This document shows positions 1-40,881 of a stretch of 40,881 nt of DNA, in pieces. The notes below the pieces were generated by a model, which did no database searches, had not been told where the DNA came from, and saw only the letters and a program-made list of their open reading frames with translations. The DNA is taken from the IMG/VR virus record IMGVR_UViG_3300037042_001365, positions 1-40,881 of that record; one strand, 5' to 3'. This DNA comes from a virus. Position numbers and translations under genes: made by a program. Each line of letters opens with the position of its first letter. Within the stretch, counting starts at the first letter, position 1.

Positions 1-683
1 GCGCGATTATAAAGAATGGAGTTAAATATCCAGGCAATGAACATTGCGGTGCATTTGGTTGTGATAGTTATGATATATCAGGAACTGTTGATGAAAGTAG
101 AGGTTCTAAAGGAGCATTGCATGGATTAACAAAGTTCTCAATGGAAGATGTTCCACCTAGTCATTTCTTTTTAGAATATATAGCTAGACCACAAACTGCA
201 GAAATATTTTTTGAAGATGTATTAATGGCTTTAGTATTTTATGGCATGCCAATACTAGCAGAAAATAACAAACCTAGATTACTTTATTATTTAAAGAGAA
301 GAGGATATAGAGGTTATTCAATGAACAGGCCGGATAAGATATGGAATAAATTATCACCAGCAGAAAAAGAAATTGGTGGTATACCTTCAGCTTCACAAGA
401 TATGTTACAAGCTCATGCAGCAGCTATTGAATCTTACATAGATAAATATGTAGGTTTATTAGAAGGTGGTTATGGGGATATGTATTTTCAAAAGACTTTG
501 AATGACTGGTCTAGATTTAATATAAATAATAGAACTAAGCATGATGCTACTATTAGTTCCGGCTTGGCTATAATGGCTTGCAACAAAAACGCTTATACAC
601 CTGTATTCACTGTTCAAAAAGATATAGTGTCATTAGGTTTTAAAAAATATAATAATGAAGGTTTTAGTTCAAAAATAATATAA
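1..683 (+). CDS. terL: Terminase large subunit, C-terminal part (5' end outside the window)
   Basis: The reading frame is open from base 3 with no start codon, so this is the last 226 or so codons of a gene that begins left of the window. The first visible stretch includes GAFGCDSYDISGTVDESRGS, which has the Asp-containing pattern of the RNase-H-like nuclease domain of phage terminases, followed by the helical C-terminus (PPSHFFLEYIARP, then LYYLKRRGYRGYS). The protein cuts and, through its missing N-terminal ATPase domain, pumps concatemeric DNA into the procapsid through the portal. The portal gene follows after 3 bases, the usual terminase-portal order. The TTG at 117 is only an internal codon and not the start. 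The ATPase domain cannot be checked here. Confidence 0.82.
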   Translation, partial: AIIKNGVKYPGNEHCGAFGCDSYDISGTVDESRGSKGALHGLTKFSMEDVPPSHFFLEYIARPQTAEIFFEDVLMALVFYGMPILAENNKPRLLYYLKRRGYRGYSMNRPDKIWNKLSPAEKEIGGIPSASQDMLQAHAAAIESYIDKYVGLLEGGYGDMYFQKTLNDWSRFNINNRTKHDATISSGLAIMACNKNAYTPVFTVQKDIVSLGFKKYNNEGFSSKII

Positions 684-686
684 TAG

Positions 687-3104
687 ATGGTTTATACTAA
701 TAATAATAGTTCTTTTCCTAGTCAGGTAGTACCGGATTCAGAGAAACAAAGCTACGAGTACGGAGCTAAAGTAGGTAGAGCTATTGAAAACGAATGGTTT
801 AGAGGTGATAGAGTTGGTGGTGCTGGAAACAGATGGGGATCCAACTGGCAGAACTTCCACAGGTTAAGATTATATGCTAGAGGTGAACAATCAGTTCAAA
901 AGTATAAAGACGAAATGTCAATCAATGGCGATTTATCTTATTTGAATCTTGACTGGAAACCTGTTCCTGTAATACCTAAGTTTGTTGACATCGTTGTTAA
1001 CGGTATCTCTAGCAAAAACTACGACATTAAAGCATACGCACAAGACCCAGATTCAATTAAAAAGAAAACAAATTATGCTTCCGCTATATTGGAAGATATG
1101 ATGGCTAAAGATCTTTTAAATGAAATACAAGGACAATTAGGAGCTAATCTATATAATACTATGGATCCTGCTAATTTACCAGAGGATAAAGAAGAATTAG
1201 AAATTAGACTTCAATTAAGTTATAAACAAGAGATTGAAATAGCTGAAGAAGAAGTAATAACTCAAATATTAGATAATAATAAATATCCGTTAATAAACAA
1301 AAGGTTAAATTACGATTTAGTTGTTTTGGGTATTGCGGCATCAAAAACAAATTGGAACAAAGCAGAAGGAGTAACAATAGATTATGTTGATCCTGCTAAC
1401 CTTGTTTATTCTTACACAGAGGATCCAAACTTTGAAGACATATATTATGTTGGCGAAGTAAGGTCTGTTACGTTAGAAGAGGTTAAAATGCAATTTCCAC
1501 ATTTAACAGAAAAAGAATTAGAAGAGATTGAAAAATATCCAGGTGATGTAAATTATACACGTAGTTATTATGGGCAAGATTACGATACCTCTAATGTACA
1601 AGTATTATACTTTGAATATAAAACGTTTTCTAACCAAGTATTTAAGATTAAACAAACGGATGTAGGTTTAGAAAAAGCATTGGAGAAAACCGATGATTTT
1701 AATCCACCAGAAAGTGATACGTTTAGTAAAGTATCAAGAAGTATAGAAGTTTTATATTCAGGAGCAAAGATATTAGGTCACGAAAAAATGTTAGAATGGA
1801 AACTAGCAGAGAATATGACAAGACCATTTGCTGATACAACAAGAGTACAAATGAATTATGCTATTTGTGCACCAAGAATGTACAAAGGCAGAATTGAATC
1901 ATTAGTAAGCCGTATAACAGGGTTTGCAGATATGATCCAGTTAACACATTTAAAGATACAACAAGTATTAGCTAGATTAGTTCCAGATGGAGTATTCGTC
2001 GATGTTGATGGATTAGCTGAGGTTGATTTAGGTGATGGTACAAACTATAATGCAGCAGAAGCATTAAATATGTATTTCCAAACAGGTAGTATAGTTGGTA
2101 GATCCATGACACAAGATGGTGATATGAATAGAGCTAAAGTGCCAATACAGGAATTACAAACTTCATCAGGTAGTGGTAAGATACAATCATTGATACAAAC
2201 ATATCAATATTACTTACAAATGATACGTGATGTAACCGGGTTGAATGAAGCAAGAGATGCTAGTACACCAGACAGAGATGCTTTAGTTGGTTTACAAAAA
2301 ATGGCAGCTGCTAATTCAAACACCGCAACAAGACACATATTACAATCTAGTTTATATTTAACTTTACGTATATGTGAAAACATTTCAAGAAGAGTTGCTG
2401 ATTCATTAAACTTCCCATTAACGGCAAGTTCATTAATGCAAAGTATATCGGTTTCATCAGTTGAAACATTAAAAGAATTACAAAACTTAAACTTACACGA
2501 TTTTGGTATCTTCTTAGAGTTAGAACCAGATGACGAAGAACAAGCGCAATTAGAACAAAACATACAAGTTGCTTTACAAACAGGCGGAATTGATCTTGAA
2601 GACGCTATTGACTTAAGACAAATTAAAAATATTAAGTTAGCTAATCAATCTCTTAAATACAAGAGAAAGAAAAAAATGGAAAGAGATCAAGCTAACCAAA
2701 GAGCTAATATACAAGCTCAAGCTCAAGCAAACGGTCAATTAGCTCAGGAAACAGCAATGGCTGAAGTACAAAAGCAGCAAGCAATTACAGAACAGAAAAT
2801 ACAATTAGAGCAATCTAAATTACAATTTGAGATTCAAAAGATGCAACAAGAAGCATTGATAAAGAAACAATTAATGGCTGAGGAATTTAGTTACAGTATG
2901 CAATTAGCCCAAATGCAAGTCTCTCAAGCACAAGAGAAACTTAATAAAATGGAAGATCGTAAAGATCAAAGAACAAAGTTACAAGCCACACAACAATCTG
3001 AATTGATTGAACAAAGACAAAATAACACATTACCAAAAGATTTCGAATCAGCAGGATTTGATAATCTAGGTGGATTTGGTTTGGAGCAGTTCTCTCCTAA
3101 ATAG
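687..3104 (+). CDS. Portal protein
   Basis: This 805-residue protein lies between terminase and scaffold/capsid genes, where the portal is expected, and its size suits portals of Bacteroidota podoviruses and crAss-like phages. It would form the dodecameric ring at one capsid vertex, serving as nucleation site, DNA channel and terminase dock. The N-terminal half is mixed alpha/beta; residues about 395-470 (PRMYKGRIESLVSRITGF onward) look like the long-helix stem/wing part. Residues about 655-770 are almost uninterrupted Q/E/K/A-rich coiled coil, probably the barrel inside the head, and the last 35 residues are Gly/Phe-rich. It starts 3 bases after the terminase stop, indicating one operon. Assignment rests on position, size and general pattern rather than on a diagnostic motif. 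Confidence 0.8.
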   Translation: MVYTNNNSSFPSQVVPDSEKQSYEYGAKVGRAIENEWFRGDRVGGAGNRWGSNWQNFHRLRLYARGEQSVQKYKDEMSINGDLSYLNLDWKPVPVIPKFVDIVVNGISSKNYDIKAYAQDPDSIKKKTNYASAILEDMMAKDLLNEIQGQLGANLYNTMDPANLPEDKEELEIRLQLSYKQEIEIAEEEVITQILDNNKYPLINKRLNYDLVVLGIAASKTNWNKAEGVTIDYVDPANLVYSYTEDPNFEDIYYVGEVRSVTLEEVKMQFPHLTEKELEEIEKYPGDVNYTRSYYGQDYDTSNVQVLYFEYKTFSNQVFKIKQTDVGLEKALEKTDDFNPPESDTFSKVSRSIEVLYSGAKILGHEKMLEWKLAENMTRPFADTTRVQMNYAICAPRMYKGRIESLVSRITGFADMIQLTHLKIQQVLARLVPDGVFVDVDGLAEVDLGDGTNYNAAEALNMYFQTGSIVGRSMTQDGDMNRAKVPIQELQTSSGSGKIQSLIQTYQYYLQMIRDVTGLNEARDASTPDRDALVGLQKMAAANSNTATRHILQSSLYLTLRICENISRRVADSLNFPLTASSLMQSISVSSVETLKELQNLNLHDFGIFLELEPDDEEQAQLEQNIQVALQTGGIDLEDAIDLRQIKNIKLANQSLKYKRKKKMERDQANQRANIQAQAQANGQLAQETAMAEVQKQQAITEQKIQLEQSKLQFEIQKMQQEALIKKQLMAEEFSYSMQLAQMQVSQAQEKLNKMEDRKDQRTKLQATQQSELIEQRQNNTLPKDFESAGFDNLGGFGLEQFSPK

Positions 3105-3115
3105 AACAACACAAC

Positions 3116-3141
3116 TAATTATATAATATTTTATCATGGCA
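3116..3141 (+). promoter_or_regulatory. Repeated leader/promoter-like element before the scaffold gene
   Basis: A 26-base stretch containing TATAATATT and ending in ATGGCA occurs here and again, base for base, at 5847-5872. Both copies end at the start codon of a virion gene. The TATAAT core resembles a sigma-70 -10 element and there is no Shine-Dalgarno sequence. It could be a late promoter or a translation leader; sequence alone does not decide. Confidence 0.45.
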
Positions 3142-4296
3142 GAAACAATTAAACAAGAAGGGGACTTTAAAATTAAAAAAGCTAAAGTACCTACTATCAA
3201 ACACGTATCAGCTCAGTCTGTTGCAAAAGTAAATTTATCAACTAAACCAGTAGACGATGCCGTTCAAGAGCAAACAACAGATGAAAGCGTGTTACAGTCA
3301 GAACAGTCCCAAGTGGGATTGCAAGAAGTGGTCGAAGGAAACACCCAACAAGAAAGCATTACCAATCAAGGTGAAGAGCAAGAAGTAGTTGTAGTTAATA
3401 TTGAAGAAACTACGTTAGAAGCAAAAGAACTTGAAGTTGAAGCAGAAAAAGCAATTAACGATTTAAAAGTATCAGGTAAACCATTACCGGAGAATATTGA
3501 AAAGTTAATCACTTTTATGGAAGAAACAGGTGGGGACATTGATGATTATACCCGTTTAAATACGGATTATTCAAAATTGAATCCAGAAGTTCTATTAAAA
3601 GAATATTACAAGAAAACAAAACCACATTTAGATTTAGATGAGATTGATTTCCACATGGAAGAAACATTCTCGTATGATGAAGATGAGGATGATGAGCGAG
3701 AAATTAAAAAGAAACGTATCGCTTTCAAAGAAGAGGTTGGCAAAGCTAAAAGCTTTCTAGAAGATCTTAAGAGTAAATATTATGATGAAATTAAATTAAA
3801 GTCTAATGTAAACCCAGATCAACAAAAAGCAATTGATTTTTTCAATCGATATAATGAGGATCAACAATCAGTTGAGCAAATGCACTCAGTATTTAAAGAT
3901 AATACTAAAAAGTTTTTTACACAAGATTTCAAAGGTTTTGATTTCAACGCTGGTGGAAAAACATTCAGGTTTAATCTGCAGAACACTGACGCTATTGCCG
4001 ATAAACAATCAAACATTACAAACCTCCTTAAGAAGTTCTTAAACGAAAAAGGTGAAGTAACAGATATGACTGGTTATCATAAAGCAATGTATGCCGCTGA
4101 GAACACTGACAGTATTGCAAACCATTTTTACGAACAAGGTAAAGCTGACGCTATTAAAGATATGATAGCTAAATCAAACAATATTTCTACAGAAGCTAGG
4201 CAAACGTCTAGTGGTGAAATTAACGTAAATGGGTTTAAAGTAAAAGCTATTAATGGTGTTGATTCAACAAAATTAAAAATTAAAAGCAAATTTTAA
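3136..4296 (+). CDS. Capsid scaffolding protein (putative)
   Basis: The 386-residue product sits directly between portal and major capsid protein, the standard place for a scaffold. Composition supports this: the first 120 residues are Gln/Glu/Val-rich and look disordered, there is an acidic cluster at about 177-190 (YDEDEDDEREIKKKR), residues 190-240 look helical, and the last 25 residues (ending KLKIKSKF) are basic. A charged helical protein with a basic C-terminus that touches the coat shell is typical of phage scaffolds. It would guide procapsid assembly and leave before or during packaging. No prohead protease gene or domain is visible nearby. The function is inferred from position and composition, since scaffolds share little sequence. 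Confidence 0.65.
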   Translation: MAETIKQEGDFKIKKAKVPTIKHVSAQSVAKVNLSTKPVDDAVQEQTTDESVLQSEQSQVGLQEVVEGNTQQESITNQGEEQEVVVVNIEETTLEAKELEVEAEKAINDLKVSGKPLPENIEKLITFMEETGGDIDDYTRLNTDYSKLNPEVLLKEYYKKTKPHLDLDEIDFHMEETFSYDEDEDDEREIKKKRIAFKEEVGKAKSFLEDLKSKYYDEIKLKSNVNPDQQKAIDFFNRYNEDQQSVEQMHSVFKDNTKKFFTQDFKGFDFNAGGKTFRFNLQNTDAIADKQSNITNLLKKFLNEKGEVTDMTGYHKAMYAAENTDSIANHFYEQGKADAIKDMIAKSNNISTEARQTSSGEINVNGFKVKAINGVDSTKLKIKSKF

Positions 4297-4313
4297 ACTA
4301 AACAAAAACAATT

Positions 4314-5771
4314 ATGGCAAATGTAACACCGAGCTTTGGTTCGATTAAGCCGTCACAGAAGCAACAAGCTTTAGACACAAACTATTTAAACTTTACAGAT
4401 CCTTCTAATGCGGATTTCGTATCGTTTGCACAACAATACTTACCAGAAGTTTATGAAGCTGAGGTAGAGCGTTATGGAAACAGAACATTATCTGGTTTCT
4501 TACGTATGGTAGGAGCTGAAATGCCTATGTCATCTGACCAAGTTATCTGGTCTGAACAAAACAGATTACACGTTGCATATACAGGTGTAGATGTAGTTAG
4601 TGCTGCAGGTAATACATTACTTATCCCTGTTGATTTAACTCCTGCACTTGCAAAAGATTTCGTACAAAACGTTATTTCAATCAACCAAACTATTGTTATT
4701 ATGAATCCTGCAACAGGATTAGAAGTAAAAGCTATTGTTACTGCTAGTAATATTACTACAGGTGCTTTAACTGTTGCTCCTTATACTGCTGCTACTTTAG
4801 CTGCTGCTGGATTTACAGATGGAATGGATGATTTAAAAATCTTCGTTTACGGTTCTGAATATGAAAAAGGATCTACATTAGCTAATGACAATTATACTAG
4901 CATTACTCCTTCATTCACTCAATTCAATAACTCTCCAGTAATTATCCGTAACAAATATGTTGTTAATGGATCTGATACTGCACAAATCGGATGGGTAGAA
5001 ATTACTACTGAAGATGGAGCTGATGGTTACTACTGGTACTTAAAAGCAGAATCTGAAACAAGATTACGTTTTGAAGACTATTTAGAAATGACAGTTGTAG
5101 AGGGTGAATTAGCTGCTACAGGATCTGCTGCATTAACTGCTGGTAAAAAAGGTACTCAAGGTTTATTCTCTGCTGTAGAAGATAGAGGTAATGTTTTAAA
5201 CAACTTTACTGCTGCTTCTGGATTAGCTGATTTTGATTCTATCTTGAAAAACTTAGATACTCAAGGAGCTATTGAAGAAAACATGTTATTCTTAAACCGT
5301 CAATTATCTTTAGATTTTGATGATATGTTAGCTAGTTTATCTTCAGGAGCACAAGGTGGTGTTGCTTACGGTTTATTCGAAAATTCATCTGAAATGGCAC
5401 TTAACTTAGGTTTCTCTGGATTCAGAAGAGGTTCTTATGACTTCTACAAAACTGACTGGAAATACTTAAACGATGCTTCCACTCGTGGAGCAATGACAGG
5501 TGTTGGTAGTTCAATCGAAGGTGTATTAATTCCTGCTGGAACTTCTACAGTTTACGATCAAATTTTAGGAACTAATATCCGTAGACCATTCTTACACGTT
5601 CGTTATAGAGCTGCACAAGCTGACGACAGAAGAATGAAATCTTGGATCACTGGATCTGTTGGAGGTGCTTACACATCTGACTTAGATGCAATGGAGGTAC
5701 ACTTCTTATCTGAAAGATGTTTATGTGTACAAGGTGCTAATAACTTCGTGTTATTCACTGCATCAGCATAA
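4314..5771 (+). CDS. Major capsid protein
   Basis: This 485-residue protein is the probable HK97-fold coat protein. It follows portal and scaffold and has the length and texture of Bacteroidota podovirus coat proteins: an N-terminal arm, a mostly beta region, then a C-terminal part (ASTRGAMTGVGSSIEGVLIP, later RRPFLHVRYRAAQADDRRM) with the look of the A-domain and spine of this fold. Residues about 90-270 hold an Ala/Thr-rich inserted region. Codon use differs from its neighbours: all 22 isoleucines are ATT or ATC, with no ATA, although flanking genes use ATA freely. That is what one expects of the most strongly translated virion gene. A strong hairpin terminator lies 19 bases after its stop. 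No protease cleavage site could be assigned. Confidence 0.85.
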   Translation: MANVTPSFGSIKPSQKQQALDTNYLNFTDPSNADFVSFAQQYLPEVYEAEVERYGNRTLSGFLRMVGAEMPMSSDQVIWSEQNRLHVAYTGVDVVSAAGNTLLIPVDLTPALAKDFVQNVISINQTIVIMNPATGLEVKAIVTASNITTGALTVAPYTAATLAAAGFTDGMDDLKIFVYGSEYEKGSTLANDNYTSITPSFTQFNNSPVIIRNKYVVNGSDTAQIGWVEITTEDGADGYYWYLKAESETRLRFEDYLEMTVVEGELAATGSAALTAGKKGTQGLFSAVEDRGNVLNNFTAASGLADFDSILKNLDTQGAIEENMLFLNRQLSLDFDDMLASLSSGAQGGVAYGLFENSSEMALNLGFSGFRRGSYDFYKTDWKYLNDASTRGAMTGVGSSIEGVLIPAGTSTVYDQILGTNIRRPFLHVRYRAAQADDRRMKSWITGSVGGAYTSDLDAMEVHFLSERCLCVQGANNFVLFTASA

Positions 5772-5790
5772 GCATAAATAATTGTAAATT

Positions 5791-5830
5791 TTACCCTCGT
5801 TGAATCTACGGGGGTAATTTTTACTCTTTT
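5791..5830 (+). terminator. Intrinsic terminator after the major capsid gene
   Basis: TTACCCTCGT (5791-5800) pairs with ACGGGGGTAA (5808-5817) as a 10-bp stem with one T-G wobble and a 7-base loop, followed by a T-rich tract (5818-5830). It would end or thin out transcripts after the capsid gene, keeping capsid mRNA in excess over the tail genes. Confidence 0.85.
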
Positions 5831-5846
5831 AAAAAAAAACAATAAT

Positions 5847-5872
5847 TAATTATATAATATTTTATCATGGCA
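5847..5872 (+). promoter_or_regulatory. Second copy of the repeated leader/promoter-like element
   Basis: This is identical over 26 bases to 3116-3141 and again ends in the start codon region of a virion gene. Because it directly follows a terminator, it is a good candidate for the promoter that restarts transcription of the tail genes. It has a TATAAT core but no TAnnTTTG Bacteroidota -7 box. Confidence 0.5.
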
Positions 5873-6754
5873 CAAGCTAAAACCGCTACTAAAGCAAAAA
5901 CTATTCAACCAAGTACATACGTTGAACCAGAAAATAAATTCGAAGGAATCGAATCAATTATTGAAGAAACCTATATAGAGGAACCAGTTGCTAAAACAAA
6001 ACTGCAACCAATGTTACCAAAATGGGAAATTAAAGATAGAACATATATTTTATCTGGACCACATTCTCCATTAACTTACACTATAGCCTCAAGACACACT
6101 GGTAGATTTCCATTATTATGGTTTGACAAAGATGCAGGTGAACAAAAGGAATTAAGATATGCTACAAACCAAAACTCTGTTTTTACTGAAGATCAAAAAG
6201 GAGAAGCAACTTTGGGACATATCATATTTAAAAATGGTACCTTAACTGTACCAAAAGAAAAACAAAATTTACAAAAACTATTATCTTTATATCATCCAGA
6301 CTTAAATAAAAAATACAAAGAGTTTGATCCTGTTATGAATGCAACAGATGATTTAGAAGATATGGACATACAGTTAGATGCAATGAATGCAGCTAGAGAT
6401 ATGGATATTGATGAAGCAGAAGCAATATTAAGGGTTGAGATTGGATCTAAAGTTTCTAAAATGACTTCTAAAGAAATTAAAAGAGACTTAATGTTATTTG
6501 CAAGAAACAATCCATATTTATTTATTGATTTAGCAAACGATGAAAATGTACAACTTAGAAATGTAGCTATCCGAGCTGTTGAAGCTGGTATCATAACATT
6601 ATCACAAGATCAACGTACATTCATGTGGGCATCGAACAATAGAAAATTAATGACCGTACCATTTGATGAAAACCCATACTCAGCTATGGCAGCATTCTTC
6701 AAAACAGATGAAGGTATAGAAGTTTTTAGGTCTATCGAGAAAAAAATAGATTAA
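5867..6754 (+). CDS. Virion-module protein of unknown function (295 aa)
   Basis: I do not recognise a named family. The first 45 residues are Ala/Lys/Thr/Glu-rich and probably flexible. Residues about 50-125 look like a compact beta domain (WEIKDRTYILSGPHSPLTYT). Residues 125-200 are strongly helical and acidic (DDLEDMDIQLDAMNAARDM), and residues 205-295 form a conserved-looking C-terminal block (NPYLFIDLANDENVQLRN). Its place between coat and connector genes suggests a head-associated role such as decoration, head completion or a connector cofactor. It stands after the capsid terminator and behind its own leader element, so it may be transcribed separately from the capsid block. A structural role is inferred from position only. 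Confidence 0.6.
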   Translation: MAQAKTATKAKTIQPSTYVEPENKFEGIESIIEETYIEEPVAKTKLQPMLPKWEIKDRTYILSGPHSPLTYTIASRHTGRFPLLWFDKDAGEQKELRYATNQNSVFTEDQKGEATLGHIIFKNGTLTVPKEKQNLQKLLSLYHPDLNKKYKEFDPVMNATDDLEDMDIQLDAMNAARDMDIDEAEAILRVEIGSKVSKMTSKEIKRDLMLFARNNPYLFIDLANDENVQLRNVAIRAVEAGIITLSQDQRTFMWASNNRKLMTVPFDENPYSAMAAFFKTDEGIEVFRSIEKKID

Positions 6755-6764
6755 CACGTAATAT

Positions 6765-6807
6765 TAATATATAGAGCGGTGGCTTAGCGGTTACCGCTCA
6801 TATATTA
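6765..6807 (+). other. Long intergenic RNA hairpin
   Basis: TAATATAT (6765-6772) and GAGCGGT (6774-6780) pair with ACCGCTC (6793-6799) and ATATATTA (6800-6807), giving a 15-bp stem with a single bulged A and a 12-base loop. The loop repeats AGCGG from the stem. No T-tract follows, so this is not a normal terminator; an RNase processing or stabilising structure, or attenuator, fits better. Confidence 0.6.
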
Positions 6808-6823
6808 TAATAAAATAAGCAAA

Positions 6824-7753
6824 ATGGCAATAAACGTAGATACAGTTTACAAAACCGTTTTATTAATACTTAACAAAGAGCAACGTGGTTACATGACGCC
6901 CGATGAGTTTAATAAAATAGCAACTCAAGTTCAACTTGAAATATTCGAGGATTATTTTGATAATCTTAATCAACAATTAAGGGTACCGGATAATGATAGT
7001 GAATATGCTGATAGAATTAAAAACCTTGATGAACAATTAGCGGTATTTAAAACTATAGGTGATTGTAGTTATGTAGGCAATAGCGAATGGAAATTACCAA
7101 CGTCTTCGGGCATGGCTATATATTCTTATGGCTTTACAACAGTTAATGGCCAATCTGAATATTCTTTAGGTAATCAATTAACACAAGCGATAATACAAAA
7201 TGGTTTGATGAAAGTTTATTTTGGTGGTGTTTTACAAAACCCATCAGCATATTCTACAGCAAACAACAATATAATATTAACCTCTGTACCAACAACAGCA
7301 TTCAATGTGCTTGTTACGGTTACTGCTAATGACTTTTACAGATTAGGTACTGTAATATATGATGATACAATTGAGATGCAGAGAGTGCAAAGAAATAATT
7401 TATTATATATAAATAAATCGCCTTTAACAAAACCGACTAAAAAATATCCATTATATATATATGAAGAAGAAAAACTATACGTATATCCAAACACAATAAC
7501 AGTAACGGATAAAGTTTCTGCTTCTTTTGTTAGAAAACCAAAAGATGTTATATGGAACTTTACGGCTACTGCTCCTTATTATACATATTCGTATAGCCCT
7601 AACACTTCACAACAATTTGAATTAATGATTTCTGAACAAACAAATGTTATAACAAAAATATTGTTATATTCAGGTGTTGTTATAAAAGATCCACAAATAA
7701 TTCAAGTTGCAGCACAACAAATTCAAAACGAAAACATAAATTCAAAATCATAA
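6824..7753 (+). CDS. Head-tail connector/adaptor-type structural protein
   Basis: The 309-residue product opens with MAINVDTVYKTVLLILNKEQ and RGYMTPDEFNKIATQVQLEI, an N-terminal pattern I associate with a widespread virion protein of Bacteroidota podoviruses and uncultured marine phages. It is helical at the N-terminus (residues 1-75) and beta-rich afterwards, compatible with an adaptor ring stacked beneath the portal. It precedes another connector-like gene with a 6-base gap, and the two probably assemble together in the neck. The gene stands behind the long hairpin at 6765-6807, so its expression may be tuned at RNA level. The exact ring position cannot be derived from sequence. Confidence 0.62.
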   Translation: MAINVDTVYKTVLLILNKEQRGYMTPDEFNKIATQVQLEIFEDYFDNLNQQLRVPDNDSEYADRIKNLDEQLAVFKTIGDCSYVGNSEWKLPTSSGMAIYSYGFTTVNGQSEYSLGNQLTQAIIQNGLMKVYFGGVLQNPSAYSTANNNIILTSVPTTAFNVLVTVTANDFYRLGTVIYDDTIEMQRVQRNNLLYINKSPLTKPTKKYPLYIYEEEKLYVYPNTITVTDKVSASFVRKPKDVIWNFTATAPYYTYSYSPNTSQQFELMISEQTNVITKILLYSGVVIKDPQIIQVAAQQIQNENINSKS

Positions 7754-7759
7754 TAAGGT

Positions 7760-8992
7760 ATGGCATTTCCAGATGGCGGTTTAATTACCGAAACAAATAG
7801 ACAATATTATGCTGGAGCACAAGGTTTCCAGGTAGAATCTCCAGGCGGTGAACTATCATTTACATTTACTTTTGATACGGAATTATATTTAGGTAGTTGG
7901 GATAAAGACGAAGCCGGCTATGCTTTGAATAATTTTAAATTATATATAAGTCCAAATGGAATAAACTTTACTGAAGCAGACATAGCGTATGAATTAGTAA
8001 AAAATACAATTACTTTTACTAATGATTTAGCTCCAATCCCACAGGGTTATGTTGTTGTATGCCAGTTAAAATCACTTGAAGGTGGTAATTACGGAAACTA
8101 TGATGCTTATGGGGATGCCGTAGAGAACAATTATGGAGGTTATTCTTACATTACCTTAGATGATGTTATAAATAACTTTATTGTTGCTTACGTTGGCTCT
8201 AATAAGCTTATACCAGATGTTAAAAGAACTGATGTATTGTTTCATGCAAAACGTGGGTTGCAAGAATTCAGTTATGATGTACTAAAAAGCGTAAAATCAC
8301 AAGAACTTACAATACCACCAAGTCTAAGCATTATATTACCACAAGACTATGTTAACTATGTCAAAATGTCATGGATAGATAGACAAGGGATTAAACATCC
8401 TATTTATCCTACATCGTTAACAATAGATCCATCAGAAACACCAATACAAGATAATATAGGTCAACCAATACAAAGTAGTTATGATGACAATATAGAAGGT
8501 TCATCAATAATTGAAGAAAGATGGAAGGCAGTAAATAACGGCAGATTAATTAATTTAGTTAAAGGCATTGGGAATGGTAATGGTTTTGGAGACGGATGGA
8601 ACAATGGCAACGATTATGGATATTACGGTAGACAATACGGTATGGATCCTCAATATGCAAACTACAATGGTACATTTACAATAAACGATAGAGATGGTAA
8701 AATATCATTCTCAAGTAGTTTAGTTGGTATGTTAATTGTATTTGAATATATATCTGATGGTTTAGCTTATGAGTTAGATAGTAAGATACCTAAAATGGCA
8801 GAAGAAGCAATGTATGCACATATATTACATTCAATAATATCTACAAGATCAAATCAACCTGAGTATTTAGTACAACGTCTTAAAAGAGAAAGAAGTGCTA
8901 AATTAAGAAATGCTAAAATTAGATTATCTAATATTAAATTAGAAGAGTTTACACAGGTTATGAGAGGAAAATCAAAATGGATTAAACACTAA
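7760..8992 (+). CDS. Neck/tail connector structural protein (410 aa)
   Basis: The protein contains the stretch LPQDYVNYVKMSWIDRQGIK (about residues 193-212), which I recognise as recurring in neck proteins of crAss-like and related phages that follow the adaptor gene. Residues 1-100 are beta-rich, 120-185 helical with a beta edge, about 270-310 very Gly/Asn/Tyr-rich (GNGNGFGDGWNNGNDYGYYG), and the C-terminus (residues 340-410) is long, helical and basic (LVQRLKRERSAKLRNAKIRL). A ring protein of the tail tube or stopper is the likely role. It is followed 6 bases later by the nozzle-family gene, consistent with a neck-to-tail gene order. Confidence 0.62.
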   Translation: MAFPDGGLITETNRQYYAGAQGFQVESPGGELSFTFTFDTELYLGSWDKDEAGYALNNFKLYISPNGINFTEADIAYELVKNTITFTNDLAPIPQGYVVVCQLKSLEGGNYGNYDAYGDAVENNYGGYSYITLDDVINNFIVAYVGSNKLIPDVKRTDVLFHAKRGLQEFSYDVLKSVKSQELTIPPSLSIILPQDYVNYVKMSWIDRQGIKHPIYPTSLTIDPSETPIQDNIGQPIQSSYDDNIEGSSIIEERWKAVNNGRLINLVKGIGNGNGFGDGWNNGNDYGYYGRQYGMDPQYANYNGTFTINDRDGKISFSSSLVGMLIVFEYISDGLAYELDSKIPKMAEEAMYAHILHSIISTRSNQPEYLVQRLKRERSAKLRNAKIRLSNIKLEEFTQVMRGKSKWIKH

Positions 8993-8998
8993 AATTAA

Positions 8999-11900
8999 AT
9001 GGCAGAAGTAAAGAATAGTTTCTTAAAGTCTAAGATGAACCAAGACTTAGATGATAGGCTTATCCCTAATGGAGAATATAGATATGCAAATAATATTTCG
9101 GTTGGTAAATCTGAGACTGATGATATTGGAACATTAAAAAATGTTTTAGGAAATGAGTTATTGCCTTTAACTGATAATAGCAAATTTATTGCGGGCACTA
9201 ATATACTTAATCCAGAATATATACCTGGGTTGGAATGTATTGGTATATTTATGGATAACCAAAATAACCGTATGTTTCAATTTTTAACAAACTACACGGA
9301 TCCTAACCCAAACAGTATTACGCTGCCAACAGAGGGTACAATGAAAATAACAATGTACCGTTTTGATTCTCCTGAAACTTATGAAACATTAGTAGAAGGA
9401 TTATTTTTAAACTTTGCAAAGAACAAACAATTTAAAATAACCGGTGTAAATTTAGTTGAGGGCTTATTATTTTGGACTGACAATAGAAATCAACCTAGAA
9501 AAATAAATATTTCTAATGCTTTAAACAATAATAATTATTATTATACAGAGGAACAAATATCTGTAGCTAAATATGCTCCTGTAGATTCAATAACATTATA
9601 TAAGAAAGAAATTGCTACTGTTGTTTCGGGTACTTTGGATACTTATGTTTTATCAAACATGGATAGTATGGCGTGTACTATAGGAACAGTGTCTGGTACA
9701 CCACCTAGTCCATATACGGCAACAATAACTACAGCGGTAGTAGATGGATTTGCTGGATTTTCCGTTGGTGATGTTATTGCCGGTAATGATGGATCCGGTT
9801 CTTTTGGACTTGGTCAATTGGTTATTACTTCTTTAATTAACTCTACTAGTGTAAAAGTATCGTCAACTTCTATATTTTCCGCAGGTACAGTATCAATTAC
9901 ATTAAGATACCCTTATTTAGGGGCAATCCAATCAGGAGCTACTGTATTATCAGCGGATTCAAGTGGAAGTCAATTTTTAGTTGGTTCAGACTATGCTCTT
10001 GTAGATAGTATGAGTAACACTACATTAAAACTATATCAGCCAACAGATAAAATAAGTGATAATTATATATTAACATTCTTAATATCTACTATGACTGATA
10101 AGTCCTCCATACCTTCATGGCCTGGTGATCCCGCTTTTTTAGAAAACAAGTATGTTAGATTTAGTTATCGTTTTAAATATGATGATAACGAGTATTCTTT
10201 AATGGCTCCATTTACGCAAATAGCATATATACCTAAACAAAAAGGATATTTTATTGCTGGTAACGAAACGGATGCTTATAGGAGTACTGTTCTAAATTGG
10301 TTTGAGAATAATATAAACAATATTGAACTAATTATACCATTCCCTGATAAAATTGGTAATCTTATTGATAGTTATAAAATAACTGAAATTGATATTTTAT
10401 ATAAAGAATCAGATTCCGCTGCTGTTAAAGTTTTTGAAACAGTACCAGTATCAGCAATAAATACTGCGGAAAATACAGAAAATAATTATTATATACAACA
10501 ATATCAATCACAAAAACCGTATAAAACATTACCTGAAGATCAAACAGTAAGAGTATATGACAAGGTACCAGTAAGGGCAAGAGCTCAAGAATCTGCGGGT
10601 AACAGAATAATTTATGGTAATTATTATGATAAATATACTTCATTAGATTTTATAAATTATAATATCTCTATACAACCAAAATCAAATACAAAAACTAATT
10701 TTATAGAATACCCAAATCATACATTAAAAAAGAATAGAAATTATCAAGTAGGTTTTATAATAGCTGATAAGTTTGGTAGACAATCACCTGTGATTTTATC
10801 TTCTGGTGATTTGCCAGGTCTTAGTATAGGTGCAGGAGAATTTGCAAAAGGATCAACAGTATATTCTAGTTATGAAAATTCAATACTGTTTACAGATGTA
10901 CGTGCTTGGTTTGGAGATGCTTTAATATTGTATCTAAATAGTCCAATAGACCAACAAAAAGATATTCCTGCTGGTAAACCGGGGTTATATGCAATACCTA
11001 CTAGTAATTCTGGGTTTGCAATAACGGCATCAACAATAACAAATACAACATATACATATACTTTAGATACTACAGCTACATTAAATACGCCTCCTATTGC
11101 TGGTAATATAATGAGAGGATTTTATAAAGATTATGTTAAAGTTTTAACTAATCCTGTACCAACATTAAATCCTAATGAATATATAATAACAACTGATGGT
11201 AGAGTTAATGATATATATTTATATGTGGCACAATTAGGAGGGGTTAAGGATATTAAGTTTTCTTATACATATAATCCAATTGGATGGTATTCTTATAAGG
11301 TTGTTGTTAAACAACAAGAGCAAGATTACTATAATGTATATTTACCAGGAATGCTTAATGGTTATCCAGAAAGTCAAACTTTTGGATCTCAGGTAGTATA
11401 TTCAGGTATTGGAGCAACTGCCACTTCTACATTACAAAACGGTATAAATATAACCCAATTCCCAGTAAGTGAAACAGGTAATACCTCTCATATTGTTTTG
11501 ATTAATGATAATATTAATAAGGTACCAAGAGATTTATCTGAAGTTGGTCCTGACCAAAAACAATATAGAAGTAGTGTGCAATTATATGGTAGGGTTGAAA
11601 ATACAAATGCAACAATAGATATAATAGGCGAATTGCCCGATTACTCAGCTAAAGTAACCACTATAGAATATAGTACTATAGAGCCTGGTCAAGGTTTATG
11701 GGCATTAATAAAGCCAGGTGACGGTATACAGTGCGTAGAAGCAAACGAACCAATAACTATAACACCTGTACCCCCAGCTACTGGAGGAACAACTCCAAGT
11801 CCATATAGATGGTTAGGTAATACCGTTGTGGTTTCTAATAAGGTTGTTGGGACTACAGGGACTATAACAATGTCATCACCCAACTGGGTATTAAAAGCAG

Positions 11901-14437
11901 CACAAAATCCAAATGGGGATCCATATATTCATTTTATAATTACAAGAGCAGAGAATGTACAATATTTTCCAACTAGAAAAGCGGACACAGTTATATCGAT
12001 TGCATCGGCGGATGAATTTAATTTTTTAGATAGTTCTGAAGATAACTTAAGTGGTACGGCTGGTTTAAATTTTTATCAATTACAAACAAAACCACTAATA
12101 GGCAGAGTTTCTACTACTAATGAAATTGGTGTTGTTTCATCAAAGATGGTACCTTTTTTAAGTGTGTATGAAACTAGGCCAGAAGATAGTTTATTAGAGT
12201 TGTTTTGGGAAACCGCTACAACAGGTTTAATATCAGATTTAAACGCAGATGTATTAACTGGGTTTGATGGACCAACAAGTTTTGGAGAAGTTAATTATGA
12301 GCACTATGAATGGCAAAAATGGGATGGCCCTGGGAATGTAACTGGAGATGAAAACTCTAGATATATAACAGATGCCTTCTATGTATTAAACCAAAACGGA
12401 GTAATTATGCCAAATGCGTCCGTTACTTTAGTCGATGTTAGGGACGGAGTCGTTGGTAGTCCTAGTAGATTAAGCGATTTTGGACTTGAACCAATAACGG
12501 GTGGTTTAGATAATTTATATAGATTGTTTATAACCGAAACTTCAACTTTTGTATTTAATAATAATGCTATTTCTCAAGAATCCTATATATTTACATTTAA
12601 TGTTTTTGATATTGATAATCCATCGGCTACTTCAGTATTAACTATAGGTGGTAGATTGCGTAATATTGCTCCTATTATAACAACTTCTATTGTTGATTAT
12701 AATATAACACAAAACACAACAAACATTGTAACATTACAAGCAAATAACGGGTCTGCTTCTTTATCTATTGAAGGATTAAAATGGAGCATAACTAGTGGCA
12801 ATATAGGTAGTATATTTGCTTTAGACCCAGTTTCGGGATTATTAACACTGGATAATCCTAACGCTCCGTTAGGTAACTATAGTTTGTCTATAAAAGTACA
12901 AGATGCTATTAATACATCAACTGGTGAAGTTTTAGATCCAATAGGTACAATTTATGGTACATTGGAGGCTACAATAGAATTGAATATAAATATAGGAGAT
13001 GTTCCAGTATCATTTTGGTTAAGACCTGATTATATTAGTGCCGCAGTAGTCAAATTAAACAATCCATGTAGTAGTCTTACCCCCGATCTTTTTGGGATGG
13101 CTTATATAGGTAAAAAAATAGATCCTACTCTCACTTATCTTCCTGTAGTTCCAGGATTAGGTACAGGTAATTATGAATTTATTCAAAATGTAGAACAGGT
13201 TAATGCTGCATTATACATCCCTGGCGCAATAGTTCCTGAAGGTTTATATGAAGGCGAATATAGAGTTAAGGTAAAACTAGAGGTAACTGCTCTTGATTTA
13301 TGCGGTGAAGCGGGTCTTGCGAAATCAACTGGTAAAGCACAAATATATTTATATAAAAGAAAATATGCTGATCCGCCAACTGAACCTTGGGAGCTATCAA
13401 ATAATGAGAATAATTTTGGAATAGCACCGGTTTATGAAATAGGACCATTAGTAGTAGAAACTACTTATGATCCGATGGTTGATCCAGATGTAGTATATGG
13501 TCAACCAAAATCATTAACAACTTCTTTTACAATCGCGGCAGAACAACCTGACTTATACGAGTATGCTATTGGTGTAAAATTAATATATAGTGCCAGTGAG
13601 GGCTCTGGAATTAGCCCTCAAATTATGATTTATGGAAATGATGCTAATTATTCTTATGTACAAACATTGCCAGGATTCCAAATACCATTAACAAACGATT
13701 ATAAGTATTATACAGGAGTAGAAACAATATCAGCCGGACCTGGACCAGGTTATACATCTGGAGTGCCTTATACAACACTTGATGCAACAAGAGGGATTAA
13801 TTATTACTCCCAATTTAACACAATTGCGTCTGGGGACGTTGTTCTGGGTGCTACATTGGTAGAAGTTACACTAAGTACTGTTAATAATCAAGCAGCTGAA
13901 GGTCTTATTGCACATATTGAAGAACCAGGAGGTTCACCATTATTAGCATTTGGCGATGTAGTATATGTCAATCCGTCAAATCCGGCTGAAATAACAATAC
14001 AATTATACAGTGGATGGTCTTGGCCTCTTATAACCTCTTTGGCTGGAAAAAATTTAAGTTTAACAGCTAGTAGTGGAACTGGTGTATTATATGCAAATAC
14101 AGAAGAGGGTACTGAAATAAAAAGATTTTATACAGACTCTAATCTTACAACAAAATGGATTCCACCTGTAGGCGGTAGATATTATAACTTTGTAACAGAG
14201 AAAGACTATAATCCACTGGATTCAGTGTTTGGCGGTTTATACCCTGGTGTATTAAAATATAGTAAGTTCCCATATTATTGTGCGTTTATTAACGGAAATG
14301 GAGAGGTAGTTGAAGCAGTTGGTACAACACCAAATGTACAAACAGCTTGGGAAGGGCAAAATACTGCTAATACAGCACCAGAAGCAATTGCAAATTATAG
14401 TTACAACGTTCTTTATGTAGAACCTCCTGTGCCATAG
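8999..14437 (+). CDS. Tail nozzle/stabilisation-family protein with cadherin-like insert (1812 aa)
   Basis: The N-terminus (FLKSKMNQDLDDRLIPNGEY, then NNISVGKSETDDIGTLKN) and the segment LLFWTDNRNQPRKINI near residues 156-171 are signatures of the large stabilisation/tail protein of crAss-like and related podoviruses, usually modelled as a beta-propeller nozzle closing the tail. The rest is almost all beta and Thr/Ser/Gly/Asn-rich. Residues about 1220-1310 resemble a cadherin/Ig-like domain (ITSGNIGSIFALDPVSGLLT), a fold often used for surface adhesion. No separate tail fibre gene is visible, so the C-terminal two thirds may carry receptor binding. The complementary conserved half of the family is in the next gene, 53 bases downstream. 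No collagen or peptidase motif was seen. The family call is firm; the adhesin role is inference. Confidence 0.72.
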   Translation: MAEVKNSFLKSKMNQDLDDRLIPNGEYRYANNISVGKSETDDIGTLKNVLGNELLPLTDNSKFIAGTNILNPEYIPGLECIGIFMDNQNNRMFQFLTNYTDPNPNSITLPTEGTMKITMYRFDSPETYETLVEGLFLNFAKNKQFKITGVNLVEGLLFWTDNRNQPRKINISNALNNNNYYYTEEQISVAKYAPVDSITLYKKEIATVVSGTLDTYVLSNMDSMACTIGTVSGTPPSPYTATITTAVVDGFAGFSVGDVIAGNDGSGSFGLGQLVITSLINSTSVKVSSTSIFSAGTVSITLRYPYLGAIQSGATVLSADSSGSQFLVGSDYALVDSMSNTTLKLYQPTDKISDNYILTFLISTMTDKSSIPSWPGDPAFLENKYVRFSYRFKYDDNEYSLMAPFTQIAYIPKQKGYFIAGNETDAYRSTVLNWFENNINNIELIIPFPDKIGNLIDSYKITEIDILYKESDSAAVKVFETVPVSAINTAENTENNYYIQQYQSQKPYKTLPEDQTVRVYDKVPVRARAQESAGNRIIYGNYYDKYTSLDFINYNISIQPKSNTKTNFIEYPNHTLKKNRNYQVGFIIADKFGRQSPVILSSGDLPGLSIGAGEFAKGSTVYSSYENSILFTDVRAWFGDALILYLNSPIDQQKDIPAGKPGLYAIPTSNSGFAITASTITNTTYTYTLDTTATLNTPPIAGNIMRGFYKDYVKVLTNPVPTLNPNEYIITTDGRVNDIYLYVAQLGGVKDIKFSYTYNPIGWYSYKVVVKQQEQDYYNVYLPGMLNGYPESQTFGSQVVYSGIGATATSTLQNGINITQFPVSETGNTSHIVLINDNINKVPRDLSEVGPDQKQYRSSVQLYGRVENTNATIDIIGELPDYSAKVTTIEYSTIEPGQGLWALIKPGDGIQCVEANEPITITPVPPATGGTTPSPYRWLGNTVVVSNKVVGTTGTITMSSPNWVLKAAQNPNGDPYIHFIITRAENVQYFPTRKADTVISIASADEFNFLDSSEDNLSGTAGLNFYQLQTKPLIGRVSTTNEIGVVSSKMVPFLSVYETRPEDSLLELFWETATTGLISDLNADVLTGFDGPTSFGEVNYEHYEWQKWDGPGNVTGDENSRYITDAFYVLNQNGVIMPNASVTLVDVRDGVVGSPSRLSDFGLEPITGGLDNLYRLFITETSTFVFNNNAISQESYIFTFNVFDIDNPSATSVLTIGGRLRNIAPIITTSIVDYNITQNTTNIVTLQANNGSASLSIEGLKWSITSGNIGSIFALDPVSGLLTLDNPNAPLGNYSLSIKVQDAINTSTGEVLDPIGTIYGTLEATIELNINIGDVPVSFWLRPDYISAAVVKLNNPCSSLTPDLFGMAYIGKKIDPTLTYLPVVPGLGTGNYEFIQNVEQVNAALYIPGAIVPEGLYEGEYRVKVKLEVTALDLCGEAGLAKSTGKAQIYLYKRKYADPPTEPWELSNNENNFGIAPVYEIGPLVVETTYDPMVDPDVVYGQPKSLTTSFTIAAEQPDLYEYAIGVKLIYSASEGSGISPQIMIYGNDANYSYVQTLPGFQIPLTNDYKYYTGVETISAGPGPGYTSGVPYTTLDATRGINYYSQFNTIASGDVVLGATLVEVTLSTVNNQAAEGLIAHIEEPGGSPLLAFGDVVYVNPSNPAEITIQLYSGWSWPLITSLAGKNLSLTASSGTGVLYANTEEGTEIKRFYTDSNLTTKWIPPVGGRYYNFVTEKDYNPLDSVFGGLYPGVLKYSKFPYYCAFINGNGEVVEAVGTTPNVQTAWEGQNTANTAPEAIANYSYNVLYVEPPVP

Positions 14438-14490
14438 TATATAATACTACAATTAAATTAAAAACCATAAAAAAAACGTGATTATAAAGT

Positions 14491-16029
14491 ATGGCAGCAA
14501 TATTAGAATTAAAATACTTTAACTCTTTTTGGTTAAAGAAACTAGATACAATAGTAGAAGTAGAAGATACAACAGCGGTTCTAAGTGGTACCGTTGGTGC
14601 GTCTCCTAATATAACTATAACTTTACCAAACGGTGAAATTGGGGTTGGACAGACTGTTAGTTGGGAAATTGGAGAGATTAAAGAAACAGCTTTTGTCTAT
14701 AAGAAAACAGGCACTACAGATACTGAATTTATTTTAAGTGAGCCTGTAACTATACCAGATGGAACAGTTTTAACATTTGGTCCAATAACGAACTTTGATT
14801 ATATACCAGCGGCTTATGCGTCTACTCCAGAATCAGATTGGTTTGTTGAAGAAGCTAGAATTAGAGGCGGGTATAATAATACAAATATTGATTTAGGCGT
14901 TAAGGCTTATATAGTTGAGGACAGATCACAACAGCAACATAGACAAAATTCATTAGTATACTCAGGGGTATTTAATTCAAGAACTGGTGTTAATAAAACA
15001 AACGAGTTTTCGGTTGGGGAAGATATAACAAGAAGTTTGGATCCTGCAAATGGTTCTATTCAAAAATTATATTCAGAAGATACAAACTTAATTGTATTCC
15101 AAGAATTTAAAGTTAGTAATGCTTTAATTGACAAAGATGCTATTTATTCCGCTGAAGGACAGCCAATGACAACATCTGGAGCTCAAGTAATTGGCCAGGT
15201 TCAAGCTTATGCTGGTAACTATGGTATTGGTACTAATCCAGAAAGTTTTGCTGTCTATGGCTTCCGTAAGTACTTTGTTGATAGAAATAGAAATGTAGTA
15301 TTAAGATTATCACAAGATGGTATATCTGAAATATCAGAATATGGTATGGGTGATTTCTTTAGAGATAATCTTTCTGCAATTGGTAATGACGGATTTATAT
15401 TAGGTATGTGGGACATGCATAATAAAGAATATGTTTTATCAATGCAACCTGTAACTGGAACTTACAAAACATTAACTTTTGATGAAGATGTATCAGGTTG
15501 GACAAGTTTCTTCGATTACAGACCAAACTGTGGAGGAAGTTTAAGAAATAACTTTTACACATTTAAGAACGGTGAAATATGGAAACATTATTCTCCGGCT
15601 AATAGTGGATGGGGTAGATTTTATGGTGTTACTTATAATTCATCAGTTGAAGTTATATTTAATCCAGACGTTTCTTTGGTTAAAACTTTTAAAACAATAA
15701 ACTATGAAGGAAGTACTGGTTGGGAAACTTTATCATTTTATACTGACTCTGATGTTTCAGCTCCTATATCTAAAGCATCTTATACAACGACTCTTGCTGG
15801 TTTAGAATTACAATTATTTACTAATTCATTCAAGAGAAAAGAAGATAAATACTTTGCAAACCTTATTAATATTACACCAGCGGCAAATAGTGAAGTTGTA
15901 TGGGGGAATTCAATGACAGGGGTTAAAGGAACAACAGCCGCAGTTAGAATGAATTATTCTAATGCAAGTTTAAACAAAAGTGTACAATTATTTGCGGTAT
16001 CTTCAGATTACATAGACTCATCTTACTAA
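14491..16029 (+). CDS. Tail nozzle/stabilisation-family protein, second component (512 aa)
   Basis: Residues about 150-300 contain NSLVYSGVFNSRTGVNKTNE, DITRSLDPANGSIQKLYSED and AVYGFRKYFVDRNRN, a run of motifs typical of the C-terminal part of the podovirus stabilisation/nozzle protein. Residues about 30-105 look like a separate small beta domain (VEVEDTTAVLSG through VLTFGPI). The mix of WDMHNKEYVLS-type blades fits a beta-propeller. It presumably joins the 1812-aa product in the tail tip. In related phages, as I remember them, these halves can lie in one long chain; here they are encoded as two genes with an AT-rich 53-base spacer between them. There is no sign of a frameshift linking them: the first gene has its own stop and this one has a leader plus ATG. 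Confidence 0.68.
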   Translation: MAAILELKYFNSFWLKKLDTIVEVEDTTAVLSGTVGASPNITITLPNGEIGVGQTVSWEIGEIKETAFVYKKTGTTDTEFILSEPVTIPDGTVLTFGPITNFDYIPAAYASTPESDWFVEEARIRGGYNNTNIDLGVKAYIVEDRSQQQHRQNSLVYSGVFNSRTGVNKTNEFSVGEDITRSLDPANGSIQKLYSEDTNLIVFQEFKVSNALIDKDAIYSAEGQPMTTSGAQVIGQVQAYAGNYGIGTNPESFAVYGFRKYFVDRNRNVVLRLSQDGISEISEYGMGDFFRDNLSAIGNDGFILGMWDMHNKEYVLSMQPVTGTYKTLTFDEDVSGWTSFFDYRPNCGGSLRNNFYTFKNGEIWKHYSPANSGWGRFYGVTYNSSVEVIFNPDVSLVKTFKTINYEGSTGWETLSFYTDSDVSAPISKASYTTTLAGLELQLFTNSFKRKEDKYFANLINITPAANSEVVWGNSMTGVKGTTAAVRMNYSNASLNKSVQLFAVSSDYIDSSY

Positions 16030-16040
16030 AATTTAATTAA

Positions 16041-16514
16041 ATGAATGACAAATTAGAAACAAAAACTGAGAATAGAATAATTAGCCAAGACTATATTGAT
16101 AGGGTTGAACATTTAGAGCAAACTTTACTAGCGATGGATGATCCAAATATAGCTAAAGGTAATACAGACTTGTTTCCATTAAAGCATTCATTTTCACACG
16201 GTATATACATACGGGAGATGTTTATGGAGAAAGATAGCGTTGTTATCGGCAAACTTCATAAATTCTCCCATACGTGGTTTTTATTAAAAGGTAAATTATT
16301 AGTATCAACAGATGAAGGATCAAATGAATATATAGCTCCTTGTTATGTTAATGCTCCGTCTGGTACAAAAAGAATTATATATGCTGAGGAGGAATCAATA
16401 TTTATTAATGTACATCCAAATCCAGATAATATAACTGATACGGATGAATTGGAAGATATTTTGGCTTGCACATCGTATAAAGAATATAATGAATATAAAC
16501 TATTAAAAGAATAA
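16041..16514 (+). CDS. Cupin-fold small protein in the virion cluster
   Basis: The 157-residue protein has the outline of a single cupin beta-barrel: GKLHKFSHTWFLLKGKLLVS (residues 70-89) gives the first histidine motif (H73, H77, then G84), APSGTKR (about 105-111) the turn, and FINVHPN (121-127) the second motif with H125. These could bind one divalent metal. The expected Glu of motif 1 is not obvious, so enzymatic activity is uncertain. The N-terminal 35 residues are helical and charged. Stray cupins are known within phage structural operons, but their job is not settled; a metal-binding virion component or sugar/phosphate-modifying enzyme are both possible. The next gene starts 3 bases after its stop. 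Confidence 0.7.
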   Translation: MNDKLETKTENRIISQDYIDRVEHLEQTLLAMDDPNIAKGNTDLFPLKHSFSHGIYIREMFMEKDSVVIGKLHKFSHTWFLLKGKLLVSTDEGSNEYIAPCYVNAPSGTKRIIYAEEESIFINVHPNPDNITDTDELEDILACTSYKEYNEYKLLKE

Positions 16515-16517
16515 TAT

Positions 16518-17306
16518 ATGACAATGGTAGTAGTTGGAGTAGTAGGTGCCGTTGGTACTATAGCTTCAGGATTAATAAAAGCAGGAGCTGCTAAGAAAAA
16601 AGAAAAAGCAGCTGCAGCCGACAAAGCTAGATTGGGAGCAGAACTTAATAAACTAGAAAGTAGTAGACAAGCTATTATAAACCCATATTCCACAACTAAG
16701 GACATGAGTAGCTTAGCCAAAGATTTATCCGGCACATTAAGCAATCCATACGCTAACCTGGGTGTTGCTACTAATGCAGCAAGGTTTGAAGCGGAACAAA
16801 TAGATATGTCATTAGCTAATACATTAGATACATTAAAAGATACAGGTGCAGGAGCCGGTGGTGCAACAGCATTAGCTCAAGCGGCATTAAAAGCTAAGCA
16901 AGGTATATCTTCTAATATTGAATCCCAAGAAGCCACAAATGACAAAATGAAAGCTCAAGGGGAAGCACAATTGCAAGAAGCTAAAATGCAGGAAAAACAA
17001 AGAATACAAGGTGTTCAAATTGATGAGGCTCGACGTGTGCAAGGAGCAGAGGCAGCTGGTAAAGCATTTATGTTTGGTGCTCAAGAAAGCAGAGAACAGG
17101 GTAAAATAGATCGAGTTGCAGCACAAATGGGCGGTGCAGCGGCTCAACAGTCACAAGCACAGTCAGATTATACAGGTGCTATTACGGGAACAATTGGAGG
17201 TTTGGCATCAATAGCCGGAAGTATGGCTAGTAGTAGCAGTGCAGCAAATAGTAGTTCTGGATCGGGTTATGCATCTCAATTTGGAGCAATGGCAAATAAA
17301 TTTTAA
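16518..17306 (+). CDS. Internal virion / DNA-ejection protein, small (262 aa)
   Basis: The protein has a hydrophobic Gly/Val/Ala segment at residues 4-20 (VVVGVVGAVGTIASGLI), a long Ala/Gln/Lys/Glu-rich helical middle (about 110-205) and a Gly/Ser/Ala-rich, membrane-active-looking C-terminus (ITGTIGGLASIAGSMASSSS). This composition and position match the T7 gp14-like class of ejection proteins that travel inside the head and form a channel through the host envelope. The two larger genes that follow are the expected partners (compare T7 gp14-gp15-gp16). No sequence-level motif fixes the family, so the call rests on composition, size and gene order. Confidence 0.62.
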   Translation: MTMVVVGVVGAVGTIASGLIKAGAAKKKEKAAAADKARLGAELNKLESSRQAIINPYSTTKDMSSLAKDLSGTLSNPYANLGVATNAARFEAEQIDMSLANTLDTLKDTGAGAGGATALAQAALKAKQGISSNIESQEATNDKMKAQGEAQLQEAKMQEKQRIQGVQIDEARRVQGAEAAGKAFMFGAQESREQGKIDRVAAQMGGAAAQQSQAQSDYTGAITGTIGGLASIAGSMASSSSAANSSSGSGYASQFGAMANKF

Positions 17307-17327
17307 GATTTAATTAAAAATATATAT

Positions 17328-18734
17328 ATGGGAGCATATTCAAATCCAGAAACAGTAATAGATACACAATCGGGTGAACATTTTAGAAGACTTCAGGAAA
17401 CCATAGTAAGTACTACTGTAGGTATTATAAATGCTTGGACCGCCAAAGCTACTGAAAATAAAAAAAAGAACGAGGCTATTGCTATAAAAGTAGGTGAAGA
17501 AGAAAGTGCAATGAATAGATTTGTTGGTGATGCTCAAATAAAAAATCCTACCGTAGATTTTGAAGATTTGTATCGCCCAATGATAAAAGAATATGCGCAA
17601 TTAAAAACAAGCATATTAAACGGGACTAGTGCTAATCCTTCAGAAGATAGAAAAAAATCAGATAAAATATTTGGTACCGTAAAAAATATACAAGAAAGTT
17701 TAATTGATATTTCTAGTACTGGTTTTATTGATGCCTTCAAAAATATGAATACTGCAGGAGGTTTGGACGGATCGGCTAACCAACCAGAAATAGTAGATGG
17801 ATTAGCTATATTTCATGGGTTAAAAAGCGGAAAAAAAGTACCCGTTAAAAATGAAAATTATCAGATTGATTGGGACATATATGATGGTGATGGCAAATTT
17901 GTAAAAAAGTTTACATCACAGGAGATAAAAGACTCTTCTAAAAACGGTATGTTATTTATGGTTCCTAATGCGGCAGAAAATGTTGACTCATTTAAAATAG
18001 CTAATCCAAACATATTCGAACAAAAAGAAGGACAACCAACTGGCATTATAACAAGTGGTTATTTAGATGAACCTATAGAATATAAAATACAAGACAAATC
18101 AGTTCAAGATACACTTACATACACAAAGAAAACGGCTACTTATGGTTTAAAACAAACTGTTAATAAGGCTAGAATAGCAGAAGACACTAATTTTAATGCA
18201 ATGGTTGAAACCAAAGCAGCTGGTATGACTAATTCTACATTCTCAGGTCGTGAAGCTATATTATTTAATAATAATTATTTTAAAAACCAGCCAAATGCAG
18301 TGGTTTTAGATCCAACAAAATCATTAACTGAAGAACAAAAAATTAAGTTTAAAGAAGACTACAAAAAGTTTGTTCTTGATGGATTACCGAATGAACAAAT
18401 AGTTCCTGGTTATAAACCTGTTGAAAAAGAAGAAATTGTAGAAGTAAAACCAAAAACTCCTAAAGGGGGCGCCGCCACACCAAAAGGTGGTAAACCAACA
18501 AAGACTGATGGAAACATTGACAAAATTAGTAAAGAAATATATGCTATTGATAAAAATAGTGGACCAAGAAAGTTTTCTTATGGAGGGAATGTAGTTACTT
18601 ATGATACATCAACACAGGAATTTAGAATAACTGATTCAAGAGGACCGAAAGATGCTGTATTTAAAACAAAAGCAGAGGTTATACAATACTTAAAAGATGG
18701 AGCAAAACCAAAACTTGGTGTTAAAAGTAAATAA
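17328..18734 (+). CDS. Internal virion / ejection protein, middle (468 aa)
   Basis: The product starts MGAYSNPETVIDTQSGEHFR and is helical over residues 15-140, then mixed; residues about 375-400 form a Pro/Lys/Gly/Thr linker (KPKTPKGGAATPKGGKPTKT), and a small alpha/beta domain of about 70 residues ends the chain. I do not recognise a named domain. Its place between the gp14-like small ejection protein and the giant protein suggests the second member of a three-protein ejection set, analogous to T7 gp15. No membrane segment or enzyme motif was found. Spacing to the neighbours is 21 and 23 bases, each an A/T-rich leader, so the three genes are probably co-transcribed. Confidence 0.55.
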   Translation: MGAYSNPETVIDTQSGEHFRRLQETIVSTTVGIINAWTAKATENKKKNEAIAIKVGEEESAMNRFVGDAQIKNPTVDFEDLYRPMIKEYAQLKTSILNGTSANPSEDRKKSDKIFGTVKNIQESLIDISSTGFIDAFKNMNTAGGLDGSANQPEIVDGLAIFHGLKSGKKVPVKNENYQIDWDIYDGDGKFVKKFTSQEIKDSSKNGMLFMVPNAAENVDSFKIANPNIFEQKEGQPTGIITSGYLDEPIEYKIQDKSVQDTLTYTKKTATYGLKQTVNKARIAEDTNFNAMVETKAAGMTNSTFSGREAILFNNNYFKNQPNAVVLDPTKSLTEEQKIKFKEDYKKFVLDGLPNEQIVPGYKPVEKEEIVEVKPKTPKGGAATPKGGKPTKTDGNIDKISKEIYAIDKNSGPRKFSYGGNVVTYDTSTQEFRITDSRGPKDAVFKTKAEVIQYLKDGAKPKLGVKSK

Positions 18735-18757
18735 AATTAAAAAATAAATAATATATT

Positions 18758-21700
18758 ATGGCTAATTATTTAAACAAAGAAGGAATATTATATACGCAGG
18801 AAGAAATTGAAGCAGCTGCTTTAGAAAACAATGTTGATGTTGATACAATATTAGCTGATAATGAATTGTCTTTGGAAGGTGAAAAGCCGGGAAAGAAGCA
18901 AAGTGTAGTTGTAAAGAAACCAACAACTGCACAAGAAAAATCAAAATCGGTTTCACCTTCGGGAAATACTTCTTCGGGTTGGAATACTAAAACTAAGCCC
19001 AAAACAATGGGCGAGCAAATTGTAAGTACATTCCAAGAAGAAAAGAAAAACCAACCAAAACCTGTTGATTTTAAAGCTGCTAAACAAAGACTTGCTGCTC
19101 AAGCAGGAGAAGTAGACCCTAGTTCTGTACCTGGTAGTTTTGGTTACAAAACATTTAAAGCTACTAAGAAAAAAGAAGAAGAAAAAGCAAAACAACTAGA
19201 AGAAGAAAAAATTGCATTTGAAGCAAGAACGGCTAGTACCTCATTAAGAAATAATGATGAAGCAAAGAAATGGTTTGAAGATGCTAAAGAAGCTGCAAAA
19301 TTAACAGATGAAGAAACTGTAGGTTTAGATGAATTTATAAATTTAGAAATAGCTAAAAACGGACAAATAGAAAGAGTAGATACATCTGAAGGTAAAAATA
19401 AGGCTCTTATATCAAAAGGCGGTTTTAGCGGAGAGCCAGAGGGTGTTGTTGATCAACCATATCAGGCGTTCCCTGAGCAAGTTAAAAAAATAAAAACTCA
19501 ATTAAAATCTGAAAACTTACTTAATAAATTTTCAGAAGATGAAATATTGCAAAAAGCTGCAGGGTTATGGAAAGTAGAAAATGCAAAAAAAATACAAGAA
19601 AGTAAATTTAGAGACGCTTTAGAAGATACTACAAATATAAGTCAAACAGCAAAAGAAATAGTTAATAATTATACTGTAAAAACTAAAGGTAAAGAAGAAC
19701 TTGACTATGTGAAAAACACAATATTTAAGGAGGGACTGGATAAAAGTGTTGAAAAAAATATTAATGACGTAAATAAGATTGATGAGCAACTAAAACCAAA
19801 AGGATATAAATTTCAAACGCAAGATGAAATAAATACTCAAAATGATCTTATAACAAAGAGAAACACTTTAATTAAAGATTTAGAGGATCTTTCTGAATTA
19901 AAAAATGAAACTTCTAAAAAGATAGTGGCCTCATCAAAAAACATAGATGACTTAAATTTACAAAGTGACATGTTTAGTAGAGATTATTCCTATTCAGGAG
20001 TAGGAAAAAAAATAGCTACTAACTTTAAAATGATGGCTAACGACTTATTAGGGTTTGCTTCATACACATATCAACCTACCGAAATGGTATATGATGCTTT
20101 AAATATTAAGGAAATTACAGGAATTGCAAATCCATTCACGGCTATAAACACTGCATTGTCAGAGAATAAAGCAAGATATGAAGAAGAACTTACTTATAAT
20201 TATGCAAAACCAAGAGAAGGCGGATTAGAAGCAAATTTTGAAAAGGTTGGTGATTTAGTAATAACACAGGCTCCTAATTTAGCATTAATGATATTAACAA
20301 AAGGTGGAAGTGTAGCAGAACAAGCAGCCGCAAAAACGTCTCAATCATTATTAGCTAGAGCTGGTAAATTTACTAAGGACTATTTAACTCTTGGACGCCA
20401 AACAGGTGCGATGGCGGCTGTAGCAACCGGTAGTAAATACCTCGATATGGTTAATGAAGAGCGTAATGGATATTATACAGAAGATGGCGTTTTCGTAAAA
20501 CCAAATTATAATGCAATGCAATTAATTGTAGCCCCTGCTGCGTTTGGGTATGTTGAAGGTATATTTGAAAAGTCTACTGGAAAAATATTAGAAAAGGGTA
20601 AAAACTTTTTAGTTTCTGCAGCAAAAAAAGAACCTATGAAATGGTTTGATTTTGAAGTAGCAACAGGCAAAAAATTTGCTAAGCAAGCGGGTATAAATTT
20701 AGGAGGAGCGTATGCTGAGGAGATACCATCTGAGGTATTCACTACTGTTGGACACAATATACTTGACAAATTTGCTCTTGGTAAAGAGGTAAATTTATTA
20801 GATAATACCGGTGCAACTATAAAAGATACAGGTATACTTACGTCTGTATTAGCCGGAGCTCCTTTAATAGGAGGTGCAATTATAAGACCATTTATGAGTA
20901 GGACTACCGCTCAGAAGCTTAGTGATAATGCTAGAGGGTTAGCTGCTATTTTACATGAACTTGAATTTAATAAAGATTTATCTAATGTACAACAAGAAGC
21001 TTTAGTTAAAAAAGAATCTGTATTAAAAGCAGAAAGTACAACCTTATTAGAAAAAACAATTTCTGATATTGACGCGATGCCTATTGACACATTTAATTCT
21101 ATTAATAAATCAGTTTCTAAAATGGCTGATTTTATTAATAAAGCTAATACCATCAATGAGTCTGATTCAGAATCAAAAGAAACGGATCTAAATGTTCTTA
21201 AAACTAATTATGTTATAGAGCAAACTAAATTAAATACATTAACTAGCGGTATTGAAAATGTTAAAACATTTGGGCAACCATTATCCCCAATAAGCAGAGC
21301 TCAATTAATAGACTTAAATTCTAAAAGAGTAGAGACGTCTTTTAATCCTGATCTTAATGAGGATGAAAAAAAGACCATGCTTAAAAAAATAGAACTACAA
21401 ACAAAAAATATTTATAAAAAAGAAGGTATTGATTTAGGGGAAGCTAGGGAAAAAGAGTTTCAAGAAAATCTTACTGCTGCAAAAAAATTAGGGGAAAGCG
21501 CTAACGTAGAGGTTATATTAGCAAATAACTTAACAGAAGCCAGAACAAAACTAAAAGGTTTAGTTCAACAAAAATTAGTAACAGCTGAAGAAGCAAATAT
21601 ATCTGGTTTTAAAGGAGCAGATGGGGGCATAATAACCAACGATAAAACGGGCAAAAGTTATATTGTAATAAATAAAAGACAAGCAATAGCCACGAAAGCT

Positions 21701-24700
21701 GTGTCTGTCGGTTCTCATGAATTTCTTCATAAACTAATGGAGAAAACATTGAGCAATGTAGATACGCAGATTGAATTAGGAAAACAATTAAGAAATTATT
21801 TATTATCTTCAAACCCTGAATTATACTTAAATGAAAAAGTATTAATTAGACTTGAAGGTAATTATGGCAATAGTACAGAAGGTATTAAAAATGAAGAATT
21901 ATTAACCGTTTTTTCTGATGCACTTATTACTGGTAATGTGAAGTATAATGAATCATTCTTTACAAAATTAGGTGATACTATTAGGAGATACCTTCAAGAT
22001 TTAGGCTTACTAGATATAACATTTGATTCCGGTAGAGATGTGTTCAATTTTATTCGTGACTATAATACTTCAATACAAAAAGGAGGAAGTGAAAATAAAG
22101 CAATACAAAAATTATTTACTTCTGCGGCAAAAGGTAGATTAGTTTCTGAAACAAAAGTGGGACCAAAATCTCCTGCATTTTCAAAATCTATTGAAGATAG
22201 AATGGAAAAGCTAGATTTACAATTATCTAATAATGAAATTGACTGGGACAAGTATGAATTAGAAATGGAAAAACTTGAACAAGAAGAGTTTGAAGAATCT
22301 AAGAAAACATACGAAGAAGAAAAGAAAGCAGTTAAAAAAGAAACAGTTAAAAAGGAGGTTACTAAAAAAGAACCAAGTGAGATAAGCGAAGCTGCTAATA
22401 AAGCTAAAGCTAAATTAGATGCAATTGGTAATGATCCAAAAGGTTTTAATCCAAACAATCCAACTATTTATGATGAGCTAGATAAAATGGTAAAAGTAAA
22501 ATCTAGGAATTATAAAACCTCTAACGGTACAATCATTGATCTTACAAATAAAAACAAAGGTGGATTAGATGGATTCAGCATGGAAGAGATGACAAGTTAT
22601 GTAACAGTGTCAATGCTCCCTTATATACAGAAATTTGATCCTTCTAGGAATGATAGTTTATACGGATATATCAATGCTCAGCTAGCAAATAGAATGAAGG
22701 CCGCTTTAAAATCCGGTCAAGTTGCTGATGTTGTATTTACAGAGGATGTTACGGAAATGACAAAACTTTCCAATGAAGATGTTGAAGTAAAAACACCAAC
22801 ATTACCGGAAAGAAAAAAATATCAAAATATTTTAGAGTCCGGTGTGTTTTCACCTGAAGTAATTGTAGATGTACAAGCAAAAATATTACCTATAATAAGA
22901 ACATTGAAATCTAAAGTAGACGAAAAAACTACACTTAATAGAACCACGGCCCCTATAATCAACGAGATACGTACTGAAATAGGGAAACAAGCTGACATTG
23001 ACATTAAAAGAGCAATGGGCGGAAAGGAAGATGGTCAACTTAGAAAATTCTTATTAACGAATAAAAAACCTGTACTTGAAAACATGACTACTACCTGGTT
23101 AATGGGTAAAGACAACGGTAAAACCGTTTCTGGTGGTATGCCATTTGCTGTTCAAAAAAGAATTAACGGTCAATGGCAAAGTTACCCAGATTGGATTGGT
23201 AAAAAAGTAGATAGAGAATCTGTTGAAACAGATTTAGCAGGCAGAACTTCTGGTGCTGAATTAGTTAGAAGATTACCAAATGTAGTTAACAATGTTACCG
23301 ATGATGTTTTCTTGGATTCAATTATAGACCCAGTAACTGGATTACCATTAAGAGGTAGAAAAGAAGCATTAGCTAAAGCGTTGAGTGAAGAGTTAACGTT
23401 TGATTTAATTTCTGATGATATGTTATCAGGGGGGCCAATTTACCAAGCATTACAAAAAAATCAAGAAATATTAGGAGCAGAAATTGGAAAAGTAACTGTA
23501 GAAAATATAAGCAGATTAGCTGAAAGAGGTAATATTAAATATTCTTTATCAGCGGATATGATGTTAGATATTGAAAATAATTCAGCAGTTTTAGGAAAAG
23601 CAATCGCAAATTTAACTAAAGTTACAGATAGTAGTGTTAAAAAAATACTGGCAAATATATTTGCAGATGATTGGAATGAAAATCAAATAAAAAAAGCTAC
23701 TGAAAGTTTAATTTATGTGTTAAAAAGAAATGAAAAATATTTTGGATCTGATGAACTTATAAATTATGAAGGTAATACAATAGAATATATTTCTAATATT
23801 AGTAAAGAACAAGATTTTGGTAAATCTATTTGGAAACAATTATCTTCTGATGTGGCAGTTGCGGCATTTTATAGAAAGCCAGAAAAAGTTAAAAAGCTAA
23901 AAGAATTAAACCAAGATTTTATGATTGATACTCTTAAAGATTTTGGTGATGTAGAAGGTACAAAAATTCTATATTCTATGTGGGCTCCTACGGTTATAAA
24001 TGGAAATTTTGACATATCCTTATTTCGTATGAAGGACATGGACAAAAGAAGAACCGCTTTTATTGATGAGTTAAATAAAGCTAGAAAAACAGCTTTTGGT
24101 GTAAAAACAAATAATATTTCTGAAAAAGTATTAAAAGAAAAGTATAGAGGTTATGCAAAAGTAAACAAAGTACATTTTAATTATTTTGATGGCACATTTG
24201 ATATAAAAAAAGACAGGTTACGAACAGAAGCTGCTAAAAATTTAACAATATATACGGCTAAGTGGTGGGGTGAAAATTTAAAAGAATTAGAGCCTTCGTA
24301 TCAAGCCGCAATGTTTACTTTATTAGCAAATAATGCCGATAGTGTTGTAAGGTCTGCCGCTCCTGTTGTTGGTATTATAGATGAAGGAATCAAAATGCCT
24401 TATGTATATGAGCATTCTAAACCAGTAAGAGTAGTTTTAGCACAATTAATTGATAAGTATATTAATAAAAATGATAATATTACAGAAGATGAAATATTTG
24501 AAAACTATAAAGTATTAATAGTACCAAAAAAAGTATCTGATATACTAGATAAATCTGGTGTAAAACAGATGATGGATCCATTTTATTTTATAAAAGATAA
24601 AACAGATTTTTCAAGATATGATAGTTTATTTAAAAATAATATTATTCAATCTATTAATATTTTTGAAGCTCAACAACAAAATATACAAAATGAAAAAGCT

Positions 24701-27700
24701 GCTTTAAATAATATATCTCAAAGCAAATTAAGTAAATCAATATCTACAGTATCTGACTTTATAAATACAAATAATTTAAGAAGATTAGATACTGAAACTT
24801 CTTATGAATTACTTGATCAATTAGCAAAAGAAATTGAAAACTATTGGGGAGTGGTTCCTAATGATGTTATTCTTGGGATGAACAGAGCCGTAGACTATGC
24901 TGTTAATATAATAGAAGATCGTGAAGGGTCCGGTTTCTTAATGGCTGCTGTAAATGATGCATTAAACCTAGAAACAGTTAAGTTTGCCGAAAAGCAATTA
25001 AACGAGTTTGTTGAAAACAACAAGCCAAAAGAGCAACAAGCAATCACTAAATTTTCATTAACTTCAAAACAAGATTTGAAATGGAAACAAGGAGATGAGG
25101 ACTTATCAACAAAATTTACAGTAGGCAATATAGATTATAGAATTTCTATGATTGAAACAGCTTACATGGAATATGCCGATGATGTTCAGCAAACATTATT
25201 TGATTTAGTAGAAGAAAATAATCTTGATGAAGACACCACAATAGCAGCGTATGATGGAGAAGCATACAATCTAGAGTTTTGGGATAAAAAACAAGGTAAC
25301 GGAATAACTGGTACCGGCAATGCGGCTGAAGTATTTGGAATAGTAATAAATGGGGTAACAGATAAAATTAAAAAGAAAAATATTGAAGCATTAGTATTTA
25401 CAGCAAAAGAACCTAGCAGAATTAAACTATATAATTCAATGGCCGAAGTTGTTGCAAATAAACTAGGATGGAACGCTTACTATAAAAATGGGGTTTATTT
25501 ATTATCAAAAAAACCTAAAACAATTGGATCAACTGATTTAATTGACAATAACAAGCCAAAAGAAACAATGTATAGCAAATCGTTAGATTTTGAATTCAAC
25601 GATATACTAGAAAGAAACACAAGTGTTGCAGCATTTACCAAAGTATCTGATGTAGTTGCGAAAAGAACTGGTATTAAGAAAACAACATTATCATTCTTTG
25701 TACCACCTTCAGCTGATGACTTTAGAGGTTTAACAACTTATATGTTTGCAGGCAAAGGTAAGCAAGGTGAATTAGATCAAGAATTCTTTGATAAGAACTT
25801 AACTATACCGTATGTTAAAGGTATTAATACTTTAGATTCAGTACGTCAATCTATTAGAAAAGAATATAAAATGTTACTTAATAACTTCCCTGATGTTAAA
25901 AAGAAACTTGAGAAGTTAACACCAGATAAAACTTTTACCTATGATCAAGCTGTTAGGGTTTATCTTTGGAATATTTCCGGTAAAGAAGTGCCAGGTTTAT
26001 CAAGAACAGATAAAAATAAATTAGTATACTTTGTAAAACAAAATCCAGATTTATTAGCTTTTGCTAATGCACTATCTATAACTGGTAGACAAGAAGGTGG
26101 TTGGATTGATCCTTCTACAACTTGGGATAGCGAAACTATTATATCTGATTTACATAATATTACTGAAGGTGCTGGTAGAAAGAGATATCTTGAAGAGTTT
26201 ATAGAAAATGCAGATGCAATATTCACAAAAGAAAACCTAAACAAGATACAATCTATATATGGTACAAATGTAAGAGAAGCTATAGAAGATTCATTATATA
26301 GAATGAAGAATGGTAAGAATAGGCCAGAAGGTACTGATAGAGTAACAAATACTTGGATGAACTGGATTAATGGTTCTACAGCCGCTATTATGTTCTTTAA
26401 TACTAGATCAGCATTGTTACAAACAATATCAGCTATTAACTTCTTAAATTGGAATGATAACAATCCATATATGGCAGGTAAGGCTTTTCTTAATCAAAAA
26501 CAATATTGGTCTGACTTTGCAATGATTATCAATTCTGATAAATTAAAAGAAAGAAGATCTGGATTAAAAGCGGATGTTACTCAAGCTGAGATTGCCAATG
26601 CTGCAAACAGTACTAAAAACAAATTCAATGGAGTTATATCTTATTTACAAAAAATAGGATTTACACCTACGCAAGCTGCGGATAGTTTTTCTATTGCTGT
26701 GAGTGGTGCAACATTCTATAGAAACAGAGTTAATACATATTTGAAAGCAGGAGATACTGTAGAAGCAGCTGAAGAAAAAGCATTCAATGATTTTTCAATA
26801 ATAACTGACCAATCAATGCAATCTGCAGATCCAATGTATGTTTCAAAACAACAAACGACTGCATTAGGACGTCTTATATTAGCTTTTGGTAATACTCCAA
26901 TGCAATATAATAGATTGATTAAAAAAGCTACGTTAGATTTAGCCAATAAGCGCGGAGATTGGAAAACAAATATATCTAAGATTGTATATTACGGGGCATT
27001 ACAGAATATGTTATTCTCATTTTTACAATCTGCATTGTTTATACCATTAGGTTATGATGATGAAGAAGAACCTGATTTTTCTAAAATGACTAAAGAGGAA
27101 AAGAAAGCTTATGAAAAGTTAAAGAAAAAAGGTGAAGATAAAATTACAAACATGATTAATGGTATGGCTGATACTCTATTAAGAGGCTCAGGTGTATATG
27201 GAGCAGCTATTGCAACTGTAAAAAATACAGCAATGGAATACTTCAAACAAGAAGAAAAAGAAATGTTTGCAGATCATGCTTATACGGTATTGGCTTTAAC
27301 AAGTGTATCACCTCCAGTAAGTTCAAAAGCAAGAAAACTTTATGGGGCAATTAGAATTAGTAAGTTTGAAAAAGATGTTATTGCTGAAAGAGGTTGGGAA
27401 ATTACAAGAGATGGTAAATTAAATCTTGCGCCTAACTATAGAATAGTAGGTAATGTAACCGTAGCAACAACAAATTTACCTTTAGATAGGGTTATTGAAA
27501 AAGTTAATAACATGTCCGAAGTAATGGACTCTAGAAATACTGCCTTACAAAGAACCGCATTAGCATTAGGATGGAAAGATTGGGAACTTAACGTGAAGAA
27601 CGAAGAGAATGAAACCATTAAAGCAACTGCTAAGGTAAAACGTAAAGAAGAAGGTATTGAGAAAGCTGTTGAAACTAGAAAAGCAAATAAAGAAGCTGAA

Positions 27701-27805
27701 AAAGAAAAGTTCAACAAATTGTCTATTCAAGAGAAAATTGCTTTTAGATTAAAGAAAGCAAAAGAAAAAAGAGAAAAAAGAATAAAGAAAAGAAAAATGG
27801 GTTAG
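18758..27805 (+). CDS. Giant polyvalent internal virion protein (3015 aa) with zincin motif, sigma-like and GNAT-like regions
   Basis: This is by far the largest gene here. In order it shows: a charged helical N-terminus (1-400); hydrophobic stretches around 500-565 and 690-715; an HExxH zinc-peptidase motif H987-E988-F-L-H991 with a candidate third ligand at E1046/E1047; a Glu/Lys-rich spacer (1150-1215); a region at about 1270-1325 resembling sigma factor region 2 (KFDPSRNDSLYGYINAQL); a GNAT-like domain at about 2095-2260; and a conserved hydrophobic C-terminal part (about 2525-2770) ending in a very basic tail (KEKREKRIKKRKMG). Short FSKS/YSLS/FSLT-type tags recur between domains. As last gene of the ejection set it probably enters the cell with the DNA, like T7 gp16 or other polyvalent proteins. 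I found no DxDxD RNA-polymerase motif. Enzyme activities are inferred from motifs only. Confidence 0.75.
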   Translation: MANYLNKEGILYTQEEIEAAALENNVDVDTILADNELSLEGEKPGKKQSVVVKKPTTAQEKSKSVSPSGNTSSGWNTKTKPKTMGEQIVSTFQEEKKNQPKPVDFKAAKQRLAAQAGEVDPSSVPGSFGYKTFKATKKKEEEKAKQLEEEKIAFEARTASTSLRNNDEAKKWFEDAKEAAKLTDEETVGLDEFINLEIAKNGQIERVDTSEGKNKALISKGGFSGEPEGVVDQPYQAFPEQVKKIKTQLKSENLLNKFSEDEILQKAAGLWKVENAKKIQESKFRDALEDTTNISQTAKEIVNNYTVKTKGKEELDYVKNTIFKEGLDKSVEKNINDVNKIDEQLKPKGYKFQTQDEINTQNDLITKRNTLIKDLEDLSELKNETSKKIVASSKNIDDLNLQSDMFSRDYSYSGVGKKIATNFKMMANDLLGFASYTYQPTEMVYDALNIKEITGIANPFTAINTALSENKARYEEELTYNYAKPREGGLEANFEKVGDLVITQAPNLALMILTKGGSVAEQAAAKTSQSLLARAGKFTKDYLTLGRQTGAMAAVATGSKYLDMVNEERNGYYTEDGVFVKPNYNAMQLIVAPAAFGYVEGIFEKSTGKILEKGKNFLVSAAKKEPMKWFDFEVATGKKFAKQAGINLGGAYAEEIPSEVFTTVGHNILDKFALGKEVNLLDNTGATIKDTGILTSVLAGAPLIGGAIIRPFMSRTTAQKLSDNARGLAAILHELEFNKDLSNVQQEALVKKESVLKAESTTLLEKTISDIDAMPIDTFNSINKSVSKMADFINKANTINESDSESKETDLNVLKTNYVIEQTKLNTLTSGIENVKTFGQPLSPISRAQLIDLNSKRVETSFNPDLNEDEKKTMLKKIELQTKNIYKKEGIDLGEAREKEFQENLTAAKKLGESANVEVILANNLTEARTKLKGLVQQKLVTAEEANISGFKGADGGIITNDKTGKSYIVINKRQAIATKAVSVGSHEFLHKLMEKTLSNVDTQIELGKQLRNYLLSSNPELYLNEKVLIRLEGNYGNSTEGIKNEELLTVFSDALITGNVKYNESFFTKLGDTIRRYLQDLGLLDITFDSGRDVFNFIRDYNTSIQKGGSENKAIQKLFTSAAKGRLVSETKVGPKSPAFSKSIEDRMEKLDLQLSNNEIDWDKYELEMEKLEQEEFEESKKTYEEEKKAVKKETVKKEVTKKEPSEISEAANKAKAKLDAIGNDPKGFNPNNPTIYDELDKMVKVKSRNYKTSNGTIIDLTNKNKGGLDGFSMEEMTSYVTVSMLPYIQKFDPSRNDSLYGYINAQLANRMKAALKSGQVADVVFTEDVTEMTKLSNEDVEVKTPTLPERKKYQNILESGVFSPEVIVDVQAKILPIIRTLKSKVDEKTTLNRTTAPIINEIRTEIGKQADIDIKRAMGGKEDGQLRKFLLTNKKPVLENMTTTWLMGKDNGKTVSGGMPFAVQKRINGQWQSYPDWIGKKVDRESVETDLAGRTSGAELVRRLPNVVNNVTDDVFLDSIIDPVTGLPLRGRKEALAKALSEELTFDLISDDMLSGGPIYQALQKNQEILGAEIGKVTVENISRLAERGNIKYSLSADMMLDIENNSAVLGKAIANLTKVTDSSVKKILANIFADDWNENQIKKATESLIYVLKRNEKYFGSDELINYEGNTIEYISNISKEQDFGKSIWKQLSSDVAVAAFYRKPEKVKKLKELNQDFMIDTLKDFGDVEGTKILYSMWAPTVINGNFDISLFRMKDMDKRRTAFIDELNKARKTAFGVKTNNISEKVLKEKYRGYAKVNKVHFNYFDGTFDIKKDRLRTEAAKNLTIYTAKWWGENLKELEPSYQAAMFTLLANNADSVVRSAAPVVGIIDEGIKMPYVYEHSKPVRVVLAQLIDKYINKNDNITEDEIFENYKVLIVPKKVSDILDKSGVKQMMDPFYFIKDKTDFSRYDSLFKNNIIQSINIFEAQQQNIQNEKAALNNISQSKLSKSISTVSDFINTNNLRRLDTETSYELLDQLAKEIENYWGVVPNDVILGMNRAVDYAVNIIEDREGSGFLMAAVNDALNLETVKFAEKQLNEFVENNKPKEQQAITKFSLTSKQDLKWKQGDEDLSTKFTVGNIDYRISMIETAYMEYADDVQQTLFDLVEENNLDEDTTIAAYDGEAYNLEFWDKKQGNGITGTGNAAEVFGIVINGVTDKIKKKNIEALVFTAKEPSRIKLYNSMAEVVANKLGWNAYYKNGVYLLSKKPKTIGSTDLIDNNKPKETMYSKSLDFEFNDILERNTSVAAFTKVSDVVAKRTGIKKTTLSFFVPPSADDFRGLTTYMFAGKGKQGELDQEFFDKNLTIPYVKGINTLDSVRQSIRKEYKMLLNNFPDVKKKLEKLTPDKTFTYDQAVRVYLWNISGKEVPGLSRTDKNKLVYFVKQNPDLLAFANALSITGRQEGGWIDPSTTWDSETIISDLHNITEGAGRKRYLEEFIENADAIFTKENLNKIQSIYGTNVREAIEDSLYRMKNGKNRPEGTDRVTNTWMNWINGSTAAIMFFNTRSALLQTISAINFLNWNDNNPYMAGKAFLNQKQYWSDFAMIINSDKLKERRSGLKADVTQAEIANAANSTKNKFNGVISYLQKIGFTPTQAADSFSIAVSGATFYRNRVNTYLKAGDTVEAAEEKAFNDFSIITDQSMQSADPMYVSKQQTTALGRLILAFGNTPMQYNRLIKKATLDLANKRGDWKTNISKIVYYGALQNMLFSFLQSALFIPLGYDDEEEPDFSKMTKEEKKAYEKLKKKGEDKITNMINGMADTLLRGSGVYGAAIATVKNTAMEYFKQEEKEMFADHAYTVLALTSVSPPVSSKARKLYGAIRISKFEKDVIAERGWEITRDGKLNLAPNYRIVGNVTVATTNLPLDRVIEKVNNMSEVMDSRNTALQRTALALGWKDWELNVKNEENETIKATAKVKRKEEGIEKAVETRKANKEAEKEKFNKLSIQEKIAFRLKKAKEKREKRIKKRKMG

Positions 27806-27854
27806 TAATAGGAATTAAGATAAATAGGCACCATACCTAAAAGTTCCAATAACC

Positions 27855-27890
27855 AAAAAAGGGGATTCACATAACGTGGTCCCCTTTATT
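27855..27890. terminator. Bidirectional terminator between the convergent arms
   Basis: AAAGGGGATTCAC (27858-27870) pairs with GTGGTCCCCTTT (27876-27887) through a 12-bp stem with one bulged T and one T-G wobble and a 5-base loop. An A-run precedes it (27855-27860) and T-rich sequence follows, so it can stop the late + transcript and the early - transcript alike. Confidence 0.88.
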
Positions 27891-28026
27891 AATTTAAGCA
27901 TATTTGCGGTCTTGTTTTTTGCTATTTTGAATATAATATAGCTTTTGTTTTTTGCAATTTGCTTTTATTAGTTATTATATTTGATTTATATATAAAGTAT
28001 AAACCCAACATCTTGTGCCTAAGTAA
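27891..28026. other. AT-rich convergent intergenic region with short direct repeats
   Basis: These 136 bases hold no convincing gene. TTGTTTTTTGC occurs twice (27912-27922 and 27945-27955), 33 bases apart. A TAnnTTTG match (TATATTTG, near 27974) points toward the 3' end of the reductase gene and is probably chance. Confidence 0.4.
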
Positions 28027-29895
28027 CTATACAACTTCACAATTACCTCCTCCACATGCGGCTGAATCCGCAAAGTTAGTATTATCTTGTATCTCTATTA
28101 CTTTAGATAGATCAACATCTTTTAACGTTGTCATCATTTGTTCGTAAACTTCTTTGGTACAATCTTCAAATGGAGTTTGTTTATATGTACCGCCATTATA
28201 TGGCAAAACAGATAATCCATTATAGTATTCTTTATTAGCCCACATCCATTCACCTACAATTTTCCATTCATCATCTCTTACTGAAACGGTACAAGAAACA
28301 TTATGAGTATTATTACCTTTATCATGACCAGTCTTAACCCAATCTCTAGATATAAGTTTTACTCTTTCTAATAAATCTAATGTAGATTCATATCTTGTTA
28401 TAGCTCCTTCTGGTGCTTTTTGTGGCACAGAAATTACTGACTGTAATGTTGGATTAAAATATTCATCTTCTAATAATTCTGGATGATTTATTGCAAGATA
28501 GGAATAGATTGCTTCATTCTTGCCTAAACGCATACGGCGAATATAATAGTCGTTATGCCAAGCGTGAATACCGCTAGAAGTGCCCAGAACAAGGCTAGTA
28601 GTTCCGGCCGGCTTAACTGCGGTGGTTCTGGCTGCTTTGTTGATATTAAGAGCCTCTGCAATAATATTATTTGTTTCCTTAACAATTTGTGCTGCTTCTT
28701 CATAATTTAATTTTAAGTTAGATTCTGATGCAATGCCAGTCATGGATACACCAAGTAATGCGTCTTTTTCTGTGTTCTTTCTCCATATATCTCGAAGATA
28801 ATGAAAGTCGGAATATGCTGCCTGTAATGTTCCTAAGAATGAAGCTGCGGATGATCTAGCATTGAAATCTTCTTGATTCTCAATGTTTGACATATTAATT
28901 TCTGTTAAGTTACAGAATTGATAAGGTCTTAATGCAATCTCACAACAAGGATTAGTTCCCCAATCTTTATCATTAGTAAGATAAATACCAGGTTCCCCTG
29001 ATCCAGATGCTTCAATACGTTCCCATACTTTATCAAATGTTTTCTTATCAATCTTATGGCGTACTAAAACAACAGAGTTATTAGCTCTACCTCTTTGAGA
29101 ATTGTTTTCCCACCAGCTACCAGCTTTGCAGTTTAACATTGCAGTACTATCTAAATCAAATAATGAAATCATTGCTGCTCTTCTAATTCCACCTGCTAGA
29201 ACAGCATCGGCAATATGACACTGAATATCATGACATTCAATATCTGTTAATTTAGATCTATCTTCTTTTTCACGAAGTATAGCTTCAATTTTAACTAATG
29301 CCAATCTTAATGGTTCTGGTCCTGGTGCTTTACCACCTGCTGTTACAAGCAATGCACCTTTTTGTCTAATATCAGAAAGATCAAATTCAATATGTGAAGT
29401 TAATTCACCAGTATATGATTTGAACAATGTCTTGATTGCATCAGCCCAACCAATTATACTATCTTGTACAACATAACGTTTCTTACGATCATAGTTTGGT
29501 TTTCTTATTTCAGGTAGTTTATCAATGTTGTGATTCTGGACTGAATACCCAACACCAGTACCTCCAAGAAGTAAAAACATAGTTTCAGAAAAACTACGGA
29601 TATTATCGACAGGCAAAAAAGCGCAATTATAAATGCGAGCATTATTGAGTTCAACAGCTTTACCACCAAATTGGAGGCTTCGCATGGACGGAAGAACTTT
29701 TTTATTAAAGACAAAATTTTTGTATACTTGTTCAATTGATTCTTTCATTTGTGGAAATTTGGTGATATGCATCTCCATATTCCTGGTTACTAATTCTTCC
29801 CACGTTTCTCTACGCTCTTTTGATGGAACGTATTTTGCATATTTTGTATATACGGTAATATCACTTAAAATTTGTTTGTCTAGGCTTAGGCTCAT
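28027..29895 (-). CDS. nrdJ: Ribonucleoside-triphosphate reductase, adenosylcobalamin-dependent (class II)
   Basis: The enzyme reduces ribonucleotides to deoxyribonucleotides for phage DNA synthesis using a B12-derived radical. The 622-residue protein has the monomeric class II layout: C91 in NCAFLP and C328 in FCNLTEIN as the redox pair, the thiyl-radical cysteine C317 and E319 in NPCCEI, the substrate-loop segment AGTTSLVLGTSSGIHAWH, and a C-terminal CGGGNC shuttle pair (C614, C619) for re-reduction by thioredoxin. It is somewhat shorter than the roughly 740-residue Lactobacillus enzyme. No NrdB-type radical subunit or activase is encoded nearby, as expected for class II. The start lies 1 base after the preceding stop. 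It is the last gene of the - strand module. The host or its surroundings must provide cobalamin. Confidence 0.93.
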   Translation of the reverse strand: MSLSLDKQILSDITVYTKYAKYVPSKERRETWEELVTRNMEMHITKFPQMKESIEQVYKNFVFNKKVLPSMRSLQFGGKAVELNNARIYNCAFLPVDNIRSFSETMFLLLGGTGVGYSVQNHNIDKLPEIRKPNYDRKKRYVVQDSIIGWADAIKTLFKSYTGELTSHIEFDLSDIRQKGALLVTAGGKAPGPEPLRLALVKIEAILREKEDRSKLTDIECHDIQCHIADAVLAGGIRRAAMISLFDLDSTAMLNCKAGSWWENNSQRGRANNSVVLVRHKIDKKTFDKVWERIEASGSGEPGIYLTNDKDWGTNPCCEIALRPYQFCNLTEINMSNIENQEDFNARSSAASFLGTLQAAYSDFHYLRDIWRKNTEKDALLGVSMTGIASESNLKLNYEEAAQIVKETNNIIAEALNINKAARTTAVKPAGTTSLVLGTSSGIHAWHNDYYIRRMRLGKNEAIYSYLAINHPELLEDEYFNPTLQSVISVPQKAPEGAITRYESTLDLLERVKLISRDWVKTGHDKGNNTHNVSCTVSVRDDEWKIVGEWMWANKEYYNGLSVLPYNGGTYKQTPFEDCTKEVYEQMMTTLKDVDLSKVIEIQDNTNFADSAACGGGNCEVV

Positions 29896-29896
29896 A

Positions 29897-30151
29897 TTAA
29901 TCTATCTCTAATTTAGGGGTTACTATTTCTTCGTCTTTAACTTCAATATTGTCTGCTTCTGCTTCAGCACTCGCTTTAACTCTCTCTGCTAGTTTTTGTA
30001 CTGCTTCATCATAATCTGGCATAAACCTAATTGTTTCAAATGTTCCTGAAGCTAAAGTTTTAATGTTTTGATTTTCTTGTAACAAATACTGTACAATATT
30101 AGTAAGTGATTCTATTTTGTTCCTCATTCCGATTAACTCGTTTTCTTTCAT
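29897..30151 (-). CDS. Small helical protein of unknown function (84 aa)
   Basis: The product has a coiled-coil-like N-terminal half (MRNKIESLTNIVQYLLQENQ), a short middle segment (FETIRFMPDYDEAVQKLAER) and an acidic tail (EAEADNIEVKDEEIVTPKLE). No family was recognised. It precedes the reductase gene with a 1-base gap and has its own A-rich leader (AATTTAAAACAAAAACAATG), so translation of nrdJ may be coupled to it. A helper of the reductase is possible but there is no direct evidence. Confidence 0.6.
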   Translation of the reverse strand: MKENELIGMRNKIESLTNIVQYLLQENQNIKTLASGTFETIRFMPDYDEAVQKLAERVKASAEAEADNIEVKDEEIVTPKLEID

Positions 30152-30177
30152 TGTTTTTGTTTTAAATTATTAAATGA

Positions 30178-30339
30178 TTAGTCTTTACTTATTTCAAGTG
30201 ATATGTCTACAAATGGCAAATATAGTACATGTACCAAAGCATCTTCATATTCATATACTCTATATCCTAATAATATACCAGGATAAAATCCGATTTCAAC
30301 GGACCAGAAACTATTACCTGGATTTTCGCCGTAAGTCAT
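30178..30339 (-). CDS. Small protein of unknown function (53 aa)
   Basis: This short frame begins MTYGENPGNSFWSVEIGFYP and continues GILLGYRVYEYEDALVHVLY before ending ISLEISKD. The hydrophobic/aromatic pattern (IGFYPGILLGYR, then HVLYLPFVDI) is non-random and resembles a small protein I have seen in other phage replication modules, although I cannot name it. It fits the - strand operon, leaving 26 bases to the following gene and 10 bases to the end of the preceding frame. It is too short for most gene finders' default cut-offs. The start at 30339 is the only ATG. Confidence 0.65.
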   Translation of the reverse strand: MTYGENPGNSFWSVEIGFYPGILLGYRVYEYEDALVHVLYLPFVDISLEISKD

Positions 30340-30349
30340 AATATTGTTT

Positions 30350-30520
30350 TTATTGGTTAGTTAATGTAAATGCGTCTATTGTCTTCATAAGTTCTTTATA
30401 TCTTATTTTCCCAAATGTTTCAAATGACCACATATACCATTTTTCAATATGTCTTTCAGCATATTTTTGTCTTGCTATTCTTTTTGTTTCAAAAGAATTA
30501 ATCGTACTGTCTCGTCGCAT
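30350..30520 (-). CDS. Small basic protein of unknown function (56 aa), overlapping the nuclease gene
   Basis: An open frame of 56 codons starts inside the 3' end of the DUF1064-type nuclease gene (46-base overlap) and fills the space up to the next gene. The product (MRRDSTINSFETKRIARQKY, later IEKWYMWSFETFGKIRYKEL) is basic, helical and aromatic and has codon use like its neighbours beyond the overlap. A later start at the internal Met in WYMWSF is possible and would avoid the overlap. Without it, 135 bases of an otherwise tightly packed operon would be empty. No function can be assigned. Confidence 0.5.
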   Translation of the reverse strand: MRRDSTINSFETKRIARQKYAERHIEKWYMWSFETFGKIRYKELMKTIDAFTLTNQ

Positions 30521-30918
30521 TCAGCATTTTTTTGGGGTTTATATAATGTTCTTGTGTCACCATTGTCTTTCATGTGTTTCTTAAACATCTTCCATCTTAG
30601 TGGAAATGAATCATTAGCTCTACCTTTGGTTTCAATAATAAAATCTTCACCTTCAAAATCTGGTGTATATTTCAAATTAAGTACTTTCTTATTACCTCTA
30701 TTTATAAAATCACCTTTACTATTAGATTGTCTTTCAAAGCAATCGTTATCAAAATTAAAGGCAGGTATTAATTCATAAGTTTTATACTCATAATGAAACT
30801 TTATTCCAGCATCTTGCAATACTTTGTACATGTACTTCTCAAGACCCGAGGCGAAAGTGATGCCATCATATACCACTTTCTTTGCTACAACTGGTCCTTT
30901 CTTTCTAGTCTTCTTCAT
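30475..30918 (-). CDS. PD-(D/E)XK nuclease of DUF1064 type
   Basis: The 147-residue protein carries the restriction-endonuclease-like core: E27 in ASGLEKYMYKVL, then YTPDF with D87, and IIETKG with E96 and K98, forming the PD-(D/E)XK metal site. The N-terminal ten residues are basic (MKKTRKKGPVVAKK). Length and motif order match the DUF1064 family of small phage nucleases, some of which are thought to act on branched or replication-intermediate DNA. Residues 105-125 (FPLRWKMFKKHM) are helical and basic. Its start overlaps the preceding MazG-like gene by 14 bases, indicating coupled translation. The exact DNA substrate is not predictable from sequence. Confidence 0.78.
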   Translation of the reverse strand: MKKTRKKGPVVAKKVVYDGITFASGLEKYMYKVLQDAGIKFHYEYKTYELIPAFNFDNDCFERQSNSKGDFINRGNKKVLNLKYTPDFEGEDFIIETKGRANDSFPLRWKMFKKHMKDNGDTRTLYKPQKNAECDETVRLILLKQKE

Positions 30919-31162
30919 TCTTCTCGATTCTTCTTATTACAGCATCCATAAGATCTTCTGAATAAACTTCTTTAGCTTTCTGTAAATAAAGAACAGCATC
31001 CATTAATTCTTCTTGTAAATGATTAAGCCATTCAAAAATTCTAGATTGATCTTGTTCTAATGTAACACCATACTTTTTAAAACCTACATCAGATCTTGAA
31101 ATGAATTTGTCTACTACTCTTTCAACTACTGGGTCTCGAAACTTAATACTTTTTTCTGTCAT
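30905..31162 (-). CDS. MazG-like nucleotide pyrophosphohydrolase (85 aa)
   Basis: The short all-helical protein contains FKKYGVTL and WLNHLQEELMDAVLYLQKAK, the pattern of small phage MazG-like/all-alpha NTP pyrophosphohydrolases, with E51, E52 and D55 as metal ligands. Such enzymes cut NTPs or dNTPs to the monophosphate and pyrophosphate, cleaning the nucleotide pool or lowering (p)ppGpp-type signals. The second metal motif is only weakly visible (SEDLMDAVIRRIE, about 68-80), so activity is likely rather than certain. It lies with thymidylate synthase and the reductase in the nucleotide block and follows a second, larger MazG-domain gene by one base. Confidence 0.7.
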   Translation of the reverse strand: MTEKSIKFRDPVVERVVDKFISRSDVGFKKYGVTLEQDQSRIFEWLNHLQEELMDAVLYLQKAKEVYSEDLMDAVIRRIEKNEED

Positions 31163-31163
31163 A

Positions 31164-32021
31164 TTATAAAGTTGTTTTAATGGTTACGCCTGGATATGGA
31201 TTCAATGTCATGTTCTTTACAAATGTACCGTTTTGCATTGAGCCTTGCCTATCTTTGATTTCATTATAAGCACTGTCAACACAATCTTCTATTCTTAATC
31301 CTTTAATTGCAGCTAAGTTTGTTAATACAACAACCATATCACCAATAGCATCAATAAATTCATGTGTATTGTCTTTTAATATTGCTCTCGCTAATTCTCC
31401 TGACTCTTCCATTAACTTTACATATTGTGTTTTTGGATCACCATTCGTTAATATACCCTTGTTATTTGCCCATCTTCTTATTAAATCATAAGTGGTTGGT
31501 TGTTCAGTTTTTGTTGAATCTTGTGGGGCTAATGTATCTTCTATATGCTTAATAGGATTAAAATTAGCTGCTACGGCTTCATATAAGGCTTTATTATATA
31601 TAAAGCATCGATTAGTATTAAACATTGAAACTTTTACATTAGTCATGATCCAATCAATTAATTCTTTATTTAATAAATAATTACCAAATGGTGTTTCAAA
31701 AGTTAATCCCATGGCATCCGTTAGTTGTCCCTTTAGTTTATTTACAGGACATGGAAATGTTGTTGTTTGATCTGTTACATTTAATTTCATTTGATTTGAT
31801 TTTTTAGATTTGTTAATTACTTTTTTATAAGAATCTCGGTCTACTTTGTAACCGTAAAAACGTTGAAGCTCTGATTCTCTCCTTGATATATAATCTATAT
31901 CTTCAGATGATTCCAGAACTTCGTATTCTCCAATCTTATAGCCTTGTGCTATAGTTACTCTCTTATTAAGATTACGTGTAACTCCTATCTTTTTAGTCGG
32001 AATATGATAAATAAAATACAT
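31164..32021 (-). CDS. GIY-YIG-like / MazG domain fusion protein (285 aa)
   Basis: Residues 1-70 (MYFIYHIPTKKIGVTRNLNK, then SRRESELQRFYGYKV) have a degenerate GIY-YIG outline: IYHI and KIGVT for the two motif strands, R21 in the helix and a Glu (E49 or E51) at the metal position. Residues about 175-265 form a MazG-type domain with E205-E206-x-x-E209 and E221-x-x-D224 and the downstream AYNEIKDRQGSMQNGTF block common in these pyrophosphohydrolases. The middle (80-165) is unassigned. The protein probably hydrolyses nucleotides; whether the N-terminal part still cuts DNA or only binds it is open. It is placed between thyA and the small MazG-like gene in a nucleotide-metabolism block. Confidence 0.7.
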   Translation of the reverse strand: MYFIYHIPTKKIGVTRNLNKRVTIAQGYKIGEYEVLESSEDIDYISRRESELQRFYGYKVDRDSYKKVINKSKKSNQMKLNVTDQTTTFPCPVNKLKGQLTDAMGLTFETPFGNYLLNKELIDWIMTNVKVSMFNTNRCFIYNKALYEAVAANFNPIKHIEDTLAPQDSTKTEQPTTYDLIRRWANNKGILTNGDPKTQYVKLMEESGELARAILKDNTHEFIDAIGDMVVVLTNLAAIKGLRIEDCVDSAYNEIKDRQGSMQNGTFVKNMTLNPYPGVTIKTTL

Positions 32022-32030
32022 AAATTTGAT

Positions 32031-32816
32031 TTAAACGGCTACTTTTGCAGTAATTACTGGGCCGTGGTTATAATTAATTAGTTTTAATTCGTTTAAATTA
32101 TATTCGTAAGTTGGCTGAACATACATTGGGTGCTGTAAATATTTGTCAATTGCTTCTATTTGATTGTTATAAATGTGTGCATCAATAATCTGTACTTCTA
32201 ATAAGTTTGGTTTATATTCCGTTAGTGCGCTTACATATAAAAGTATTTTAGTAAACAATGCAATATCATACGGAATACCTAAAAACAAATCACCTGATCT
32301 TTGTACAACAAACATATTTAGTTTATCATTTTCTACAAAAAATTGGAAATATAAATAGCACGGAGGTAAACGCATTTTGTTTAATTGAACAGGATTCCAT
32401 AAACTAATAATATGTCTTCTACTATCAGGTTCCATCATTAAACTTTTAACAACATTTTGCATTTGATCAATATTCTGCCCATTAAAGTTACGCATTTGAT
32501 AACCATATACAGGACCAAGATCCCCATTTTCATCTGCCCAAGCATCCCATATCTTTACACCAGCTTCTTTAAATCGTTTTGTATTTGTTTCACCTTCAAT
32601 AAACCAATCAAACTCTGTATCAAATGTTTTTTGAAACATCTTTCTACCTGTTATTAAAGGAAAATGTTTTGAAACATCAATCTTTAGACTAGCATTAAAT
32701 ATTGATCTACTACCAACTCCAGTGCGGTCAGCTCGTTCAGTACCTCTAATAAGGCATTCCTGCAATAAATCTCGATATTGTTCTTCATACTGTTGTATTA
32801 TATTAGAATAGTTCAT
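32031..32816 (-). CDS. thyA: Thymidylate synthase
   Basis: The enzyme makes dTMP from dUMP with methylene-tetrahydrofolate as donor. All family landmarks are present in 261 residues, the usual length: ERADRTGVGSRSIF (28-40, phosphate-binding Arg), the catalytic C153 in LPPCYLYFQF, the RSGDLFLGIPYD block (173-184) and DAHIYNNQ (212-219). The IWDAWADENGDLGPVYGYQM segment is typical of ThyA rather than of the flavin-dependent ThyX. The start overlaps the preceding small gene by 14 bases. Together with the reductase it points to strong demand for dTTP in this AT-rich genome. A dCMP hydroxymethylase is unlikely given the asparagine in the DIALF/NNQ regions. Confidence 0.95.
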   Translation of the reverse strand: MNYSNIIQQYEEQYRDLLQECLIRGTERADRTGVGSRSIFNASLKIDVSKHFPLITGRKMFQKTFDTEFDWFIEGETNTKRFKEAGVKIWDAWADENGDLGPVYGYQMRNFNGQNIDQMQNVVKSLMMEPDSRRHIISLWNPVQLNKMRLPPCYLYFQFFVENDKLNMFVVQRSGDLFLGIPYDIALFTKILLYVSALTEYKPNLLEVQIIDAHIYNNQIEAIDKYLQHPMYVQPTYEYNLNELKLINYNHGPVITAKVAV

Positions 32817-33144
32817 AGTTAATTATTTGTTTAGGTTTTTCAATTTGTTCTTGAATTACTTTTTTAGGTTCTATTTTCTTAATTACTTTTACACCACTGT
32901 ATTTATCATAGTAATAAATATAGAATTTAAAAAGTTCTTTCCATATTTCTACTTTCTTATATGATAAAGGGCTTTGGGTTACTTTACCATTAGAAGTAAT
33001 AGTAAGATACCATTCTGATGCACTTTTTGCTGTTGGTGAAACATATATTTTATTTTTTATACACCAATTTTTAGCATCTTGCTCTCTGTCGTTAGGTGCA
33101 TAATTACCCATATCAACAGTTTCTTTTTTAAATCCGCTACCCAC
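32803..33144 (-). CDS. Protein of unknown function (113 aa)
   Basis: The protein begins MGSGFKKETVDMGNYAPNDR, continues with a beta-hairpin-like WYLTITSNGKVTQSPLSYKK, a helical aromatic piece (IWKELFKFYIYYYDKYSG) and a Lys/Glu/Ile-rich tail (KKIEPKKVIQEQIEKPKQII). The first half could bind a nucleic acid or nucleotide, but I do not recognise a family. Its stop overlaps the thyA start by 14 bases and its start directly abuts the stop of the preceding gene, so it belongs to the nucleotide operon and is translated with thyA. Confidence 0.6.
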   Translation of the reverse strand: MGSGFKKETVDMGNYAPNDREQDAKNWCIKNKIYVSPTAKSASEWYLTITSNGKVTQSPLSYKKVEIWKELFKFYIYYYDKYSGVKVIKKIEPKKVIQEQIEKPKQIINYELF

Positions 33145-33342
33145 TTACTCGCTAATTAATTTTAGTCCATAGTAATTATCTTTTATTCTTAAAGAATAAC
33201 AATCATATATTGGAATTGAATCATTTTTAAATTCCCAATGGATATACCCTATGTCATTGTAATCCGTGCCGTGTATTATGAACCTATCATTGTTTATTTT
33301 TATAAGTTCATACTCTTTACCATTAAATATTAATTTGTTCAT
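33145..33342 (-). CDS. Small protein of unknown function (65 aa)
   Basis: The product (MNKLIFNGKEYELIKINNDR onward, later IGYIHWEFKNDSIPIYDCYS) looks like a small all-beta domain rich in Asn, Asp and Tyr. I chose the ATG at 33342 over an in-frame ATG at 33375, because 33342 is preceded by the A-rich leader seen elsewhere (AATTTAAAAACAAACGAT), and the earlier one lies inside the upstream gene. No family is recognised. It fills the space between the GIY-YIG nuclease and the 113-aa gene without gaps. Confidence 0.58.
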   Translation of the reverse strand: MNKLIFNGKEYELIKINNDRFIIHGTDYNDIGYIHWEFKNDSIPIYDCYSLRIKDNYYGLKLISE

Positions 33343-33358
33343 ATCGTTTGTTTTTAAA

Positions 33359-33658
33359 TTAAGGTCTATATCCATTATAACCCATTAAATGTAATTGTGT
33401 TTCCATTAAATGAGCTCTTATTGGATTCTCAAAACACATTAAAACTTCCCAGTTATCAATAATTTTTCCTAAATGTTTATGTTTAGACATACGAGAATGA
33501 ATATCATTACTCATACCAACATAATGTTCTTCTGGAATATAGTATACCGCATATCCAGGATATTCATTTGCTCTTTTTTTTCTATAAGCTTTTGAATAAT
33601 CTTTGTATTTTTGTCTTTGTTCTTCAGTATACTCATTTTTATATTGATTTCTTTTCAT
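33359..33658 (-). CDS. GIY-YIG endonuclease-like protein (99 aa)
   Basis: After a basic N-terminal helix rich in Lys, Arg, Gln and Tyr (YTEEQRQKYKDYSKAYRKKR), the chain has a GIY-YIG type core: YAVYYIPEEHYVGMSNDIHS, an Arg in SRMSKHKH, and E91-equivalent in METQLHLMGYNGYRP as the probable metal ligand. Such single-domain nucleases are common as homing endonucleases or repair/recombination enzymes in phages. I took the ATG at 33658 rather than 33682 because the later one has the leader AAAATTAACAACT and avoids overlap with the primase-helicase gene. It may be a free-standing mobile nuclease beside the replication gene; no intron or split gene was found next to it. Confidence 0.72.
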   Translation of the reverse strand: MKRNQYKNEYTEEQRQKYKDYSKAYRKKRANEYPGYAVYYIPEEHYVGMSNDIHSRMSKHKHLGKIIDNWEVLMCFENPIRAHLMETQLHLMGYNGYRP

Positions 33659-33669
33659 AGTTGTTAATT

Positions 33670-35394
33670 TTATAGTTCCCAAGGCATCGGGTCGTTAGAA
33701 GTATCAATTGGTATATGAGGAATAAAACAACCTGATGCTGGATCCCATTTGAAATGACATTCTGCACCATTCTCACCAAGATTTTGAAACTTTACTTTTA
33801 ATACTTTTACTTTAACGGTTTTGTTTTCATAATCTCTATGAACTAACAAACCGTGATAAGAAGCATCATACCATTCACCACCACCTTTAATGTTGTACAT
33901 AGTAGGTTCTTCAATATTACCTTTTGCATCTTTATACATTTTTGTAGGGTGAGCGACTACCATAACTAATACGTCGTATTTTTTAGCAAAGATTTCAATC
34001 TTACTTAAGTATTCTAATGTATAAACATTAACATCACCGGAAGCATCATTATCTCTTACTTTATTAAATGGATCAATAACAAGACATTTGATTCCTTTGC
34101 GTTTAACAAGTTCTGCCCCCTTTTTAAGGACTGAATCTAATGTATAACGTTCCATATCAATAAAAAAATAATTGTCATTTACATGATCAGCTACTTGATT
34201 CCATCTATCAGTATTAATATCTGCTACGGTTGGCATACCTTGCCATGTTTTACGCATTAACTTATGAGCATGCAAATATGTTGGTGAATTTTCAGGAGAA
34301 GCATAAGCTGTTTTCCAACCATACTTTTCATTATACCCAATAACCATTTGATCTACGAAATCAGATTTACCAGAAGATGGTATACCGGTAACAGTAATGA
34401 ATTGACCAGTGTACGTAGAAAAAATATTATCAAAATTATCCAAGCCAACTTGGAACCCAGGTTTGAATCCGTTTCGAACAAAGTCCGTAACTTCATCTTC
34501 AATATCTCTAAAAGTTGTAACATTTTCTAAAGGAACAGGTTTAGATCTTGAAATTCTTTGCGATAGAGCTTCAGGACCGTATTTAAGTAAATATTCATTT
34601 GCATCTTTGCAATCTTCAAAGGATGCGATATAACAAACTTCAGAACCTAATCTTCTGACTAATTCTGTTTGTAATGCTTGTCCAGCAGGATCAGAATCAA
34701 CAGCAATAATAATTCTTTCTTTGTCATCAAAGTAATCAATACAGTTATCTAAGTACTCAAGATTGTTTGTGCCTAATGTTGCTCCATTTGGAACAGATAT
34801 TGCATTAGTGATTCCTGCTTCGTGTAACGCTAGAACATCCATCTCACCTTCAACAATAACACAGTATTCAAAACCTACAATGCTATTAATATTGTAAAAT
34901 ACTTTTTCAGCACCCTTGTAAAGTTTAAAATTCTTTTTACCATCACGGTATTTTATATTGATTAATTGATCACCAACAAAGTAATTGAAATGTATAGCAT
35001 TTTCAGTTTTGCCAGTCTGCGGCATAAATTCAGAACCTTGAGATATTCTTAATTCATATAAAGTGTTTTTAGATATGCCACGAGATTCAAACCATTTTAC
35101 TACTCCATCACTATATGGATAGTCTAATCCTGAATCAACTACTGCATCTCTTTCTGGTTTTACATATACTTTTTCTGATTTACCTTTACGTTGATAAGTA
35201 TGCAACTGAAATGTTTTAGAACAATTATGACAAGTACCAATACCTCTATCCCAATCATAAGAAGCACATTTAGCTTTTTCATTTTTAGGTTTTCTATCTG
35301 GTGAACACAATGGACAAATACCTTGTGACTTTTCTTCAAGCTTGTATTGATTGAATTGGTCAATCAAGAAACCATTTATCTCAGTTGTTTGCAT
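33670..35394 (-). CDS. T7-type primase-helicase
   Basis: The protein primes lagging-strand synthesis and unwinds the fork. Its 574 residues match T7 gp4: an N-terminal zinc-binding module (C27, C30, C55, C58), a TOPRIM primase domain with VEGEMD (E182, E184) and AVDSDPAG (D233, D235), and a RecA-like hexameric helicase domain with Walker A TGIPSSGKS (K343), Walker B CLVIDPFN (D441) and the AHPTK switch motif (H482). The C-terminus ends DPMPWEL with an acidic/aromatic tip, which in T7 contacts the DNA polymerase. A polymerase gene is not in this window. It is preceded by a terminator after ssb and by a 40-base A/T leader (AACAATTAAAT), so it may be a separate transcription unit. Confidence 0.93.
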   Translation of the reverse strand: MQTTEINGFLIDQFNQYKLEEKSQGICPLCSPDRKPKNEKAKCASYDWDRGIGTCHNCSKTFQLHTYQRKGKSEKVYVKPERDAVVDSGLDYPYSDGVVKWFESRGISKNTLYELRISQGSEFMPQTGKTENAIHFNYFVGDQLINIKYRDGKKNFKLYKGAEKVFYNINSIVGFEYCVIVEGEMDVLALHEAGITNAISVPNGATLGTNNLEYLDNCIDYFDDKERIIIAVDSDPAGQALQTELVRRLGSEVCYIASFEDCKDANEYLLKYGPEALSQRISRSKPVPLENVTTFRDIEDEVTDFVRNGFKPGFQVGLDNFDNIFSTYTGQFITVTGIPSSGKSDFVDQMVIGYNEKYGWKTAYASPENSPTYLHAHKLMRKTWQGMPTVADINTDRWNQVADHVNDNYFFIDMERYTLDSVLKKGAELVKRKGIKCLVIDPFNKVRDNDASGDVNVYTLEYLSKIEIFAKKYDVLVMVVAHPTKMYKDAKGNIEEPTMYNIKGGGEWYDASYHGLLVHRDYENKTVKVKVLKVKFQNLGENGAECHFKWDPASGCFIPHIPIDTSNDPMPWEL

Positions 35395-35430
35395 TTAGTA
35401 TTTGATTTAATTGTTAGTTATTTTAGATAG

Positions 35431-35455
35431 AAAAACCCCAAACTGGTGGGGCTTA
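35431..35455 (-). terminator. Intrinsic terminator after ssb
   Basis: Read on the - strand, CCCCA (35451-35447) pairs with TGGGG (35440-35436) over a 6-base loop, followed by TTTTT (35435-35431). It would end or reduce the ssb transcript and separates the recombination genes from the primase-helicase and nucleotide block. Confidence 0.8.
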
Positions 35456-35478
35456 ACTAACTAAATTGAATTATAATT

Positions 35479-35796
35479 TTAGAATGGTAAATCATCGGCA
35501 ACTTGTGCAACTGGTGCTGCGTAAGTTTGGCCATTGACAGCATCTGTTCTTGGTGCTGCTGCAACATTTGTATTATCTGTCCATACAACTTTTACATTAC
35601 CTAAATAAACTTTTGGCACTTTGCTTTCTCGCTCTTCTTTAGATTGTTCTACAATAACTGGTCCTTGATTACCAAACTGGTCAGGATCATTGTTTAATGT
35701 AATTGTGATAGGTAAATACTTCCCTTTCTTTCCGTCAATAATTTTGTGCTTTGGAATTTCATTTAAGTTAATGCTCGCTTTTATAATACTAGCCAT
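35479..35796 (-). CDS. ssb: Single-stranded DNA-binding protein
   Basis: The 105-residue protein coats ssDNA at the fork and recruits partners. The body (residues 1-75) is a compact beta-rich OB-fold-like domain (ASINLNEIPKHKIIDGKKGK, then YLPITITLNNDPDQFGNQGP). Residues 75-98 are Ala/Thr/Val/Gln-rich linker, and the chain ends in the acidic tip DDLPF, the classic partner-docking tail of SSBs. It is short compared with bacterial SSB (about 170 aa) but in the range of phage versions. Its neighbours ERF, exonuclease and primase-helicase support the call. The leader carries AAACAATTAAATCTT before the ATG, a motif shared with two other genes of this arm. Confidence 0.88.
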   Translation of the reverse strand: MASIIKASINLNEIPKHKIIDGKKGKYLPITITLNNDPDQFGNQGPVIVEQSKEERESKVPKVYLGNVKVVWTDNTNVAAAPRTDAVNGQTYAAPVAQVADDLPF

Positions 35797-35823
35797 AAGA
35801 TTTAATTGTTTTTTAATTAATAA

Positions 35824-35994
35824 TTACTTTGTTTTTGTTGTGTCTAATAATGTTGAATCTACTATAGTAGAATCTTTACTCATTGAATCATTTGCTTTAA
35901 CAGTATCGTTAGTCGGTGCTACTTCTGTTTTCTTGTTGTTACAAGAGATTAATAATGTTGTTAATACTGCTAATGTTAAGATTACTTTTTTCAT
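35824..35994 (-). CDS. Small predicted lipoprotein (56 aa)
   Basis: The short frame encodes MKKVILTLAVLTTLLISCNN followed by a Lys/Thr/Asp/Ser-rich tail ending DTTKTK. Residues 1-17 are a textbook lipoprotein signal peptide (two Lys, hydrophobic core, lipobox LIS-C with C18 as lipidated residue). The mature chain is only 39 residues, hydrophilic and probably unstructured. The acidic export tag common after the Cys in outer-surface lipoproteins of Bacteroidota is missing, so it may stay on the periplasmic side. It lies between ssb and the exonuclease and starts 3 bases after the latter's stop. Superinfection exclusion is the most plausible role; an outer-membrane spanin is an alternative, but no inner-membrane spanin lies beside it. 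Confidence 0.78.
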   Translation of the reverse strand: MKKVILTLAVLTTLLISCNNKKTEVAPTNDTVKANDSMSKDSTIVDSTLLDTTKTK

Positions 35995-35997
35995 GGT

Positions 35998-36738
35998 TTA
36001 AAGGGTTTCGGTTATACAATAATTTTTAATATCAAAATTCTCTGTTTTGTGGAATAGTCTGTAAGCTTCCACTGCTCTTTCTACTTTGTCTTTACCTGTT
36101 TCTAAAAATTGTGGTGAACAATCATAAATACCAATCTTTCTAGACTTCTTATCAACAGCTATAAATACCATGTCCATATTAAAATATGTAGAATAAATAT
36201 ATGCTTGACTGTCATAATTATATTCTTTTGCTGAATATCTAAACTTATCAATATCAGAAGTTGTTTTAAGATCTACTACTAATGATTGCGTATTATTTTT
36301 AATATCTGCTTTTAATTTCCACCATTCGCCACTAAGATTTAATATTCCAGGTACTTCATATTCAACATCAATGTCTTGTATAAGATCACGTGCTATTTTA
36401 TTATCCATTACGGTATCTCTTAATAATTGTATACTATCTGCTTCATGCTGTAGTAAACACATTTCTCCATCGGATAATTCTTTATACTTCGTGGTATTCC
36501 TAGTTGAGGCATTGATAATCTTTATTCGTTCTAGTTTATCAGGTTCAAGTATTAATGTATGGAAGTAACTACCTATTATTAAATTAGGATTATTAGTTAT
36601 TGGTTGATTAAATGTTAATGGATCTTTTAATAGTGAACGTATATTAGAGTTTGATAAGAACTTTCGGCCAAAGGAACCATAATAATCTTCGTCGTTCTCC
36701 AATCTTTTTAATGCTGACTTAATTTCTTTTTCTGTCAT
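35998..36738 (-). CDS. PD-(D/E)XK exonuclease (RecE/lambda-exonuclease-like)
   Basis: This 246-residue nuclease likely resects double-stranded ends to give single strands for the ERF annealing protein encoded just upstream. Visible motifs are LIIGSYFHTLILEP with H60, LKADI with D145, LVVDLKTTSD with D156 and K158 (the PD-(D/E)XK core) and YNYDSQAYIY with Q178, the QxxxY motif of the RecB/lambda-exonuclease group. The length fits this family. Its start overlaps the erf stop by 4 bases (ATGA type), so the two proteins are made together, as in other phage recombination pairs of exonuclease and annealing protein. Confidence 0.86.
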   Translation of the reverse strand: MTEKEIKSALKRLENDEDYYGSFGRKFLSNSNIRSLLKDPLTFNQPITNNPNLIIGSYFHTLILEPDKLERIKIINASTRNTTKYKELSDGEMCLLQHEADSIQLLRDTVMDNKIARDLIQDIDVEYEVPGILNLSGEWWKLKADIKNNTQSLVVDLKTTSDIDKFRYSAKEYNYDSQAYIYSTYFNMDMVFIAVDKKSRKIGIYDCSPQFLETGKDKVERAVEAYRLFHKTENFDIKNYCITETL

Positions 36739-37298
36739 AGGGTTGCTAATATTTCAGGTGATACATCATACTTAGTTTTAATAGCATCTAAGCTGCCACC
36801 TTTTTCTAAATATTCTTTTGCTTTAACTAAAGCATCACCTTCTAATTTAGGTTTAGTTACTGTTGTCTTTTTAGTATCATGAGTATTAACTGCATCTGAA
36901 TCTTGAGTATCATCAATTAATAATAGATTACCAAGCGCATACTTTTTACCATAACTAGATGCTGATCCAAACTTCTGCGGCATCTGCATACCTTTTTGTT
37001 CTAAGTCTACACCTACAATTGCTGTTGCTGTAATATTACTTAAGTTGTCAGATATAACCGCGGTAGTTTCCATAATAGGGAATGCTGAATTATGATCTGT
37101 TAGTAATCTTTCTGTTACAACAACTGAGACGTTGTATTTTGTTAGATAAGGTTTAATCGCTTCCAATAGATCTTCTGCAGATCTAAAATTGTATTTACCA
37201 AAACTATTAAATCTACTCTTCTTAGCTTTTATTTCAACTTGAATAAGAGCAAGCTTTTCATTTAATGTTAACTCTTTAATTGCTTTTTGTTTTTCCAT
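36735..37298 (-). CDS. ERF-family single-strand annealing protein
   Basis: The 187-residue product has the ERF signature: an N-terminal block with SFGKYNFRSAEDLLEAIKPY (about 32-51), a beta-rich middle (VSVVVTERLL to TATAIVGVDL) and the highly typical QKFGSASSYGKKYALGNLLL followed by IDDTQDSDA (108-136). A Thr/Lys linker leads to a small C-terminal helical domain (YLEKGGSLDAIKTKYDVSPE). ERF proteins form rings on ssDNA and anneal homologous strands, supporting recombination, end repair and circularisation or concatemer formation. It is coupled to the exonuclease through a 4-base overlap. The leader has the AACAATTAAAT motif shared with ssb and the primase-helicase gene. Confidence 0.9.
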   Translation of the reverse strand: MEKQKAIKELTLNEKLALIQVEIKAKKSRFNSFGKYNFRSAEDLLEAIKPYLTKYNVSVVVTERLLTDHNSAFPIMETTAVISDNLSNITATAIVGVDLEQKGMQMPQKFGSASSYGKKYALGNLLLIDDTQDSDAVNTHDTKKTTVTKPKLEGDALVKAKEYLEKGGSLDAIKTKYDVSPEILATL

Positions 37299-37307
37299 AT
37301 ATTTAAT

Positions 37308-37730
37308 TTAATTGTTTCTTGTTTTTAAATAATGTGTCATTCTTTCTAACATATCATTTGTTTTCTCTAATTGTCCTAAAGTGGTATTGCATGGATCACA
37401 TAGTATTCCTCTAACATGATTATCTTTATGACAGTGGTCTATTACTTTTCTATTAGTTGTAAATTCCACACTACATATTTCACAATGAGTTATACTATCT
37501 AATAATTTATTCATCTCTGGAATAGACATATTATATCTCCAAGCTCTTGTAGTAGCCTGTTGACATTTTTTACAATTTCCATATTGATAAATATTCCTTA
37601 TTGAAAATCTAGCAAAATAAGGATCTTTAGTTCCTGTAAAACCGCATTTTTTACAAGTTTTTATTTCACTTGCTTTTTGTATATTTAAAAGATTCTTTTC
37701 TTCTAAAGATAATGTTTTTGATGTTCCCAT
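37308..37730 (-). CDS. Recombination endonuclease VII-like HNH nuclease
   Basis: The 140-residue protein has two zinc-type Cys pairs at the front (C26-x-x-C29 and C53-x-x-C56, the latter in GNCKKCQQATTRAWRYN) and the endonuclease VII core behind: C83-x-x-C86, VIDHCHKDNHVRGILC with D98-H99-C100-H101, then C111-D-P-C114-N. Endonuclease VII cleaves Holliday junctions and other branches so that DNA can be packaged. An additional zinc ribbon at the N-terminus is common in phage and Bacteroidota relatives. A role as homing HNH nuclease is also possible. It lies first in the block with erf and the exonuclease, 9 bases upstream of erf, and has a 163-base intergenic region in front. Confidence 0.86.
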   Translation of the reverse strand: MGTSKTLSLEEKNLLNIQKASEIKTCKKCGFTGTKDPYFARFSIRNIYQYGNCKKCQQATTRAWRYNMSIPEMNKLLDSITHCEICSVEFTTNRKVIDHCHKDNHVRGILCDPCNTTLGQLEKTNDMLERMTHYLKTRNN

Positions 37731-37893
37731 AATTATTTATATATTTATATATGTATATATAATTACGTAAAAAGATATACTTTTGGTATAAAATCAAAAA
37801 TATTTTATTTATTTAATTGTTAATGTTCTTGTTAATATAATTACGTATTTTGTAACAAATATATGCTAAATTTGTTATTAATTTTAATTTAAC
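37731..37893 (-). promoter_or_regulatory. Probable promoter/operator region of the recombination block
   Basis: This is the longest gene-free gap of the early arm. ATATAATTACGTA occurs twice (37757-37769 and 37835-37847, 78 bases apart), each with the palindrome TACGTA. On the - strand a TATATTTG (37863-37856) fits the Bacteroidota -7 box TAnnTTTG, without a clear TTG at -33. Together they suggest a regulated promoter just after the sigma gene; exact start and regulator are unknown. Confidence 0.5.
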
Positions 37894-38652
37894 TTAAAGA
37901 AAATCAAGTACTTGTGAGGAATCAACGTTATTAATTAATTTAGCGATTGCTTGCTTTTTTAATTCGTAAACTCTTACATAAGAACTTTTACCTTGGAAGT
38001 TTAATTGTTCTGCAATTGCTACAGCGGAATGTTTATCACAATCTAAACCGTAACTTAATCTTAGCACATCGTATTCTTCTTGATTCAAATGTCTTTTTAA
38101 TAATGAAGTAAGATAAGCATTCATAATACATATATTATATGGTTCAGAATCATCTTTAACTTGATATAACATATTCTCATCGTCTTCATCATTAAATTGT
38201 TCGTCAATGCTTAAGAATATAGAATTGAAAAACATTGCAACCATTTCTTTATTCTGACCGTTATCTTTTCTAATTTCAATTAACTTATGCTCTGGAAGTT
38301 TAATGCTACCTCTGTTGATGTCTAATGCTCTTCTAATCGAGCCTTTAATTCTTTTTGATAAGAATGACTTTAACGTTTTTTCTATGTCCTTAGAATCGTT
38401 TAATTGTGTCCAATCTAATCTATTGACTGCTTGTATTAATCCATAACTTCCTTCTTGTATTAGATCTGTAATATCCATTACTCCTGCTGCTTGTTGTGAT
38501 GTTGAGAATTTTCTAGATATGTTTTCAACTAATGGTAAAAACTTGTTAATCAATTCATCTCTTGTATATTCATTCCATGCTTTATTAATTGGTTGTCCAA
38601 CAATAACATCTTTTTTATATCTTAGGTAATTTTGTAAGTTGTAACTTTTCAT
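37894..38652 (-). CDS. Phage sigma-70 family RNA polymerase sigma factor
   Basis: The 252-residue protein would redirect host RNA polymerase to phage promoters. Region 2 is clear: LVENISRKFS (41-50), MDITDLIQEGSYGLIQAVNR (59-78, region 2.1-2.2) and FLSKRIKGSIRRAL (97-110, region 2.3-2.4). DINRGSIKLPEHKLIEIRK (111-129) looks like region 3. Region 4 is seen as LNQEEYDVLRLSYGL (189-203) and a helix-turn-helix AVAIAEQLN... KKQAIAKLI (210-240). Its start overlaps the stop of the HTH gene by 4 bases (ATGA), so the two are translated together. Probable target promoters are those of the + strand virion genes, where no host-type -7 box is visible. Confidence 0.9.
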   Translation of the reverse strand: MKSYNLQNYLRYKKDVIVGQPINKAWNEYTRDELINKFLPLVENISRKFSTSQQAAGVMDITDLIQEGSYGLIQAVNRLDWTQLNDSKDIEKTLKSFLSKRIKGSIRRALDINRGSIKLPEHKLIEIRKDNGQNKEMVAMFFNSIFLSIDEQFNDEDDENMLYQVKDDSEPYNICIMNAYLTSLLKRHLNQEEYDVLRLSYGLDCDKHSAVAIAEQLNFQGKSSYVRVYELKKQAIAKLINNVDSSQVLDFL

Positions 38653-39269
38653 AAATTTTTATTTAATAGTTCTTTTTCTTTTTTTAATTCATTACTCATA
38701 TTGCGATGTATTGTTCTAGTGGTACATTTAAAATGTTCTGCAATATTCTTTATTGTTATTTTTTGGGATATATCATGCATATAAAGCATGGTTTCATATA
38801 TATCAGATTCATTAACTTTTTTACTTTTACCAATTATATGTCCAACAATTGATAGTTTTTCTGATGTTGTTAATCCTGTATTGTCTTTAAATATAATCTT
38901 ACGCAATTTGTTTGGTGGTGGTTTCTCTAAATCAACCATACTAACATCGTATAAAATATTATCCAAAGCATGCTCAGATACATTAAAAGTAATGAAATTA
39001 TTAGATCTTGTACATATAAACTTTGCAAGCGTTTCAAACTGATCCTCACTCATAGAATGATTAAGATACCATAATACATACAAATGCCATTTTAATGACT
39101 TATATGTGTTAATACGGGCTTTAGAATTAAATAATGTATAGCATTCGCGAGTTCCATCTTCAAAGTAATAACCCCAATCATACTCTACTGAACACTTATC
39201 ATTAACAGGATCTTGTCTATATAATATTCTTCGTTTGTTTAAGTATTCTATATTTCTTTCATCATGCAT
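38649..39269 (-). CDS. Helix-turn-helix protein coupled to the sigma factor (206 aa)
   Basis: The C-terminal 37 residues (KITIKNIAEHFKCTTRTIHR, then NMSNELKKEKELLN) form a clear helix-turn-helix. Residues 1-60 include an acidic/aromatic stretch (SVEYDWGYYFEDGTRECYTL), and the middle (65-165) is helical. No enzyme motif was seen, and I cannot name the family. Because it overlaps the sigma gene by 4 bases in the same operon, a transcription regulator or sigma partner is the best guess; a replication-origin binding role is possible. It is preceded by a 73-base intergenic segment containing an imperfect hairpin (39286-39334). Confidence 0.7.
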   Translation of the reverse strand: MHDERNIEYLNKRRILYRQDPVNDKCSVEYDWGYYFEDGTRECYTLFNSKARINTYKSLKWHLYVLWYLNHSMSEDQFETLAKFICTRSNNFITFNVSEHALDNILYDVSMVDLEKPPPNKLRKIIFKDNTGLTTSEKLSIVGHIIGKSKKVNESDIYETMLYMHDISQKITIKNIAEHFKCTTRTIHRNMSNELKKEKELLNKNL

Positions 39270-39285
39270 TATATTAAATTTAAAA

Positions 39286-39334
39286 GTGTGACATTAGCCT
39301 GCTACTATAATTAATTAGCAACCTATCGTCGCAC
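39286..39334 (-). promoter_or_regulatory. Imperfect two-tier hairpin ahead of the HTH-sigma operon
   Basis: GTGTGAC (39286-39292) faces GTCGCAC (39328-39334) with one mismatch, and CTGCTA (39299-39304) faces TAGCAA (39316-39321) with one wobble. The segment is richer in G and C than its surroundings and lies in the 73-base gap before the HTH gene. It may be an operator or leader structure; no T-tract follows. Confidence 0.4.
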
Positions 39335-39342
39335 TCTAATTA

Positions 39343-39609
39343 TCATTTTAATTTATCTAATATCACCTTGAGTTGTTGTATTTTTGTTTTAGTTAGCTCT
39401 GCTTTTTCATAATCTTCTGTTGTTACATACTCTGATAATAATAGTTGTAAACCAACCATTTGTTGTAATACCATTTCGTATGTTAAATTATGTTGATATG
39501 TTTGATCATAAGCAAAATCATATTCTATTTGCTTACGCAATATCTTTTCTACAACTGTATCGGCTATTTTATTGATATCTTCTTGTGTTAGTCTTACGTT
39601 TAGTCTCAT
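39343..39609 (-). CDS. Helical protein of unknown function (88 aa)
   Basis: The product reads as a long helical hairpin: MRLNVRLTQEDINKIADTVV, a Tyr/Gln-rich middle (EYDFAYDQTYQHNLTYEM), and a C-terminal coiled coil (EDYEKAELTKTKIQQLKVIL) ending in Lys. It could form a dimer or bind a partner protein. No family is recognised. It ends 73 bases before the HTH gene and starts 5 bases after the stop of a small membrane protein gene, so it belongs to the same run of early genes. Confidence 0.6.
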   Translation of the reverse strand: MRLNVRLTQEDINKIADTVVEKILRKQIEYDFAYDQTYQHNLTYEMVLQQMVGLQLLLSEYVTTEDYEKAELTKTKIQQLKVILDKLK

Positions 39610-39614
39610 ATATA

Positions 39615-39809
39615 TTATCGATTATTGTTCGTGTTTGTTTTGTATTCAATTATAAATCCTATAGCAACAATTATATTCATTCCAAATGAAGCTATTATTT
39701 CGTGTATGTCTTCATATACATTAACAGTTAAATGTACATGCCCAACCATCCAAAATGGTATTGATAAGTTACTGGCTATCCATGTGATAGTAAATTTAAT
39801 AAATTTCAT
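39615..39809 (-). CDS. Small membrane protein (64 aa)
   Basis: Two hydrophobic segments are visible, about residues 3-22 (FIKFTITWIASNLSIPFWMV) and 36-54 (HEIIASFGMNIIVAIGFII), separated by a short hydrophilic part and followed by a polar tail (EYKTNTNNNR). The topology suggests two membrane passes. Holin or exclusion functions are conceivable for such a protein, but there is no endolysin nearby and it sits in the early arm, so neither is supported. Its start overlaps the preceding gene by 14 bases. Confidence 0.58.
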   Translation of the reverse strand: MKFIKFTITWIASNLSIPFWMVGHVHLTVNVYEDIHEIIASFGMNIIVAIGFIIEYKTNTNNNR

Positions 39810-39987
39810 TTGGATTCTCCTTTAATTCGCCAGCCATCTCAATTACATGCTGATCAATTGTTATTGGTTGCCAGCCACTAGCAATTAGCATACCTTTAAA
39901 AGCATCAAATATTTGTGTTAAATCTACATCAACATTAGAAAATTCTGTTGTAAATGTTTCCCATTGTTTTTCTATTCTTATTATCAT
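39796..39987 (-). CDS. Small protein of unknown function (63 aa)
   Basis: The chain MIIRIEKQWETFTTEFSNVD, then LTQIFDAFKGMLIASGWQPI, ends with IEMAGELKENPNEIY. It is acidic and helical, with a FxGMLIASGW segment reminiscent of small proteins found repeatedly in replication modules of flavobacterial phages, but I cannot name it. It begins 6 bases after the stop of the preceding small gene and overlaps the following membrane protein gene by 14 bases, so the reading frame is supported by tight packing. Confidence 0.6.
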   Translation of the reverse strand: MIIRIEKQWETFTTEFSNVDVDLTQIFDAFKGMLIASGWQPITIDQHVIEMAGELKENPNEIY

Positions 39988-39993
39988 AATTAT

Positions 39994-40164
39994 TTAGTCT
40001 AAAAATATTTTTAAAGTTTCTCCTCCATCTTGTATAGATATTTCAACACCATTAAAATCACCAAGCTCTTGATATAATGTTAATAATCTGCCAATACGAT
40101 GATCATTACTCGCATGATTGATTACTTCTATTCTGTTTATTTTTGTTTCGTCTATTTCTTTCAT
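39994..40164 (-). CDS. Small protein of unknown function (56 aa)
   Basis: This short frame encodes MKEIDETKINRIEVINHASN, then DHRIGRLLTLYQELGDFNGV, ending ISIQDGGETLKIFLD. It has an amphipathic helix and a beta-strand end, with codon use like its neighbours and a typical A-rich leader (AAAAAACAAATAAAAT) before the ATG. It fills the only free space between two other small genes (6 bases to the next start, 3 bases from the preceding stop). No function is recognised. Confidence 0.68.
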   Translation of the reverse strand: MKEIDETKINRIEVINHASNDHRIGRLLTLYQELGDFNGVEISIQDGGETLKIFLD

Positions 40165-40167
40165 ATT

Positions 40168-40416
40168 TTATTTGTTTTTTAAATGTTCTTTACAATCTTT
40201 TATTGTGTATATACCTTGAGGTGTATTATCTAATGGATAAACCCTTGTGTTTTCGTCTAAACTTTCTGCTAAACTATTCATCCAAAAACTTTCTCCTCCT
40301 CTGTAAAAAACATCATTAAAAAAATCTTCAGATATATACGGTTGTAAGCATCCGTTTTCATCAACTAATATATTTTCAGCTAATGGATATAATGGTATTC
40401 CAAATGTTGTACTCAT
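40168..40416 (-). CDS. Protein of unknown function (82 aa)
   Basis: The product starts MSTTFGIPLYPLAENILVDE and contains LQPYISEDFFNDVFYRGGES and VYPLDNTPQGIYTIKDCKEH. It is acidic and aromatic, without a signal peptide or membrane segment. I cannot name a family or function. It starts 1 base after the stop of the pyrimidine-dimer-glycosylase-like gene and ends 3 bases before the next gene, so it is part of the early operon. Confidence 0.6.
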   Translation of the reverse strand: MSTTFGIPLYPLAENILVDENGCLQPYISEDFFNDVFYRGGESFWMNSLAESLDENTRVYPLDNTPQGIYTIKDCKEHLKNK

Positions 40417-40417
40417 A

Positions 40418-40858
40418 TTATTTATCTTTTAAATGTGCTTTACCAATTTTGTAATATTTTTTGTAGCCATCAACAGCATCAGCCATTTTGTATTCGTCTG
40501 GCATACATTGAGGTGGATCGCAAAAATCTTCAGCATGTATTGCATGTGGTACTTTAGATAATACTTCACGACACTTAGCAATAGTTAAATGATGCTTCTT
40601 ATAACGACGTGTATATTCAGAACCTAATGCTAACATATATTCGTAACACCATAAGTAATTAGCTCGTGATGATCGTACCCATATTGCTGATGGATGATTC
40701 ATGTGTGTTTTCTTATATGGCACATCATCTGGATTACCGGATAAGTGATGAGCTGTACAAAGTAATTGTGCTGCTTCTAATACCATCTTTACCACATGTT
40801 TATTATGGTGTTGTTCTGCTGCTTTAACAGGATCTCTGTCTAAATAAAATATATTCAT
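40418..40858 (-). CDS. Pyrimidine dimer DNA glycosylase-like protein (146 aa)
   Basis: The sequence MNIFYLDRDPVKAAEQHHNK, HVVKMVLEAAQLLCTAHHLS and HMNHPSAIWVRSSRANYLWC matches a phage family, frequent in marine phages, often annotated as pyrimidine dimer DNA glycosylase or endonuclease-V-like. His-rich helices (H17, H18, H21) and the NHPSAIWVR stretch are its conserved features. The last third contains FCDPPQCMPDEYK and a Lys/Tyr-rich end. A DNA-repair glycosylase acting on UV dimers would suit a phage living in sunlit water, but the catalytic assignment for this branch is weak; some members may have another activity. It ends 1 base before the next gene. Confidence 0.62.
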   Translation of the reverse strand: MNIFYLDRDPVKAAEQHHNKHVVKMVLEAAQLLCTAHHLSGNPDDVPYKKTHMNHPSAIWVRSSRANYLWCYEYMLALGSEYTRRYKKHHLTIAKCREVLSKVPHAIHAEDFCDPPQCMPDEYKMADAVDGYKKYYKIGKAHLKDK

Positions 40859-40860
40859 AA

Positions 40861-40881
40861 TTATTCTTCTAAGTTAATTAA
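40861..40881 (-). CDS. Possible 3' end of an upstream gene (partial)
   Basis: A TAA stop at 40863-40861 on the - strand closes a frame that runs off the right edge (visible residues LINLEE). It lies 2 bases before the glycosylase-like start, like other tightly packed genes of this arm. Only six codons are visible, so this is a weak call. Confidence 0.3.
   Translation of the reverse strand, partial: LINLEE

Follow-up and report, generated by a model that had tools for sequence, protein, structure and literature searches.

The locus analyzed here raises a clear question, namely whether a stretch of 120 residues from a putative virion protein binds the RNA polymerase of the host. It lies in the genome of a Bacteroidota podovirus, recovered as IMG/VR record IMGVR_UViG_3300037042_001365, of which positions 1 to 40,881 were analyzed (the window, 40,881 nucleotides in full). 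A first-pass annotation of the sequence had marked a segment at 22560-22760, inside the ORF of a giant protein, as having the layout of sigma-70 region 2, and had suggested that it is injected with the DNA and captures host RNA polymerase for the first transcripts. We asked what the segment is, what carries it, and which role is best supported.

The giant protein and its genomic setting

The genes upstream of the giant ORF encode terminase, portal, virion structural, muzzle and tail-fibre proteins, and the giant gene is the last in the run. The relevant features are as follows.

14491..16029, plus strand: crAss-type muzzle protein, synteny marker (PF25729, E 1.3e-11; PF25731, E 6.9e-8)
18758..27805, plus strand: ORF of the giant 3015-aa protein, closing the virion operon (ORF call)
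21605..22087, plus strand: HExxH (putative zincin-like peptidase) region; motif and downstream E/D conserved in aligned relatives
22367..22726, plus strand: sigma region-2 (gp55-like) module, residues 1204-1323 (AF2, Foldseek/VIA, PF04542, PHROG 234 / 1740, profile-profile comparison)
22727..23437, plus strand: conserved, mainly helical follow-on region, residues 1324-1560 (identity 0.67-0.79 across 13 giants)
23555..24697, plus strand: hypervariable cassette, residues 1600-1980 (identity about 0.13 between close relatives over most of its length)
25058..25567, plus strand: second hypervariable cassette, residues 2101-2270 (identity 0.12-0.25)
25571..27667, plus strand: conserved C-terminal region, residues 2272-2970, common to nearly all giants compared (blastp map and conservation)

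The whole 3015-aa protein gave no convincing match to a Pfam or PHROG family. Related giants display the same order of parts, with an HExxH region followed by the sigma module, hypervariable cassettes and the conserved C-terminal region. An HExxH with a downstream E/D was located 231-442 residues ahead of the core motif of the module in 30 of 35 giants; in this phage, the motif reads HEFLH (residues 987-991, nt 21716-21730) and is upstream of the sigma module. Pfam gave no match to the zincin-like MPTase domain in this region, which from the motif alone is probably a peptidase. In the giant of one close relative (L006), an HExxH of a different type from that of its neighbours (SHEIGHHEITK) was observed at about residue 1200, as if the peptidase part had been swapped and the sigma module retained.

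The AlphaFold2 (AF2) model of the follow-on region was of low confidence. A 319-aa model showed no sigma match past residue 1323, and the GINS/CMG structures listed for the residues beyond this point were discarded as long-helix matches of low value. The parts adjoining both hypervariable cassettes are close to 0.8 identical between close relatives. The two cassettes resemble swappable effector cargo, and a variable cassette in a related giant (L152:1606-11799, residues 2295-2446) contains a zeta-toxin / AAA_33 kinase-like domain (Pfam E 4.9e-9). The sigma module belongs to the conserved and not to the variable parts of the giant, with dN/dS values of 0.03-0.12 as compared to 0.18-0.50 for the whole protein, indicating that it is under strong purifying selection. 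The C-terminal region is likely structural and is a candidate for the part that serves packaging or ejection.

The conservation and blastp maps and the gene context fit the plan of polyvalent proteins, which are giant and multidomain, with variable cassettes and virion genes as neighbours, suggesting that the giant is a probable ejected protein of this type. Its presence in the virion is predicted because of the synteny and because elemo phages have, in the corresponding position, a giant without homology to it that is labelled a structural protein. Taken together, we consider it likely that the protein is packaged and ejected. Beyond the operon, a B12-dependent-type ribonucleotide reductase is encoded on the minus strand (28027-29895 of the window), and genes for thymidylate synthase, MazG and a Toprim/DnaB-like helicase are located further along the same minus-strand block.

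The module has the predicted fold of sigma region 2

AF2 was run without templates on the 134-aa alignment and predicted a confident four-helix domain (pLDDT 88, pTM 0.81), with the following helices.

22388..22429, plus strand: helix 1, residues 1211-1224, at the position of the helix preceding region 2.1 (DSSP on the AF2 model)
22460..22507, plus strand: helix 2, residues 1235-1250, equivalent to region 2.1 (AF2 model)
22580..22633, plus strand: helix 3, residues 1275-1292, equivalent to region 2.2 (AF2 model; gp55 register)
22658..22714, plus strand: helix 4, residues 1301-1319, equivalent to region 2.3-2.4 (AF2 model)

In the Foldseek comparison of the module model with the PDB, all of the 50 matches listed were sigma factors, at E-values of 0.1-1.7; on the domain-2-only entry 8b3z, the TM-score (TMt) was 0.63-0.67 and the rmsd mostly 2.8. 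VIA-align against the PDB ranked T4 gp55 first, both with a longer model (Z 7.7) and with a short model (Z 7.2), and the alignment to gp55 begins at model residue 10. Again, all 50 matches listed for the short model were sigma factors. The Z-scores were below 8 throughout, and helical bundles readily give middling Z. Because the E-values and Z-scores are modest, the fold assignment rests on the specificity of the lists. Phage sigma factors also made up most of the named top matches for the module in a viral structure library.

Thus, the predicted fold of the module is the four-helix bundle of sigma region 2, and not one unlike it. The layout proposed in the first-pass annotation is borne out by the predicted fold and the structure matches, as well as by the Pfam, PHROG and profile comparisons described below. 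The segment that it had marked is real and beyond chance, and covers helices 3 and 4 only, the domain itself extending over approximately 22367-22726. The motif noted at the outset corresponds to residues 1274-1313 of the giant ORF, with SMEEMTSYVTVSMLPYIQKF starting at residue 1274 (nt 22577) and DPSRNDSLYGYINAQLANRM at residue 1294 (nt 22637). We conclude with high confidence that the module is a genuine sigma region 2 domain.

Probable sequence kinship with gp55 and cellular sigma factors

Single-sequence scores of the module against sigma factors are all weak. The Pfam model Sigma70_r2 matched the isolated fragment with an E-value of 0.057 over 49 residues (fragment 68-116 to profile 19-67, equal spans), and the whole-record scan placed the match at 22568-22714 with an E-value of 0.002. 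A scan of 36 phage records with PF04542 returned stand-alone sigma genes and nothing else apart from weak matches to nine giant ORFs, each at the module; the best of these nine was 7.9e-5 (in the record of L098), and all nine were below the curated cut-off of 24 bits. Searches of PDB sequences with the module alignments retrieved no sigma factor because the module sequence is too diverged for this library.

Profile-profile comparison with 31 Bacteroidota sigma factors gave a P-value of 1.1e-3, which improved to 2.9e-4 with a deeper alignment of the module family (35 sequences), in line with true kinship. The observed score of 25.7 was reached by none of 497 column shuffles (best 16.1) and none of 500 block shuffles (best 24.1), and the reversed module alignment scored 11.3. 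A profile match to region 2 above background, on which the original proposal hinged, was thus obtained, with agreement from PF04542 at the module and from the PHROGs. Searched over 296 Bacteroidota genomes, the module profile returned one phage contig, one protein of 247 aa and nothing else; the latter is an ECF sigma factor (Pfam sigma factor at 1.8e-9).

Among the 38,880 PHROGs, the T4 gp55 family (phrog_234) was matched by the most members of the module family (13 of 38, best E 0.002), and another match was to an RNA polymerase sigma factor family (best 0.0008). An hhalign comparison with a profile of T4 gp55 and ten relatives yielded a score of 32.2 (P 1.1e-4), as compared to a maximum of 29.1 in 300 block shuffles. 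For reference, gp55 itself scored 23.7 against the same set of cellular sigma factors. The registers of the module and the gp55 family are ungapped, with EEMTSYVTVSMLPYIQKFDPSRNDSLYGYINAQ of the window beside EDMICDGIENCIQYINNFDPEKSKNPFAYFTQ of a cyanophage, and the 2.2-2.3 segment likewise aligns without gaps (EEM/EDM...FDP). As sequence evidence for membership of the gp55 family these matches are suggestive, and the module is probably closer kin to gp55 than to cellular sigma factors.

The phage also encodes a sigma factor of its own, in which the parallel segment pointed out earlier, FLSKRIKGSIRRAL, was indeed found.

37894..38652, minus strand: stand-alone sigma factor of 252 aa with region 2 and, weakly, region 4 (PF04542, E 2.5e-5; phrog_351; weak PF04545)

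Distribution of the module among phages

Iterated IMG/VR searches identified the module in giant ORFs of about 30 uncultured phages, most of them approximately 1400-3500 aa long. Members of the family are up to 95% identical, and the most distant ones have little in common besides the core F..xN.SL(Y/F)GY. No cultured phage carrying the module or the C-terminal region was retrieved by nucleotide and protein searches at the sensitivity used, and no module was detected by HMM or Pfam in the giants at the corresponding place in elemo, Panino and ctfjg026. The elemo phages are related by their portal, and the 11-kb gene that closes the same operon is annotated as a structural protein and is without the module. 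Giants of 3700-3900 aa end the same operon in L109 and L110 (ctfjg026 and elemo phages, with related portals); these have no detectable sequence similarity to the module or the C-terminal region of the module family, and one of them carries DUF3293 (E 1e-12).

Two records deserve a comment. In L039 / L105 (IMGVR_UViG_3300046167_000556), several stops break the frame of the module just past LNSLP, reflecting either a sequencing error or a broken copy. A contig from a Crocinitomicaceae MAG (L040, NZGF01000066.1) has a giant ORF of 2222 aa and a module sequence identical to that of the viral contig L037, and is considered a phage contig because both the ORF length and the module sequence are the same.

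Residues at the polymerase and promoter interfaces

The family-invariant pattern N.SL.GY (N1298, S1300, L1301, G1303 and Y1304) occupies the 2.2/2.3 turn and the beginning of helix 4. We take Y1304 to occupy the place of Y430 in sigma70, which stacks on the flipped -11 base. Helix 3 of sigma factors and gp55 is the one that holds the beta' clamp helices, and the -10 element is read by helix 4 (PMC7892883). The three residues by which gp55 contacts the clamp helices are the acids E70, D74 and E77, and the window is acidic only at the first of these (E1277). The second, equivalent to D74, is acidic (E or D) in 19 of the 35 members and Y in the clade of this phage (Y1281 in the window); the third, equivalent to E77, is lost in the window. 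Region 2.2 is still sigma-like in several distant members, as exemplified by NMVQETITGL and ELLQETLYQLL, and the relatives L098 and L113 retain the QE motif.

The tryptophan wedge of sigma70 is absent. A search of the giants for region 4 (PF04545) gave one partial match of 20 residues in one giant, and a diverged domain could escape such a search. Neither T4 late (TATAAATA) nor Bacteroidota (TAnnTTTG) promoter words were enriched in the window, the start of the early gene cluster being located outside it. The DxDGD polymerase motif was found in none of the window ORFs or giants, and a search for T7-type polymerases was uninformative because the controls were silent too.

Proposed role and alternatives

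An injected sigma function is proposed here because of the position of the gene in the genome, the polyvalent-type architecture and the precedent of gp55. The giant protein would most likely be packaged in the particle and enter the cell alongside the DNA, and the peptidase-like domain ahead of the module would perhaps free it by cleavage. The module would then dock on the beta' clamp helices of the host RNA polymerase and present the polymerase to -10-type sequences of the incoming genome, such that transcription could begin before the sigma gene of the phage is expressed. The action on host polymerase would, on this reading, be early. Without its C-terminal tail, gp55 binds polymerase, forms an open complex and gives basal transcription (PMC7892883), which would in principle also be open to a module made of region 2 only.

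Since one of the three clamp acids of gp55 is kept, a blocking or a non-transcriptional role is also possible. In the former case, the module would be a mimic of sigma region 2 that occupies the beta' clamp helices, displaces the host sigma factor and lowers host transcription without initiating at specific promoters. The fold and the docking face are as in sigma, neither region 4 nor the aromatic wedge for promoter melting was found, and the phage encodes a separate full sigma factor for specific initiation, all of which agree with blocking. However, the most invariant patch, N.SL.GY, is on the side that faces DNA in sigma and not solely on the clamp-binding face, and initiation by gp55 relies on this same minimal domain (PMC7892883). 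We consider the blocking explanation unlikely.

In the latter case, the fold would have been domesticated, with loss of polymerase binding, for another role such as binding of single-stranded or phage DNA during packaging or ejection. This would be consistent with the degenerate acidic clamp contacts in the clade of this phage and with the C-terminal region, the other conserved part of the protein, being likely structural. Set against it are the sigma-like region 2.2 of the distant members and the strong purifying selection indicated for the module, and we regard it as quite unlikely. Finally, although each score is weak by itself and helical bundles resemble a wide range of folds at low Z, a chance similarity of an ordinary helical bundle is very improbable, given that sigma factors filled the 50 listed matches in both Foldseek and VIA, that the shuffles fail, and that Pfam, the PHROGs and the reverse genome search concur.

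We judge it reasonably likely that the module acts on host polymerase, by recruiting or blocking, and with moderate confidence we favour overall an injected gp55-like module that recruits the polymerase to the incoming genome. A broader proposal is put forward tentatively. In it, the giants of a large group of uncultured Bacteroidota phages would be virion-borne and self-processing and contain a gp55-like module, such that the particle would deliver a promoter-recognition subunit that captures host polymerase.

The start of transcription in phages without a virion RNA polymerase is usually credited to the host sigma factor alone. If the proposal is true, a particle-borne sigma module would let the phage bias the host polymerase from the first minute, and the gp55 type of minimal sigma factor would reach beyond late transcription and take on a fused, injected form. 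Injected polymerases and injected enzymes that modify polymerase would then be joined by a third injected strategy of transcription. In the open-access literature searched, we came across no description of an ejected protein with a sigma domain.

Comparison with known systems

The closest counterpart of the module is T4 gp55, which likewise has a region-2 domain with a four-helix fold, and is the best structural match. It lacks region 4, for which the giants gave just the one partial match. However, gp55 is a free protein of 185 aa that is synthesized inside the cell and functions late, together with gp33 and the gp45 clamp, whereas the module belongs to a much larger protein, of 3015 aa, encoded in the virion operon. 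The module has lost two of the three acids that contact the clamp helices, and the helix-loop-helix that follows H4 in gp55 is not seen in the module model, which is disordered past helix 4. The gp55 family further has a C-terminal sliding-clamp motif.

The giant protein resembles the polyvalent proteins (PMC5512222) in being a giant multidomain protein encoded beside virion genes, with a region that carries HExxH and is putatively a peptidase, with variable cassettes, and with a C-terminal part that is conserved. It differs in that no Pfam polyvalent-protein model matches it, and the word sigma is absent from Iyer et al. 2017 (PMC5512222).

T4 Alt, an injected ADP-ribosyltransferase, is similar in being a virion protein that acts on host RNA polymerase as infection starts, but it is a polymerase-modifying enzyme and not a sigma-like subunit. 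The virion RNA polymerases N4 gp50, crAss gp47-50 and P23-45 TMP-RNAP are giant injected proteins encoded with or after the tail genes, and serve first transcription (PMC10172136, PMC10770324, PMC5512222). After the muzzle gene (gp44) of phi-crAss001 come genes for two cargo proteins, gp45 and gp46, and for gp47, gp49 and gp50 of the RNA polymerase, and all of these proteins are present in virions (PMC10172136). The position of the giant after the muzzle gene matches that of these cargo and RNA polymerase genes. Unlike in the virion RNA polymerases, no polymerase motif was found in the giant, and the predicted module would instead borrow the polymerase of the host.
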